From: Gemmatimonadota bacterium
GTDB lineage: Bacteria > Gemmatimonadota > Gemmatimonadetes > Longimicrobiales > Gaopeijiaceae
Assembly (NCBI GenBank): GCA_009841475.1
Contig: VXLT01000361.1
Span: 1-37,395 of the forward strand
Length of the DNA stretch: 37,395 nt
Direction of reading: 5' to 3'
In this document: piece by piece, positions 1 to 37,395 of the stretch
How positions within the stretch are numbered: position 1 is the first letter of the stretch
Layout: each line of letters opens with the position of its first letter
The notes under the pieces: generated by a model
Told to the model about the DNA's origin: nothing
What the model saw: only the letters and a program-made list of their open reading frames with translations
Databases searched by the model: none
Program-made: the position numbers and the translations under genes

Positions 1-59
1 TTTTTACATCACCCGCCCACCCCCCACACCAACACGCGTAACAGCGTCGGCCGCGTCCT

Positions 60-1481
60 ATGTTTAAAAGAGCCCGCGGCGGGGGGGGCGGGGGCGGCGG
101 CGCGGTGGGTGTGGAAACGGCGCGGCCCCGGTCGGACACCCATACCAACAGCGCCGAGTTCATCCTCCTGCGGGCGGCCGATAGCGACGACCCCGCGGCG
201 AGTTTCCAGCAGGCGCTGGACGCCGCGACGAACGGCATCCTCCAGAATCCCAACAATCCGCTCGCCTACCTGCTGGCGGGCCGGGCGCAAATCGGGCTTG
301 GCCCCCACGTGAGCGCCGACTCGATGATCGCCGCCTCACTGGCGGCCGACTCCCTGCTCACGAGGGCAGGGGAAATGTACCAGCCGTACCTGGAGGAGAT
401 CGCTGTCCACCGGGAGAATGCGTGGATCAACCTCTTCAACGCTTCGCTGGCGAGCGGGGATGCCGGAAACCCGGAAGAGAGTATCCGTTTGCTGGAGACC
501 GCCGAGGCCGTCTTCCCGAGGACGCGGCCCGAAGCCCTGCACAATCTGGGTGTCACCTACGGGAACGAGGGGCGCTTCGACGAATCCATCGACGCCTACG
601 GGGCCGTGCTCGAGGTCATCCGCGGCCGCATCGAGGAGGTCGACAGCGCCACCGCCGCCAACTGGCGGATGCGCGAGCAGAACGCGACCTTCAACCGGGC
701 CAATGTCCTCACCCTTGTCGAACGATACGAGGAGGCCGCGACGACCTACGCCGAGTACCTGGAGTCGGCGCCGGGAGACGTGCAGGCACTCTCGGGTCTC
801 GCCGGGGCGCTTGCGAGCGGCGGCCGGGCGGACTCGGCTCAGGCCATCTACAACAGCCTGCTGGATGCAACCGGACTCGGCGTCAGGCAATACCTCGACA
901 TCGGGGTGGGCCTGTACAGGTCGGCCCAGAGCGTCGATACCGCCGTCGTCGATCCCAGGCCGATCTACTCGGAAGCGGCCAGGGCTTTCCGCATGGCCGC
1001 CGACATCTCACCCCGGAACCGCGACGCGGTCTACAACATGGCGCAATCGCTTGCCGAGGCGGAAGACTGGGAGGCGTTGCTCCCGGTCTCCGAACAGCTG
1101 CTCGAACTGGACCCGTACAACCCGCAAACGTATCTGCTGCGGGCACTCGCGCTGAACGGCACCGGCGATCAGGAGGAGGCGATCACGGTGTACACGCAGG
1201 GTGACAGCCTGGACTTCAGGATCGAATACCCCTCGCCAGCGCTGGCACCACGAACAGGAGGCGGAGGCGTCGCATCCGTGGAGCTTACCAACAACTCGCT
1301 GGATCCGGGAACCCCCGTCGAGATGCGGGTGCATTTCAGCGGAGACGACGGCAGGGACCTCGGGTCGGTCGACGTCCGCGTAGAGGCTCCCGACCAGGGG
1401 GTCACGGTGCGCGCCGACGCCGATCTCAGCAGTTCGGAGACCGTCAGCGGGTTCTACGTCGAAGTGCTCAGCCCCCGGTAG
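60..1481 (+). CDS. TPR-repeat protein, 5' end unreliable
   Basis: About 470 residues. From roughly residue 40 to 370 the protein is helical tetratricopeptide repeats, for example the segments around EALHNLGVTYGNEGRFDESI and NPQTYLLRALALNGTGDQEEA. The last ~80 residues (VELTNNSLDPGTPVEMRVHF onward) look like a small beta-sandwich domain. TPR proteins are scaffolds, so no specific partner can be named. The first ~30 residues are a Gly run encoded by G-rich low-complexity DNA, and an in-frame TAA lies at 39-41 just before the apparent ATG. This is best explained by a damaged or chimeric contig end: the true start is probably missing and credible coding begins near base 150. It is followed closely by tRNA-Gly. 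Confidence 0.7.
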   Translation: MFKRARGGGGGGGGAVGVETARPRSDTHTNSAEFILLRAADSDDPAASFQQALDAATNGILQNPNNPLAYLLAGRAQIGLGPHVSADSMIAASLAADSLLTRAGEMYQPYLEEIAVHRENAWINLFNASLASGDAGNPEESIRLLETAEAVFPRTRPEALHNLGVTYGNEGRFDESIDAYGAVLEVIRGRIEEVDSATAANWRMREQNATFNRANVLTLVERYEEAATTYAEYLESAPGDVQALSGLAGALASGGRADSAQAIYNSLLDATGLGVRQYLDIGVGLYRSAQSVDTAVVDPRPIYSEAARAFRMAADISPRNRDAVYNMAQSLAEAEDWEALLPVSEQLLELDPYNPQTYLLRALALNGTGDQEEAITVYTQGDSLDFRIEYPSPALAPRTGGGGVASVELTNNSLDPGTPVEMRVHFSGDDGRDLGSVDVRVEAPDQGVTVRADADLSSSETVSGFYVEVLSPR

Positions 1482-1502
1482 GGACCGGGGAAGGGTACGG
1501 TC

Positions 1503-1575
1503 GCGGGAGTAGCTCAGTTGGCAGAGCATCAGCTTCCCAAGCTGAGGGTCGCGGGTTCGAGTCCCGTCTCCCGCT
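1503..1575 (+). tRNA. tRNA-Gly (anticodon CCC)
   Basis: Complete 73-nt cloverleaf. The acceptor GCGGGAG pairs with CTCCCGC, the D-arm contains AGCTCAGTTGGCAGAGC, the anticodon stem TCAGC/GCTGA encloses loop TTCCCAA with anticodon CCC, and the T-arm has GGTTCGAGTCC. The discriminator base is T and CCA is not encoded. It lies between the TPR gene and the DUF512 gene. The CCC anticodon reads GGG codons. Confidence 0.95.
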
Positions 1576-1650
1576 CTTCTCCGGGCGTCCGCCAGTCCGT
1601 GGCGCGGGGGCCTCGCGGGCGGTGGCCGGCGTTCGGGGGGGCGCCGCATC

Positions 1651-2982
1651 ATGGTGCGAATCGCAGAGGTTGGTGAGGGCTCGATCGCGGAGGCGCTGGA
1701 ACTCCGCATCGGAAGCCGGATCCTGACGGTCAACGGTGCCCGCGTCCGGGATGGCATCGACTTCGCCTTCCTGACCGCCGAGGAGGAACTCGAGCTCGAG
1801 GTCGTGGATCCGGAGGGGGCCGCGTTCGTCTGCGAGATCTCCCGGGACGCTTCCGAGAGCCTCGGTATCGTGCCCGCGCGCGACAAGATCCGCGAATGCG
1901 CCAACGAATGCGTCTTCTGCTTTATTGACGGCAACCCGCCGGGCGCCCGCGATCCACTCTGGCTGCGCGACGACGACTTCCGCCTGTCGTTCACCTACGG
2001 CAGCTACGTCACGCTCACGAACCTGGGGCCGCGCGGACTCCAGCGGCTCGTCGACCAGCGCCTCTCGCCGCTGTACGTCAGCGTTCACGCCACGAATCCG
2101 GAGTTGCGCGTCCGCCTCCTCAAGAACGATCGCGCGGGCCTGATCCTGGACCAGCTGCGCTTCCTCCTGGACGGTGGCCTGGAGGTGCACGCCCAGGCGG
2201 TCCTCTGTCCCGAGTGGAACGACGGGGACGAGCTCGACCGCACGATCCGGGAGCTGTACGCGCTGGGAGACGGGGTCCTCTCGCTCTCCGTGGTCCCGGT
2301 GGGGCTGACGCGCTACAACCTGAACCGGCCGGTGCGCCTGCTGCGCGCGGATGAGGCGGAGACGGCGCTGAGGCAGACGGAGTCGATTCAGGCGCGGGCC
2401 ATGGCCGAGCGGGGAAAGCGCTGGTGCTACGCCGCCGACGAGCTCTTCCTGATTGCCGGACGGGAGGTGCCCGAAGAGGCGTACTACGACGACTGGCCGC
2501 TCCTGGAGAACGGTGTGGGGGCGTTGAGGAGCCTGCTCGACGGGTTCGAGCGCGGGAAGGACCGGGTGGCGCCGGCCGAAGGGGTTGAGCGGGTGCGGTT
2601 GGTGACGGGAACCTCCATGCGTCCCTGGCTCGAGGAGATGGCACCCGCGATCTCGGGGCGGATGGGGTGCCAGGTCGAAATCGTTGCGGTGGAAAATCGG
2701 TACTTCGGGCCGTCGGTGACGATCGCGGGCCTCCTCGCCGGCCTGGACATCCTGGACGTTGTCGGGGCCGGCCGGCCGGGCGACATGGTGCTGCTGCCTG
2801 GGACCGCGCTCAACGACGACGCACTCTTCATCGATGGCGTGACGCTCGCCGAGGTAGCGGACCGGCTCGCGCCCGCGCAGGTCCGGGCAGGACACGGCGT
2901 CGTGGAGACGCTGACGGGCCCCGGTAGTCGGGCCGGACGGATGGCAGCTGCGCCGGTGTCCGCGCGCGAGGCGGCCCGGTGA
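1651..2982 (+). CDS. DUF512 radical-SAM-type protein with N-terminal PDZ-like domain
   Basis: 443 residues. Residues 1-60 form a PDZ-like domain (VGEGSIAEALELRIGSRILTVNG). A cysteine cluster C83-x3-C87-x2-C90 follows, as in radical SAM 4Fe-4S proteins. The rest matches the DUF512 family (FTYGSYVTLTNL, YVSVHATNPELR, SVVPVGLTRYN). The family is conserved in many bacteria, often beside der, and its biochemical role is not established. The stop overlaps the GTG start of der by 4 bp, so translation is probably coupled. Domain assignment is confident; the reaction is unknown. Confidence 0.9.
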   Translation: MVRIAEVGEGSIAEALELRIGSRILTVNGARVRDGIDFAFLTAEEELELEVVDPEGAAFVCEISRDASESLGIVPARDKIRECANECVFCFIDGNPPGARDPLWLRDDDFRLSFTYGSYVTLTNLGPRGLQRLVDQRLSPLYVSVHATNPELRVRLLKNDRAGLILDQLRFLLDGGLEVHAQAVLCPEWNDGDELDRTIRELYALGDGVLSLSVVPVGLTRYNLNRPVRLLRADEAETALRQTESIQARAMAERGKRWCYAADELFLIAGREVPEEAYYDDWPLLENGVGALRSLLDGFERGKDRVAPAEGVERVRLVTGTSMRPWLEEMAPAISGRMGCQVEIVAVENRYFGPSVTIAGLLAGLDILDVVGAGRPGDMVLLPGTALNDDALFIDGVTLAEVADRLAPAQVRAGHGVVETLTGPGSRAGRMAAAPVSAREAAR

Positions 2983-4292
2983 GCCTTCCCGTCGTCGCCG
3001 TGGTCGGGCGGCCGAACGTGGGCAAGTCGACCTTCTTCAACCGGGCGATCGGACGGCGCGTGGCGATCGTGGACGATGAGCCGGGGGTCACGAGGGACCG
3101 CAATTTCGGGCGGGCCGAGTGGACCGGACGCCACTTCTACGTGGTCGACACGGGTGGGGTGGTGGAGGGATCGAACCGCACGATCGACCGCCTGATCCGG
3201 AAGCAGGCCATGACCGCGGTCGAGGAGGCGGATGCGGTGCTCCTCATGGTCGATTCGAAGGCCGGCGTTCACCCGCTCGACCAGAAGCTTGCGGAGGTGC
3301 TCCGCAAGGTATCGAAGCCGGTACTGCTCACCGTCAACAAGGTCGACAATCTGCCGCTCGAGCGATCCCACCTCGACTTCTGGGAGCTCGGCATGGGGGA
3401 GCCCTACCCGGTCAGCTCGATGTCGGGCAGGGGGTTCGGCGACCTCTTCGACGCCATGCTGCCGCTGCTCCCCGAGGAAACCGGGGAGCCGATTCCGGGA
3501 GAGGTGCGGGTCGCGGTGATCGGAAAGCCGAATGCGGGGAAGTCGTCGCTGGTCAACCGGCTCTTCGGGCAGGAGCGGGTGATGGTGTCGGAAGTTCCGG
3601 GGACGACCCGCGACCCCGTAGACCTCACGATGACGTACCACGGCAGACAACTCACCTTCGTGGACACGGCGGGACTGCGGCGCCACGCCCGCATCCGGGA
3701 CTCGGTGGAGTACTACAGCACGCTGCGCACGGCACGGGTCGTGCGCGACGCCGCGGTCTGCCTCGTGGTCATCGACGCGGCCGAGGGGCTGCATGTGCAG
3801 GACATCAAGGTGGCGGAGACGGCCTGGGAGGCCGGGTGCGGGGTGATCGCCGTGTGCAACAAGTGGGATCTGGTCGCGAAGGACACCTGGACCGCCCCCG
3901 ACTTCCAGCGCGACGCTGGAAGCCGCGCACCCTTCCTGCGCCACGTTCCCTTCCTCTTCGTGTCGGCGCTGACAGGACTGAGGGTGCGCAAGACGCTGGA
4001 GCTCGTCCTCGCGGTCGCCGAACGGAGGCGGCGGCGGGTCCCCACCCACGAGGTCAACCAGCTGGTGGAGGAGCTCGTGAGGCGCCAGCCCCCGCCACAC
4101 GCGCGGGGCCGGGCAGTCCGGATCAAGTACGCCACGCAGGCCGAGACGGAGCCTCCCACCTTCATCCTCTTCTCCAACCTCCCTGACGAGATCCCCGTCC
4201 ACTACCGCCGCTTCCTCGTCAACGGGATGCGCGACCGCTGGGACTTCCCGGGCGTGCCTCTACGGCTCAGGTTGCGCAAGAGCAAGCGGTGA
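2979..4292 (+). CDS. der: ribosome-assembly GTPase Der (EngA)
   Basis: 437 residues, normal family length, with two tandem GTPase domains and a C-terminal KH-like domain. The first P-loop is G10-RPNVGK-S17 with DTGG at 57-60 and NKVD at 120-123. The second P-loop is G182-KPNAGK-S189, followed by DTAG and NKWD. Der is an essential GTPase that works in 50S subunit maturation. The GTG start sits inside the DUF512 stop (GTGA), and plsY begins a few bases after its stop, so the three probably share a transcript. Confidence 0.98.
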   Translation: MSLPVVAVVGRPNVGKSTFFNRAIGRRVAIVDDEPGVTRDRNFGRAEWTGRHFYVVDTGGVVEGSNRTIDRLIRKQAMTAVEEADAVLLMVDSKAGVHPLDQKLAEVLRKVSKPVLLTVNKVDNLPLERSHLDFWELGMGEPYPVSSMSGRGFGDLFDAMLPLLPEETGEPIPGEVRVAVIGKPNAGKSSLVNRLFGQERVMVSEVPGTTRDPVDLTMTYHGRQLTFVDTAGLRRHARIRDSVEYYSTLRTARVVRDAAVCLVVIDAAEGLHVQDIKVAETAWEAGCGVIAVCNKWDLVAKDTWTAPDFQRDAGSRAPFLRHVPFLFVSALTGLRVRKTLELVLAVAERRRRRVPTHEVNQLVEELVRRQPPPHARGRAVRIKYATQAETEPPTFILFSNLPDEIPVHYRRFLVNGMRDRWDFPGVPLRLRLRKSKR

Positions 4293-4298
4293 GCATAC

Positions 4299-4922
4299 TT
4301 GAACGCCATGATCTCTGCTCCCCTGCTTGTCGTCGCGGCCTATGTGGCGGGTGCCATACCCACGGCCTTCTGGACCGGCAAGCTTCACGGCAAGGACCTG
4401 CGAACGCTGGGCAGCTGCAACCTGGGCGCCACCAACGTGCAGCGCGTTCTCGGCTGGGGCGCGGCCATCCCGGTCGGCCTCTTCGACATCTTCAAGGGGT
4501 TCGCGCCGGTATGGTGGTTCCCGCACCTGGACGACCGGACCGCACCGTGGTGGACGGTCGCGTACGGCGGGGCGGCGATCGTGGGGCACGTCTTCTCCTT
4601 CTGGGTGCGCTTTCGCGGCGGAAAGGGCGTGGCCACGAGCGCGGGGGTCCTGATCGCGATCGCACCGGTGGCGGCCGCCGTGGGGCTTGGAATCTGGCTT
4701 CTCACCCTTCTGCTCTCGCGAATGGTGTCGGTCGCCTCGATGGCGGCGGCGGTGGCGGTGCCCGTGGCGGGGTTCTTCCTGGCCCCCGGGCCGCCGGTGA
4801 TGATCTTCCTGGTGCTGATGGCCGTCTTCGTGGTGTGGGCACACCGCTCGAACATCAGGCGGCTGCTCGCGGGAGAAGAGCCGCGCATCGATCGGCGCGG
4901 GGAAGGCGGCGGGGGAGGGTGA
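4299..4922 (+). CDS. plsY: glycerol-3-phosphate acyltransferase PlsY
   Basis: 207 residues, a multi-pass inner-membrane enzyme that transfers the acyl group of acyl-phosphate to glycerol-3-phosphate to give lysophosphatidic acid. Two family signatures are clear: LGSCNLGATN at 38-47 and FRGGKGVATS at 105-114. The first is usually G-S-G-N, so the Cys at residue 40 is slightly unusual. The TTG start at 4299 is favoured by a GGTGAG ribosome-binding sequence about 5 nt upstream; an in-frame ATG at 4308 is the alternative. The next gene, gpsA, makes the glycerol-3-phosphate substrate. Confidence 0.95.
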   Translation: MNAMISAPLLVVAAYVAGAIPTAFWTGKLHGKDLRTLGSCNLGATNVQRVLGWGAAIPVGLFDIFKGFAPVWWFPHLDDRTAPWWTVAYGGAAIVGHVFSFWVRFRGGKGVATSAGVLIAIAPVAAAVGLGIWLLTLLLSRMVSVASMAAAVAVPVAGFFLAPGPPVMIFLVLMAVFVVWAHRSNIRRLLAGEEPRIDRRGEGGGGG

Positions 4923-4959
4923 CCGCCGGGGCGAGGGTGCCACCGGACGAGCTTCGGGT

Positions 4960-6066
4960 GTGCGCGTGACTGCCGGGAGCGAGGACGCCACCCCTGGCAA
5001 GCCGCGGCGGCGCAACTCGCGGGCGGCGGCGAGGGTCGCGGTGATCGGAGCGGGGGCCTGGGGGACGACGCTCGCCAACCTGCTGGCGAATTCGGGTGCC
5101 TGGGTGCGGCTGTGGGCGCGAGAGCCCGATGTGGCACGGTCCTTTAGTGAATACGGGCAGAACGCGCTTTTCCTTCAAGGGGTGTCACTCAATCGGGAAC
5201 GACTCTCGGTCTCAAACTCGCTGACCGAGTCGCTGGAGGCTGCGGAGATCGTGGTCTGGGTCTGTCCGGTGCAGCACTCCGCCGGGCTCCTGGCCGCCGC
5301 CGCCCCCTGTATCCCCGGCGATGCGGTCGTCGTGAGCGCGTCCAAGGGGATCGAGATCGCGACGCTCCGCCGGATGGACGAGATGTTTGCCGACGCCCTG
5401 CCACCCGCGGAAACCGGCCCGTTCTGTGTCCTCTCCGGTCCCAGCTTCGCCCGGGAGGTCTGCGACGGCGTTCCCACCGCAGTCGCAGTGGCGAGCCGCG
5501 ACAGGGACGCCTGCATGTGGGTCCAGTCACTCTTTCAGACGGATCGCTTCCGGGTCTACACCACCCCGGATGTGATCGGCGTGGAGCTCGGGGGCGCGCT
5601 CAAGAACGTGATCGCGCTCGCGGCCGGGGTGGCGGCGGGTCTGGAACTGGGGCACAACGCCGTGGCCGCGCTCATGACACGGGGGTTGGCCGAGATCAGC
5701 CGGCTGGGCGTGACGATGGGCGCCCATCCGGCCACCTTCGCGGGGCTCGCCGGGATGGGCGACCTGGTGCTCACCTGCACGGGGGGGTTGAGCCGCAACC
5801 GGACGGTTGGCCAGCGCCTCGGGCGCGGTGAGTCGATGGAGGAGATCACCGGGAGCACGCGCACCGTCGCGGAAGGGGTGGCGACGGTGGTGGCGGTGCA
5901 CGAACTTGCCGGGAGGCTCGGAGTCGAGATGCCGGTGTCCGAAGAGGTCTATCGCATAGTGGCGCAGGGGGCGGACCCTCTGGAAGCACTGCACCGCCTG
6001 ATGACCAGGGAGCCGAAACCCGAACACCCGCATGCGTCTGAAAGAACGGGGGCGAGCAGGTCGTGA
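4960..6066 (+). CDS. gpsA: NAD(P)H-dependent glycerol-3-phosphate dehydrogenase
   Basis: 368 residues from a GTG start. The enzyme reduces dihydroxyacetone phosphate to sn-glycerol-3-phosphate for phospholipid synthesis. The dinucleotide-binding motif GAGAWG lies at 30-35. The family blocks SASKGIE, LSGPSFAREV, GGALKNVIALAAG and GLAGMGDLVLTC follow in order. About 23 residues precede the point where most homologues begin, so translation may start a little further in. It sits directly behind plsY, so two consecutive steps of phospholipid assembly are paired. Confidence 0.96.
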   Translation: MRVTAGSEDATPGKPRRRNSRAAARVAVIGAGAWGTTLANLLANSGAWVRLWAREPDVARSFSEYGQNALFLQGVSLNRERLSVSNSLTESLEAAEIVVWVCPVQHSAGLLAAAAPCIPGDAVVVSASKGIEIATLRRMDEMFADALPPAETGPFCVLSGPSFAREVCDGVPTAVAVASRDRDACMWVQSLFQTDRFRVYTTPDVIGVELGGALKNVIALAAGVAAGLELGHNAVAALMTRGLAEISRLGVTMGAHPATFAGLAGMGDLVLTCTGGLSRNRTVGQRLGRGESMEEITGSTRTVAEGVATVVAVHELAGRLGVEMPVSEEVYRIVAQGADPLEALHRLMTREPKPEHPHASERTGASRS

Positions 6067-6118
6067 GAGCCGTCGTTGCACATGCACCGCAAGCACACCA
6101 CGCGAGGAGTTGATACCT

Positions 6119-6481
6119 GTGGACCCGATCGCCCGCAAGACCTACTACTCGATCGGAGAGGTAAGCACGCTGACGGGGCTCAAGCCACATGTGCTCCGGT
6201 ATTGGGAGACCCAGTTCAGTGTCCTGTCGCCCAGCAAGAACCGCGGGGGAACGCGGGTGTACCGGATGCGGGAGATCGAGACGATCCTGCTGGTGAAGCA
6301 TCTGCTCTACGAGAAGTGCTTTACGATCGAGGGGGCCCGGAAGGAACTGGACAAGATGCGGGCGGGCGGCGAGATCACGGAAGTCCGCAAGCTGAACGCG
6401 GAACCGCAGGTGATGGCCCTGATCAGGGAAGGGCTGGATTCGCTCCGCGACACGCTGACGCTGCCGGAAGAAGAGGGTTAG
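6119..6481 (+). CDS. MerR-family transcriptional regulator
   Basis: 120 residues from the GTG at 6119, chosen because GAGGAG lies 9 nt upstream; a longer frame reaches back into gpsA but its extra N-terminus looks non-coding. Residues 8-75 form a MerR winged helix (YYSIGEVSTLTGLKPHVLRY, then NRGGTRVYRMREIETILLVK). The C-terminal ~45 residues look like a short helical dimerisation segment. No cysteine pattern typical of metal- or redox-sensing MerR proteins is seen, so the signal is unknown. It is followed by surE after 14 nt. Confidence 0.88.
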   Translation: MDPIARKTYYSIGEVSTLTGLKPHVLRYWETQFSVLSPSKNRGGTRVYRMREIETILLVKHLLYEKCFTIEGARKELDKMRAGGEITEVRKLNAEPQVMALIREGLDSLRDTLTLPEEEG

Positions 6482-6495
6482 GCCCGGGCCGCGCC

Positions 6496-7242
6496 GTGCG
6501 CATCCTCTGCACCAACGACGACGGTTACCTGTCGCCGGGGATCCGGGTGCTGGCCGAGGCCGCGCACGAGATCGGCTCGGTGGACATCATCGCGCCGGAC
6601 CGCGAGCAGAGCGCGTCCAGCAATGCGCTTACCCTCCACAGCCCGCTGCGGGTGCGCAAGACCCACGACGGCACGACGATCGTCGACGGCACGCCCACCG
6701 ACTGCGTGATCCTTGCGGTGAGCGAGCTCCTGGACACCCCCGCCGACCTGTGTGTCTCGGGCATCAACAACGGCCCCAACATGGGCGAGGACGTCCTCTA
6801 TTCGGGAACGGTGGCGGCGGCGATGGAGGCGACGCTCCTCGGAATCCCCGCGGTCGCCTTCTCCTACATCGGCAGGGAGGTGGCGGAGCTGGAGGGATGG
6901 CAACCCGTGGTGAGCAGTCTCCTGAAGCAGTTCCTCGCGAGGGGGATCCCTCCCCACGAACTGCTGAACGTGAATTTTCCGCCGCTCCCGCCCGCGGAGG
7001 TGCGCGGCGTGCGCGTGACGAACCTGGGGCGGCGGCGGTACAGCGAATCCATCACCCGGGCGCCCGACCCCTCAGGGCGGGAGTACTACTGGATCGGCGG
7101 CGGCGTCACGCATTGGGACGGGGGACCCGACTCCGACTTCCGCGCCGTTCGCGACGGGTACGTTTCGGTCACCCCCCTGCACCTCGACCTGACCAGCTAC
7201 CGCCGGCTGGACGAATTGCGCGAATGGGAAATCCACCTCTGA
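6496..7242 (+). CDS. surE: 5'/3'-nucleotidase SurE
   Basis: 248 residues. SurE dephosphorylates nucleoside monophosphates in the cytoplasm, using a divalent metal. The start was set at the GTG at 6496 because it gives the canonical N-terminus MRILCTNDDG, where D8 and D9 are metal ligands. Further signatures are APDREQSASSNALTL, VDGTPTDCV and SGINNGPNMGEDVLYSGTVA. An open frame extends further upstream but is a shadow of the MerR gene. Confidence 0.95.
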   Translation: MRILCTNDDGYLSPGIRVLAEAAHEIGSVDIIAPDREQSASSNALTLHSPLRVRKTHDGTTIVDGTPTDCVILAVSELLDTPADLCVSGINNGPNMGEDVLYSGTVAAAMEATLLGIPAVAFSYIGREVAELEGWQPVVSSLLKQFLARGIPPHELLNVNFPPLPPAEVRGVRVTNLGRRRYSESITRAPDPSGREYYWIGGGVTHWDGGPDSDFRAVRDGYVSVTPLHLDLTSYRRLDELREWEIHL

Positions 7243-7333
7243 GCGGTTTGGGGCGCCGGGGCGCGCCCGATTCCAGCCGCCGGTGGTCCGGTTGCGGCCC
7301 GGGCGGCAGCACGGCGAGAGGCGCACCGATCCC

Positions 7334-8602
7334 ATGAGGCGCTGGCTGGGGAACACGCTGCGCGGGGTGTGCATGGGTGCGGCCGACGTCGTCCCGGGCG
7401 TGTCGGGCGGGACGATCGCGCTGATCCTGGGGATCTACCCGCGGCTCATCGATGCGGTGGGGGGGCTGGGGACGGGGCTTCTGCGCCGGGTGTGGTCCCG
7501 TTCGTTCTGGCACCTTCTCGGCGCGGGCGCGAAGGATCCGAGGCGGCTTCCGGGCGATGGCGCCGGCCAGGACGCGGGCCGTGTGCTCTTCCTTGCCTTC
7601 CTGGCGGCGGGGATCGTGCCCGCGATCGCGGCCGGCGCCCGCATCCTTCCACCGCTGCTGAGCCTGTATCCGGCGCAGATGCGGGGCCTCTTCCTGGGGC
7701 TGGTGCTGGCGTCGGTCACCGTTCCGCTGCGGGCGATGCGCAGCGGGGGGCCCTCGCGCTGGCTGCTCGGCATCGCTGCGGCGGTGGCCACGGCCTGGTT
7801 TGTCGGCCTGCCGCAGCCCACCTCCGAACGCGCCACCGGCCGCGTGCTGCTGGAATTCGCGGAACCCGCCGCGGCCGAGGTGCGACTGACGCCGCAGAAC
7901 CTGACCCTCCTGGCGCCCGGGGACGGGTCGCGCCCGGAGTTGGCGTTCAAGCCGGTCGGAGCGGCCGCGGCGCCCGCCGGTAGTACAGGCATTGAAGTCG
8001 ATGTCATTGCAGGCATGGTCGGCGCCGCGGGGAACGTGCCGCCGGGATCGATCCGGGTGGTGGAGGGGCCGGTCGGCGAACTGAGTGTCTCCCAACCGGA
8101 GGCCCTGAGCGGTGGACGGGATCCCTCTCTGGCATACCTGCTGCTAGGGGGCGTGCTCGCCATTTCGGCCATGGCCCTGCCCGGGATCTCGGGGTCCTTC
8201 GTGCTGCTGCTGCTGGGGCTCTACCACTACGTCCTCTACACCCTGTCGCTCGCGATCTACCACCAGGACGGGGGCGCCATCCTTACGGCGGGTGCGCTGG
8301 CGGCGGCCATGGCTGCCGGGCTGCTGAGCGTCGCGCGAGTGCTGAAGGGGATGTTCGCCAGGTGGCACGACCCGACCCTCGCCGTGCTGGTGGGGCTCAT
8401 GCTGGGGTCCCTGCGAAAGCTCTGGCCCTTTACCCGCTACACGGAAGAGGGCAGGGAAGTGGCGGTGCTGCCGCCCCTCGGCGATCCGGAGGTGGTGGCG
8501 GTGACGCTGCTGTTCGTGGCGGGCGTGGGTGCGGTGCTGGTGCTTGGCGCGGCCGGTCGCAGGCGTTCCCGCCAGGACTCGAACCTGGGGGCGCGCGGCT
8601 AG
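7334..8602 (+). CDS. DUF368 / PopT-type undecaprenyl-phosphate transporter, with long inserted loop
   Basis: 422 residues, a polytopic membrane protein. The duplicated family signatures are PGVSGGTIAL at 21-30 and LPGISGSFVL at 282-291. DUF368 proteins are known undecaprenyl-phosphate translocases that return the lipid carrier to the cytoplasmic face. Family members are usually near 300 residues. Here about 100 hydrophilic, non-helical residues (160-263) separate the two halves and could form an extracytoplasmic domain. The ATG at 7334 gives a natural N-terminus; an upstream extension looks non-coding. The last codons read through a tRNA T-arm-like sequence, and the stop shares CTAG with the convergent gene. 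Confidence 0.88.
   Translation: MRRWLGNTLRGVCMGAADVVPGVSGGTIALILGIYPRLIDAVGGLGTGLLRRVWSRSFWHLLGAGAKDPRRLPGDGAGQDAGRVLFLAFLAAGIVPAIAAGARILPPLLSLYPAQMRGLFLGLVLASVTVPLRAMRSGGPSRWLLGIAAAVATAWFVGLPQPTSERATGRVLLEFAEPAAAEVRLTPQNLTLLAPGDGSRPELAFKPVGAAAAPAGSTGIEVDVIAGMVGAAGNVPPGSIRVVEGPVGELSVSQPEALSGGRDPSLAYLLLGGVLAISAMALPGISGSFVLLLLGLYHYVLYTLSLAIYHQDGGAILTAGALAAAMAAGLLSVARVLKGMFARWHDPTLAVLVGLMLGSLRKLWPFTRYTEEGREVAVLPPLGDPEVVAVTLLFVAGVGAVLVLGAAGRRRSRQDSNLGARG
8568..8590 (-). other. tRNA T-arm/acceptor-like fragment at the 3' end of the DUF368 gene
   Basis: Bases 8568-8590 are identical to 17289-17311, the T-arm and acceptor part of the tRNA-Arg(CCT) gene. Read on the - strand they give stem CCAGG, loop TTCGAGT, stem CCTGG. 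No D-arm or anticodon arm is present, so it is not a tRNA gene. It encodes R-Q-D-S-N-L-G in the tail of the DUF368 protein. On the other strand it lies about 10 nt downstream of the cupredoxin stop, where it would form a hairpin in the mRNA. Confidence 0.6.
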
Positions 8603-9180
8603 TCCCGCAGTCCGGAGTCGCCCGACGCGGAGACTTCGAGCCCGATCCACATGCCCGTGACCGCATTGGCCGGGACCAGCGATACGAGCGAATACTCGCC
8701 GGCTTCCGAGGCGACGAACGTGAAGCTCCCGGTTCCGCCGCCGGGTGCCGTGGCCTCCGACATCGACGTGGCGTTGGAGGTGATGGCGCCGTCGAACACG
8801 GGCGTCGCTTCGTCGAAAATGGGCGGATAGCTCGCCGCCTTTGCGAGTACGCCGGCGCTGTGGTAGTGGACGGGGTCCCGATTCTCGAAGTTGATCGTGA
8901 CGGTGTATCCGACGGGCACGACGACCGTGGCCTCGCCGTTCGCGTGGCCATTGAAGTTCCAGCGGTTGTTTGCGTCGGTCTCGGCCGCAACGAGGGTGAC
9001 GGTGGCCGTGCGCGCCGCGGCGTCCACGGAGATCCAGTCCGCGGGCGTCGGGGCCGAGGCCGCAGCGTCCGTCTGCATGTCGGCACCGGGCGCGGAAGCA
9101 GGTGAGTCGTCTACTTCCCCGCCGCCGCATCCGAGGAGCGTGACGACGCCTACGGTCAGTATGATTGATTGCCTCGCCAT
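8599..9180 (-). CDS. sulfocyanin-like cupredoxin lipoprotein, copper ligands degenerate
   Basis: 193 residues. The N-terminus is a lipoprotein signal peptide with lipobox LLGC (C18), then an acidic/Ala linker to about residue 48, then a cupredoxin domain. The segment TVTLVAAETDANNRWNFNGH and the pattern S167-x4-N172-x4-M177 align with sulfocyanin, in which the last ligands are C-x4-H-x4-M. Here the Cys position is Ser and the His position is Asn, while H107 and M177 remain. A normal type-1 blue copper site is therefore unlikely. A G-rich RBS (GGGGGGACAGG) precedes the ATG. Known sulfocyanins are electron carriers; this one may have another role. Confidence 0.85.
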   Translation of the reverse strand: MARQSIILTVGVVTLLGCGGGEVDDSPASAPGADMQTDAAASAPTPADWISVDAAARTATVTLVAAETDANNRWNFNGHANGEATVVVPVGYTVTINFENRDPVHYHSAGVLAKAASYPPIFDEATPVFDGAITSNATSMSEATAPGGGTGSFTFVASEAGEYSLVSLVPANAVTGMWIGLEVSASGDSGLRD

Positions 9181-9254
9181 CCTGTCCCCCCTGTAGGTTT
9201 TCCAGCCAATGGGCCCTGTGGCGCGACGCGTTCCCGCCCCTGGCCGATCCCCGT

Positions 9255-11489
9255 TCAATGGTTGCCGGCGTCCTCGCGGAGCGCTTCCACGCGCCACGAG
9301 AACTCCTCGTCGAGCTTCAGCGCCGTGCCGACCTGCACGAACTGGATGTAGCCGTCCCGGTCGACGAACCATGTGGTCGGCCAGGCTCGGACGGCGGCGC
9401 GTTCGGCGTAGCCGTCGTCGACCAGCACCGTGAAGTCGTAGTCGTTCTTCGCGAGGAAGTCCTCGATGATCTCGTTCGTTTCGTCGTTGCTGATCGAAAA
9501 GACGTGCACCTCGGGGTCGTGCCGGTAGCGTTCGTCGAACTCCTGGTACTCGGGCAGCTCGACGATGCAGGGGCCGCACCACGTCCCCCAGAAGTGCAGC
9601 ACCGCGACCTTGCCCTCGAGACCCGACGAGTTGACCATCTCGCCGTCCAGCCGCGCGAGTTCGAAGGGTTCGTAGGTCTCCGCGTCCTCCACGCGCGACT
9701 CCAGGATGCGCTCGTGCCGCCGGACCCGGTCCCGCTCGTCAAGCGTCGCGAGGTATTCCTCGATCCCCTCGCGGCTCCCGTTGCGGCGCTCGTACAGCGC
9801 CTCCAGAGCGGTCTCATTCGGATTCTCGCCGCGGCTGGCTCCGAATCCGGCGATGTAGGAGTCCTCGGCCTGGTCCAGCCAGGAGGTCGCGGCCTCGCCG
9901 TCCCCGTTCTCTTCGGCCTCGGCGGCCAGCTGCTCATACACCTGCCCGAGATGATACCTCACATTCCGGTCGTAGGCCGAGATGGCCAGCGCGCGCTCCA
10001 GCGTGTGACGCCCGTCTTCCGTGCGGCCGGCCTTGAAGTGGGCCCAGCCGATCACGTCGTAGATGCCGCTGAGGGTGCCCCGGAGTGCCCCGTCCCACTC
10101 GCCCTCCGTGTCGAAGAAGCTGCGTGCATCCTCCAGGCTCTCGAATACCCGGGGTGCGCCTGCGCGTATGATGTCGACCGCTTCCAGGGGGTACGGCGTG
10201 TGATCGATCATGGCCAGCGGGGCATCCCCGAACACGATGTGGGGATTCAGGCGCTCGTACTCCACCATGCCGCGGATGGCCTCTGCCAGCTCTTCGCCCG
10301 GGATGGGGTCCATCGACCTGAGCGCGGAGAACAGGTTGAGGTAGGCTTCGCCCTTGAAGCTGTCGTCGTAGAGCGGCCCGGCCAGGTAGTCGTGTACGGC
10401 GTCCCGGATAGCCTCGAGCTGGGCGCGGTATTCGGGGGAGTCCCTGCCGTGCTCGTCCACGATCTCGCGCATCCCCTCGTCCACCGCCCGCATCTTGGTG
10501 CGGCGCACCCACGATGCGTGAAAGCCGTCGGGGTCGATCGCTACAATCCTTGCGTCGAGTTCGGCCGCGCGCTCCTCGTCCTCCATCTGCCGGTACATGG
10601 AGGCCATGCTCTGCAGGCCCTCCACGGTTTCGGGGCTCGCCTCAAGGTATGCCGCCATGCCGGCTTCGACGGCCGGACGCCGCTCCTCTCTGGGGAGCAG
10701 GTCCGACATCCACAGACCACGCCAGTGCTGCGCCCGCACCTCCACCGATCCCGGCGCGAGTTCGAGAGCCGCCTCCATCAGGGAGGCCCACTCGTCCAGG
10801 CGGCGGTCGTTGTAGGCTTCGTTCGCGAGCCTCGTGTATCCGAGCACATGGTCCGGGAACCGTTCCTTGAACTCCGCCCACGTCGCCCGCATGGAGTCCG
10901 CCCAGGTCGGATCCTCCAGCTCATAGCGAGCCTGTGACTCGATCTCGGCCTCCATGCGCAGGACTTCCGGCCATCCGCGGGTCTCGTCGTCGAGTGAAGC
11001 GAGGAATTCACGCGCCGCCTCGAAATCGGCCCGCGACAGCGCCCGCAGGTAGAGGAAGACGAACTCCGGCTGTGGCGAGGCCTCCCACGCCTCCCGGGCG
11101 AGTTCGTGCGCGAGTTCGGCCTCGTTGTCGGCGTAATGCGCGTAGGCGCTGGTGTAGAGTCCCCAGGGATTCTCCGGATCGTCCGCCAGGATGGCGTCGG
11201 CCTGCTCGTGGACCTCCTTCGAGAGTCCCCACCCCACGAGCTGGTAGGCGTAGAGCGCGCGGAGTTCGGCGTCGTGCGGGGCGCGAGCGACCCACTCGTC
11301 GCCGAAGAGCTTCCCGGCTTCGAAGGTGCGGAGCCGCCGGTGGTCCCGAAGCTCGGCCTTGGCGGCGTCGAGTTCCTCGGGGGTGTAGTCGGGCGGGGTG
11401 CCGCCGTCTTCGCAGGCGCCAAGGATAAGGAGGATCCCGGTGAGAAAGAGCCCGGCGCTCGGGCCGGATCGGCGGGAACGCGTCGACAT
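9255..11489 (-). CDS. TPR lipoprotein with C-terminal TlpA-type thioredoxin domain
   Basis: 744 residues. The start is the ATG with GGAGG 6 nt upstream. The signal peptide ends in lipobox LGAC (C26). Residues ~60-600 are mostly helical TPR-like repeats. A TlpA/ResA-like thioredoxin fold occupies ~605-744, with active site W637-C-G-P-C641 and the cis-proline in AWPTTWFVD at P704. Such domains reduce or rearrange disulfides outside the cytoplasm, for example in cytochrome c maturation. The TPR part probably binds a client or partner. It lies 74 bp upstream of the cupredoxin gene on the same strand. The precise substrate is unknown. Confidence 0.88.
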   Translation of the reverse strand: MSTRSRRSGPSAGLFLTGILLILGACEDGGTPPDYTPEELDAAKAELRDHRRLRTFEAGKLFGDEWVARAPHDAELRALYAYQLVGWGLSKEVHEQADAILADDPENPWGLYTSAYAHYADNEAELAHELAREAWEASPQPEFVFLYLRALSRADFEAAREFLASLDDETRGWPEVLRMEAEIESQARYELEDPTWADSMRATWAEFKERFPDHVLGYTRLANEAYNDRRLDEWASLMEAALELAPGSVEVRAQHWRGLWMSDLLPREERRPAVEAGMAAYLEASPETVEGLQSMASMYRQMEDEERAAELDARIVAIDPDGFHASWVRRTKMRAVDEGMREIVDEHGRDSPEYRAQLEAIRDAVHDYLAGPLYDDSFKGEAYLNLFSALRSMDPIPGEELAEAIRGMVEYERLNPHIVFGDAPLAMIDHTPYPLEAVDIIRAGAPRVFESLEDARSFFDTEGEWDGALRGTLSGIYDVIGWAHFKAGRTEDGRHTLERALAISAYDRNVRYHLGQVYEQLAAEAEENGDGEAATSWLDQAEDSYIAGFGASRGENPNETALEALYERRNGSREGIEEYLATLDERDRVRRHERILESRVEDAETYEPFELARLDGEMVNSSGLEGKVAVLHFWGTWCGPCIVELPEYQEFDERYRHDPEVHVFSISNDETNEIIEDFLAKNDYDFTVLVDDGYAERAAVRAWPTTWFVDRDGYIQFVQVGTALKLDEEFSWRVEALREDAGNH

Positions 11490-11529
11490 CGCATACCTCC
11501 GGGGCAGGGGAACGGCTGATCGGCGATTC

Positions 11530-11559
11530 AACCTATTGGTACGTAGAAACCAGTAGCAA
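11530..11559 (-). promoter_or_regulatory. candidate promoter with overlapping inverted repeat, upstream of the TPR-TlpA gene
   Basis: On the - strand TTGCTA (11559-11554) is separated by 18 nt from TAGGTT (11535-11530), a plausible sigma-70-type pair about 40 nt before the ATG. The same DNA holds an inverted repeat CTATTGGT / ACCAGTAG (11533-11540 and 11549-11556, one mismatch, 8-nt spacer). The repeat could be an operator covering the promoter. This is pattern reading only. Confidence 0.35.
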
Positions 11560-11738
11560 GGTTGCGCGCTGCGCGTGGCGATGGCCGTGGCTTCGCCCAG
11601 CGGGGTGGGGGCCCCCGAAGACAGCTGAGGCCGCCCGGTGCCGGAACGGCGGGCGGGCGGGATGTGCCCCGGAACTGCTAGCTTTCGCTTGGACCGTCCA
11701 GACCTGTCGCGACCTTCCGAACAGAAGGAATCCACCTC

Positions 11739-12908
11739 ATGCCGTACAAGACCGAACCATCGCGACCGCTGCTCAGGCCCGTGGAGGCACTTCTGACACC
11801 GTTCGCGGCAGCACTCCTGGCCTTCGCCGGCGCCTGTGGTCAGGATGACACCGGCGGCGAGGCCATCTTCACGCCCGAGGTCATCGGCACTGCGAGTGTG
11901 CCGCTCAGCGACAACAATGAAGTCGCGCTGCTCGTGGACGGGCGGGTGGCCTGCGTCATCGAGTCCTACGATCAGCGCGTGCATTGCGTGGACCGGGAGG
12001 GCGTCGCCGTGGGGAGCTTCGGTCGCGAGGGAGAGGGCCCCGGTGAGTTCGGCGGTGCCGCCTCCCTTGTGCGCGGAGACCGGGGAACGATCGGGGTGGT
12101 GGACCTGGTGCTGTCGCGGTTCTCGGTCTTCGAGCCGTCGGGCGCGTTCGTGTCGAGCGCGAGCCTTCCTGGCGTCGGATTCGGTCCAATCGCATCGTTC
12201 GACACGGTGTTGACGGGCGTCTCACTGCGGTTCGTGATGCCGGGCGACGACAGTGACGGTCCGCTGATGATCCTGTACGAGGTGGATCTCGCTTCGGGCG
12301 AGACCGTGCGGGAGGAGGGGTCCCGGGGCGGGCCGTGGGATGTGGAATGCGGCAGGGTGATCAGCGGGATTCCGGACGCCCGGGGCGGGTGGGTCTTCCT
12401 GGCCTGCGACGGCTATCTGGTTTTCGACGGAGGAGGCGGTGGCGAGGTCACGGTGGTGCGCGCTCCGACCTACGCCGAGGAGTTCCCGGACGAACAGGAA
12501 GTGGCCCGGCGCAGGGAGGAGATCGAGTCCTTCAATAGGGAGTTGGCAGAGTTGGGCCTCGATCCTACCGAGAGCGTCGAGGAGAGGCTGGAGAGCTACC
12601 GGGCCACGCCCAAGCGGTACTACCTGTCCACAAGCCAGCACTTGTTCGACGCTGTCAACCGCTACTGGGTCGCCACCCACCGCGACCTCCACGAGTGGTC
12701 CTGGCTGGACGTGTACGAAAACACCGAATACGTGGGATCGGTGAGGGTCAGGGATCGCATGCTGGGCTTCGACCTGATGGGGTCGACCCTCGTGGTTCTC
12801 GTCGAAAGACAGGTGGACGCAGGCGATGCTGACGGGATTCCGGACAGGGCCCTGGATTGGTACGACATCGGAGACCTGCCGTTCGGCGGGCCAGATCAAT
12901 CCCGATGA
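11739..12908 (+). CDS. 6-bladed beta-propeller lipoprotein
   Basis: 389 residues. A hydrophobic N-terminal segment ends in A-G-A-C (C33), a likely lipidation site. The body has the repeat signature of 6-bladed beta-propeller proteins, most clearly GSFGREGEGPGEFGG near residue 100, then IGVVDLVLSRFSVFEPSG. A helical, charged insertion around residues 255-290 interrupts the blades. AGAAGGAA precedes the ATG by about 8 nt. The gene is divergent from the TPR-TlpA gene. The family is abundant in surface proteins of Bacteroidota and Gemmatimonadota; ligands are generally unknown. Confidence 0.8.
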   Translation: MPYKTEPSRPLLRPVEALLTPFAAALLAFAGACGQDDTGGEAIFTPEVIGTASVPLSDNNEVALLVDGRVACVIESYDQRVHCVDREGVAVGSFGREGEGPGEFGGAASLVRGDRGTIGVVDLVLSRFSVFEPSGAFVSSASLPGVGFGPIASFDTVLTGVSLRFVMPGDDSDGPLMILYEVDLASGETVREEGSRGGPWDVECGRVISGIPDARGGWVFLACDGYLVFDGGGGGEVTVVRAPTYAEEFPDEQEVARRREEIESFNRELAELGLDPTESVEERLESYRATPKRYYLSTSQHLFDAVNRYWVATHRDLHEWSWLDVYENTEYVGSVRVRDRMLGFDLMGSTLVVLVERQVDAGDADGIPDRALDWYDIGDLPFGGPDQSR

Positions 12909-12983
12909 TGGTGGAGGGAAGCGATCCAGACCAAGCCGAACTCACACGCATCCGAACACAAGAGCCGCAAAGCAGGCAACAGC

Positions 12984-14498
12984 ATGACGGACTGGAGCAC
13001 CTGCCCAGCAGTGGGGGTGTTCGCGCCCCTACAGGAGGTCGAAGACCCTACCCCCGGCCTGGAGTCCCCTCCGTCGCGGCTTGCCAGCCCGGCGCCTCGC
13101 CGCTCTCGGTGCTCGCGGGGCGCTGTCCACGGACTGCTGGCCGCCGCATTAGCTGGAGTTTTCCTCCTCCCCGCGCCGGCGCTCCACGCACAGTCGCCCG
13201 CAGAGCGATCCGCGACTTCCCCTGCGGCCGAGACCGACTCGGCGGCTCTCGCGACTCTCGCGGTGTGGGCGGACCAGGTGTGGCTGTCGTTGCTCGACCG
13301 CGACGGTGCCTACTACGGCCGTCTGGCGGAGGAGGGCATCTTTCAGCGGTTCAACCCCAGGATGGACCACGAGTACGAGCTTGATGTCCGTTCGAGCCTG
13401 TTCCATCACAGTGAAGACGCACGCTGGGCCGAGCTGCCCAACGGCTTTCGGATTGCCGGGACCTCGATCAGCAATCCGCACATCCTCAACGTCGTGGACT
13501 GGCGCCAGGAGATCCACGTCTCCGGCCCCGTGGATCTGGTGGCACGCTACCGCCGGGAGCGATCGCTCACGGCACGGCGTGACTACCCGTGGGTCGCCGT
13601 GCGCTGGAAGGGCGTGCTCGGGACGCCGTGGACCGCGCAGGTGGGGCTTGGGGTCCACTTCTTCAAGCCGTCCGCCGACGTGGAGATCGCGCTGGCACGC
13701 TCCTGGAGAGACGGGGAAGACCGGAGATGGACGCTGGAGGTGCGCCTCGCAGCGCTCGACGCCTTCAGCGACGCGATCTTCCAGGGCCTGGGAGTGAGGA
13801 CGGACGACGTGGACGCCCACTACGACTACGCGGGGGCTCCCCTCGCCGCTCGCACGACCCTGAAGGCCGCGGCGTCACGCTGGCGAGCGGAGCTGCACGC
13901 GGGATCGAGCCGAAGAAGCGAGGTACAGGTGACCTTTCCGGCAGCCGGTCCGGCTCCGTTCACCCAGCTCGAACAGGTCGCGTTCCTGGGAGCACTCCTC
14001 CAGGTCACACCGCTCGAGCGCGTGACGTTGGCGCTGTACGGTACCTGGGCGAGGGCGGACACCGAGCGGCGGGCGCCCGCGAGCGGGCCCGGCTTCACTC
14101 TGCGCGAAGAGACGGTGGCTGTGGGAGCCCGAGCACGAACCCGCCTGAACCCGCTGTGGGCGGTCGACACCGAACTGGCGCGGGTGCGGCGGCCCGAGTG
14201 GCACTCGCCACAAGGGGGCGCTCGCCGCGAGCACCGTGATCGTGAGGTTTTCGCCCGGGCGGCCCTCGTCCGGTACCCGGAGGCGGGATGGACGGGCCGC
14301 CTGGCCTACGCGCTTCTGGACCGCGATGCGGGCTACCGGGCGCCCTGGCTCACCTCGCGAAATCATCGGCTGATCACGGAAGCGGGCCACCGGTTCCGGT
14401 CGGGCTTCGAGGTGACGGCCGGGCTCCGCTGGGACCTGGACTACTTCGGGCGAGAGCCGTTCGAAGGCGGACATCTGCGGCTGTCGGCGGGCTGGTGA
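12984..14498 (+). CDS. probable outer-membrane beta-barrel protein with an antitoxin-like N-terminal extension
   Basis: 504 residues. A signal peptide core (GLLAAALAGVFLLPAPALHA, then QSPAE) lies unusually deep, at about residues 50-70. The mature part is rich in alternating aromatic/polar strands (VDLVARYRRERSL, TAQVGLGVHFFKP, TAGLRWDLDYFG) and ends in a beta-strand-like GGHLRLSAGW, a pattern typical of outer-membrane barrels. No named family was recognised. Residues 1-35 include GVFAPLQEVEDPTPG, nearly the same as the start of the small protein at 16930. The extension is therefore probably a fused remnant, and translation might start internally. Confidence 0.65.
   Translation: MTDWSTCPAVGVFAPLQEVEDPTPGLESPPSRLASPAPRRSRCSRGAVHGLLAAALAGVFLLPAPALHAQSPAERSATSPAAETDSAALATLAVWADQVWLSLLDRDGAYYGRLAEEGIFQRFNPRMDHEYELDVRSSLFHHSEDARWAELPNGFRIAGTSISNPHILNVVDWRQEIHVSGPVDLVARYRRERSLTARRDYPWVAVRWKGVLGTPWTAQVGLGVHFFKPSADVEIALARSWRDGEDRRWTLEVRLAALDAFSDAIFQGLGVRTDDVDAHYDYAGAPLAARTTLKAAASRWRAELHAGSSRRSEVQVTFPAAGPAPFTQLEQVAFLGALLQVTPLERVTLALYGTWARADTERRAPASGPGFTLREETVAVGARARTRLNPLWAVDTELARVRRPEWHSPQGGARREHRDREVFARAALVRYPEAGWTGRLAYALLDRDAGYRAPWLTSRNHRLITEAGHRFRSGFEVTAGLRWDLDYFGREPFEGGHLRLSAGW
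13014..13058 (+). repeat. 15-codon paralogous segment, copy A
   Basis: Fifteen codons encoding GVFAPLQEVEDPTPG. They align without gaps to 16957-17001, which encodes GVFAPLQEVEEATPG. Four of the six codon differences are synonymous third-base changes, which suggests both copies were under protein-level selection after they separated. Confidence 0.75.
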
Positions 14499-14533
14499 TG
14501 GTGGGCTCTTTGCGCGCCTGGGGAACAAGAAGG

Positions 14534-14553
14534 GGAGCCGCTTGCCAGGCTCC
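14534..14553 (+). terminator. hairpin after the barrel gene, possible terminator
   Basis: GGAGCC and GGCTCC form a 6-bp stem around an 8-nt loop, about 35 nt after the barrel stop and before the TPR membrane-protein gene. Only a short TTC follows, so termination would be weak. Confidence 0.35.
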
Positions 14554-14576
14554 TTCAGCACGCGTAGCCTTCGGGG

Positions 14577-16886
14577 ATGGAGACGCCGCAGAGTCCTCCC
14601 TCCTCAGCGCTATCGCGGGTGAGCCACGCTCGCGAGCTAGTCGATCGCCGCATTCCCCACATTCTTGCGATCTACGCCGGTGCATCATGGGGTCTGGTCG
14701 AGTTCACGGCCTTCGCCGTGGACGAATTCTTCCTCTCGCCGCACTGGACGCGCCTGGCGTTGACTACGCTGCTCATGATGCTGCCGAGCGTTTTCCTGCT
14801 TGCCTGGTTTCACGGCAAACCCGGGAAGGACCGGAACTCTCTGGCACGGACGGAGAAGATTGGGATTCCCGCCAATCTCGTGCTGTGCGTGGTCGTGCTG
14901 GCGGCGCTCTTCGGGGGAGCGGAACTGGGCTCGGTCACCACCGCGATCACGGTGCAGACGGAAGACGGGGAGACTCTTGAGCGGGAGAGGCCCAAGACGG
15001 AGTTCACGAAGACCACGGCGCTCTTTCCTCTGGATCTCGGACCCGGGATGACACAGGATGAGGCGTGGATCTCTTACGCGGTTCCCGAGGCGCTGACACT
15101 CGATCTCTTGGCGGACGAGTTCTTCGTCCCGATCCCCGTTTTGCGGGCCGAGGTGAAGGAGCGGGGATTCGAGAACTTCGCGGCAGCACCTTTGACCCTC
15201 AAGCGCGAACTGGCACAGGAGTCGTACGCGGCGTTCATGGCCATCGGCGAGATCGACCGGGTGGACGAGTTCTTTCGCATTACCCTCAGGGTGTACAGAG
15301 TGGACAGCGGATCGCTCGCGGGGGAGACCTTCCACGAAGGGACCGACCTGCTCGCACTAGTCGACGATATGTCGGGACCCGTGAAGAGGGCGCTGGACAT
15401 TCCTGTCCGCGAGGGCCTCGAGGACTTGCCCGTACGCTCACGGCTCTCCGAGAACTCCGCCGCGGTGGAGGCGTTCTTCAAGGGGGTCTTCCGCGACCGC
15501 GTTCACCTAGATACCGAGGGGGCCATCGAATACCTGACCACCGCCACGACCCTCGATCCCAGCTTCACCGTCGCCCAGTACACCCTGTTTCTGGTGTCGC
15601 GGGGGTCCGCCGAAGGCGCCGTTGTCGGCACGGCGCCGCTGGTGGCGGCCATGGAGAACCTGTACCGAGTGCCTGAGCGCATCGGCTTCCGGGTTAAGGC
15701 AGAGTACTACATGGAGATTGGGGAGACGGATCGAGTGGTGGCTGTGGCGGAGATGTGGGTCGGACTGTACCCCAACGACCTGGAGGGGCTGCGCACCCTC
15801 GCGGGGATGCAGCAATGGAAGGGTGATTTGGAGGGTGGATTGGTGACCCTCGCCGAGATCCGCCGCCTGGATCCCGTCGACGGCCGACCAATCCAGTCCA
15901 TGGCCCAGGCGCATGAGAGTCTGCGCAACTTTGACCAGGCTTTGGCCCTGTGGATCGAGTATGTCGAGCGGTTCCCCGGAGACGTATCCGGATACTACCG
16001 GCTGGCCGACTTCCATCGGAGGCGCGGCCGTTACGATGACGCGCGCGAAGTGCTGGAGCGGGCCATCGCCGTGGAACCGCTGTCACAGGGGCCCGCGAGG
16101 CAGCTCGCAGATCTCGATCTGGATGTCGGGAGATTGGAGGAAGCCCGTGCCGCGTACGAGCGTTTGGTGGCGCAAGCCCGTAGTCCGGCCCAGCGGGCCG
16201 AGGCGCTGTCGCGGCTGACTAGTTATCACCGCCGGCGAGGGGAGATGGCAGCCGCGATCGATGCGATTGAGGAAAGGATGGAGATAGATCGTGGGCGAGT
16301 CGGTGACATCTACGTCTACCTTGACGCGGGTCGCGTCGACGAGGCGGCTGTCCACCTGGAGAGATTGCGGCTAGGCCCCCAGACATCCCCGTCTACCCAC
16401 TTCCTGAGCGCGGCTGTTCACGTTGCCTTGGCGGCTGAGGGCGCGGACGCTGCTCTCGAGGCACACGGGCAGGCATCGGAAGCGGTGGAGGCCGGAAACT
16501 ACCAGTTCAGGCCCGCCATACACGCCAGAGTGTTGGGGGACCTGGGGTTGATTCGGGAACGCGCGGACGACTACGCAGGGGCGGCGGAAAGCTACAGGGC
16601 GGCGATCGCCCTTTGGCCTGAAGGAAGATACTACCGTGGCGCGGGACGCGCGCTGCGCACGGCAGGCCTGCTGGACGACGCCGAGGCCGAGTTGCGCGAA
16701 GCGTTGCGTCTGGTTCCGGTTGATCCGCACGCGCACCTGGAGATGGGGTTGCTGATGGAGGCACGCGGGGCCATTGATGCGGCGGTGGAGCACCTCAGGA
16801 ATGCGCTTGTCGTGTGGGAGAACGCCGATGGAGATTTCGCACCGGCGCGCGAGGCGAGGGCGAAGCTGGCGGAGCTGATCGGCTAG
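14577..16886 (+). CDS. membrane-anchored TPR protein
   Basis: 769 residues. Three hydrophobic segments lie at about 27-47, 58-78 and 98-116. The N-terminal block RRIPHILAIYAGASWGLVEF resembles the membrane module in front of TPR or cyclase-like bacterial proteins. Residues ~125-290 form an alpha/beta region (FFVPIPVLRAEVKERGFENF, then ESYAAFMAIGEIDRVDEFFR) like the FlgO/TolB-N type that often accompanies this module. From ~300 to the end it is TPR repeats, for example RGRYDDAREVLERAIAVEPL and DPHAHLEMGLLMEARGAIDA. No catalytic domain is visible. It probably organises a complex on the outer face of the inner membrane; partners are unknown. Confidence 0.75.
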   Translation: METPQSPPSSALSRVSHARELVDRRIPHILAIYAGASWGLVEFTAFAVDEFFLSPHWTRLALTTLLMMLPSVFLLAWFHGKPGKDRNSLARTEKIGIPANLVLCVVVLAALFGGAELGSVTTAITVQTEDGETLERERPKTEFTKTTALFPLDLGPGMTQDEAWISYAVPEALTLDLLADEFFVPIPVLRAEVKERGFENFAAAPLTLKRELAQESYAAFMAIGEIDRVDEFFRITLRVYRVDSGSLAGETFHEGTDLLALVDDMSGPVKRALDIPVREGLEDLPVRSRLSENSAAVEAFFKGVFRDRVHLDTEGAIEYLTTATTLDPSFTVAQYTLFLVSRGSAEGAVVGTAPLVAAMENLYRVPERIGFRVKAEYYMEIGETDRVVAVAEMWVGLYPNDLEGLRTLAGMQQWKGDLEGGLVTLAEIRRLDPVDGRPIQSMAQAHESLRNFDQALALWIEYVERFPGDVSGYYRLADFHRRRGRYDDAREVLERAIAVEPLSQGPARQLADLDLDVGRLEEARAAYERLVAQARSPAQRAEALSRLTSYHRRRGEMAAAIDAIEERMEIDRGRVGDIYVYLDAGRVDEAAVHLERLRLGPQTSPSTHFLSAAVHVALAAEGADAALEAHGQASEAVEAGNYQFRPAIHARVLGDLGLIRERADDYAGAAESYRAAIALWPEGRYYRGAGRALRTAGLLDDAEAELREALRLVPVDPHAHLEMGLLMEARGAIDAAVEHLRNALVVWENADGDFAPAREARAKLAELIG

Positions 16887-16929
16887 AGACATCCTACCGC
16901 CACCGGTTCCCAGATAAGATCAATGAATC

Positions 16930-17130
16930 ATGAGCGACCTGGCCGAATACAAGGATGGGGTGTTCGCGCCGCTGCAGGAGGTGGAGGAAGCCACCCCCGG
17001 CGAGGTCTACCAAGTCTTCTCCGAGAGTGAGTTGAACCGGCTTGCGGCCGCCGTTCCGTGGTTGAAGGAGTCGGAGCGCAGCTTCGGGTTCTGGGAGAAC
17101 GAGGAGGATGCCGCCTACGATGGCCTATAG
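16930..17130 (+). CDS. small antitoxin-like protein
   Basis: 66 residues with a well-behaved, acidic composition. The C-terminal tail FGFWENEEDAAYDGL resembles tails of small type II antitoxins, where W/N/E-D-x-x-Y-D motifs contact the toxin. The N-terminal part contains GVFAPLQEVEEATPG, also found at the start of the barrel protein at 12984. A second frame opens inside its last codons (ATG at 17120), as expected for an overlapping toxin gene, but that frame is broken. No DNA-binding fold can be recognised with certainty. The antitoxin call is an inference from size, tail and layout. Confidence 0.5.
   Translation: MSDLAEYKDGVFAPLQEVEEATPGEVYQVFSESELNRLAAAVPWLKESERSFGFWENEEDAAYDGL
16957..17001 (+). 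repeat. 15-codon paralogous segment, copy B
   Basis: Encodes GVFAPLQEVEEATPG within the antitoxin-like protein. It pairs with 13014-13058 in the barrel gene. Confidence 0.75.
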
Positions 17131-17237
17131 GCAGGGCCGAACCAACCATCGCTCTCCTGTGTTACCAGCGGGCCGACGAGGACCAGCTCCGAAAGGCCCT
17201 CGAAGACCGCCGGAGGGTCTCCATTCCCGTCATTTAG
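17120..17237 (+). pseudogene. possible toxin-gene remnant with broken frame
   Basis: The ATG at 17120 begins M-A-Y-R-Q-G, overlapping the end of the antitoxin-like gene, but continues into non-protein-like sequence. From 17148 a different frame reads IALLCYQRADEDQLRKALED and ends at a TAG at 17235-17237. This is a plausible coding stretch with no start of its own. A frameshift or internal deletion joining the two would explain the pattern. The family cannot be named. Confidence 0.3.
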
Positions 17238-17269
17238 CGGGAATAAATGTCGGGAATCGGAGTCCCGAT
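17223..17269. repeat. overlapping inverted repeats next to tRNA-Arg
   Basis: ATTCCCG (17223-17229) pairs with CGGGAAT (17238-17244), and a second CGGGAAT is at 17251-17257. TCGGGA (17250-17255 region on the + strand) pairs with TCCCGA (17263-17268). CATTTA/TAAATG gives an alternative pairing across 17231-17250. In the tRNA-Arg direction these would form consecutive or competing hairpins 15-60 nt past the tRNA 3' end. They could act as terminator or processing structures, or be a recombination footprint. Confidence 0.5.
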
Positions 17270-17284
17270 ACCTCAAAAACCCAA

Positions 17285-17358
<74 letters not shown>

Positions 17359-17369
17359 CAACGATGCCT

Positions 17370-17398
17370 AAGGTAGTGCCTTGAGGGGCCGGCTCCAA
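17370..17398 (-). promoter_or_regulatory. candidate promoter of tRNA-Arg
   Basis: On the - strand TTGGAG (17398-17393), a 17-nt spacer and TACCTT (17375-17370) precede the tRNA 5' end by 11 nt. This is the expected geometry for a sigma-70-type tRNA promoter. Confidence 0.5.
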
Positions 17399-17485
17399 AA
17401 CCACCGCCGCATTCGGCCCAGCGACGGCATTCGGGCCTTCCACGCCGCGAGTGCACTCCCTCCACGCCGCTCGCGCCCCCACAAC

Positions 17486-17514
17486 GTCATGAAAACATGA
17501 CATTATGTCATGTT
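17486..17514. promoter_or_regulatory. operator-like array of three phased half-sites with 21-bp palindrome
   Basis: GTCATG (17486-17491), CATGAC (17496-17501) and GTCATG (17507-17512) are spaced 10 and 11 bp, about one helical turn. The last two form a perfect palindrome, AACATGACAT-T-ATGTCATGTT (17494-17514). The site is AT-rich in a GC-rich genome. It lies 45 bp past the stop of the propeller gene and about 130 bp upstream of tRNA-Arg. It could be an operator, or a weak terminator of the propeller gene because TTTT follows the stem on that strand. Confidence 0.5.
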
Positions 17515-17558
17515 CTCTTTACCACCAAGTGCCCCGGACACCCACCCCACGCTAACCC

Positions 17559-18752
17559 TCATCGCTCCCCCGGCCCCCTCTGCAACTGATACAGCCGGAC
17601 CGCCTCCACGCCGAGCGGATCCGTGTGAACTCCCAGGACCGACCGCGCGCCGATATCGGTAATGCGGAACCCGTTCGGAGCTTCCAGATAGGCCGTAAGC
17701 CTGCCATCGGCGTCGAAGATGTCCCACACTTGCGGAACGGGATCTTCGGCGAAGTCACTTCGATACCGTTCGACCCACAGGTCTCCCGCGGCGCCGGCCA
17801 GGAGCTCGCCGTGGACAGGGTGGGTGCTCGCGAACTCCGTGGCGAGCATTCGCTCCACGGCCGGGCCGGTCATTCCCCGGAGCCCCTCCTCAACTTCGGC
17901 CCTGGCCACGCTGACGTCCGTATCCGTCACCGGTCGCAGGGCCCGGTGCATCCGCACGACTCTCCGCAGGGACCCCGTCGCGTCGTATCCCGTCAGCTCG
18001 AAACGGCTTGAATGCCCATACCAGGCCACGGTCCCGCCCGCCGCGAACACCGCGCGCCCGCCGAAGGCGAGACCCAAGCCGTTGCCTCCCAGCCGGACGC
18101 CCGGGAATTCGCCCAGCGTGCTCAGGGTCTCGCCGTGGCGATCGGCAGCGTACAGAAAGTGTGTGGATTGGTCACGGGTGTCCCGGGATGGAGACCGCGT
18201 GCGTGTTTCGATGAGGAGGGGACCCTCTTCAAGCCACCCGATCACATTCGGGAAGGAGGCTCCGGGAATGCGCGGAATGGCGAAGGATCGAGCGAATGTT
18301 CCGGCGGGTGTGAAGAGGGAAACCCGTTCCCCGGCAGCGTCGACCGCTGCGACGGAATCACCCGCCACCTCCGCAATCGTCCAGAGATTGACGAATTCCC
18401 CCGGCCCTTCGCCGCGTCCGCCGAAGGTCAGCAGATGACCTCCGTCCTCGTTGAAGACGCGGACCTCGGCCGCGAGCCCGTCCGCTACAGCGATGTCTCC
18501 GGTCGACAGCAGAATGGCGTGGCGAACGGAGCCGAACAGGTCCGGGCCGGGTCCCTGTCCCTCGCTTCTCCCGATCTCGAGGACTGCAGGAATCTGAAGC
18601 CGCCACTCCTCCCCGCGGGCGTCGGAGGGGTTTTCCGCAATGCGGACACCTGCGCTGTCTCGGACGATGGACGAGTGGGAGGCGCTGTCACCGGACAAGC
18701 AGGCGGTGGCGAGAAGGGATGTCACGGTGGGGAGTAGCAACCGGCAGGTCAT
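17559..18752 (-). CDS. 6-bladed beta-propeller lipoprotein
   Basis: 397 residues. The ATG at 18752 has AGAGG 5 nt upstream. A short signal peptide ends in A-T-A-C (C18), a likely lipidation site. The propeller signature LTFGGRGEGPGEFVNLWTIA lies at about 110-130, with blades such as SVAAVDAAGERVSLFTPAGT and VWDIFDADGRLTAYLEAPNG. It resembles the propeller at 11739 in type, but the two are not close duplicates. It probably sits on the cell surface. The binding partner is unknown. Confidence 0.8.
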   Translation of the reverse strand: MTCRLLLPTVTSLLATACLSGDSASHSSIVRDSAGVRIAENPSDARGEEWRLQIPAVLEIGRSEGQGPGPDLFGSVRHAILLSTGDIAVADGLAAEVRVFNEDGGHLLTFGGRGEGPGEFVNLWTIAEVAGDSVAAVDAAGERVSLFTPAGTFARSFAIPRIPGASFPNVIGWLEEGPLLIETRTRSPSRDTRDQSTHFLYAADRHGETLSTLGEFPGVRLGGNGLGLAFGGRAVFAAGGTVAWYGHSSRFELTGYDATGSLRRVVRMHRALRPVTDTDVSVARAEVEEGLRGMTGPAVERMLATEFASTHPVHGELLAGAAGDLWVERYRSDFAEDPVPQVWDIFDADGRLTAYLEAPNGFRITDIGARSVLGVHTDPLGVEAVRLYQLQRGPGER

Positions 18753-18851
18753 TCTGGCCTCTTGGGGTCCGGGCGGAATCGGGAATGCAGCGAGACTTGT
18801 GCGAAAGACACTGCGGCGACACCAGGGGTTGCCCGTTGTTCGCGCCAGGCC

Positions 18852-18881
18852 GTGACAGCGCCGGCGCTGGCGAGGTATCTT
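18852..18881 (+). promoter_or_regulatory. candidate promoter of the Ig-like/LVIVD gene
   Basis: GTGACA (18852-18857), an 18-nt spacer and TATCTT (18876-18881) lie about 50 nt upstream of the ATG at 18934, within the divergent intergenic region. Confidence 0.45.
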
Positions 18882-18933
18882 CGGAAGCGCGAATGCCGCG
18901 CAGACCGGACCCCCTTCAAGAAGGCTTCTTCCC

Positions 18934-20817
18934 ATGACGACGAGCGCAGTTCTCCTCTTGCTGGCGGGCGTGCAGGCCGGACCCGACCGCATCGATCTGG
19001 ACCCCGCACAGATGACCCTTGACGCCGGCGAAACCGTCACCGTGACAGCTACCGTGCGGTCTGCGGACGGCGCGGTGCTGGCGGATGCCCCGGTGCGGTG
19101 GATCGCAATGAATCCGGAGGTCGCGGTCGTGGACCAGAGCGGGCAGGTGACGGGGGTCTCTCCGGGGGAAGCCCGGATCGCGGCGCGTTCGGGGAACGTG
19201 ATGAGCTTTGCCGCGGTGGTGGTGCGGGCGCTTCCGGTCGCGAGTCTGTCGGCGGAGCTGCCGCAGGCCACGCTGCTCGCGGGTACGAGCGCCCCGTTGC
19301 TTGTGGTGGCCGCCGGACCCGATGGAGAGCCCGTGGCCGACCCTGATCTCACCTTCTCGTCGAGCGACGAGTCCGTGGCCGGGGTCGACGCGGCCGGGCG
19401 CGTGTACGCACGCAGCGCGGGCCAGGCGCGGGTGACGGTTGTGGCGGGATCGGTCAGCGACGTCGTCACCGTCGCCGTCCGCGAGGGCGAACTCGGCCCG
19501 GTCGAGGTGGTCCCTGCCGAAGTCCGCGCCCGGACCGGCGACGTCATCCGCTTCGAGGCGCGGGCCGCCACCGCGCTGTATCCGGAGTGGAGCGTCACCG
19601 GCGGCGGCGCGCAGATCGAGGGGGAAGGGAGTGAGGGCGTCTTCGTCGCCGAGCGGCCCGGCACCTACCGCGTCACCGCCGTGTACGGGGAAGGGAGGGC
19701 GGCGGTGGCCTCGGCGACGGTCACGCCCCGCATCGAGGAGGCCGAACTGGTGAAGGTCGGGCGCGGCGCCGCCGCGGAACACCACTCCGGCGACACCTGG
19801 GTCTTCGAGGGTGCCAACGGCCGGGACTACGCCTACGTGGGGACCTTCATGTACGACTGGATGAAGGCCTGGGACGTGACCGACCCCTCGGCCCCCGTGC
19901 TCACCGATTCGGTGCAGCTCGACGCGCGCAGGATCAACGACGTCAAGATCCACGGCAGCAACCGGATCGGGATCCTGACGCGTGAGGGCGCGTCCGACCG
20001 GCAGAACGGCATCGTGATTCTGGACCTGTCGGACCCCGCCCACCCGACGATCATCTCGGAGTACAAGCGCACGGTGCCCGGTGGCGTCCACAACGTCTGG
20101 ATCGAGGGCGACCTCGTCTACGCGGTGCACAACGGCACCAGCGACATCCACATCATCGACATCTCGGACCCGGCCGCCCCCGACGAGGTGGGCCGCTGGG
20201 GCATGCCCGAGTCCGACCACAAGTCGCTCCACGACGTCATCGTCCAGGACGGCTACGCGTACCTCTCGTACTGGGACGATGGCGCGGTGACCCTCGATGT
20301 CGGCGCCGGCACCCACGGCGGCACCCCCACGGAGCCTGCTTTCGTGTCACGGTTCAAGTACCCGATCGGTAACACCCATACGGCGTGGCGGGCTGGACGC
20401 TACCTCTTCGTGGGCGACGAGATCTTCCCCGACGACTGGGACGCCGACGCCCCCATCGAGGCGCGCGGCTACATCCACGTCCTCGACATGGCCGACATGG
20501 ACAATCCTGTCGAGGTCGCGCGCTACGAGGTGCCCGAAGCCGGCGCCCACAACATCTGGGTCGAGGGCGATCGCCTCTACGTGGGGTATTACCAGGCCGG
20601 CCTGCGCGTGGTGGACATCTCGGGCGAACTGCGGGGCGACCTGTACAGGCAGGGCCGCGAGATCGCGATCCTCAAGACCACGGACGCAGAGTCAACGGTC
20701 CCCAACTGGGGGATGACCTGGGGCGCCCAGATCCACAAGGGTCACATCTTCACCTCCGACCTGAACTCGGGGTTGTGGGTGGTCAAGCTGGTCGAGGGGC
20801 AGCGGATCATCTCGTAG
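18934..20817 (+). CDS. secreted protein with Ig-like (BIG2) domains and LVIVD-type propeller
   Basis: 627 residues, preceded by AAGAAGG. A short hydrophobic N-terminus (TTSAVLLLLAGVQA) looks like a signal peptide. Two BIG2-like domains follow at about 20-100 and 105-190 (PVRWIAMNPEVAVVDQSGQV and LTFSSSDESVAGVDAAGRVY). A third beta domain lies at ~190-270. The second half contains repeated D-[IV]-[ST]-D-P-[AS]-x-P blades typical of LVIVD propellers (VTDPSAPVLTDS, LSDPAHPTIISEY, ISDPAAPDEVGRW). It is probably exported and cell-surface or adhesive in role. It is separated from the next gene by only 6 nt. Confidence 0.85.
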   Translation: MTTSAVLLLLAGVQAGPDRIDLDPAQMTLDAGETVTVTATVRSADGAVLADAPVRWIAMNPEVAVVDQSGQVTGVSPGEARIAARSGNVMSFAAVVVRALPVASLSAELPQATLLAGTSAPLLVVAAGPDGEPVADPDLTFSSSDESVAGVDAAGRVYARSAGQARVTVVAGSVSDVVTVAVREGELGPVEVVPAEVRARTGDVIRFEARAATALYPEWSVTGGGAQIEGEGSEGVFVAERPGTYRVTAVYGEGRAAVASATVTPRIEEAELVKVGRGAAAEHHSGDTWVFEGANGRDYAYVGTFMYDWMKAWDVTDPSAPVLTDSVQLDARRINDVKIHGSNRIGILTREGASDRQNGIVILDLSDPAHPTIISEYKRTVPGGVHNVWIEGDLVYAVHNGTSDIHIIDISDPAAPDEVGRWGMPESDHKSLHDVIVQDGYAYLSYWDDGAVTLDVGAGTHGGTPTEPAFVSRFKYPIGNTHTAWRAGRYLFVGDEIFPDDWDADAPIEARGYIHVLDMADMDNPVEVARYEVPEAGAHNIWVEGDRLYVGYYQAGLRVVDISGELRGDLYRQGREIAILKTTDAESTVPNWGMTWGAQIHKGHIFTSDLNSGLWVVKLVEGQRIIS

Positions 20818-20823
20818 ACGGCT

Positions 20824-21792
20824 GTGCGCGAGCTGGACTTCGACGCGGCGCTGGAGCGGATCCGCGGCCTCGTCTGGCGGACGCCTCTGATCCCGGTGTC
20901 GGCGCCCAACGCGGATCGTGTCGGCCATTCGGTGCCCGCCGCCCGCCAGAGCGACGCATGGCTCAAGCTGGAATCGCTGCAGCGGACGGGTTCCTTCAAG
21001 ATCAGGGGTGCCGCCAACCGGCTCCTCGGGCTGACCCCCGCCGAGCGGGCGCGAGGCGTCGTCGCCGTGTCGTCGGGCAACCACGGGAGGGCGGTCGCCG
21101 AGGTGGCGCGCATCCTCGGGATCCGTGCGACGATCTGCGTACCCGACTGGGCGGATCCGTCGAAGTTGCGCAGCATTCGGGCCGCGGGGGCGAGGCTGAT
21201 CCGCGCCGGTCCCAGCTACGACGAGGCCGACGAAAGGGCGGCGGGGCTGGCGGTGGCCGAGGGGCTGACCCGGGTGCACCCGTTCGACGATGCGGACGTG
21301 ATCGAGGGGCAGGGGACCGTGGGGCTCGAGCTGGCCGAGCAGCTGCCGGGGCTCGGCGAAGTCATCGTCCCGCTCTCGGGTGGGGGGCTGGTGGCGGGGA
21401 TCGGGCTGGCGCTGAAGCGTCGCGGAGTGCGCGTCGTGGCGGTGTCGGCGCAACGGGCGTCGGTCATGCTGAAGAGCCTTGAGGCCGGCCGGCCGCTCCG
21501 CATTCCCGACGAGGAGACGATCGCCTCGGCGTTGTCGGGGGGGATCGGGGACGACAACCGCCTCACCCTGCAGCTCGTGCGAGAGGTCGTGGACGAATAC
21601 ATCGTCGTCGAGGAAGACGATATTCGCGCCGCGGTGCGTAGCGCGTTCCGAGATCATCACCTGGTCGTGGAGGGCGGGGGGGCGGTCGGACTCGCGGCGC
21701 TCGCCTCGGGCTACCGTCCGCGCGGTCGGGCCGCGGTGATCGTGTCGGGCGGCAACATCGACGCGCCCGCGCTGGCGGCGGTGGCCGGGTGA
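20824..21792 (+). CDS. PLP-dependent threonine/serine dehydratase family enzyme
   Basis: 322 residues from a GTG start. The PLP-binding lysine is K59 in SLQRTGSFKIRGA. Phosphate and substrate loops are seen in VSSGNHGRAVAEVA and LSGGGLVAGIGLAL. The length corresponds to the catalytic domain only, without the regulatory ACT domain of biosynthetic IlvA. Catabolic threonine ammonia-lyase, serine racemase and the hydroxyectoine enzyme EutB share this architecture, and the C-terminal VSGGNID is seen in several of them. No ectoine genes are nearby, so I leave the substrate open. Confidence 0.88.
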   Translation: MRELDFDAALERIRGLVWRTPLIPVSAPNADRVGHSVPAARQSDAWLKLESLQRTGSFKIRGAANRLLGLTPAERARGVVAVSSGNHGRAVAEVARILGIRATICVPDWADPSKLRSIRAAGARLIRAGPSYDEADERAAGLAVAEGLTRVHPFDDADVIEGQGTVGLELAEQLPGLGEVIVPLSGGGLVAGIGLALKRRGVRVVAVSAQRASVMLKSLEAGRPLRIPDEETIASALSGGIGDDNRLTLQLVREVVDEYIVVEEDDIRAAVRSAFRDHHLVVEGGGAVGLAALASGYRPRGRAAVIVSGGNIDAPALAAVAG

Positions 21793-21813
21793 GGAACCGG
21801 GCTGGCTGGTTCC
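21793..21813. terminator. hairpin between convergent genes
   Basis: GGAACC (21793-21798) and GGTTCC (21808-21813) form a 6-bp stem directly after the dehydratase stop, in the 74-nt gap before the convergent metalloprotease gene. There is no T-tract, so its role as a terminator is uncertain. Confidence 0.3.
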
Positions 21814-21866
21814 GCGAGCGCGGGGGCCCACAAATCGATGTTGAGAGTCGTGATGCGGCCAGCGCG

Positions 21867-24392
21867 TTACCGCAGGCGCGTGAACACCACCCGCATGTCG
21901 GGCAGGTTGCCGGTGACCACCTCGATCTCCATTCCGGCGCCGGTCCCGTCGGACTCGAAGTCATGGAAGCGAATTCCGCTCGGCGCGAGTCCGCCTACCC
22001 AGGTTCCGGACTGGAAGGGCGCGGGCTCCGGCCCTGTGCGGGGCCACGGATAGAGACCGGCGGGCTGGAACGGGGGCCGGAAGAGCTGGGAGGTGGCCGA
22101 TGGAAAATCGTATGTGTGGAAGGTGCGCCCGGGCTGCGGGGCATTCGTACCGTTCAGCATCATCGCGATGGCGTATTCCACAATCAGCGCGGAGATGGGC
22201 TGTCCGGTCACTTCCTCGATGCCCGCCACGCCCGCCGGGGCGGTGGTGTCGTTCAACGCCATGAAAAAGTCTCCGTCGGCGCGCTGGGCCGCGTTGCCGT
22301 AGGCGTCGCCGAGGAACCGGTGGAAGTGCCAGGAGCTCCCGTAGAAGCTGTGCTCGGGAGACGGGTTCATGACGAGGGAATTGTTGTATGAGGTGTAGGC
22401 GAGCGTGGTCCTCGCCAGACGCGCCAACACTCCGTAGTTCTCGGGACTGATGATGGAGCCGTTGCGGGGCGGGTAGTCGTCGCGGGTCAGCAACGCCTCC
22501 TGCGCCAATCCGCCCACCGCCTCCATGGCCTTCCGTGAAGACCGCTCGGCGGCGATCTCGGCGGTGCCCTCCTCGATCCAGGTCGGGTGCAAGCTCTCCG
22601 CCAGGGTCCTCAGGTACAGGGAACTCACGTGCTTCATCTCGTGAACGATCGTCGGCAGCGCCTGGTAGTACGTGTTCTCCTGCTCGGATCCAAGGGCCCG
22701 CAGCAGACTCTCGTTCATATAAACGAGCTCCATCTGATTGGACCCGGCGCAGGCGTCGCTGGAAAGGAAATCACCCGGCCAGACGAACCCGGCCACGCCC
22801 TCGGTGAGGATGGGCGAGACGAAGACGTTCACGCGCCCGTCGCCGTTGATGTCCGGGATCCCGCCGAAGTACTCGTTGATCGTTTCGGCTCCATGGTCCG
22901 CATAGTAGTCGAGCACCATCTGCGCGTCCTGCGCCCTCACCGCGTCGGTCTCGTGCTGGACCGAGTCCTGGTAGATCGCCAGGTGTCCGTTGTACCCGAC
23001 GAGCAATGCGGGAACGGGAGGCGCGCCCGGCGCATTGCAACTGGTCCCGCCCGCGTAGGGGCGCAGCATGAGCCGCTGCGGGGGAGTTGCCCGGGCGGCC
23101 GCGGCGGAGATGTCCGCCGGGGGTGCGACCCGGGTGTCCGGAAGGACCGCGTCTCTTCCGAATCTGGCCAGGAGTCCGTGTGCCTCTTCAAGGAGCTGGC
23201 CGTGGAACCGGGCCGTCCCCTCGGCGACGCGGACGCCGGCGGCAAGCGCCGGCGGGAGCGCGGTCAGGGAGGTCGCGGCTGGGGGTGCGGGCGTGCGCGG
23301 CGTCCTGTCCTGCGAGGTCGCGGCCACGCCGAGCGCAGTCGTGATGAAGTGGATGGTGGGAACGCCGAGCGGCGACGTGGCCGCGCGCAGCGCCGCGACC
23401 CGGTAGAGATCGCCGCTCTCACCGGAGGGGAGCAGGGGAGGGCACTCCCCGAAGTCGTCCTGGCCGAGGACCAGGACGTCGCCGGGACTCAACTGCAGCG
23501 GTGGAGCGCAGACGAGCAGTGTCAGGGCCTTCGAACTCGCCCTCCCGGCGGCGTCGCGCACCGTAACCGTGAAGGAGGCGGTGTCGGCACGGGCCGGGGT
23601 TCCCGAGAGCACCCCCGCGAAGTCGATCCCGAGTCCCGCGGGCAGAGCACCCTCCGTGACCGACCAGGTCAGCGGCTCGTCTCGGATCCCCACCACTTCG
23701 AGCGCGGCGCGGTAGTGCAGCGTGGCGCGCGCCCGGTCGAGGTCCTGCGTGATAATCGCAAGCTCGGGTTCGGTAGCGATGGCGGTATACTGCGCCGTGA
23801 GGGCGCCGAACCGGACTACAAGCCGCTGCTCTCCCTGGTCCAGCCCGAGCGTCCAGCGAGCCGACGCGACCCCGGAGCTGTCGCTGACGGCGTCTTCCGG
23901 ATCGACCGTTCCTTCTCCGGCAACGACCCGGAAGGTCACCGTAACATCGGGGATGGGTATCCCGTTCTCGTCCTCGACGAGCACCGCCGGGTCTTCGGGG
24001 AGGCGCGATAGCGCCGGCGCCGTCTGGGAACCTCCCCTCACCGCGGTCAGGCGTGCAGGCACCAGCCGCACCTCCAGGACTCCGCTGCCCGAGACCGATC
24101 CGTGGGTGGCCACGATCTCCACGCTTCCTGGACCGGTCGCCGTAACCACGCCCCTGGCGGAAACGGTGGCGACCCGTTCGTCGCTCGACGACCACGCGAT
24201 GTCGGCTTCATAGATTATGGCGCCGTCGACATCGAGCACCTGTGCCCGGTACGCGATGGTGTCGCCGACCATCTGCACCGTGATGTGTGCGGGAGACACC
24301 ACCATGGTGTGGGGAACTCGCGGCGCCGTCTCGCCGCAGGCGGGAACGGCCAGGACGATGGCGGTTGCAAGGACGCGCACGGATCGGGTCAT
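21867..24392 (-). CDS. Ig-like-domain lipoprotein with HExxH metallopeptidase domain
   Basis: 841 residues. The start is the ATG at 24392, with GGAGA about 10 nt upstream. The signal peptide ends in V-P-A-C (C19). Residues ~30-115 are a BIG2-like domain (IAWSSSDERVATVSARGVVT). Two further Ig-like domains run to ~330, the last of the putative-Ig type (LPAGLGIDFAGVLSGTPARA). The C-terminal half carries the zinc motif H584-E-M-K-H588 and, 19 residues on, WIEEGTAE with E608 as likely third ligand. That spacing resembles gluzincins of the hyicolysin (M30) type. It is a predicted surface-anchored protease; its target is unknown. Confidence 0.82.
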   Translation of the reverse strand: MTRSVRVLATAIVLAVPACGETAPRVPHTMVVSPAHITVQMVGDTIAYRAQVLDVDGAIIYEADIAWSSSDERVATVSARGVVTATGPGSVEIVATHGSVSGSGVLEVRLVPARLTAVRGGSQTAPALSRLPEDPAVLVEDENGIPIPDVTVTFRVVAGEGTVDPEDAVSDSSGVASARWTLGLDQGEQRLVVRFGALTAQYTAIATEPELAIITQDLDRARATLHYRAALEVVGIRDEPLTWSVTEGALPAGLGIDFAGVLSGTPARADTASFTVTVRDAAGRASSKALTLLVCAPPLQLSPGDVLVLGQDDFGECPPLLPSGESGDLYRVAALRAATSPLGVPTIHFITTALGVAATSQDRTPRTPAPPAATSLTALPPALAAGVRVAEGTARFHGQLLEEAHGLLARFGRDAVLPDTRVAPPADISAAAARATPPQRLMLRPYAGGTSCNAPGAPPVPALLVGYNGHLAIYQDSVQHETDAVRAQDAQMVLDYYADHGAETINEYFGGIPDINGDGRVNVFVSPILTEGVAGFVWPGDFLSSDACAGSNQMELVYMNESLLRALGSEQENTYYQALPTIVHEMKHVSSLYLRTLAESLHPTWIEEGTAEIAAERSSRKAMEAVGGLAQEALLTRDDYPPRNGSIISPENYGVLARLARTTLAYTSYNNSLVMNPSPEHSFYGSSWHFHRFLGDAYGNAAQRADGDFFMALNDTTAPAGVAGIEEVTGQPISALIVEYAIAMMLNGTNAPQPGRTFHTYDFPSATSQLFRPPFQPAGLYPWPRTGPEPAPFQSGTWVGGLAPSGIRFHDFESDGTGAGMEIEVVTGNLPDMRVVFTRLR

Positions 24393-24539
24393 GCGGAAAG
24401 AGTCTCCAGTGGTGTGCCTGCTGCAAACTGACACCGGAGTACCGCCTGCCGCCATGATCGGGGCGATTGGCGGTGCGGGATGCCCCCATGTCGCGGGCCG
24501 GCGGTGTTCGCCCCCGCCGTCAAGGGTTGCTCGACCACG

Positions 24540-24569
24540 TTGACCCGCCTTCCGGCCCGGAATTAATGT
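24540..24569 (+). promoter_or_regulatory. candidate promoter of the YfgM-like gene
   Basis: TTGACC (24540-24545), an 18-nt spacer and TAATGT (24564-24569) lie about 95 nt before the ATG at 24663. This is the best sigma-70-type match in the 270-nt divergent intergenic region, which otherwise holds no gene I can see. Confidence 0.45.
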
Positions 24570-24662
24570 ATCTGTTCGGACAGTTCGCATCACCACGGCC
24601 GGGAACGCGCCGCCGCGCCTCCCGCCAGTCCAGGGCAAGTTTCAACGAGAACCGACATACCA

Positions 24663-25361
24663 ATGGCAAAATACCGCAAACCGGGATCGGGTCCGAAGAG
24701 GCCGGTCAATCCTGCGGAACAGGAAGACGTCTTCGTCGCGAAGACGCTGGAAGCGACCCAGTGGGCCCAGCGCAACCGGCCCATCCTGACTCTCGCGGTC
24801 GTCCTGATGGGGCTGGGCACCGCCGCATTCGTCTACTACGGCCGCTACCGCGACACCTTGAACGTGACAGCCGCCAGCCAGCTCGAGGAGCTGCAGCAGC
24901 GGCTCGAGATGGGTGACGCGGAGGCGGTGCGTGAGGACCTGGACCTCTACCTGGAGCGCTTCGGGAGCACCACCTTCGCCGACGAGGCGCGTCTCACGCT
25001 GGGGCAGATTCTGGCGACCGAGGGCGACCACGCGGGCGCGGCGGCGATCCTGGAGCCGCTGGCCGGTGACATGGACACTCCGCTGGGCGCCCAGGCCGCG
25101 GTGCTGTTGGCCGCGGTCTCCGAAGACCTGGGAGATGTGCAGGTGGCAGAGAGACTCTACGAACGGCTGGCGGACCGTGCGCGCCTTGACTTCCAGAGGA
25201 AGGAGGCGCTGATCGATGTCGCGCGCCTCCGACGGGACCGGGGCGACCACGCCGGCGCGCTGGCCGCCTACGACCGCCTGCTCGACGAGATCGGCGAGGA
25301 CGATCCGGATCGCGCCAGGATCGAGATGGGGCGGGCGGAGGCGGCGGAGAGGGCGCGGTAG
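24663..25361 (+). CDS. YfgM-like tetratricopeptide membrane protein
   Basis: 232 residues. A cytoplasmic N-terminus (~38 residues) leads into one membrane segment at about 41-59 (PILTLAVVLMGLGTAAFVYY), then helical repeats. This layout is that of YfgM, the TPR protein associated with the SecYEG translocon and periplasmic chaperones. Segments such as TFADEARLTLGQILATEGDH and ERLYERLADRARLDFQRKEA match the repeat type. In E. coli yfgM precedes the propeller gene bamB; here it stands alone, with a convergent gene downstream. Confidence 0.75.
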   Translation: MAKYRKPGSGPKRPVNPAEQEDVFVAKTLEATQWAQRNRPILTLAVVLMGLGTAAFVYYGRYRDTLNVTAASQLEELQQRLEMGDAEAVREDLDLYLERFGSTTFADEARLTLGQILATEGDHAGAAAILEPLAGDMDTPLGAQAAVLLAAVSEDLGDVQVAERLYERLADRARLDFQRKEALIDVARLRRDRGDHAGALAAYDRLLDEIGEDDPDRARIEMGRAEAAERAR

Positions 25362-25410
25362 GGCGTTCAGCGTCCCAGTGGGAGGCCCCGATTCCGTTCC
25401 GTATAGTTCG

Positions 25411-25426
25411 CATAATATGTATTATG
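25411..25426. repeat. AT-rich inverted repeat between convergent genes
   Basis: CATAATA-TG-TATTATG is a perfect 7-bp inverted repeat inside a ~50-nt AT-rich island (25395-25445), between the YfgM-like gene and the beta-lactamase-family gene. It may be a weak bidirectional terminator or a binding site. Confidence 0.4.
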
Positions 25427-25480
25427 TAAAGTTGAAATTGCAGTAGTGAGGCGCTTCACAAAACGTCCCTTCCTCCCCTG

Positions 25481-26689
25481 CTACCTGAAGAGCGCCTCGA
25501 TACGCGCCGCCAGCGTGTTGCTCATCGGAGCGCTGGACAGGTTCGCGACGATCGCCACGATCAGCCCGTTGTCGCGGTTGAGCGTCATGACCGTCCTGCC
25601 ACCGACCGATCCGCCCGTATGGGACACGATCGCCTCGCCGTGGTCGTTGGTGGTCGACCGCCAGCCAAGTCCATAGCCGGTCTCGGTGCCATCGAGCCGC
25701 GTCTGGGACGCGAAGAGCATCTCGAGGGTCTCGGCCTCGAGGTATCCGGGTTCCAGATGGGCGTTGGCGAAGAGCAGGATGTCCTCCGGAGTCGAAAGGA
25801 ATCCCCCGCCGGCCCACTTGTAGCTGTTGTCCACGTAGGGAGCGTTGACCACCTCGCCGTCTTCGTTGCGGATGTAGAAGCGGGTCCGGTGCGGGATGAC
25901 CGGCCTGACCCAATCCGCCGTCGAATGGGTCATCGCCAGGGGCTCGAACACCATGCGGTCCATGTAATCCAGGAAGGGCTCCCCGCTCGCGCCTTCGATG
26001 ACGGCGCTGACGAGGTTCCAGCCGTATGAGGAATACGCATACGTGGTGCCGGGCTCGCTCATCAGCGTATCGTCCTGGAAGATCTCCAGGCCGGAGAGCA
26101 CCGTGGGATACGGCACGGCCGAGAAGTTCTCCATTCCCCGGTAGTGTCGGATCCCTGCAAGGTGCCCGGCGAGCTGCCGGGTGGTGATGGGCCACCGCTT
26201 CACCGGCCACGAAGGCACGTAGGTGCGCACCGGGGCGTCAAGGTCCAGCGCCCCGTCCTCCACCAGATGCGCGAGAGCGGCCGCCGTGTAGGGCTTGGAC
26301 ACACTGCCGATGCGGAATCTGGTCAGCGGTGTAACCTTGACATCGTGCGTAAGATCGGAAAACCCAAAGCCTTCTGACCAAATGAGTTCGGATCCCCGGC
26401 CCACGGCGACCGAAAGACCCGGAATGTCCTCCGCCGCGATGAGCGAATCAAGGATCGCGCGGGCGGAATCGACGGCCGCGGAGTACTCCTCGGCAACGTG
26501 TCCGACGGCAGGATCGGGCGCGGCCGCGCCATCACAGGCAACCAGGAGAAGAGCGCCGGCGGCGAGCGCGACGCGGGGCCGAGGCACCGTACCGGCCGGA
26601 CCACCGCGTCCGGGCGCCTGTGATCCGTCGGTCGTGTCCACCCGCCAAATGCGCTGGACTGATGTAAAGAGAACTTTACGAAATGTCAT
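25481..26689 (-). CDS. serine beta-lactamase-family (class C/S12) lipoprotein
   Basis: 402 residues from the ATG at 26689, preferred because AGGAG lies 10 nt upstream (an ATG 9 nt earlier is too close to it). The signal region ends at L-V-A-C (C52) after a long polar start. Catalytic S129-V-S-K132 matches S-x-x-K, YSSYGWN matches the tyrosine motif, and HTGG replaces the K-T-G box. The family includes class C beta-lactamases, D-aminopeptidases, esterases and LACTB-like proteases, so resistance should not be assumed. Cell-wall peptide or ester hydrolysis outside the cytoplasm is equally likely. Confidence 0.87.
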   Translation of the reverse strand: MTFRKVLFTSVQRIWRVDTTDGSQAPGRGGPAGTVPRPRVALAAGALLLVACDGAAAPDPAVGHVAEEYSAAVDSARAILDSLIAAEDIPGLSVAVGRGSELIWSEGFGFSDLTHDVKVTPLTRFRIGSVSKPYTAAALAHLVEDGALDLDAPVRTYVPSWPVKRWPITTRQLAGHLAGIRHYRGMENFSAVPYPTVLSGLEIFQDDTLMSEPGTTYAYSSYGWNLVSAVIEGASGEPFLDYMDRMVFEPLAMTHSTADWVRPVIPHRTRFYIRNEDGEVVNAPYVDNSYKWAGGGFLSTPEDILLFANAHLEPGYLEAETLEMLFASQTRLDGTETGYGLGWRSTTNDHGEAIVSHTGGSVGGRTVMTLNRDNGLIVAIVANLSSAPMSNTLAARIEALFR

Positions 26690-26776
26690 GTTTACCATAC
26701 TCCTGTCGTGCGTGCACGTTGAGTCGGCCGACTAGGGGTCCGTGCAGGCCGTTCCCAAGGACGCCTGCGGAACTCA

Positions 26777-27712
26777 TCAACGGCGAGAGGGCAGCATGCT
26801 GCGTATCACGAATCCCATATTTGCCGGCCGCTCGGCGAGGCGCCGAACGTACCACGGGAACCAGTGTGCTCCGTAGCTGATCAACACCCGGATTCCCTTC
26901 TCTTCGGCGGCCAGCCGGTCCTGTTGCCCGTCGCCGATCCCGTAGAGCATCTGGTACTCGAAGGCATCCGGCCCCAGGCCGTTGTCCTTGGCCCACGCGT
27001 CGATCCTGCGGATCAGCGCGGTGTCGTGGGTCGCGAATCCGGCGCGGAGCCCCGCCTTGCGCGCATCGGGGGCCAGCATGCGGCACGCCTGGTCGAAGAA
27101 TGCCTGGTCGACATCGGCCTTGACCGGCAGCGCGACGCTGGGCGGTTCTGCGTAGGCCCCCTTCACCAGCCGGATCGCGGGGCCCAGGGGCACCAGGGAC
27201 TCGAGGTCGGCGGGGGTTCTGTGCAGGTATGACTGGAGGCAGACGCCGAAGTTGCGGTGGTCGGCACGGATCGAGCGGTAGAGATCGAGCGTTGGATCGA
27301 CGTAGCGGCTGTACTCCATGTCCATCCAGACCCAGTTGCCGAGGGCCTCGGCGGCCCTGGTCACCAGCCGCAGGTTCTCCTCGGCCACGTCGAGCCCGAG
27401 ATCGAGACCCAGGTGGGTGGGCTTGACCGAGAGCTCCGCGTCGAGTCCGGCGGAGGCGACCATCCCGGCGGCGTCGACGTAGTGGTTCGCGACCGCGCGC
27501 GCTTCCGCCTGGTCGGCGACGTTTTCGCCGAGGAAGGTGATGAGCGTGGGGATTCCACGCTTCCGTTCGAGGATGCCGGCGGCGTCCAGCGCCTCTTCCA
27601 GAGTCTCCCCGGGCATGAACCTGCGTGTGGCGCGTTTGACGAAGCCGAGTCCGGGCAGGGTGTTCTTGCACCAGGAGTTTTCCGAGATCCACAGGAGTGT
27701 CGATCGTATCAT
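26777..27712 (-). CDS. monofunctional proline dehydrogenase
   Basis: 311 residues, the usual length of stand-alone proline dehydrogenases. The FAD-dependent enzyme oxidises proline to 1-pyrroline-5-carboxylate. Barrel signatures appear in order: LSVKPTHLGLDLG, WMDMEYSRYVD, IRLVKGAYAEP, GFATHD, FEYQMLYGI and YGAHWFPWYVRRLAERPAN, the last carrying the substrate-binding arginines. The P5C dehydrogenase partner is not in the window. It lies 75 bp after the glycosyltransferase gene on the same strand and may be co-transcribed. Confidence 0.95.
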   Translation of the reverse strand: MIRSTLLWISENSWCKNTLPGLGFVKRATRRFMPGETLEEALDAAGILERKRGIPTLITFLGENVADQAEARAVANHYVDAAGMVASAGLDAELSVKPTHLGLDLGLDVAEENLRLVTRAAEALGNWVWMDMEYSRYVDPTLDLYRSIRADHRNFGVCLQSYLHRTPADLESLVPLGPAIRLVKGAYAEPPSVALPVKADVDQAFFDQACRMLAPDARKAGLRAGFATHDTALIRRIDAWAKDNGLGPDAFEYQMLYGIGDGQQDRLAAEEKGIRVLISYGAHWFPWYVRRLAERPANMGFVIRSMLPSRR

Positions 27713-27787
27713 GACTCAATACTGGGGTTCGCGGGGGGCGTGCGCCAGCAGTGGGCGAGGCGCCTCGGACGTTCGGTCACGGACTTG

Positions 27788-28516
27788 CTACAACTTCCCG
27801 AAGAGGTCCAGGAGCCTGAGCTTCCAGACGCGCCACACGGCCTCCACAATGATGCTTCTGGACATCTTCGATTCGCCGGTGTCCCTCTCCGTGAAGACGA
27901 TGGGCACCTCGCACAGGGTGTACCCTGCCCGCCACGCCCGCAGCTTGAGTTCGATCTGGAAGCTGTAGCCGTTGGACTCGATCTTCTCGAGCCCGACCGA
28001 CTCGATGACCTCGCGGCGGAAGGCGTTGAAGCCTCCGGTGGCATCGTTCACGGGAATCCGCGTGATGGCGCGCGCGTACCAGGAGCCGAAGAGGCTGATC
28101 AGGAGGCGGCTCATCGGCCAGTTCACCACCGCGATGCGGCCACCGGCGTAGCGGGACCCGACAGCCACGTCCGCGTCTTCCAGCGCGGACACGAGTCCGG
28201 GCAGCCTGTCGGGAGGATGGGACAGGTCCGCGTCCATCTCGATGAGGATGTCGAACTCCCCCTCCAGGCCCCGGCGGAACCCGGCCACGTACGCGGCCCC
28301 GAGGCCGAGCTTTCCGGGCCGGTGGAGCACTTCCACCCGGTCGTTCTCGGCCGCGAGCCGGTCCGCCAGCCTCCCGGTCCCATCCGGCGAGTTGTCGTCG
28401 ACCACCAGCACGTGGAAGGCGTCCCCCTGCCCCAGGATCAGCGGCACGATGCGCGGCAGGTTCTCCGCCTCGTTGTAGGTGGGGACGATCACCAGGACGC
28501 GGAGGGGGGAGGTCAT
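27788..28516 (-). CDS. polyprenyl-phosphate glycosyltransferase (DPM1/polyprenol-phosphate mannose synthase type)
   Basis: 242 residues, a GT2 family enzyme without C-terminal membrane helices. VIVPTYNEAENLPRIV opens the fold, VVDDNSPDGTG and EMDADLSHPPDRLP carry the nucleotide and metal-binding Asp residues, and NDATGGFNAFRREVIE and GYSFQIELKLRAWRAGY are DPM1-type blocks. Such enzymes move a sugar from a nucleotide donor to polyprenyl phosphate on the cytoplasmic side. The start overlaps the stop of the upstream membrane/methyltransferase gene by 4 bp (ATGA). Mannose is the commonest sugar of the family but is not proven here. Confidence 0.92.
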   Translation of the reverse strand: MTSPLRVLVIVPTYNEAENLPRIVPLILGQGDAFHVLVVDDNSPDGTGRLADRLAAENDRVEVLHRPGKLGLGAAYVAGFRRGLEGEFDILIEMDADLSHPPDRLPGLVSALEDADVAVGSRYAGGRIAVVNWPMSRLLISLFGSWYARAITRIPVNDATGGFNAFRREVIESVGLEKIESNGYSFQIELKLRAWRAGYTLCEVPIVFTERDTGESKMSRSIIVEAVWRVWKLRLLDLFGKL

Positions 28517-30216
28517 GGGGCCTCCGGTTTCACGGCGAGGACGGCGATCCTCCGCCTCAGCAGAGGCACCCACCGTTGCAGGAGCCGCTCCGCGAAGACG
28601 AGGCCCGGCACATGTGATTCGGCGAAATACGCCCGCTCGATCTCGAAGCCGGCGTCGTCGAGGAGCTGTTTCATTCGCGTCATCGACTTGTAGTCCACAT
28701 GGCTCGGGTCGCGCTGGAGGACGACATTGTTGTTCTTCAACACCTCGAGGATGTGGGAGCGGCACGGGGTCCACACCGCAAAGCGTCCACCGGGCTTGAG
28801 CACCCGGAATGCCTCCCTTGCGACCTCCTCGGAGTCCTCCGGATACAGGTGTTCGAAGAGGTCTGCCGCTACGATCGAATCGAATGAAGCGGAAGGGAGG
28901 TGGGTGGCCCGGGCGTCCGCACAGACGAAGGATACATTGTCAAGATCCAGTTGCCCCGCGCGCGCGCTGCAACCGGCAACCGCTCGTTCGGAGAAGTCGA
29001 GGCCGACCACTTCGCCGACCTTGGGTCCCAGGGCAACGCTGATCGTCCCCCACCCGCAACCCAGGTCAAGCACGCGGTTCCCCGGGTCGGGCCTGTGGAG
29101 TTCCAGCACCTTCCCGACCCGGTAGCGCTGGAAGCGGCTGTTGAAATCCTGCATGCGCGTACCGTCGGCAAAGTAGGCCGATTCGTCGTAGTACTCCTTG
29201 CCGATCCGCACCGGGCCGTCCTTCGCCCCGGCCGAGCCGGATCCGCGAAGCAGCCATGCGCCCCCGGCGGCGGCAGCCAGCTCGGTCACCGTGATCCAGA
29301 CGCGCTGCAGCGCGGCCAGCACGACGCTCGGGCCGGGTCCCAGCAGCGGCGTCAGCAGGAAGACGAGCGAGCCTTCGCGAACCCCGATCCCCGCCGGGAG
29401 GAACGAGATGTAGCCGGCGAAATAGGCGGCGGCGAAGGCGGTTGTCGCGAACACCACCGGTACCGGCAGTCCCAGGCCGGCCGCCAGGCTGGCAAACGCG
29501 GCACCGAAGACGAGCCAGTTCAGCATGTATCCCGGCACCAGCAGCAAGAGGCGCCGGCCGGCATCCCCGGGCAGTTCACCGGAGTGGCCCACCCGCTTCA
29601 GGATCCACCGGAGCAGGACTTCCGCCCCGCCAAGGTAGAGGAACGCACCCAGTGCCAGCACTGCGCCAAAGCCCACCGCAAGCCCCGCGGCCCCGCTGGA
29701 GTCGTTCATCTGGTAGGCGACCCATCCCCCGAGGATCGCGGCGCCGATCAGGTTGAGGATCTGGGCAACGATCGCGGCACCGGTGGCGCGCACCCCGGAC
29801 ATCCCCGCACGCCGCGCGAGGACGGCCAGCCCGGCGACCTGGACCACCTTGCCCGGCACGTATCGGCCCAGGTTGGCGACCAGCAGCATCGCGGTCCCCT
29901 GCACCACCGGCACGGGTTTCTCGCCGAAGGCCACCAGCACCCTCGACCACAGGGCGGCAGGGATCACGAACACCACAAGGAGCAGCGCCGCCGAGAGCAC
30001 CAGGAAGGGCACGTTCAGCCGCACGACACTCCATTCTACCATCTCCCAGGCCTCTGCCAGGGTCAACTCCGCACCGCGCAGTATCAGCCACGTGATCGCT
30101 ATGGCCAGCACCAGCTTCAGGGGCAGCATCCACCAGCGCCGGCTGGCGCGATCGGTTGCGCCGTCCTGCTTCAAATCGGGGTTGGCGGCGCCCTCCTCCC
30201 CGGGGCTCGGCGTCAT
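28513..30216 (-). CDS. LPG-synthase-type membrane domain fused to SAM methyltransferase
   Basis: 567 residues from the ATG at 30216, which overlaps the stop of the YfhO-like gene by 4 bp. Residues ~30-330 are a polytopic domain of the lysylphosphatidylglycerol-synthase/YbhN/AglD type (ANLGRYVPGKVVQVAGLAVL, YFAGYISFLPAGIGVREGSL). Several relatives are suspected flippases or lipid-handling proteins. Residues ~345-567 are a class I methyltransferase with motif I VLDLGCGWG at 382-390, ADLFEHL and RVLKPGGRFAVWTP. The two parts are normally separate proteins. No frameshift is needed for the fusion. A role in moving and methylating a lipid-linked sugar is inferred from the neighbours. Confidence 0.88.
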   Translation of the reverse strand: MTPSPGEEGAANPDLKQDGATDRASRRWWMLPLKLVLAIAITWLILRGAELTLAEAWEMVEWSVVRLNVPFLVLSAALLLVVFVIPAALWSRVLVAFGEKPVPVVQGTAMLLVANLGRYVPGKVVQVAGLAVLARRAGMSGVRATGAAIVAQILNLIGAAILGGWVAYQMNDSSGAAGLAVGFGAVLALGAFLYLGGAEVLLRWILKRVGHSGELPGDAGRRLLLLVPGYMLNWLVFGAAFASLAAGLGLPVPVVFATTAFAAAYFAGYISFLPAGIGVREGSLVFLLTPLLGPGPSVVLAALQRVWITVTELAAAAGGAWLLRGSGSAGAKDGPVRIGKEYYDESAYFADGTRMQDFNSRFQRYRVGKVLELHRPDPGNRVLDLGCGWGTISVALGPKVGEVVGLDFSERAVAGCSARAGQLDLDNVSFVCADARATHLPSASFDSIVAADLFEHLYPEDSEEVAREAFRVLKPGGRFAVWTPCRSHILEVLKNNNVVLQRDPSHVDYKSMTRMKQLLDDAGFEIERAYFAESHVPGLVFAERLLQRWVPLLRRRIAVLAVKPEAP

Positions 30217-32678
30217 GCCGCCGCGTCCTGGCGCCGCAAACGCCCTGCCAGACCGCGCATGTACGGGGAGGCGAGCAGCACCAGCACAACCACCGCCGCC
30301 CCTATGCTGATCCAGAGCGCCTGCCGCACCGTAGGGGCCGTGAAGCGCATTGTCACCGTGTGCTCCCCGGCTTCCGGGATCCGCACGGCCTGCAGAGTCA
30401 GGTTGGCCCGGTGGACATCGGCGGGCTCGCCGTTGATCTCGGCCACCCACCCGGGAAACCAGTTCTCCGAGATGACCAGCAGCGCGGGGCCGGTTGTACT
30501 CACCCTCAGCTCACGCTGGTCCGGCTCGTAGCTCACCCACTCGACCGCGCCGGAGCCCCCGCCCCCCACGGCCTCGGGGAGCGGCGCGGCCAGGATCGCC
30601 TCGCGCCCGGGGTCAAAGTCGCTCGACAGAATGCGCACGAGAGTGGCCTCGTCGTCCTCCACGACGCTGACCTCCCCGGCGATCCAGGCCCGTTCGAGAC
30701 CGTCGTACGCGTAGACCGTTTCGGCGCCGTAGGGACCCTGGCCGGTACTCTGCGCCGGCGGGCCCCCGTCCGCGGGAGCGCCCGAAAGGACCAAATACCG
30801 GACGTTCATCATGCGGAGCACGTTGGGGTGCGTGGTGTTGGCCCCGCGGGACTGGCTCCCCTCGAGGCCCAGCAGCATGCGGTAGCGGGCCAGGTCGTTC
30901 GGGTGATGTCCCGCGAGGATGTCGAGGCCGTGCATGGCGAGGTCGACGCTCTGTTCGTTGCGGAAATCGCGACGGAAGTCGGCGACCCGGAATGGGGTTT
31001 CCGCCGTGAGGCGCTCCTGCAGGAAGCGCACGTTGGCGGTCGGGGCCGCCCACTCGTGGAAATCCACCGTGCGGATGAAGGCGCGGTCGATGCGGCCGAG
31101 GTCCACGGCGACGAGGACGGCGAGGGCGGCCAGGGCGGCCGTGTGCGAAATCTTCCCTTCGCGCGCCGCCCAGGTTGCCGTGACGGTGAGGCCGGCGAGG
31201 AGCAGCGCGAAGGCGAAGCCGCGGGTGATGAAGGGCAGCGCGCGGGCCAGGGCGGCCTGCTGGGCCTCCGCCATGCCGGTATGGATGCTGGTGGTCCAGA
31301 TGCCGGTGAGCGCCCCGCTCCCCTGCAGCAGCAGCCCCAGAAGCAGGAGTCCCAGGAATCCCAGGAGCGCCCGCCCCCGCCTGCTTTTCAGGAACCGCCC
31401 CGGCTTCGGCGATTCCCGCACCAGGTCCTCGACCCCGAGCGTGAAAAGCGTCACGACCCCGAAGCTCACCAGAAAGGCCGCGATCGCCGGAACGCGGAAG
31501 AGCGACATCCCGGGCACGACCTCGTAGAAGATCCGCCAGACCGGCGTGTGCGCCCCAAGCGCGTAGAGGAGCCATGCGAGACTCAGTCCGGCCATGAACC
31601 ACCGGAGCGGCCGTCTCCGGTGCCCCAGGAGCCCGAAGAGGGCCAGGACCAGCACCGTGATGCCCAGGTACTCATGGTTGAGCTTGAGCGCGTTCCTGCC
31701 CCAGTAGGTGCCCTGCCCCCAGCTCGCGTCAGCACCCGTGTTGCCCACGAATTCGGGGACCGCCAGGGCCAGAACCTCCTCCGGGTGGAAGGACCAGGAG
31801 GTCGCGTAGGCGATTCTCTGTTCGGTCGTCGCGTCCACCGTGGTCGCCACGCGGCGCGAGTACTCCCCGACGTACCCGGCGGCGGGCACGAGCTGCCACG
31901 CGGTGAGCGCCCCCCCGAGGAGCGAGCTGCCCAGGAAGACGCCCATGACCAGTGTCGCCCGGGAGAGGCGGCGCTTTCGGCCGGCGGCCTCCCCCGCCCT
32001 CCACATCAGTACGGTGCGGAAGATCGCGTACACGCCCACGGACCCGAAAAGGAAGTAGCTCGTCTGGAACTGCGTGGTCAGGATGGTCAGCGCCACCGCG
32101 CCCGCGAGCCCCGCCGCCGTTCGTCCAGAGGGGCCGCGGAGGAGTGACTCGGTGGCCCAGAAGACCAGCGGCGTCAGCGACGCGACCATGAGCTTCCCGT
32201 CGTTGCCCCCGAGCGTCAGCGTGACCATCACCGGCGCCATCAGCCACGCCAGCCCTCCGAGGGTCGCGGCCGGGCGTCCGAGCCCCAGGGCCCGCGCCCA
32301 CCCGTACATGAAGAAGCCCCCGGCGATCACATGCAGCACCAGCTTCCATCCCAGGACGCGGTAGGTGTCGGTCAGGAAGTAGAGGAGGCTCGTGGGGTAG
32401 ATGAAGTCCCCCCCCGAAATCGCCTCGATCATGGGGACGCCTCCGAGCAGCCTCGGTGCCCAGAGCGGGAAGTCGCCGGTGGTGAGTCGCTCGGCCAGGA
32501 ACGCGCGCCCCATGTAGCCCAGTGCTTCCGTGTCGGCGCCGTACAGCATCAGGTTGGAGAAGATGAACTCGCCGTAGAGGATGATGGTAGCAAGCAAGAA
32601 GACCCCGGCGGTCAGCCACCGCGGCACTCGGAGCGCGTTTCCGCCCGGCTGACCGGAACTGCCTGGATGGCGCATCAT
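30213..32678 (-). CDS. YfhO-family GT-C-like membrane protein
   Basis: 821 residues with about a dozen membrane segments, a large extracytoplasmic region (~500-780) and a final helix before a basic tail. Recognisable blocks are DTEALGYMGRAFLAERLTTG, DFPLWAPRLLGGVPMIEAIS and GMSLFRVPAIAAFLVSFGVV. YfhO proteins act with a CsbB-like polyprenyl-phosphate glycosyltransferase to add sugars to cell-surface polymers. The ATG at 32678 is followed by a second ATG and lacks a strong RBS; a longer N-terminus is open but looks non-coding. It is the first gene of the overlapping trio. Confidence 0.88.
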   Translation of the reverse strand: MMRHPGSSGQPGGNALRVPRWLTAGVFLLATIILYGEFIFSNLMLYGADTEALGYMGRAFLAERLTTGDFPLWAPRLLGGVPMIEAISGGDFIYPTSLLYFLTDTYRVLGWKLVLHVIAGGFFMYGWARALGLGRPAATLGGLAWLMAPVMVTLTLGGNDGKLMVASLTPLVFWATESLLRGPSGRTAAGLAGAVALTILTTQFQTSYFLFGSVGVYAIFRTVLMWRAGEAAGRKRRLSRATLVMGVFLGSSLLGGALTAWQLVPAAGYVGEYSRRVATTVDATTEQRIAYATSWSFHPEEVLALAVPEFVGNTGADASWGQGTYWGRNALKLNHEYLGITVLVLALFGLLGHRRRPLRWFMAGLSLAWLLYALGAHTPVWRIFYEVVPGMSLFRVPAIAAFLVSFGVVTLFTLGVEDLVRESPKPGRFLKSRRGRALLGFLGLLLLGLLLQGSGALTGIWTTSIHTGMAEAQQAALARALPFITRGFAFALLLAGLTVTATWAAREGKISHTAALAALAVLVAVDLGRIDRAFIRTVDFHEWAAPTANVRFLQERLTAETPFRVADFRRDFRNEQSVDLAMHGLDILAGHHPNDLARYRMLLGLEGSQSRGANTTHPNVLRMMNVRYLVLSGAPADGGPPAQSTGQGPYGAETVYAYDGLERAWIAGEVSVVEDDEATLVRILSSDFDPGREAILAAPLPEAVGGGGSGAVEWVSYEPDQRELRVSTTGPALLVISENWFPGWVAEINGEPADVHRANLTLQAVRIPEAGEHTVTMRFTAPTVRQALWISIGAAVVVLVLLASPYMRGLAGRLRRQDAAA

Positions 32679-32827
32679 CTGGTTCTCGCTGCTGTTCCTG
32701 GTTGGTCCCGGCCAAGGAAGGGCCGAGTTTCGTGTGGGCGAGCGTGCGGCGCGACGCGGAGGAAGGTGGCCGCTCGCACAAGGGGCGGACGCACGAATAC
32801 GGTATCCCGGTTGCACCGTCGATTCAA

Positions 32828-32866
32828 GCCGGGTTGTGCTGGCCCGTTGTGTCGGCCCGTTGTTGC
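32828..32866. repeat. three 13-bp direct repeats in the divergent promoter region
   Basis: gccgggttgtgct, ggcccgttgtgtc and ggcccgttgttgc follow one another at 13-bp intervals. The core GGCCCGTTGT is exact in the last two. They sit between the divergent YfhO and MaoC genes, overlap the candidate -35 of the latter, and look like binding sites for a regulator. Confidence 0.5.
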
Positions 32867-32889
32867 CGCCGAATGGTTTGGATTATCGT
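32860..32889 (+). promoter_or_regulatory. candidate promoter of the MaoC-FkbH-ACP operon
   Basis: TTGTTG (32860-32865), an 18-nt spacer and TATCGT (32884-32889) precede the ATG at 32946 by about 57 nt. An 8-C run follows at 32899-32906 in the likely early transcribed region. Confidence 0.4.
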
Positions 32890-32945
32890 TTACTGAGACC
32901 CCCCCCACTTCTCGCGTATTGCGGGCGGAGCCGCGACAGCAGCGA

Positions 32946-33389
32946 ATGACCCCCAAGTTGCAGGTCAAAGACCTCAGGACGTCCAGGCTTACCGTGGACG
33001 AGGCGTCGATGCGAGCGTTCGCGGAACTGTCGGGAGACACGAATCCGATCCACGTCGACGGAGACAGCGCGCGCAGTGCCGGCTTTCCCAGGCGGGTGGC
33101 ATACGCCGGTCTTCTCCTCGCAGAGGTCAGTCGGCTCATCGGAACCCGCATTCCGGGGCCCGGATCGCTCTGTGTCTCGTACCAGTTCGACTTCAAGGCT
33201 CCCGTGCTCGTAGGTGAATCGGTCCTGTTCGAAGTCACTGTCACCCACTACTCGGAGGCGGCGCGCGTGGCGCTCCTCCGGTTCGTCGTCTGCCGGGAGC
33301 ACGATCAGGAGATCGCGATGGAGGGCTCGGCGACGGTCCGTGTTCCGGTCAACGAGGGGTGCGGGCGTCACTTGGCCGCCGACGGCTGA
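32946..33389 (+). CDS. MaoC-like hotdog-fold hydratase/dehydratase
   Basis: 147 residues, a single hotdog domain. The hydratase motif D31-x-N33-P-I-H36 (SGDTNPIHVD) holds the catalytic Asp and His, and FPRRVAYAGLLLAEVSRLIG covers the following helix. MaoC enzymes hydrate or dehydrate acyl-thioesters on CoA or ACP. The gene is 9 bp upstream of the FkbH-like gene and in the same transcript as an ACP, so an ACP-bound substrate is likely. The ATG at 32946 gives the normal domain start; the open frame further upstream is not supported. No strong RBS is seen. Confidence 0.85.
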   Translation: MTPKLQVKDLRTSRLTVDEASMRAFAELSGDTNPIHVDGDSARSAGFPRRVAYAGLLLAEVSRLIGTRIPGPGSLCVSYQFDFKAPVLVGESVLFEVTVTHYSEAARVALLRFVVCREHDQEIAMEGSATVRVPVNEGCGRHLAADG

Positions 33390-33398
33390 AAGAGCACG

Positions 33399-35243
33399 AT
33401 GGCCACTTCGGAACGGGTGACGGTCGCGCAGGCCGGGAATTGGAGCGAGCGCTTGCGCAGGGTTGCCGCGAAGCTCGCCTCCGCCCCTTCCCATGCGAAC
33501 GCACTCGAGGCCTACCATGCCGGCCTGGAGGCACCGGCAACGGTGGAGGGGTTCGTCTCCCTGAATTGCGGCATCCTGCGAAATGTAACGGTGGAGCCGT
33601 GGCTGCCGGAATTGTATGGCGCCCTCCTCCGGTGCGGCATCCACACGAGGTTCCTGCTCGGCGACTACGCGGTATACGAGCGCTACGCGTCCGCTCCCTC
33701 TGACCTGGGGACTCCCGCGCCGGATTGTTTCCTGGTCTGCCTGGACGCCGGGGCCCTGGCGGGCGACGCGCGCCACGATCCTCCTGCGGACATGGCGGAC
33801 GCGCTGCTGGGACGCATCACGGGGATCGTGGGCGGCCTGGTCGACCGCACCAGCGCGAACATCGTCGTCACCAACCTCGCACCGGATCCGCAACCGGTTC
33901 ACTCCCTTCATGGCGACCAGGATACCGCGGGTTGGCCACACCTTCGCAGGACGGTGAACGCAGGGCTGACAGCCGTCCTGTCCGCGGAACCCCGGGTATC
34001 GATTCTGGACATGGACCGGATCGTTGGGGAGTTCGGGGCTTCCCGCGCGTACGACACGCGAATGTACATGATCGCGGCCAGCCCCTTCGCGGTCGACTTC
34101 CTGCCGCACCTGGGGCGGGCGTTTGCCGCGGCGGTCGCGGCAGCCGTCCTGCCACCGAAGAAGTGTGTGGTCGTCGACTGCGACAATACCCTGTGGGGAG
34201 GCATCCTGGGTGAAGACGGACCGGAAAGAGTTGCGATCGGGACGGATTATCCCGGGTCCGCGTACCGAGAGTTTCAGCTCTTCCTGGTCGGGCTCTTCCG
34301 CAGGGGATTCCTGCTGGCCATGAACAGCAAGAACAACGAGGCCGACGTGCTGTCGTTCATGGAGGACTGTCCGGAGATGGTCCTGCGGCCCGCCGACTTC
34401 GCGGCCCGCCGGATCAACTGGGAGGACAAGGCTGCCAACCTGACGGAGCTCGCCCGGGAGCTGAACATCGGGCTCGATTCGATGATCTTCATCGACGACA
34501 GCCCTTTCGAGTGTGAACTCGTGAAGTCGGCGCTGCCGGAGGTTCAGGTGGAGCAGTTCCCCGCCAATCCCCTTGATATCCCGAGGTATGTGTCCGCGAT
34601 CCAGGGAGTCGAACGGCTCAGCGTCGGGAAGGACGACCTTGCCCGCACAGAGTCCATCCGCGCCAACGCGAGCCGCGAGAGGCTCAGGAGGGGGGCCCCG
34701 GATCTGGACTCTTTCCTGCGCAGCCTTTCGATCAGGTTAACGATCGCCCGGCAGGACCGGACCGCGGTGCGCCGGATCAGCGAGCTCTGCCAGCGCACCA
34801 ACCAGTTCAACCTGACGACCAAACGATACGGGGTGGGCGACATCGAGCGACTGATGGACGAGGGCGTTGTCTATACCATGAGCATGAAGGACCGTTTTGC
34901 GGACTACGGAACGATCGGCGTCGCCATCGTCGACACGGGCTCCGGGGATCGCTGGGAGATCGACTCCTTCATGCTGAGTTGCCGGGCGTTCGGGCGAAGG
35001 GTTGAAGTGGAATTGCTTCAGGCGCTGCTGGAGGACGCCGGGACGGCGGGCGTGCGGTCGGTCGGGGCCTGCCATGTTGCCACCGCAAAGAACGGAATGA
35101 CGCGCAACTTCTTCCCTGATTACGGGTTCGCAGAGACGGAGGCGTCGGACGGCGAGGCCAGGTTCGAGATCCAGATCGGCGCGGCCGCCGGGCGTCGACC
35201 GGATGGTATCTGCGAGGTGCGGCGAGTGGAGTCTCCAACATGA
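33399..35243 (+). CDS. FkbH-like HAD-family glyceryl-ACP synthase type enzyme
   Basis: 614 residues. An N-terminal ~240-residue domain with SGNH-like character precedes a HAD-IIIC domain: D260-C-D262-N-T-L-W-G-G, MNSKNNEADV and MIFIDDSPFEC. The C-terminal part (FNLTTKRYGVGDIERLMDEG, then DSFMLSCRAFGRRVE) is the GNAT-like region of FkbH proteins. Characterised members take a glyceryl unit from 1,3-bisphosphoglycerate and load it on an ACP thiol. The stop overlaps the ACP start (ATGA), which fits that partnership. No polyketide synthase is nearby, so the glyceryl-ACP would serve something other than classical polyketide assembly. Confidence 0.9.
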   Translation: MATSERVTVAQAGNWSERLRRVAAKLASAPSHANALEAYHAGLEAPATVEGFVSLNCGILRNVTVEPWLPELYGALLRCGIHTRFLLGDYAVYERYASAPSDLGTPAPDCFLVCLDAGALAGDARHDPPADMADALLGRITGIVGGLVDRTSANIVVTNLAPDPQPVHSLHGDQDTAGWPHLRRTVNAGLTAVLSAEPRVSILDMDRIVGEFGASRAYDTRMYMIAASPFAVDFLPHLGRAFAAAVAAAVLPPKKCVVVDCDNTLWGGILGEDGPERVAIGTDYPGSAYREFQLFLVGLFRRGFLLAMNSKNNEADVLSFMEDCPEMVLRPADFAARRINWEDKAANLTELARELNIGLDSMIFIDDSPFECELVKSALPEVQVEQFPANPLDIPRYVSAIQGVERLSVGKDDLARTESIRANASRERLRRGAPDLDSFLRSLSIRLTIARQDRTAVRRISELCQRTNQFNLTTKRYGVGDIERLMDEGVVYTMSMKDRFADYGTIGVAIVDTGSGDRWEIDSFMLSCRAFGRRVEVELLQALLEDAGTAGVRSVGACHVATAKNGMTRNFFPDYGFAETEASDGEARFEIQIGAAAGRRPDGICEVRRVESPT

Positions 35244-35473
35244 TCGAGAACACGGAAGCGACTCTCGAGAGGATCTTTCGGAGTGTGCTCAAGGTGCAGC
35301 CGGATGAGGACATGGTTTCGGTGTCGGTCGAGTCGCATGGCTGGGACTCGGTCGCCCACCTGAATCTGATCCTTGCAGTGGAACAGGAGTTCCAGTTCAT
35401 GATGACGCCGGAGGAGGCGTCGGCAGCGAACTCCTTCCGGACGATGCTGGATCTGGTGAACAGCCGGCGATGA
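35240..35473 (+). CDS. acyl carrier protein
   Basis: 77 residues with the helical layout of ACPs. The phosphopantetheine attachment site is S37 in HGWDSVAHLNLI. Its 4-bp overlap with the FkbH-like gene implies that the two work as a pair. The sequence is unlike housekeeping AcpP (which has D-S-L-D) and so is a specialised carrier. It probably holds the glyceryl or related acyl group for the hydratase and a transferase. A phosphopantetheinyl transferase is not in the window. Confidence 0.92.
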   Translation: MIENTEATLERIFRSVLKVQPDEDMVSVSVESHGWDSVAHLNLILAVEQEFQFMMTPEEASAANSFRTMLDLVNSRR

Positions 35474-35477
35474 GAAG

Positions 35478-36371
35478 GTGAGTACCGGGCGCGGCCGCGG
35501 CGTATTCGCACTCCGCTTCGATGTGGATTCGGTAACCTGCCTCGAGCGCGGGATACCCGCCCTGCTGAGGCTGGGTGAGCGCCACGGCGTACGGTTCACC
35601 TTCTTCGTGAACATGGGCCGCAGCTTCAGCTGGCGTCACACGGTCGCCCGTACGCTCAGGTCGAGGCGCGCCGGTGCGACGGGCGAAGACGTCGGCACCC
35701 CGCGCGCTAACAAGTTGCCGGCGGGGGCGAAGCTCGGACGGGGAGGCGTGCTGAAGACCGTGCTGATGAATCCGCGGCTGGGCTGGCGCTATCGCCCAAC
35801 CCTCGATCGCCTCTTTGAAGAGGGACACGAACTGGGGCTGCACGGGGGCTCCAATCACGCCACCTGGCAGTACGCCCTCGATGAACTCGGGGAAGATGGC
35901 CTGAAGAGGCACGTCCGCCCGTCCTTCGCGGCCTTCAGGGATCGATACGGGCAGCCGAGCGGCTTCGCCAGCCCGGGATTTCGCTACAACGAGGCGGTGC
36001 TGGACCTCATGGACCACGAAGGCTTCGAGTACGCCTCGGACATGGACGGGGAGCGGCCCTTCCGGCCTCCCCGTCCCGGCAGGGGGCGCCGTTACAGGCA
36101 CTTCCAGGTCCCGGTCAACGTGATCGGAGAGGACAGTGTTCCCATGATCGAGCAGGGTCTGGCCCTTGGGCGGTCGGATGCCCGCATTGTGCGGGATTCG
36201 GTGGAACGCATCCGCGAGCGCCGGTTTGCGCTGATGTACGGACATCCATACGTCGAGGGCGTGCAGTGGCGCCTTCTCGACGCCATTCTCACGGAGCTGT
36301 CGGGCGACTACGAAACTGTTACCGTCGCCGAGTACCTGAGACTCTGGAAGGAGACGGCAGGCCATGGGTAA
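35478..36371 (+). CDS. ArnD-like polysaccharide deacetylase family protein
   Basis: 297 residues from a GTG start 4 nt after the ACP gene. The NodB-type fold opens with FALRFDVDSVTC, where D15 and D17 are the expected catalytic/metal Asp pair, and continues with HELGLHGGSNHATWQ (metal His) and GFASPGFRYNE. Blocks such as LKTVLMNPRLGWRY resemble ArnD, which removes a formyl group from an undecaprenyl-phosphate-linked aminosugar. A lipid-linked or glycan N-acyl sugar is a reasonable substrate. It overlaps the next gene by 8 bp. Confidence 0.85.
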   Translation: MSTGRGRGVFALRFDVDSVTCLERGIPALLRLGERHGVRFTFFVNMGRSFSWRHTVARTLRSRRAGATGEDVGTPRANKLPAGAKLGRGGVLKTVLMNPRLGWRYRPTLDRLFEEGHELGLHGGSNHATWQYALDELGEDGLKRHVRPSFAAFRDRYGQPSGFASPGFRYNEAVLDLMDHEGFEYASDMDGERPFRPPRPGRGRRYRHFQVPVNVIGEDSVPMIEQGLALGRSDARIVRDSVERIRERRFALMYGHPYVEGVQWRLLDAILTELSGDYETVTVAEYLRLWKETAGHG

Positions 36372-36825
36372 GGTCATTCGGTACCTGGCTTCCATGCTCC
36401 CGATCGGCCAGGGATTGCGTGCGTGTCTTTACGGTGTGAGCGGGCTCCGGGTCGGAGCGCTGACGATCATCGATCGGAATGTGCAAGTTACCCGGCCCGA
36501 CATGGTAACGATCGGCTCGCGCGTCACGATCTGCAACGCGGTTTCGATACTGGGGGAAGTCACGGCCGTAAACTCCAGGTTGGAGGAAGCCTACAGCCTG
36601 CGGAAGACGGAACCGGTCGTGATCGAGGACGATGCCTACATCGGCGTCAAGGCGACCATCCTGCCGGGGGTCCGGATTGGCCGGATGGCCACGGTCGGGG
36701 CGAATACCCTGGTGATCGCCGATGTGCCGGACTACGGTGTCGTGCTGGGCGTTCCGGGACGGGTTATGATGATTCGTCCCCACGAGGAGGATGCAGCTGC
36801 CGAGGGTGGCGGCGGTGGTTCATGA
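36364..36825 (+). CDS. hexapeptide-repeat (LbH) acyltransferase
   Basis: 153 residues. Left-handed beta-helix repeats of the [IVL]-G-x4 type are seen (VTIGSRVTICNAV, VVIEDDAYIGVKATILPGV, RIGRMATVGANTLVIADVPD), ending in the typical GVPGRVM. The catalytic His usual in maltose/virginiamycin-type acetyltransferases is not obvious. The family mostly moves acetyl from acetyl-CoA to sugars or aminosugars; here an ACP-bound donor is also possible. The C-terminus ends in a Glu/Gly-rich tail. It is the last gene of the MaoC-FkbH-ACP set. Confidence 0.82.
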   Translation: MGKVIRYLASMLPIGQGLRACLYGVSGLRVGALTIIDRNVQVTRPDMVTIGSRVTICNAVSILGEVTAVNSRLEEAYSLRKTEPVVIEDDAYIGVKATILPGVRIGRMATVGANTLVIADVPDYGVVLGVPGRVMMIRPHEEDAAAEGGGGGS

Positions 36826-36887
36826 ACACGGCAGGAAGACAAATGCGTGATCCGGATCGAGAGTTGGGTCGAATGGAGTCGACGGAT

Positions 36888-37395
36888 ATGGCCAACCATG
36901 CAAGGAGTCAGGAACTGCCGCTTCGGACCTGTCCATACGCTGTTGCGGCTGTGGTTTTGGCCACGGCGTGCATTTCAACAGGGCCAGACGAGCAAGTGAC
37001 GGAACGGGACGTGCTCGTCGCGCTGTACGAGAGCACCGGCGGTTCCGATTGGCTACGCAGCGATGGGTGGCTGTCGGACGCCGAGCTGGGCAGCTGGTAC
37101 GGCGTGGATACCAACAGCCAGGGGCACGTCACGCGCATCGTGCTCAACGGGAACAACCTTGTTGGTTCAATCCCGTCCGAGCTTGGCGTGCTGGAACACC
37201 TCAGCCGCTTGAGCCTTCAGCGCAACGGACTCACTGGCGAGATTCCCCCGGAGTTGGGACGACTGGCGACAATCGATACACTGGACGTCTACGTCAATGG
37301 GTTGAGCGGTGCGATTCCGCGGGAGCTATTGGGACTTGAGGAGGTCTCGCTGCTGCTTCTTGGCTTCAACCAGCTCTCAGGCCCTATTCCGCCGG
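36888..37395 (+). CDS. leucine-rich-repeat lipoprotein, 3' truncated by window end
   Basis: The frame is open through the end of the window. The ATG at 36888 has GGAG 9 nt upstream and gives a sensible signal peptide ending in A-T-A-C. In-frame ATGs at 36822 (overlapping the previous stop as ATGA) and 36843 (AGGAAG upstream) are alternatives. After ALYESTGGSDWLRSDGW, a cap seen in bacterial plant-type LRR proteins, come 24-residue repeats with the N-x-L-x-G-x-I-P pattern (NNLVGSIPSELG, NGLTGEIPPELG, NGLSGAIPRELL, NQLSGPIPP). It is probably a surface protein-binding lipoprotein. Confidence 0.85.
   Translation, partial: MANHARSQELPLRTCPYAVAAVVLATACISTGPDEQVTERDVLVALYESTGGSDWLRSDGWLSDAELGSWYGVDTNSQGHVTRIVLNGNNLVGSIPSELGVLEHLSRLSLQRNGLTGEIPPELGRLATIDTLDVYVNGLSGAIPRELLGLEEVSLLLLGFNQLSGPIPP

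Follow-up and report, generated by a model that had tools for sequence, protein, structure and literature searches.

The cupredoxin gene and its neighbour

The window, that is, the whole 37,395-nucleotide stretch of Gemmatimonadota DNA analysed here, carries at 8599..9180 on the minus strand a gene for a SoxE-family cupredoxin lipoprotein with a dismantled type-1 copper site, characterized by profile searches, Foldseek, and dN/dS. Its frame is open throughout, with no internal stop, and translates into 193 aa; the product is the single SoxE protein in the whole genome. The lipobox, which the original prediction had described as kept, is read as LLGC in the full-length frame, with its Cys18 at 9127..9129 (-). 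The same prediction held that the Cys and one His ligand had been lost from an S167-x4-N172-x4-M177 block of exact spacing, and the codons confirm both points. Measured against a type-1 copper site, Ser167 (TCG, 8680..8682, -) replaces the Cys ligand and Asn172 (AAT, 8665..8667, -) replaces the C-terminal His ligand, and the N-terminal His position (His107, 8860..8862, -) and the axial Met position (Met177, ATG, 8650..8652, -) are retained. The product is a small secreted protein with the build of a blue-copper carrier from which two of the four copper-holding residues are gone. Two residues before the retained His, in the motif HYHS, lies His105 (8866..8868, -), which is new in the window's genus and corresponds to Asn in Palauibacter. 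The original prediction was silent on this gain, and likewise on the S/N pair being one end state among several intermediates in the clade. Upstream of the cupredoxin by 74 nt, on the same strand, is a gene for a TPR lipoprotein with a C-terminal ResA/TlpA-like thioredoxin domain (WCGPC; 9255..11489, -, the start at 11489 being our own ORF reading).

Fold and family membership

The SoxE profile (PF06525) matches residues 50-185 of the window protein at 53 bits, compared with a Pfam gathering cut-off of 21. The score against the sulfocyanin equivalog TIGR03094 is 48 bits, far under the NCBI cut-off of 168.4, and a Palauibacter relative with all ligands also falls under that cut-off (62 vs 168.4). 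The predicted model is of modest confidence (mean pLDDT 63, and under 50 in the loop 167-175), and with it both structural comparisons place the SoxE domain in the cupredoxin fold. Foldseek against the PDB returns rusticyanin as the best match (E 2.3e-7, prob 1.00), and the top VIA-align matches are oxidase domains, auracyanin (Z 10.4, 110 aligned, rmsd 2.4-2.5), nitrite reductases, and rusticyanin (Z 9.6-9.7, 118-120 aligned, rmsd 3.1). A profile alignment pairs the Cys, His, and Met positions of auracyanin with those of the window protein without gaps. Because oxidase domains rank high in VIA-align, a multicopper-oxidase-like use of the HxH was considered, a motif that we take to resemble that of multicopper oxidases. 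The window protein has no over-cut-off profile match to the Cu-oxidase families; among its relatives, PF07731 matches weakly, below cut-off, in L019 and L021 and above it in L029. The PCuAC family is absent from the Pfam matches of the window protein up to E 1.

Ligand states among homologues

Ligand positions were surveyed in 132 unique homologues from 148 loci, with 16 further listed matches left out. Outside the genus, all 122 loop-covering homologues have Cys at the Cys position and 121 of them keep the C-terminal His, the exception being Phe in L131. That protein belongs to another family (genome G178) and is one copy of a tandem SoxE pair; its Phe represents another, independent loss of the C-terminal His. 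In the SoxE homologues L163, L164, and L165 the axial Met is replaced by Glu, and the Cys and both His are kept.

Within the genus, a SoxE gene is present in nine of 23 genomes, as eight intact copies and one that is frameshifted after the Cys (L009); the other 14 genomes have no SoxE protein. Listed as Cys, C-terminal His, and Met positions, the intact copies comprise one C/H/M form (L006), four C/N/M forms (L002, L004, L005, and L008), one C/T/M form (L007), and two S/N/M forms (L003 and the window). Only L006 therefore has both the Cys and the C-terminal His, and Asn172 occurs in six of the eight. At residue 172 the Palauibacter-type copies have CAC and the six Asn forms either AAT or AAC, and the two Ser167 codons differ, being TCG in the window and AGT in L003.

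His105 follows the boundary of the genus, occurring in 9/9 of its copies and in 0/123 homologues outside it. The residue is Asn in 12 Palauibacter-type proteins. At the codon level, six Palauibacter-type copies use AAC here and the genus uses CAC or CAT. Position 105 is among only six of 142 domain positions at which the genus and the 12 Palauibacter proteins have no residue in common. N105/H172 in the Palauibacter relatives and, mostly, H105/N172 in the genus make up a reciprocal exchange. In azurin, Met44 stands two residues before the N-terminal His (His46); published passages assign it to the second coordination sphere and count it among the hydrogen-bonding partners of the His ligands (PMC8154437, PMC12071310). 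By analogy, a His at this second-sphere place would be a plausible stand-in for the lost His.

Distribution and origin

The named relatives are metagenome-assembled Gemmatimonadota. The nearest relatives of the cupredoxin outside the window's genus are the SoxE proteins of the genus Candidatus Palauibacter. They fall in a genus group, including Candidatus Palauibacter (identical proteins), that belongs to another family of the class and in which 13 of 17 matches are 68-73% identical to the window protein; the next best match within the same family is 52% identical. On the simplest reading of these identities, the gene was probably acquired horizontally from a Palauibacter-like lineage. Palauibacterales are described as frequent in sponges and marine sediments in passages of PMC10469786.

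The paired thioredoxin gene

The partner gene is present in all nine SoxE-positive genomes of the genus and, at E 1e-60, absent from all 14 SoxE-negative ones. In each of the eight intact units the cupredoxin lies 1 to about 80 nt behind the TPR-thioredoxin gene on the same strand, and the WCGPC motif is intact. The two genes are on separate contigs in all 13 Palauibacter-type genomes in which both were found, which makes the pairing a feature of the window's genus; in a tblastn search of eight Palauibacter loci, none of the window's neighbours was found except the cupredoxin itself. Beside the window copy lies a DUF368/SurE block, and the pair is away from this block in four of eight stretches, which shows it to be more stable than the DNA around it. 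Partner-gene identities repeat the pattern seen for the cupredoxin, at 58-75% to Palauibacter-type copies over most of the length and at most 34% in other groups. Tandem TPR-thioredoxin genes, one ~74-75% and the other 58-60% identical to that of the window, occur in the Palauibacter-type loci L183, L184, and L186 (G189, G181, and G197) and in G244; the copy in G157 has an in-frame TGA.

Order of events

The cupredoxin is too short for its tree to resolve the genus, and one version pairs L003 with L002 (97/80). The partner-gene tree joins the window with L007 (100/100), places L005 next (99/99), and groups L003, L006, L002, and L004 together (100/98). On this tree there are two losses of the Cys and no fewer than three changes at position 172, most simply H to N on the genus stem, N to T in L007, and an N to H reversal in L006. 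The original prediction had proposed asking whether the S/N proteins form a clade, and they do not on the partner gene, where a grouping of the window with L003 is rejected (p-AU 2e-58); the cupredoxin alone is undecided (p-AU 0.316). As the Ser codons also differ, the genus has lost the Cys at least two times. A history in which the extra His came first and the His loss later, with L006 outermost, is disfavoured on the partner gene (p-AU 0.003) but not on the cupredoxin (p-AU 0.249). This order of events would change if the cupredoxin and its partner gene had recombined separately. The pairing outlasted both losses of the Cys, so in these two species the role of the thioredoxin cannot depend on that residue.

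Selection versus decay

Full-gene dN/dS is 0.18-0.54 in the genus (28 pairs, eight copies), compared with 0.08-0.25 in Palauibacter (15 pairs, six copies). For the domain, the values are 0.22-0.36 in four window pairs (bootstrap upper limits no higher than 0.64) and 0.19 in three Palauibacter pairs; the domain in the window pairs is thus under purifying selection, if to a somewhat lesser degree than in the copper-competent sister group. Residues 169-171 and 173-180, including Met177, are invariant in all eight intact copies, against a background of 48 of 142 domain positions that vary. Taken with the full length of the protein, the second, independent S/N form, and the retained pairing with the TPR-thioredoxin gene, the domain dN/dS supports the earlier proposal of a repurposed rather than decayed gene. 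The module can nevertheless be lost, as the relative G020 carries a broken copy. Both genes are damaged in that genome (L173, 5610-6702): approximately residues 175-684, counted on the 802-aa query, are missing from the TPR-thioredoxin, and the cupredoxin frame shifts after the Cys.

Possible roles of the window protein

Two of the copper ligands are lost, yet the protein is kept intact beside the thioredoxin gene, which indicates that it probably has a different job. Our best explanation, which as a whole we hold with about even confidence, is that the window protein is a repurposed cupredoxin working with its thioredoxin partner rather than an electron carrier of the blue-copper type. In this account a SoxE-fold cupredoxin, secreted and lipid-anchored, would have entered the genus from a Palauibacter-like lineage and lost its electron-transfer role there. 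Along the genus stem the C-terminal His would have become Asn and residue 105 His, after which the Cys ligand would have become Ser in two lineages, including that of the window. The fold and the ligand loop have been kept by selection, and the cupredoxin is the second gene of a two-gene unit after the TPR-thioredoxin lipoprotein gene, by both position and co-occurrence. Most likely, the protein would bind the thioredoxin lipoprotein at the cell envelope, as its partner or its client, and serve as a structural cupredoxin domain that lacks blue copper and has no more than a weak metal site of His105, His107, and Met177. Plastocyanin-type proteins (PF00127) were found in none of the 23 genomes of the genus, and PF13473 (Cupredoxin_1) was over cut-off in none of them, its two weak matches being cytochrome oxidase subunit II by eye; small blue-copper carriers of these families are therefore not part of the chain in this genus. 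We infer that the window protein is not an electron carrier. Type-1 copper without the Cys is very unlikely, and judging from the residues that are left, His105, His107, and Met177 could hold copper in another way. Four caveats apply to this repurposing model. Co-occurrence within one clade may reflect a single event followed by passive linkage, the higher full-gene dN/dS than in Palauibacter would also fit relaxed constraint, G020 has damage in both genes of the unit, and the clade is not uniformly without type-1 ligands, L006 being a complete C/H/M form.

The changes at residues 105 and 172 also bear on a possible, if somewhat unlikely, exchange of ligands, in which His105 replaced the C-terminal His and a new copper site was formed by His105, His107, and Met177, with Cys167 where it is kept; the Cys-less forms would then store or deliver copper at type-2-like or Cu(I) sites, like other Cys-free copper chaperones of cupredoxin fold. 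The restriction of His105 to the genus, at one of the few positions with nothing shared with Palauibacter, is consistent with such an exchange, as are the second-sphere place of the azurin residue in the passages cited above and the partner-gene tree, which most simply puts both changes on the genus stem and makes L006 a reversal. Passages of PMC6696091 further describe PCuAC proteins as Cu(I) chaperones that resemble cupredoxins and use two His together with two Met. However, both changes fall on a single branch as one event, which puts their coupling beyond statistics here, the model is of low confidence in the loop concerned (pLDDT under 50 at 167-175), and Thr172 in L007 together with the L006 reversal suggests that position 172 is loosely constrained. 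An extension of the same idea, which we regard as speculative and improbable, is a copper-site relocation in progress: N105H with H172N would have created an HxH site not needing the Cys, the Cys would then have been lost twice, and an electron carrier would be turning into a thioredoxin-linked copper-handling lipoprotein.

Relaxed constraint, under which the acquired cupredoxin is dispensable in the genus, its ligands going one by one with loss to come, is in our estimation an unlikely account. The 14 of 23 genomes without a SoxE gene, the full-gene dN/dS above that of Palauibacter, and the frameshifted copy with a large internal gap in the partner gene in G020 are all compatible with it, but they have to be set against purifying selection on the domain in the four window pairs, the invariant residues 169-171 and 173-180 in a domain with 48 of 142 positions variable, and the lack of stops or truncations in eight of nine copies. 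An error of sequencing or assembly at 8665-8682 is extremely improbable and was rejected. Although the window comes from a draft assembly of 369 contigs, six of the eight intact copies, from separate genomes, read Asn172, the S/N pair recurs in an independent assembly (L003/L021) under the other Ser codon, and reaching either Cys codon from TCG would take two base changes.

Comparison with known systems

The window protein shares with sulfocyanin/SoxE proteins (PF06525) an over-cut-off profile match, the fold, a secreted N-terminus, and the N-terminal His and axial Met positions; it differs from them in lacking the Cys and the C-terminal His, in its extra His105, and in falling below the equivalog cut-off. 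The Palauibacter SoxE proteins that were checked have N105, H107, and the C, H, and M ligands, and their genes are unlinked to the TPR-thioredoxin gene. Rusticyanin and auracyanin have the fold and ligand layout of the window protein but are themselves working type-1 copper proteins. Quinol oxidase subunit II (CyoA) resembles it as a respiratory cupredoxin domain that has lost its copper ligands, but the copper centre in question is a different one (CuA) and CyoA is a subunit of a membrane enzyme. Early nodulin-like phytocyanins (ENODLs) are cupredoxin members without the residues needed for copper (PMC10048054); they are plant proteins of another cupredoxin family, and the passages on them mention neither a gained His nor a thioredoxin partner. 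PCuAC, as described in passages of PMC6696091, has a Cys-free cupredoxin-like fold that handles copper via His and Met, and the TlpA-type thioredoxins described there act on copper chaperones and oxidase subunits. A Cys-free cupredoxin-like fold and a thioredoxin-like protein in the pathway are thus common to PCuAC with TlpA/Sco (PMC6696091) and the window, but the fold of the window protein derives from SoxE, with no match to the PCuAC family, and its thioredoxin is fused to TPRs. The window protein is a SoxE-fold protein outside the functional definition of a blue copper protein; its gain of a His was unexpected, and its thioredoxin partner is conserved. Of the original prediction, the observation holds in full and the interpretation in part. 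Among the titles and opening lines of abstracts that searches of an open-access collection returned, none was recognisable as describing this protein or, for any natural cupredoxin, an exchange of His and Asn.

Type-1 copper sites are the textbook example of a rigid metal site with fixed ligands. The close relatives described here, with the site intact, the His lost, the His and Cys lost, or the gene broken, beside an intact sister group, form a natural series in which to study how a cupredoxin serves once its blue copper is gone, and whether a metal ligand can change position with the fold preserved. The series also carries a warning for annotation: a SoxE domain match alone is insufficient for calling a protein a sulfocyanin or a blue-copper carrier.

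A proline-dehydrogenase-like gene, named by sequence appearance, lies directly after the cupredoxin in the Palauibacter locus L029 (5613-6539), and a similar one is found in the window at 26777-27712, 17 kb away.

Follow-up and report, generated by a model that had tools for sequence, protein, structure and literature searches.

FkbH enzymes make glyceryl-ACP (PMC7489565). What, then, does an FkbH/ACP pair do in a row of genes that also encodes a deacetylase and a hexapeptide protein, beside a polyprenyl-phosphate sugar system? The row lies at 32946-36825 of the window, the whole stretch of 37,395 nucleotides from a Gemmatimonadota bacterium that was analysed. Five ORFs were confirmed there, all on the + strand, encoding MaoC, FkbH, ACP, deacetylase and LbH (a left-handed beta-helix protein). 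The FkbH and ACP genes overlap by 4 nt (ATGA), those of the deacetylase and LbH by 8 nt, and the remaining intergenic gaps are 9 and 4 nt, which bears out the tight row with two overlapping pairs described in the first-pass annotation. Its domain calls for the five proteins (MaoC, FkbH, ACP, ArnD-like deacetylase, hexapeptide protein) were upheld by Pfam and NCBIfam. Compared to relatives, all five genes have a dN/dS of 0.07-0.36, indicative of purifying selection (strongest for LbH), and none of the window copies contains an internal stop. The dN/dS values mean that the five ORFs are genuine genes.

Divergent from the cassette are three genes on the - strand: a YfhO-family GT-C glycosyltransferase (30213..32627, PF09586), a flippase-like protein of the LPG_synthase_TM type that forms an in-frame fusion with a SAM methyltransferase (28513..30216, PF03706 4.6e-20, PF13649 4.2e-23; the same fusion occurs in L026, L027 and L028), and an AglJ/ArnC/PpgS-like GT2 polyprenyl-phosphate glycosyltransferase (27788..28516, PF00535 9.6e-32), for which the best NCBIfam models, AglJ, ArnC and PpgS, all scored below cut-off. 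YfhO is a core gene, present in 23/23 genomes of the genus and 111/121 of the family. A link between cassette and trio had been proposed at first, and L069 supports it: YfhO, ACP, deacetylase, LbH and LPG-TM form one operon in that order, on one strand and with overlaps, which connects cassette and export trio. In the 13 cassette-free genomes of the genus, GT4 and YfhO adjoin on one strand with nothing between them, which means that the cassette is an insertion; in other genera, 32 of the 40 sampled loci have the same adjacency. We conclude that the cassette was inserted, in inverted orientation, into an ancestral LptB-RpoN-GT-YfhO-flippase locus that is otherwise closed, a point overlooked in the first-pass annotation.

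Which genes belong to the insertion was deduced from their distribution. LbH was found in exactly 12 of the 121 family genomes, FkbH of the cassette type in the same 12, and the deacetylase in these 12 plus two distant genomes. The core of the cassette is made of FkbH, the ACP, the ArnD-like deacetylase and LbH. All five genes reported at first are real, but a five-gene core had to be rejected, as MaoC has been lost in relatives where the remaining genes are intact. It is absent or decayed in L030 (where only a scrap is left), L032, L069 and L070, and was not seen in L029, whose contig is truncated. MaoC is an optional member. An O-methyltransferase overlooked in the first-pass annotation, MTase24, belongs to the set, being present in 9/9 other cassette genomes versus 0/13 genomes without the cassette. 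Searches of the window's own genome gave no match for MTase24 or GT4, which counts against an N-acylation model but is probably due to an assembly gap. Another methyltransferase, MTase11, was rejected as an obligate member, for it stands alone at the site, without the cassette, in G021 and G012. Together with a frameshift in the deacetylase of G022 and the MaoC scrap of L030, this solitary gene could suggest that the cassette is decaying and no longer has a function. Given the dN/dS values of the five window genes and their lack of internal stops, such a view is hardly credible.

FkbH (33399..35243, +), of the HAD-IIIC/GNAT glyceryl transferase-phosphatase type with an N-terminal FkbH_N domain, is the only FkbH of the genome. 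It scored 281.5 bits against the NCBIfam model TIGR01686, for a curated cut-off of 146.65. Its HAD DxDxT and DD motifs and its C-terminal SCR motif are all intact, and residues D260xD262, S310K311, D366D367 and S527C528R529 were invariant in an alignment of 15. The dedicated stand-alone ACP (35240..35473, +, PF00550 PP-binding, 6e-6) carries the motif WDS(V/I)AHLNLI, with an invariant phosphopantetheine Ser37 in the alignment. From its family and its intact motifs, FkbH is predicted to load a glyceryl unit from 1,3-bisphosphoglycerate onto the ACP, and the acyl group put on the sugar would probably be glyceroyl. Relatives of FkbH can load acyl groups other than glyceryl, which counts against this assignment. 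In a genome-wide scan for remote homologues, matches were almost all from the same Gemmatimonadota, with one extra in a Deltaproteobacterium (33% over the FkbH core). Among plasmid tblastn matches, the named FkbH neighbourhoods were of PKS, MBOAT and sugar types, and the deacetylase/LbH pair was absent from all six neighbourhoods inspected.

The MaoC-like (R)-hydratase/dehydratase (32946..33389, +, PF01575, 3.6e-16) is without a clear role in an N-acylation model, and counts against it. Its catalytic dyad, D31/H36 in SGDTNPIH, is intact and conserved wherever MaoC occurs; its nearest solved structure is 3-hydroxyacyl-thioester dehydratase 2, an R-enoyl-CoA hydratase, and MaoC hydratases act on enoyl thioesters. 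In L074, MaoC is fused to an SDR-like domain and adjoins another FkbH-ACP pair. By analogy with anthrose, FkbH/ACP and MaoC might therefore make another short hydroxyacyl unit (e.g. lactyl or 3-hydroxyacyl), to be transferred to the sugar in the same way, and the structural neighbours of LbH include AntD, an enzyme that links a hydroxyacyl group to an amino sugar. However, L069, L070 and L032 share the core without MaoC, and every active-site motif of FkbH is canonical, which makes a non-glyceryl group quite improbable.

Could the ACP rather act in trans, as supplier of a glyceryl- or methoxymalonyl-type unit for a type I PKS encoded at another place in the genome? FkbH/ACP pairs are classical PKS suppliers (methoxymalonyl-ACP, tetronates; PMC7489565), and the cassette resembles them by an FkbH above the curated cut-off, by the catalytic motifs and by the neighbouring stand-alone ACP. 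The initial statement that no ketosynthase is present holds for the locus, as neither KS nor C/A domains were found in the part of the window around the cassette, but fails genome-wide: long KS-containing ORFs, from type I PKS genes, are carried by contigs C165, C139 and C9 of the same genome. A PKS or NRPS cluster just beyond 37395 had been named as the refutation of a cassette working without PKS. Since the contig stops at 37395, the flanks were inspected in relatives: no such cluster was found, and the genes beyond the cassette are MTase24, GT4, a UDP-GlcNAc 2-epimerase, GT2b, RpoN and LptB. The two dehydrogenases of a methoxymalonyl-ACP (FkbG-K type) operon were not recognised at the cassette or insertion site, in the window or in relatives, nor was a tetronate-type FabH-like ketosynthase in the genes that flank the cassette. 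The glycan-gene setting and the long N-terminal domain of FkbH also differ from PKS-cluster pairs. Finally, PKS dehydratase domains occur in 22/23 genomes of the genus, including 12 of the 13 cassette-free ones, and in L069 the ACP is operonic with YfhO. Use of this ACP by a PKS is thus supported neither by the neighbouring genes nor by PKS distribution, and we regard it as very unlikely.

The deacetylase (35478..36371, +, GTG start) has a NodB fold and was recognised by Polysacc_deac_1 in Pfam (1.5e-5) and by ArnD in NCBIfam (3.2e-17). Its 62.7 bits against the ArnD equivalog NF011923 are below the cut-off of 382, and we would class it, from sequence, as ArnD-related rather than as an ArnD orthologue. 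ArnD (8t0j) was its only sequence relative in the PDB (E 4.5e-9) and the best structural match of its AF2 model (Z 22.4, rmsd 2.6, 232 residues aligned). Residues D15/D17, H122, H127 and H256 are conserved. D17, H122 and H127 align to ArnD, with an HxxxxH that exceeds the ArnD spacing by one residue and falls in a loop modelled at low confidence; this insertion at the second metal His counts against the N-acylation model. No obvious signal peptide was seen in the protein.

LbH (36364..36825, +, PF00132 Hexapep, 1e-7) is the candidate transferase. An alignment of its 13 copies revealed no invariant His: the position of the catalytic H115 of LacA is an invariant Thr67, and His70 was rejected as catalytic base, being Asn or Ser in 4 of the 13 copies, that of the window included. 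The missing canonical His counts against a transferase role. Some sugar N-acyltransferases, e.g. QdtC and WlbB, also lack a conserved catalytic His, and the hexapeptide enzymes QdtC, WlbB, AntD and Pcryo_0619 share the fold of LbH (Z about 12-13); LbH differs in being shorter, with no sugar-nucleotide domain recognised and an ACP as proposed donor. Its PDB sequence relatives are mostly acetyl-CoA O-acetyltransferases, and among its structural neighbours (VatA, XAT, QdtC, AntD, WlbB) the O-acetyltransferases VatA and XAT have the top ranks, in searches that assign families by fold only and where not being listed carried no weight. In the same glycan setting, LbH might thus O-acylate a hydroxyl or only acetylate from acetyl-CoA, FkbH and the ACP serving a separate modification, and the deacetylase and LbH being mere neighbours.

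Two relatives, G126 and G130, bear on this point. Their equivalent locus contains a homologue of the deacetylase, in which the motif His residues are kept, and a sugar formyltransferase (Formyl_trans_N), inverted like the cassette but located between the epimerase and GT4. Such a replacement points to an amine as acceptor, and means that a different acyl group is handled with equal logic. Of the acyl transfer first suggested, it is deacetylation followed by N-acylation that gains support here. The phylogenetic profile common to FkbH, the deacetylase and LbH, and the absence from LbH of the His of O-acyltransferases, also argue against O-acylation, which we hold to be unlikely.

On balance, the cassette probably serves as an accessory, swappable module that N-acylates a polyprenyl-phosphate-linked amino sugar, by deacetylation and then transfer of a (possibly O-methylated) glyceroyl group from the ACP. 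GT2, judging by its family, would put a HexNAc on polyprenyl phosphate, and the ArnD-like enzyme, given its fold and lack of an obvious signal peptide, would strip the N-acetyl on the cytoplasmic side. FkbH would move the glyceryl unit to its dedicated ACP, where the acyl group might be edited by the O-methyltransferase, and by MaoC where present; LbH, despite its missing canonical His, would then pass it to the free amine. The LPG-TM protein would flip the lipid-linked sugar, and YfhO would transfer the sugar to an outer glycan. Since the ancestral locus sits among lpt and kds-like genes, this glycan is plausibly related to LPS.

Pse of Campylobacter jejuni flagellin carries a 2,3-di-O-methylglyceroyl amide and a putative deacylase is needed (PMC3068675). 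As in the N-glyceroylation proposed here, removal of an N-acetyl would precede attachment of an N-(O-methyl)glyceroyl to an amino sugar, and a methyltransferase is expected. The putative deacylase there, Cj1295, is aminopeptidase-like and has a nonulosonic acid as its substrate, whereas the cassette has an ArnD-like enzyme next to a polyprenyl-phosphate sugar system. The O-antigen of Pragia fontium also contains an N-D-glyceroyl amino sugar (PMC10609480). Literature searches on FkbH with O-antigen and on Cj1302 found no paper. NaxD deacetylates undecaprenyl-phosphate GalNAc (PMC10927774), and the ArnC/ArnD/ArnT and NaxD systems resemble the present locus in their ArnC-type GT2, ArnD-like deacylase (sequence and fold), GT-C transferase and LPS-gene neighbourhood. 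They leave the free amine as a cation, whereas re-acylation is proposed for the cassette, and the GT-C enzyme is YfhO, not ArnT. A contiguous GT2, flippase-like membrane protein and YfhO are also found in the CsbB/GtcA/YfhO three-component glycosylation systems (PMC5836110, PMC7389260), but here LPG_synthase_TM, sometimes methyltransferase-fused, replaces GtcA as putative flippase, in an Lpt-gene context.

If N-glyceroylation is true, FkbH/ACP chemistry extends from polyketides to envelope glycans. For a surface decoration that still lacks known genes in other bacteria, the cassette is a candidate open to testing, and the locus offers a concrete set of expressible enzymes, with a single carrier protein and a single candidate transferase, at one place where alternative acyl modules swap. 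More tentatively, it may represent an exchangeable N-acyl 'cap' system not described before, in which an ArnD-like deacetylase and an interchangeable donor/transferase (FkbH-ACP-LbH where (O-methyl)glyceroyl is added, a formyltransferase where formyl is) would edit a polyprenyl-linked HexNAc ahead of YfhO-dependent transfer, hence an enzyme set for amino-sugar N-glyceroylation.

Downstream of LbH, an incomplete LRR-containing gene (36822..37395, +, PF00560, 6e-9) runs off the contig. Its ATG overlaps the LbH stop, so that the transcript may extend past LbH. This gene is variable, and was found at 6 of 11 loci of the genus.

The first-pass annotation had described five tightly packed, partly overlapping genes at window 32946-36825, and gene calling bore this out: Pfam and NCBIfam names identified a MaoC hydratase, FkbH (score well over its curated NCBIfam cut-off), a PP-binding ACP, a polysaccharide deacetylase, for which ArnD was the best NCBIfam model, and a hexapeptide transferase (LbH). 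No internal stops were found, and pairwise dN/dS against relatives was 0.07-0.36, LbH being the most constrained of the five. GC3 is 0.75-0.82 in the cassette, below the 0.85-0.93 of the divergent trio (YfhO, the flippase-like LPG_synthase_TM protein and GT2), which fits acquisition of the cassette but does not prove it. The LbH stop overlaps the start of an LRR gene (window 36822-37395), retained in 6 of 11 genus loci; the contig stops within it, at 37395. The deacetylase of one relative, G022 (L028:12507-13395), is frameshifted near its end and continues in another frame, by assembly error or decay.

The window comes from a member of the Gemmatimonadota, and the relatives compared with it are metagenome-assembled genomes. 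FkbH was found in 10 of the 23 genus genomes, and the divergent YfhO in all 23. Gene calling on the fetched loci placed the cassette beside YfhO, in the order YfhO, MaoC-FkbH-ACP-deacetylase-LbH, (LRR), the O-methyltransferase MTase24 on the opposite strand, GT4, UDP-GlcNAc 2-epimerase, GT2, RpoN and LptB; the exceptions are G010, which has a rearranged trio, and loci whose contig ends early. Judging by their N-termini, the genes that precede LptB resemble LptA/LptC, KdsD, KdsC and KdsA. GT4 directly abuts YfhO in most of the 13 cassette-free genus genomes, and in other genera of the family the two are same-strand neighbours with nothing between them in 32 of 40 sampled loci; we conclude that the cassette is an inverted-orientation insertion. 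On the YfhO tree, its presence requires three label changes.

In some cassette-free genomes a methyltransferase occupies the insertion site. Two of them carry a lone one, MTase11 (L052:5064-5915 in G021, L050:3193-4032 in G012), which occurs together with the cassette in L031-L033. Another two, G006 and G009, have there a stand-alone copy of the SAM methyltransferase that is fused in frame to LPG_synthase_TM in the window (28513-30216, -) and in L026, L027 and L028; the two are separate genes in L089/L090, L046 and L049.

Among 121 family genomes, LbH was detected in exactly 12, cassette-type FkbH in the same 12, and the deacetylase in these plus two distant ones; the remaining FkbHs of the family are far more distant and lie in other gene settings. 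MTase24, related to the catechol/caffeoyl-CoA class, was present in 9/9 other cassette genomes of the genus but 0/13 cassette-free ones, a distribution with a chance of about 1 in 497,000 if genomes were independent; as they are related, the true strength of the association is below this figure. Searches of the window's own assembly detected neither MTase24 nor GT4, a sign that it may have a gap at this point. L032, L069 and L070 lack MaoC, L030 has only a decayed copy, and none was seen in L029, a truncated contig. Of the five genes initially proposed as a unit, MaoC thus appears dispensable, and the core consists of FkbH, ACP, deacetylase and LbH, usually with MTase24.

Could the ACP instead serve a polyketide synthase? 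Since the window contig ends at 37395, the region beyond was checked in relatives, where the loci continue with MTase24, GT4, UDP-GlcNAc 2-epimerase, GT2, RpoN and LptB, with no PKS beside the cassette. KS-containing long ORFs do exist elsewhere in the window's genome, but PKS dehydratase domains occur in 22 of the 23 genus genomes irrespective of cassette presence.

The best evidence for an action of the cassette on the trio's glycan is the gene order in L069, a single-contig genome of a different genus of the family. YfhO, ACP, deacetylase, LbH and the LPG_synthase_TM protein lie there on one strand, with FkbH convergent on them; YfhO and ACP overlap by 4 nt, deacetylase and LbH by 8 nt. This arrangement puts ACP and LbH, the candidate transferase, within the trio's own operon. 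In two genomes of another genus, G126 and G130, the cassette's locus holds two genes inverted just as the cassette is, one for a deacetylase homologue and the other for a Formyl_trans_N protein whose relatives are ArnA and amino-sugar formyltransferases (L089:6691-8333; L090:2604-4207); they form an alternative N-acyl module between UDP-GlcNAc 2-epimerase and GT4-YfhO-LPG_synthase_TM-GT2-methyltransferase. This homologue is about 35% identical to the cassette's deacetylase and conserves H122, H127 and H256, as well as DVD in the L089 copy (the L090 copy was called without its N-terminus). Finding two unrelated acyl-transfer enzymes at one locus, each paired with a deacetylase, would be expected if the product were an N-acylated amino sugar. 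The original reading, an ACP-borne glyceryl-derived acyl group passed to a deacetylated amino sugar, perhaps on the trio's lipid-linked glycan, is partly supported and sharpened: the operon supports the link to the trio, and the swap the pairing of deacetylation with N-acylation.

FkbH retains D260xD262, S310-K311, D366-D367 and S527-C528-R529 in 15/15 aligned copies, and the phosphopantetheine Ser of ACP and the Asp/His dyad of MaoC are conserved. ArnD is the only PDB sequence relative of the deacetylase and the best structural match of its model (pLDDT 78, Z 22.4), followed by 3QBU and 3RXZ and, lower in the leading group, 1Z7A and 3S6O, neighbours of ArnD named in a review (PMC10967932); the second metal His is displaced one residue further along than in ArnD. 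The LbH model (pLDDT 75, loop 66-71 poor) matches VatA/XAT-type acetyltransferases and the sugar N-acyltransferases QdtC, AntD and WlbB. The alignment of LbH copies contains no invariant His, and the position of LacA His115 is Thr67. Some hexapeptide N-acyltransferases function without a catalytic His.

Our observations establish no more than that the genes are intact and co-occur, that the cassette was inserted, that it can share an operon with the trio and that another module can replace it; families and synteny suggest an order of steps. GT2 would act first, the ArnD-like enzyme would then deacetylate the product, and FkbH would load a glyceryl group on ACP; O-methylation, N-acyl transfer, flipping and finally transfer by YfhO would follow. 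This chemistry is plausible, since precedents are known for glyceryl-ACP formation by FkbH (PMC7489565), deacetylation of undecaprenyl-P-GalNAc by NaxD (PMC10927774), YfhO glycosylation systems (PMC5836110, PMC7389260) and amino sugars of bacteria that bear glyceroyl or di-O-methylglyceroyl as an amide (PMC3068675, PMC10609480, PMC6120980). The locus provides candidate enzymes for N-glyceroylation that can be put to the test.

FkbH-ACP outside PKS is not in itself new, as long FkbHs with an ACP were found in several non-PKS settings; short FkbHs of the same order are clustered with large multidomain genes, and the single case examined is an NRPS. ACP-FkbH pairs stand beside MBOAT-like and SGNH-like genes (L083:4654-9689, L085:7017-12804, L036:9118-13773, L076:5653-10327) in Sinorhizobium meliloti pSymB, a Rhodobacteraceae plasmid and two Gemmatimonadota. 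Surface-polysaccharide clusters combine FkbH-ACP with a VOC (methylmalonyl-CoA-epimerase-like) protein and a PglD-like LbH (L071:280-3461, L072, L082), and four family contigs (L077, L079, L080, L081) carry compact FkbH and ACP-like pairs, three with an extra GNAT-like gene. Finally, the 5.1-kb contig L029 of G005 bears a second, divergent cassette (FkbH identity 64%), which may be foreign, as this assembly has 6% contamination.
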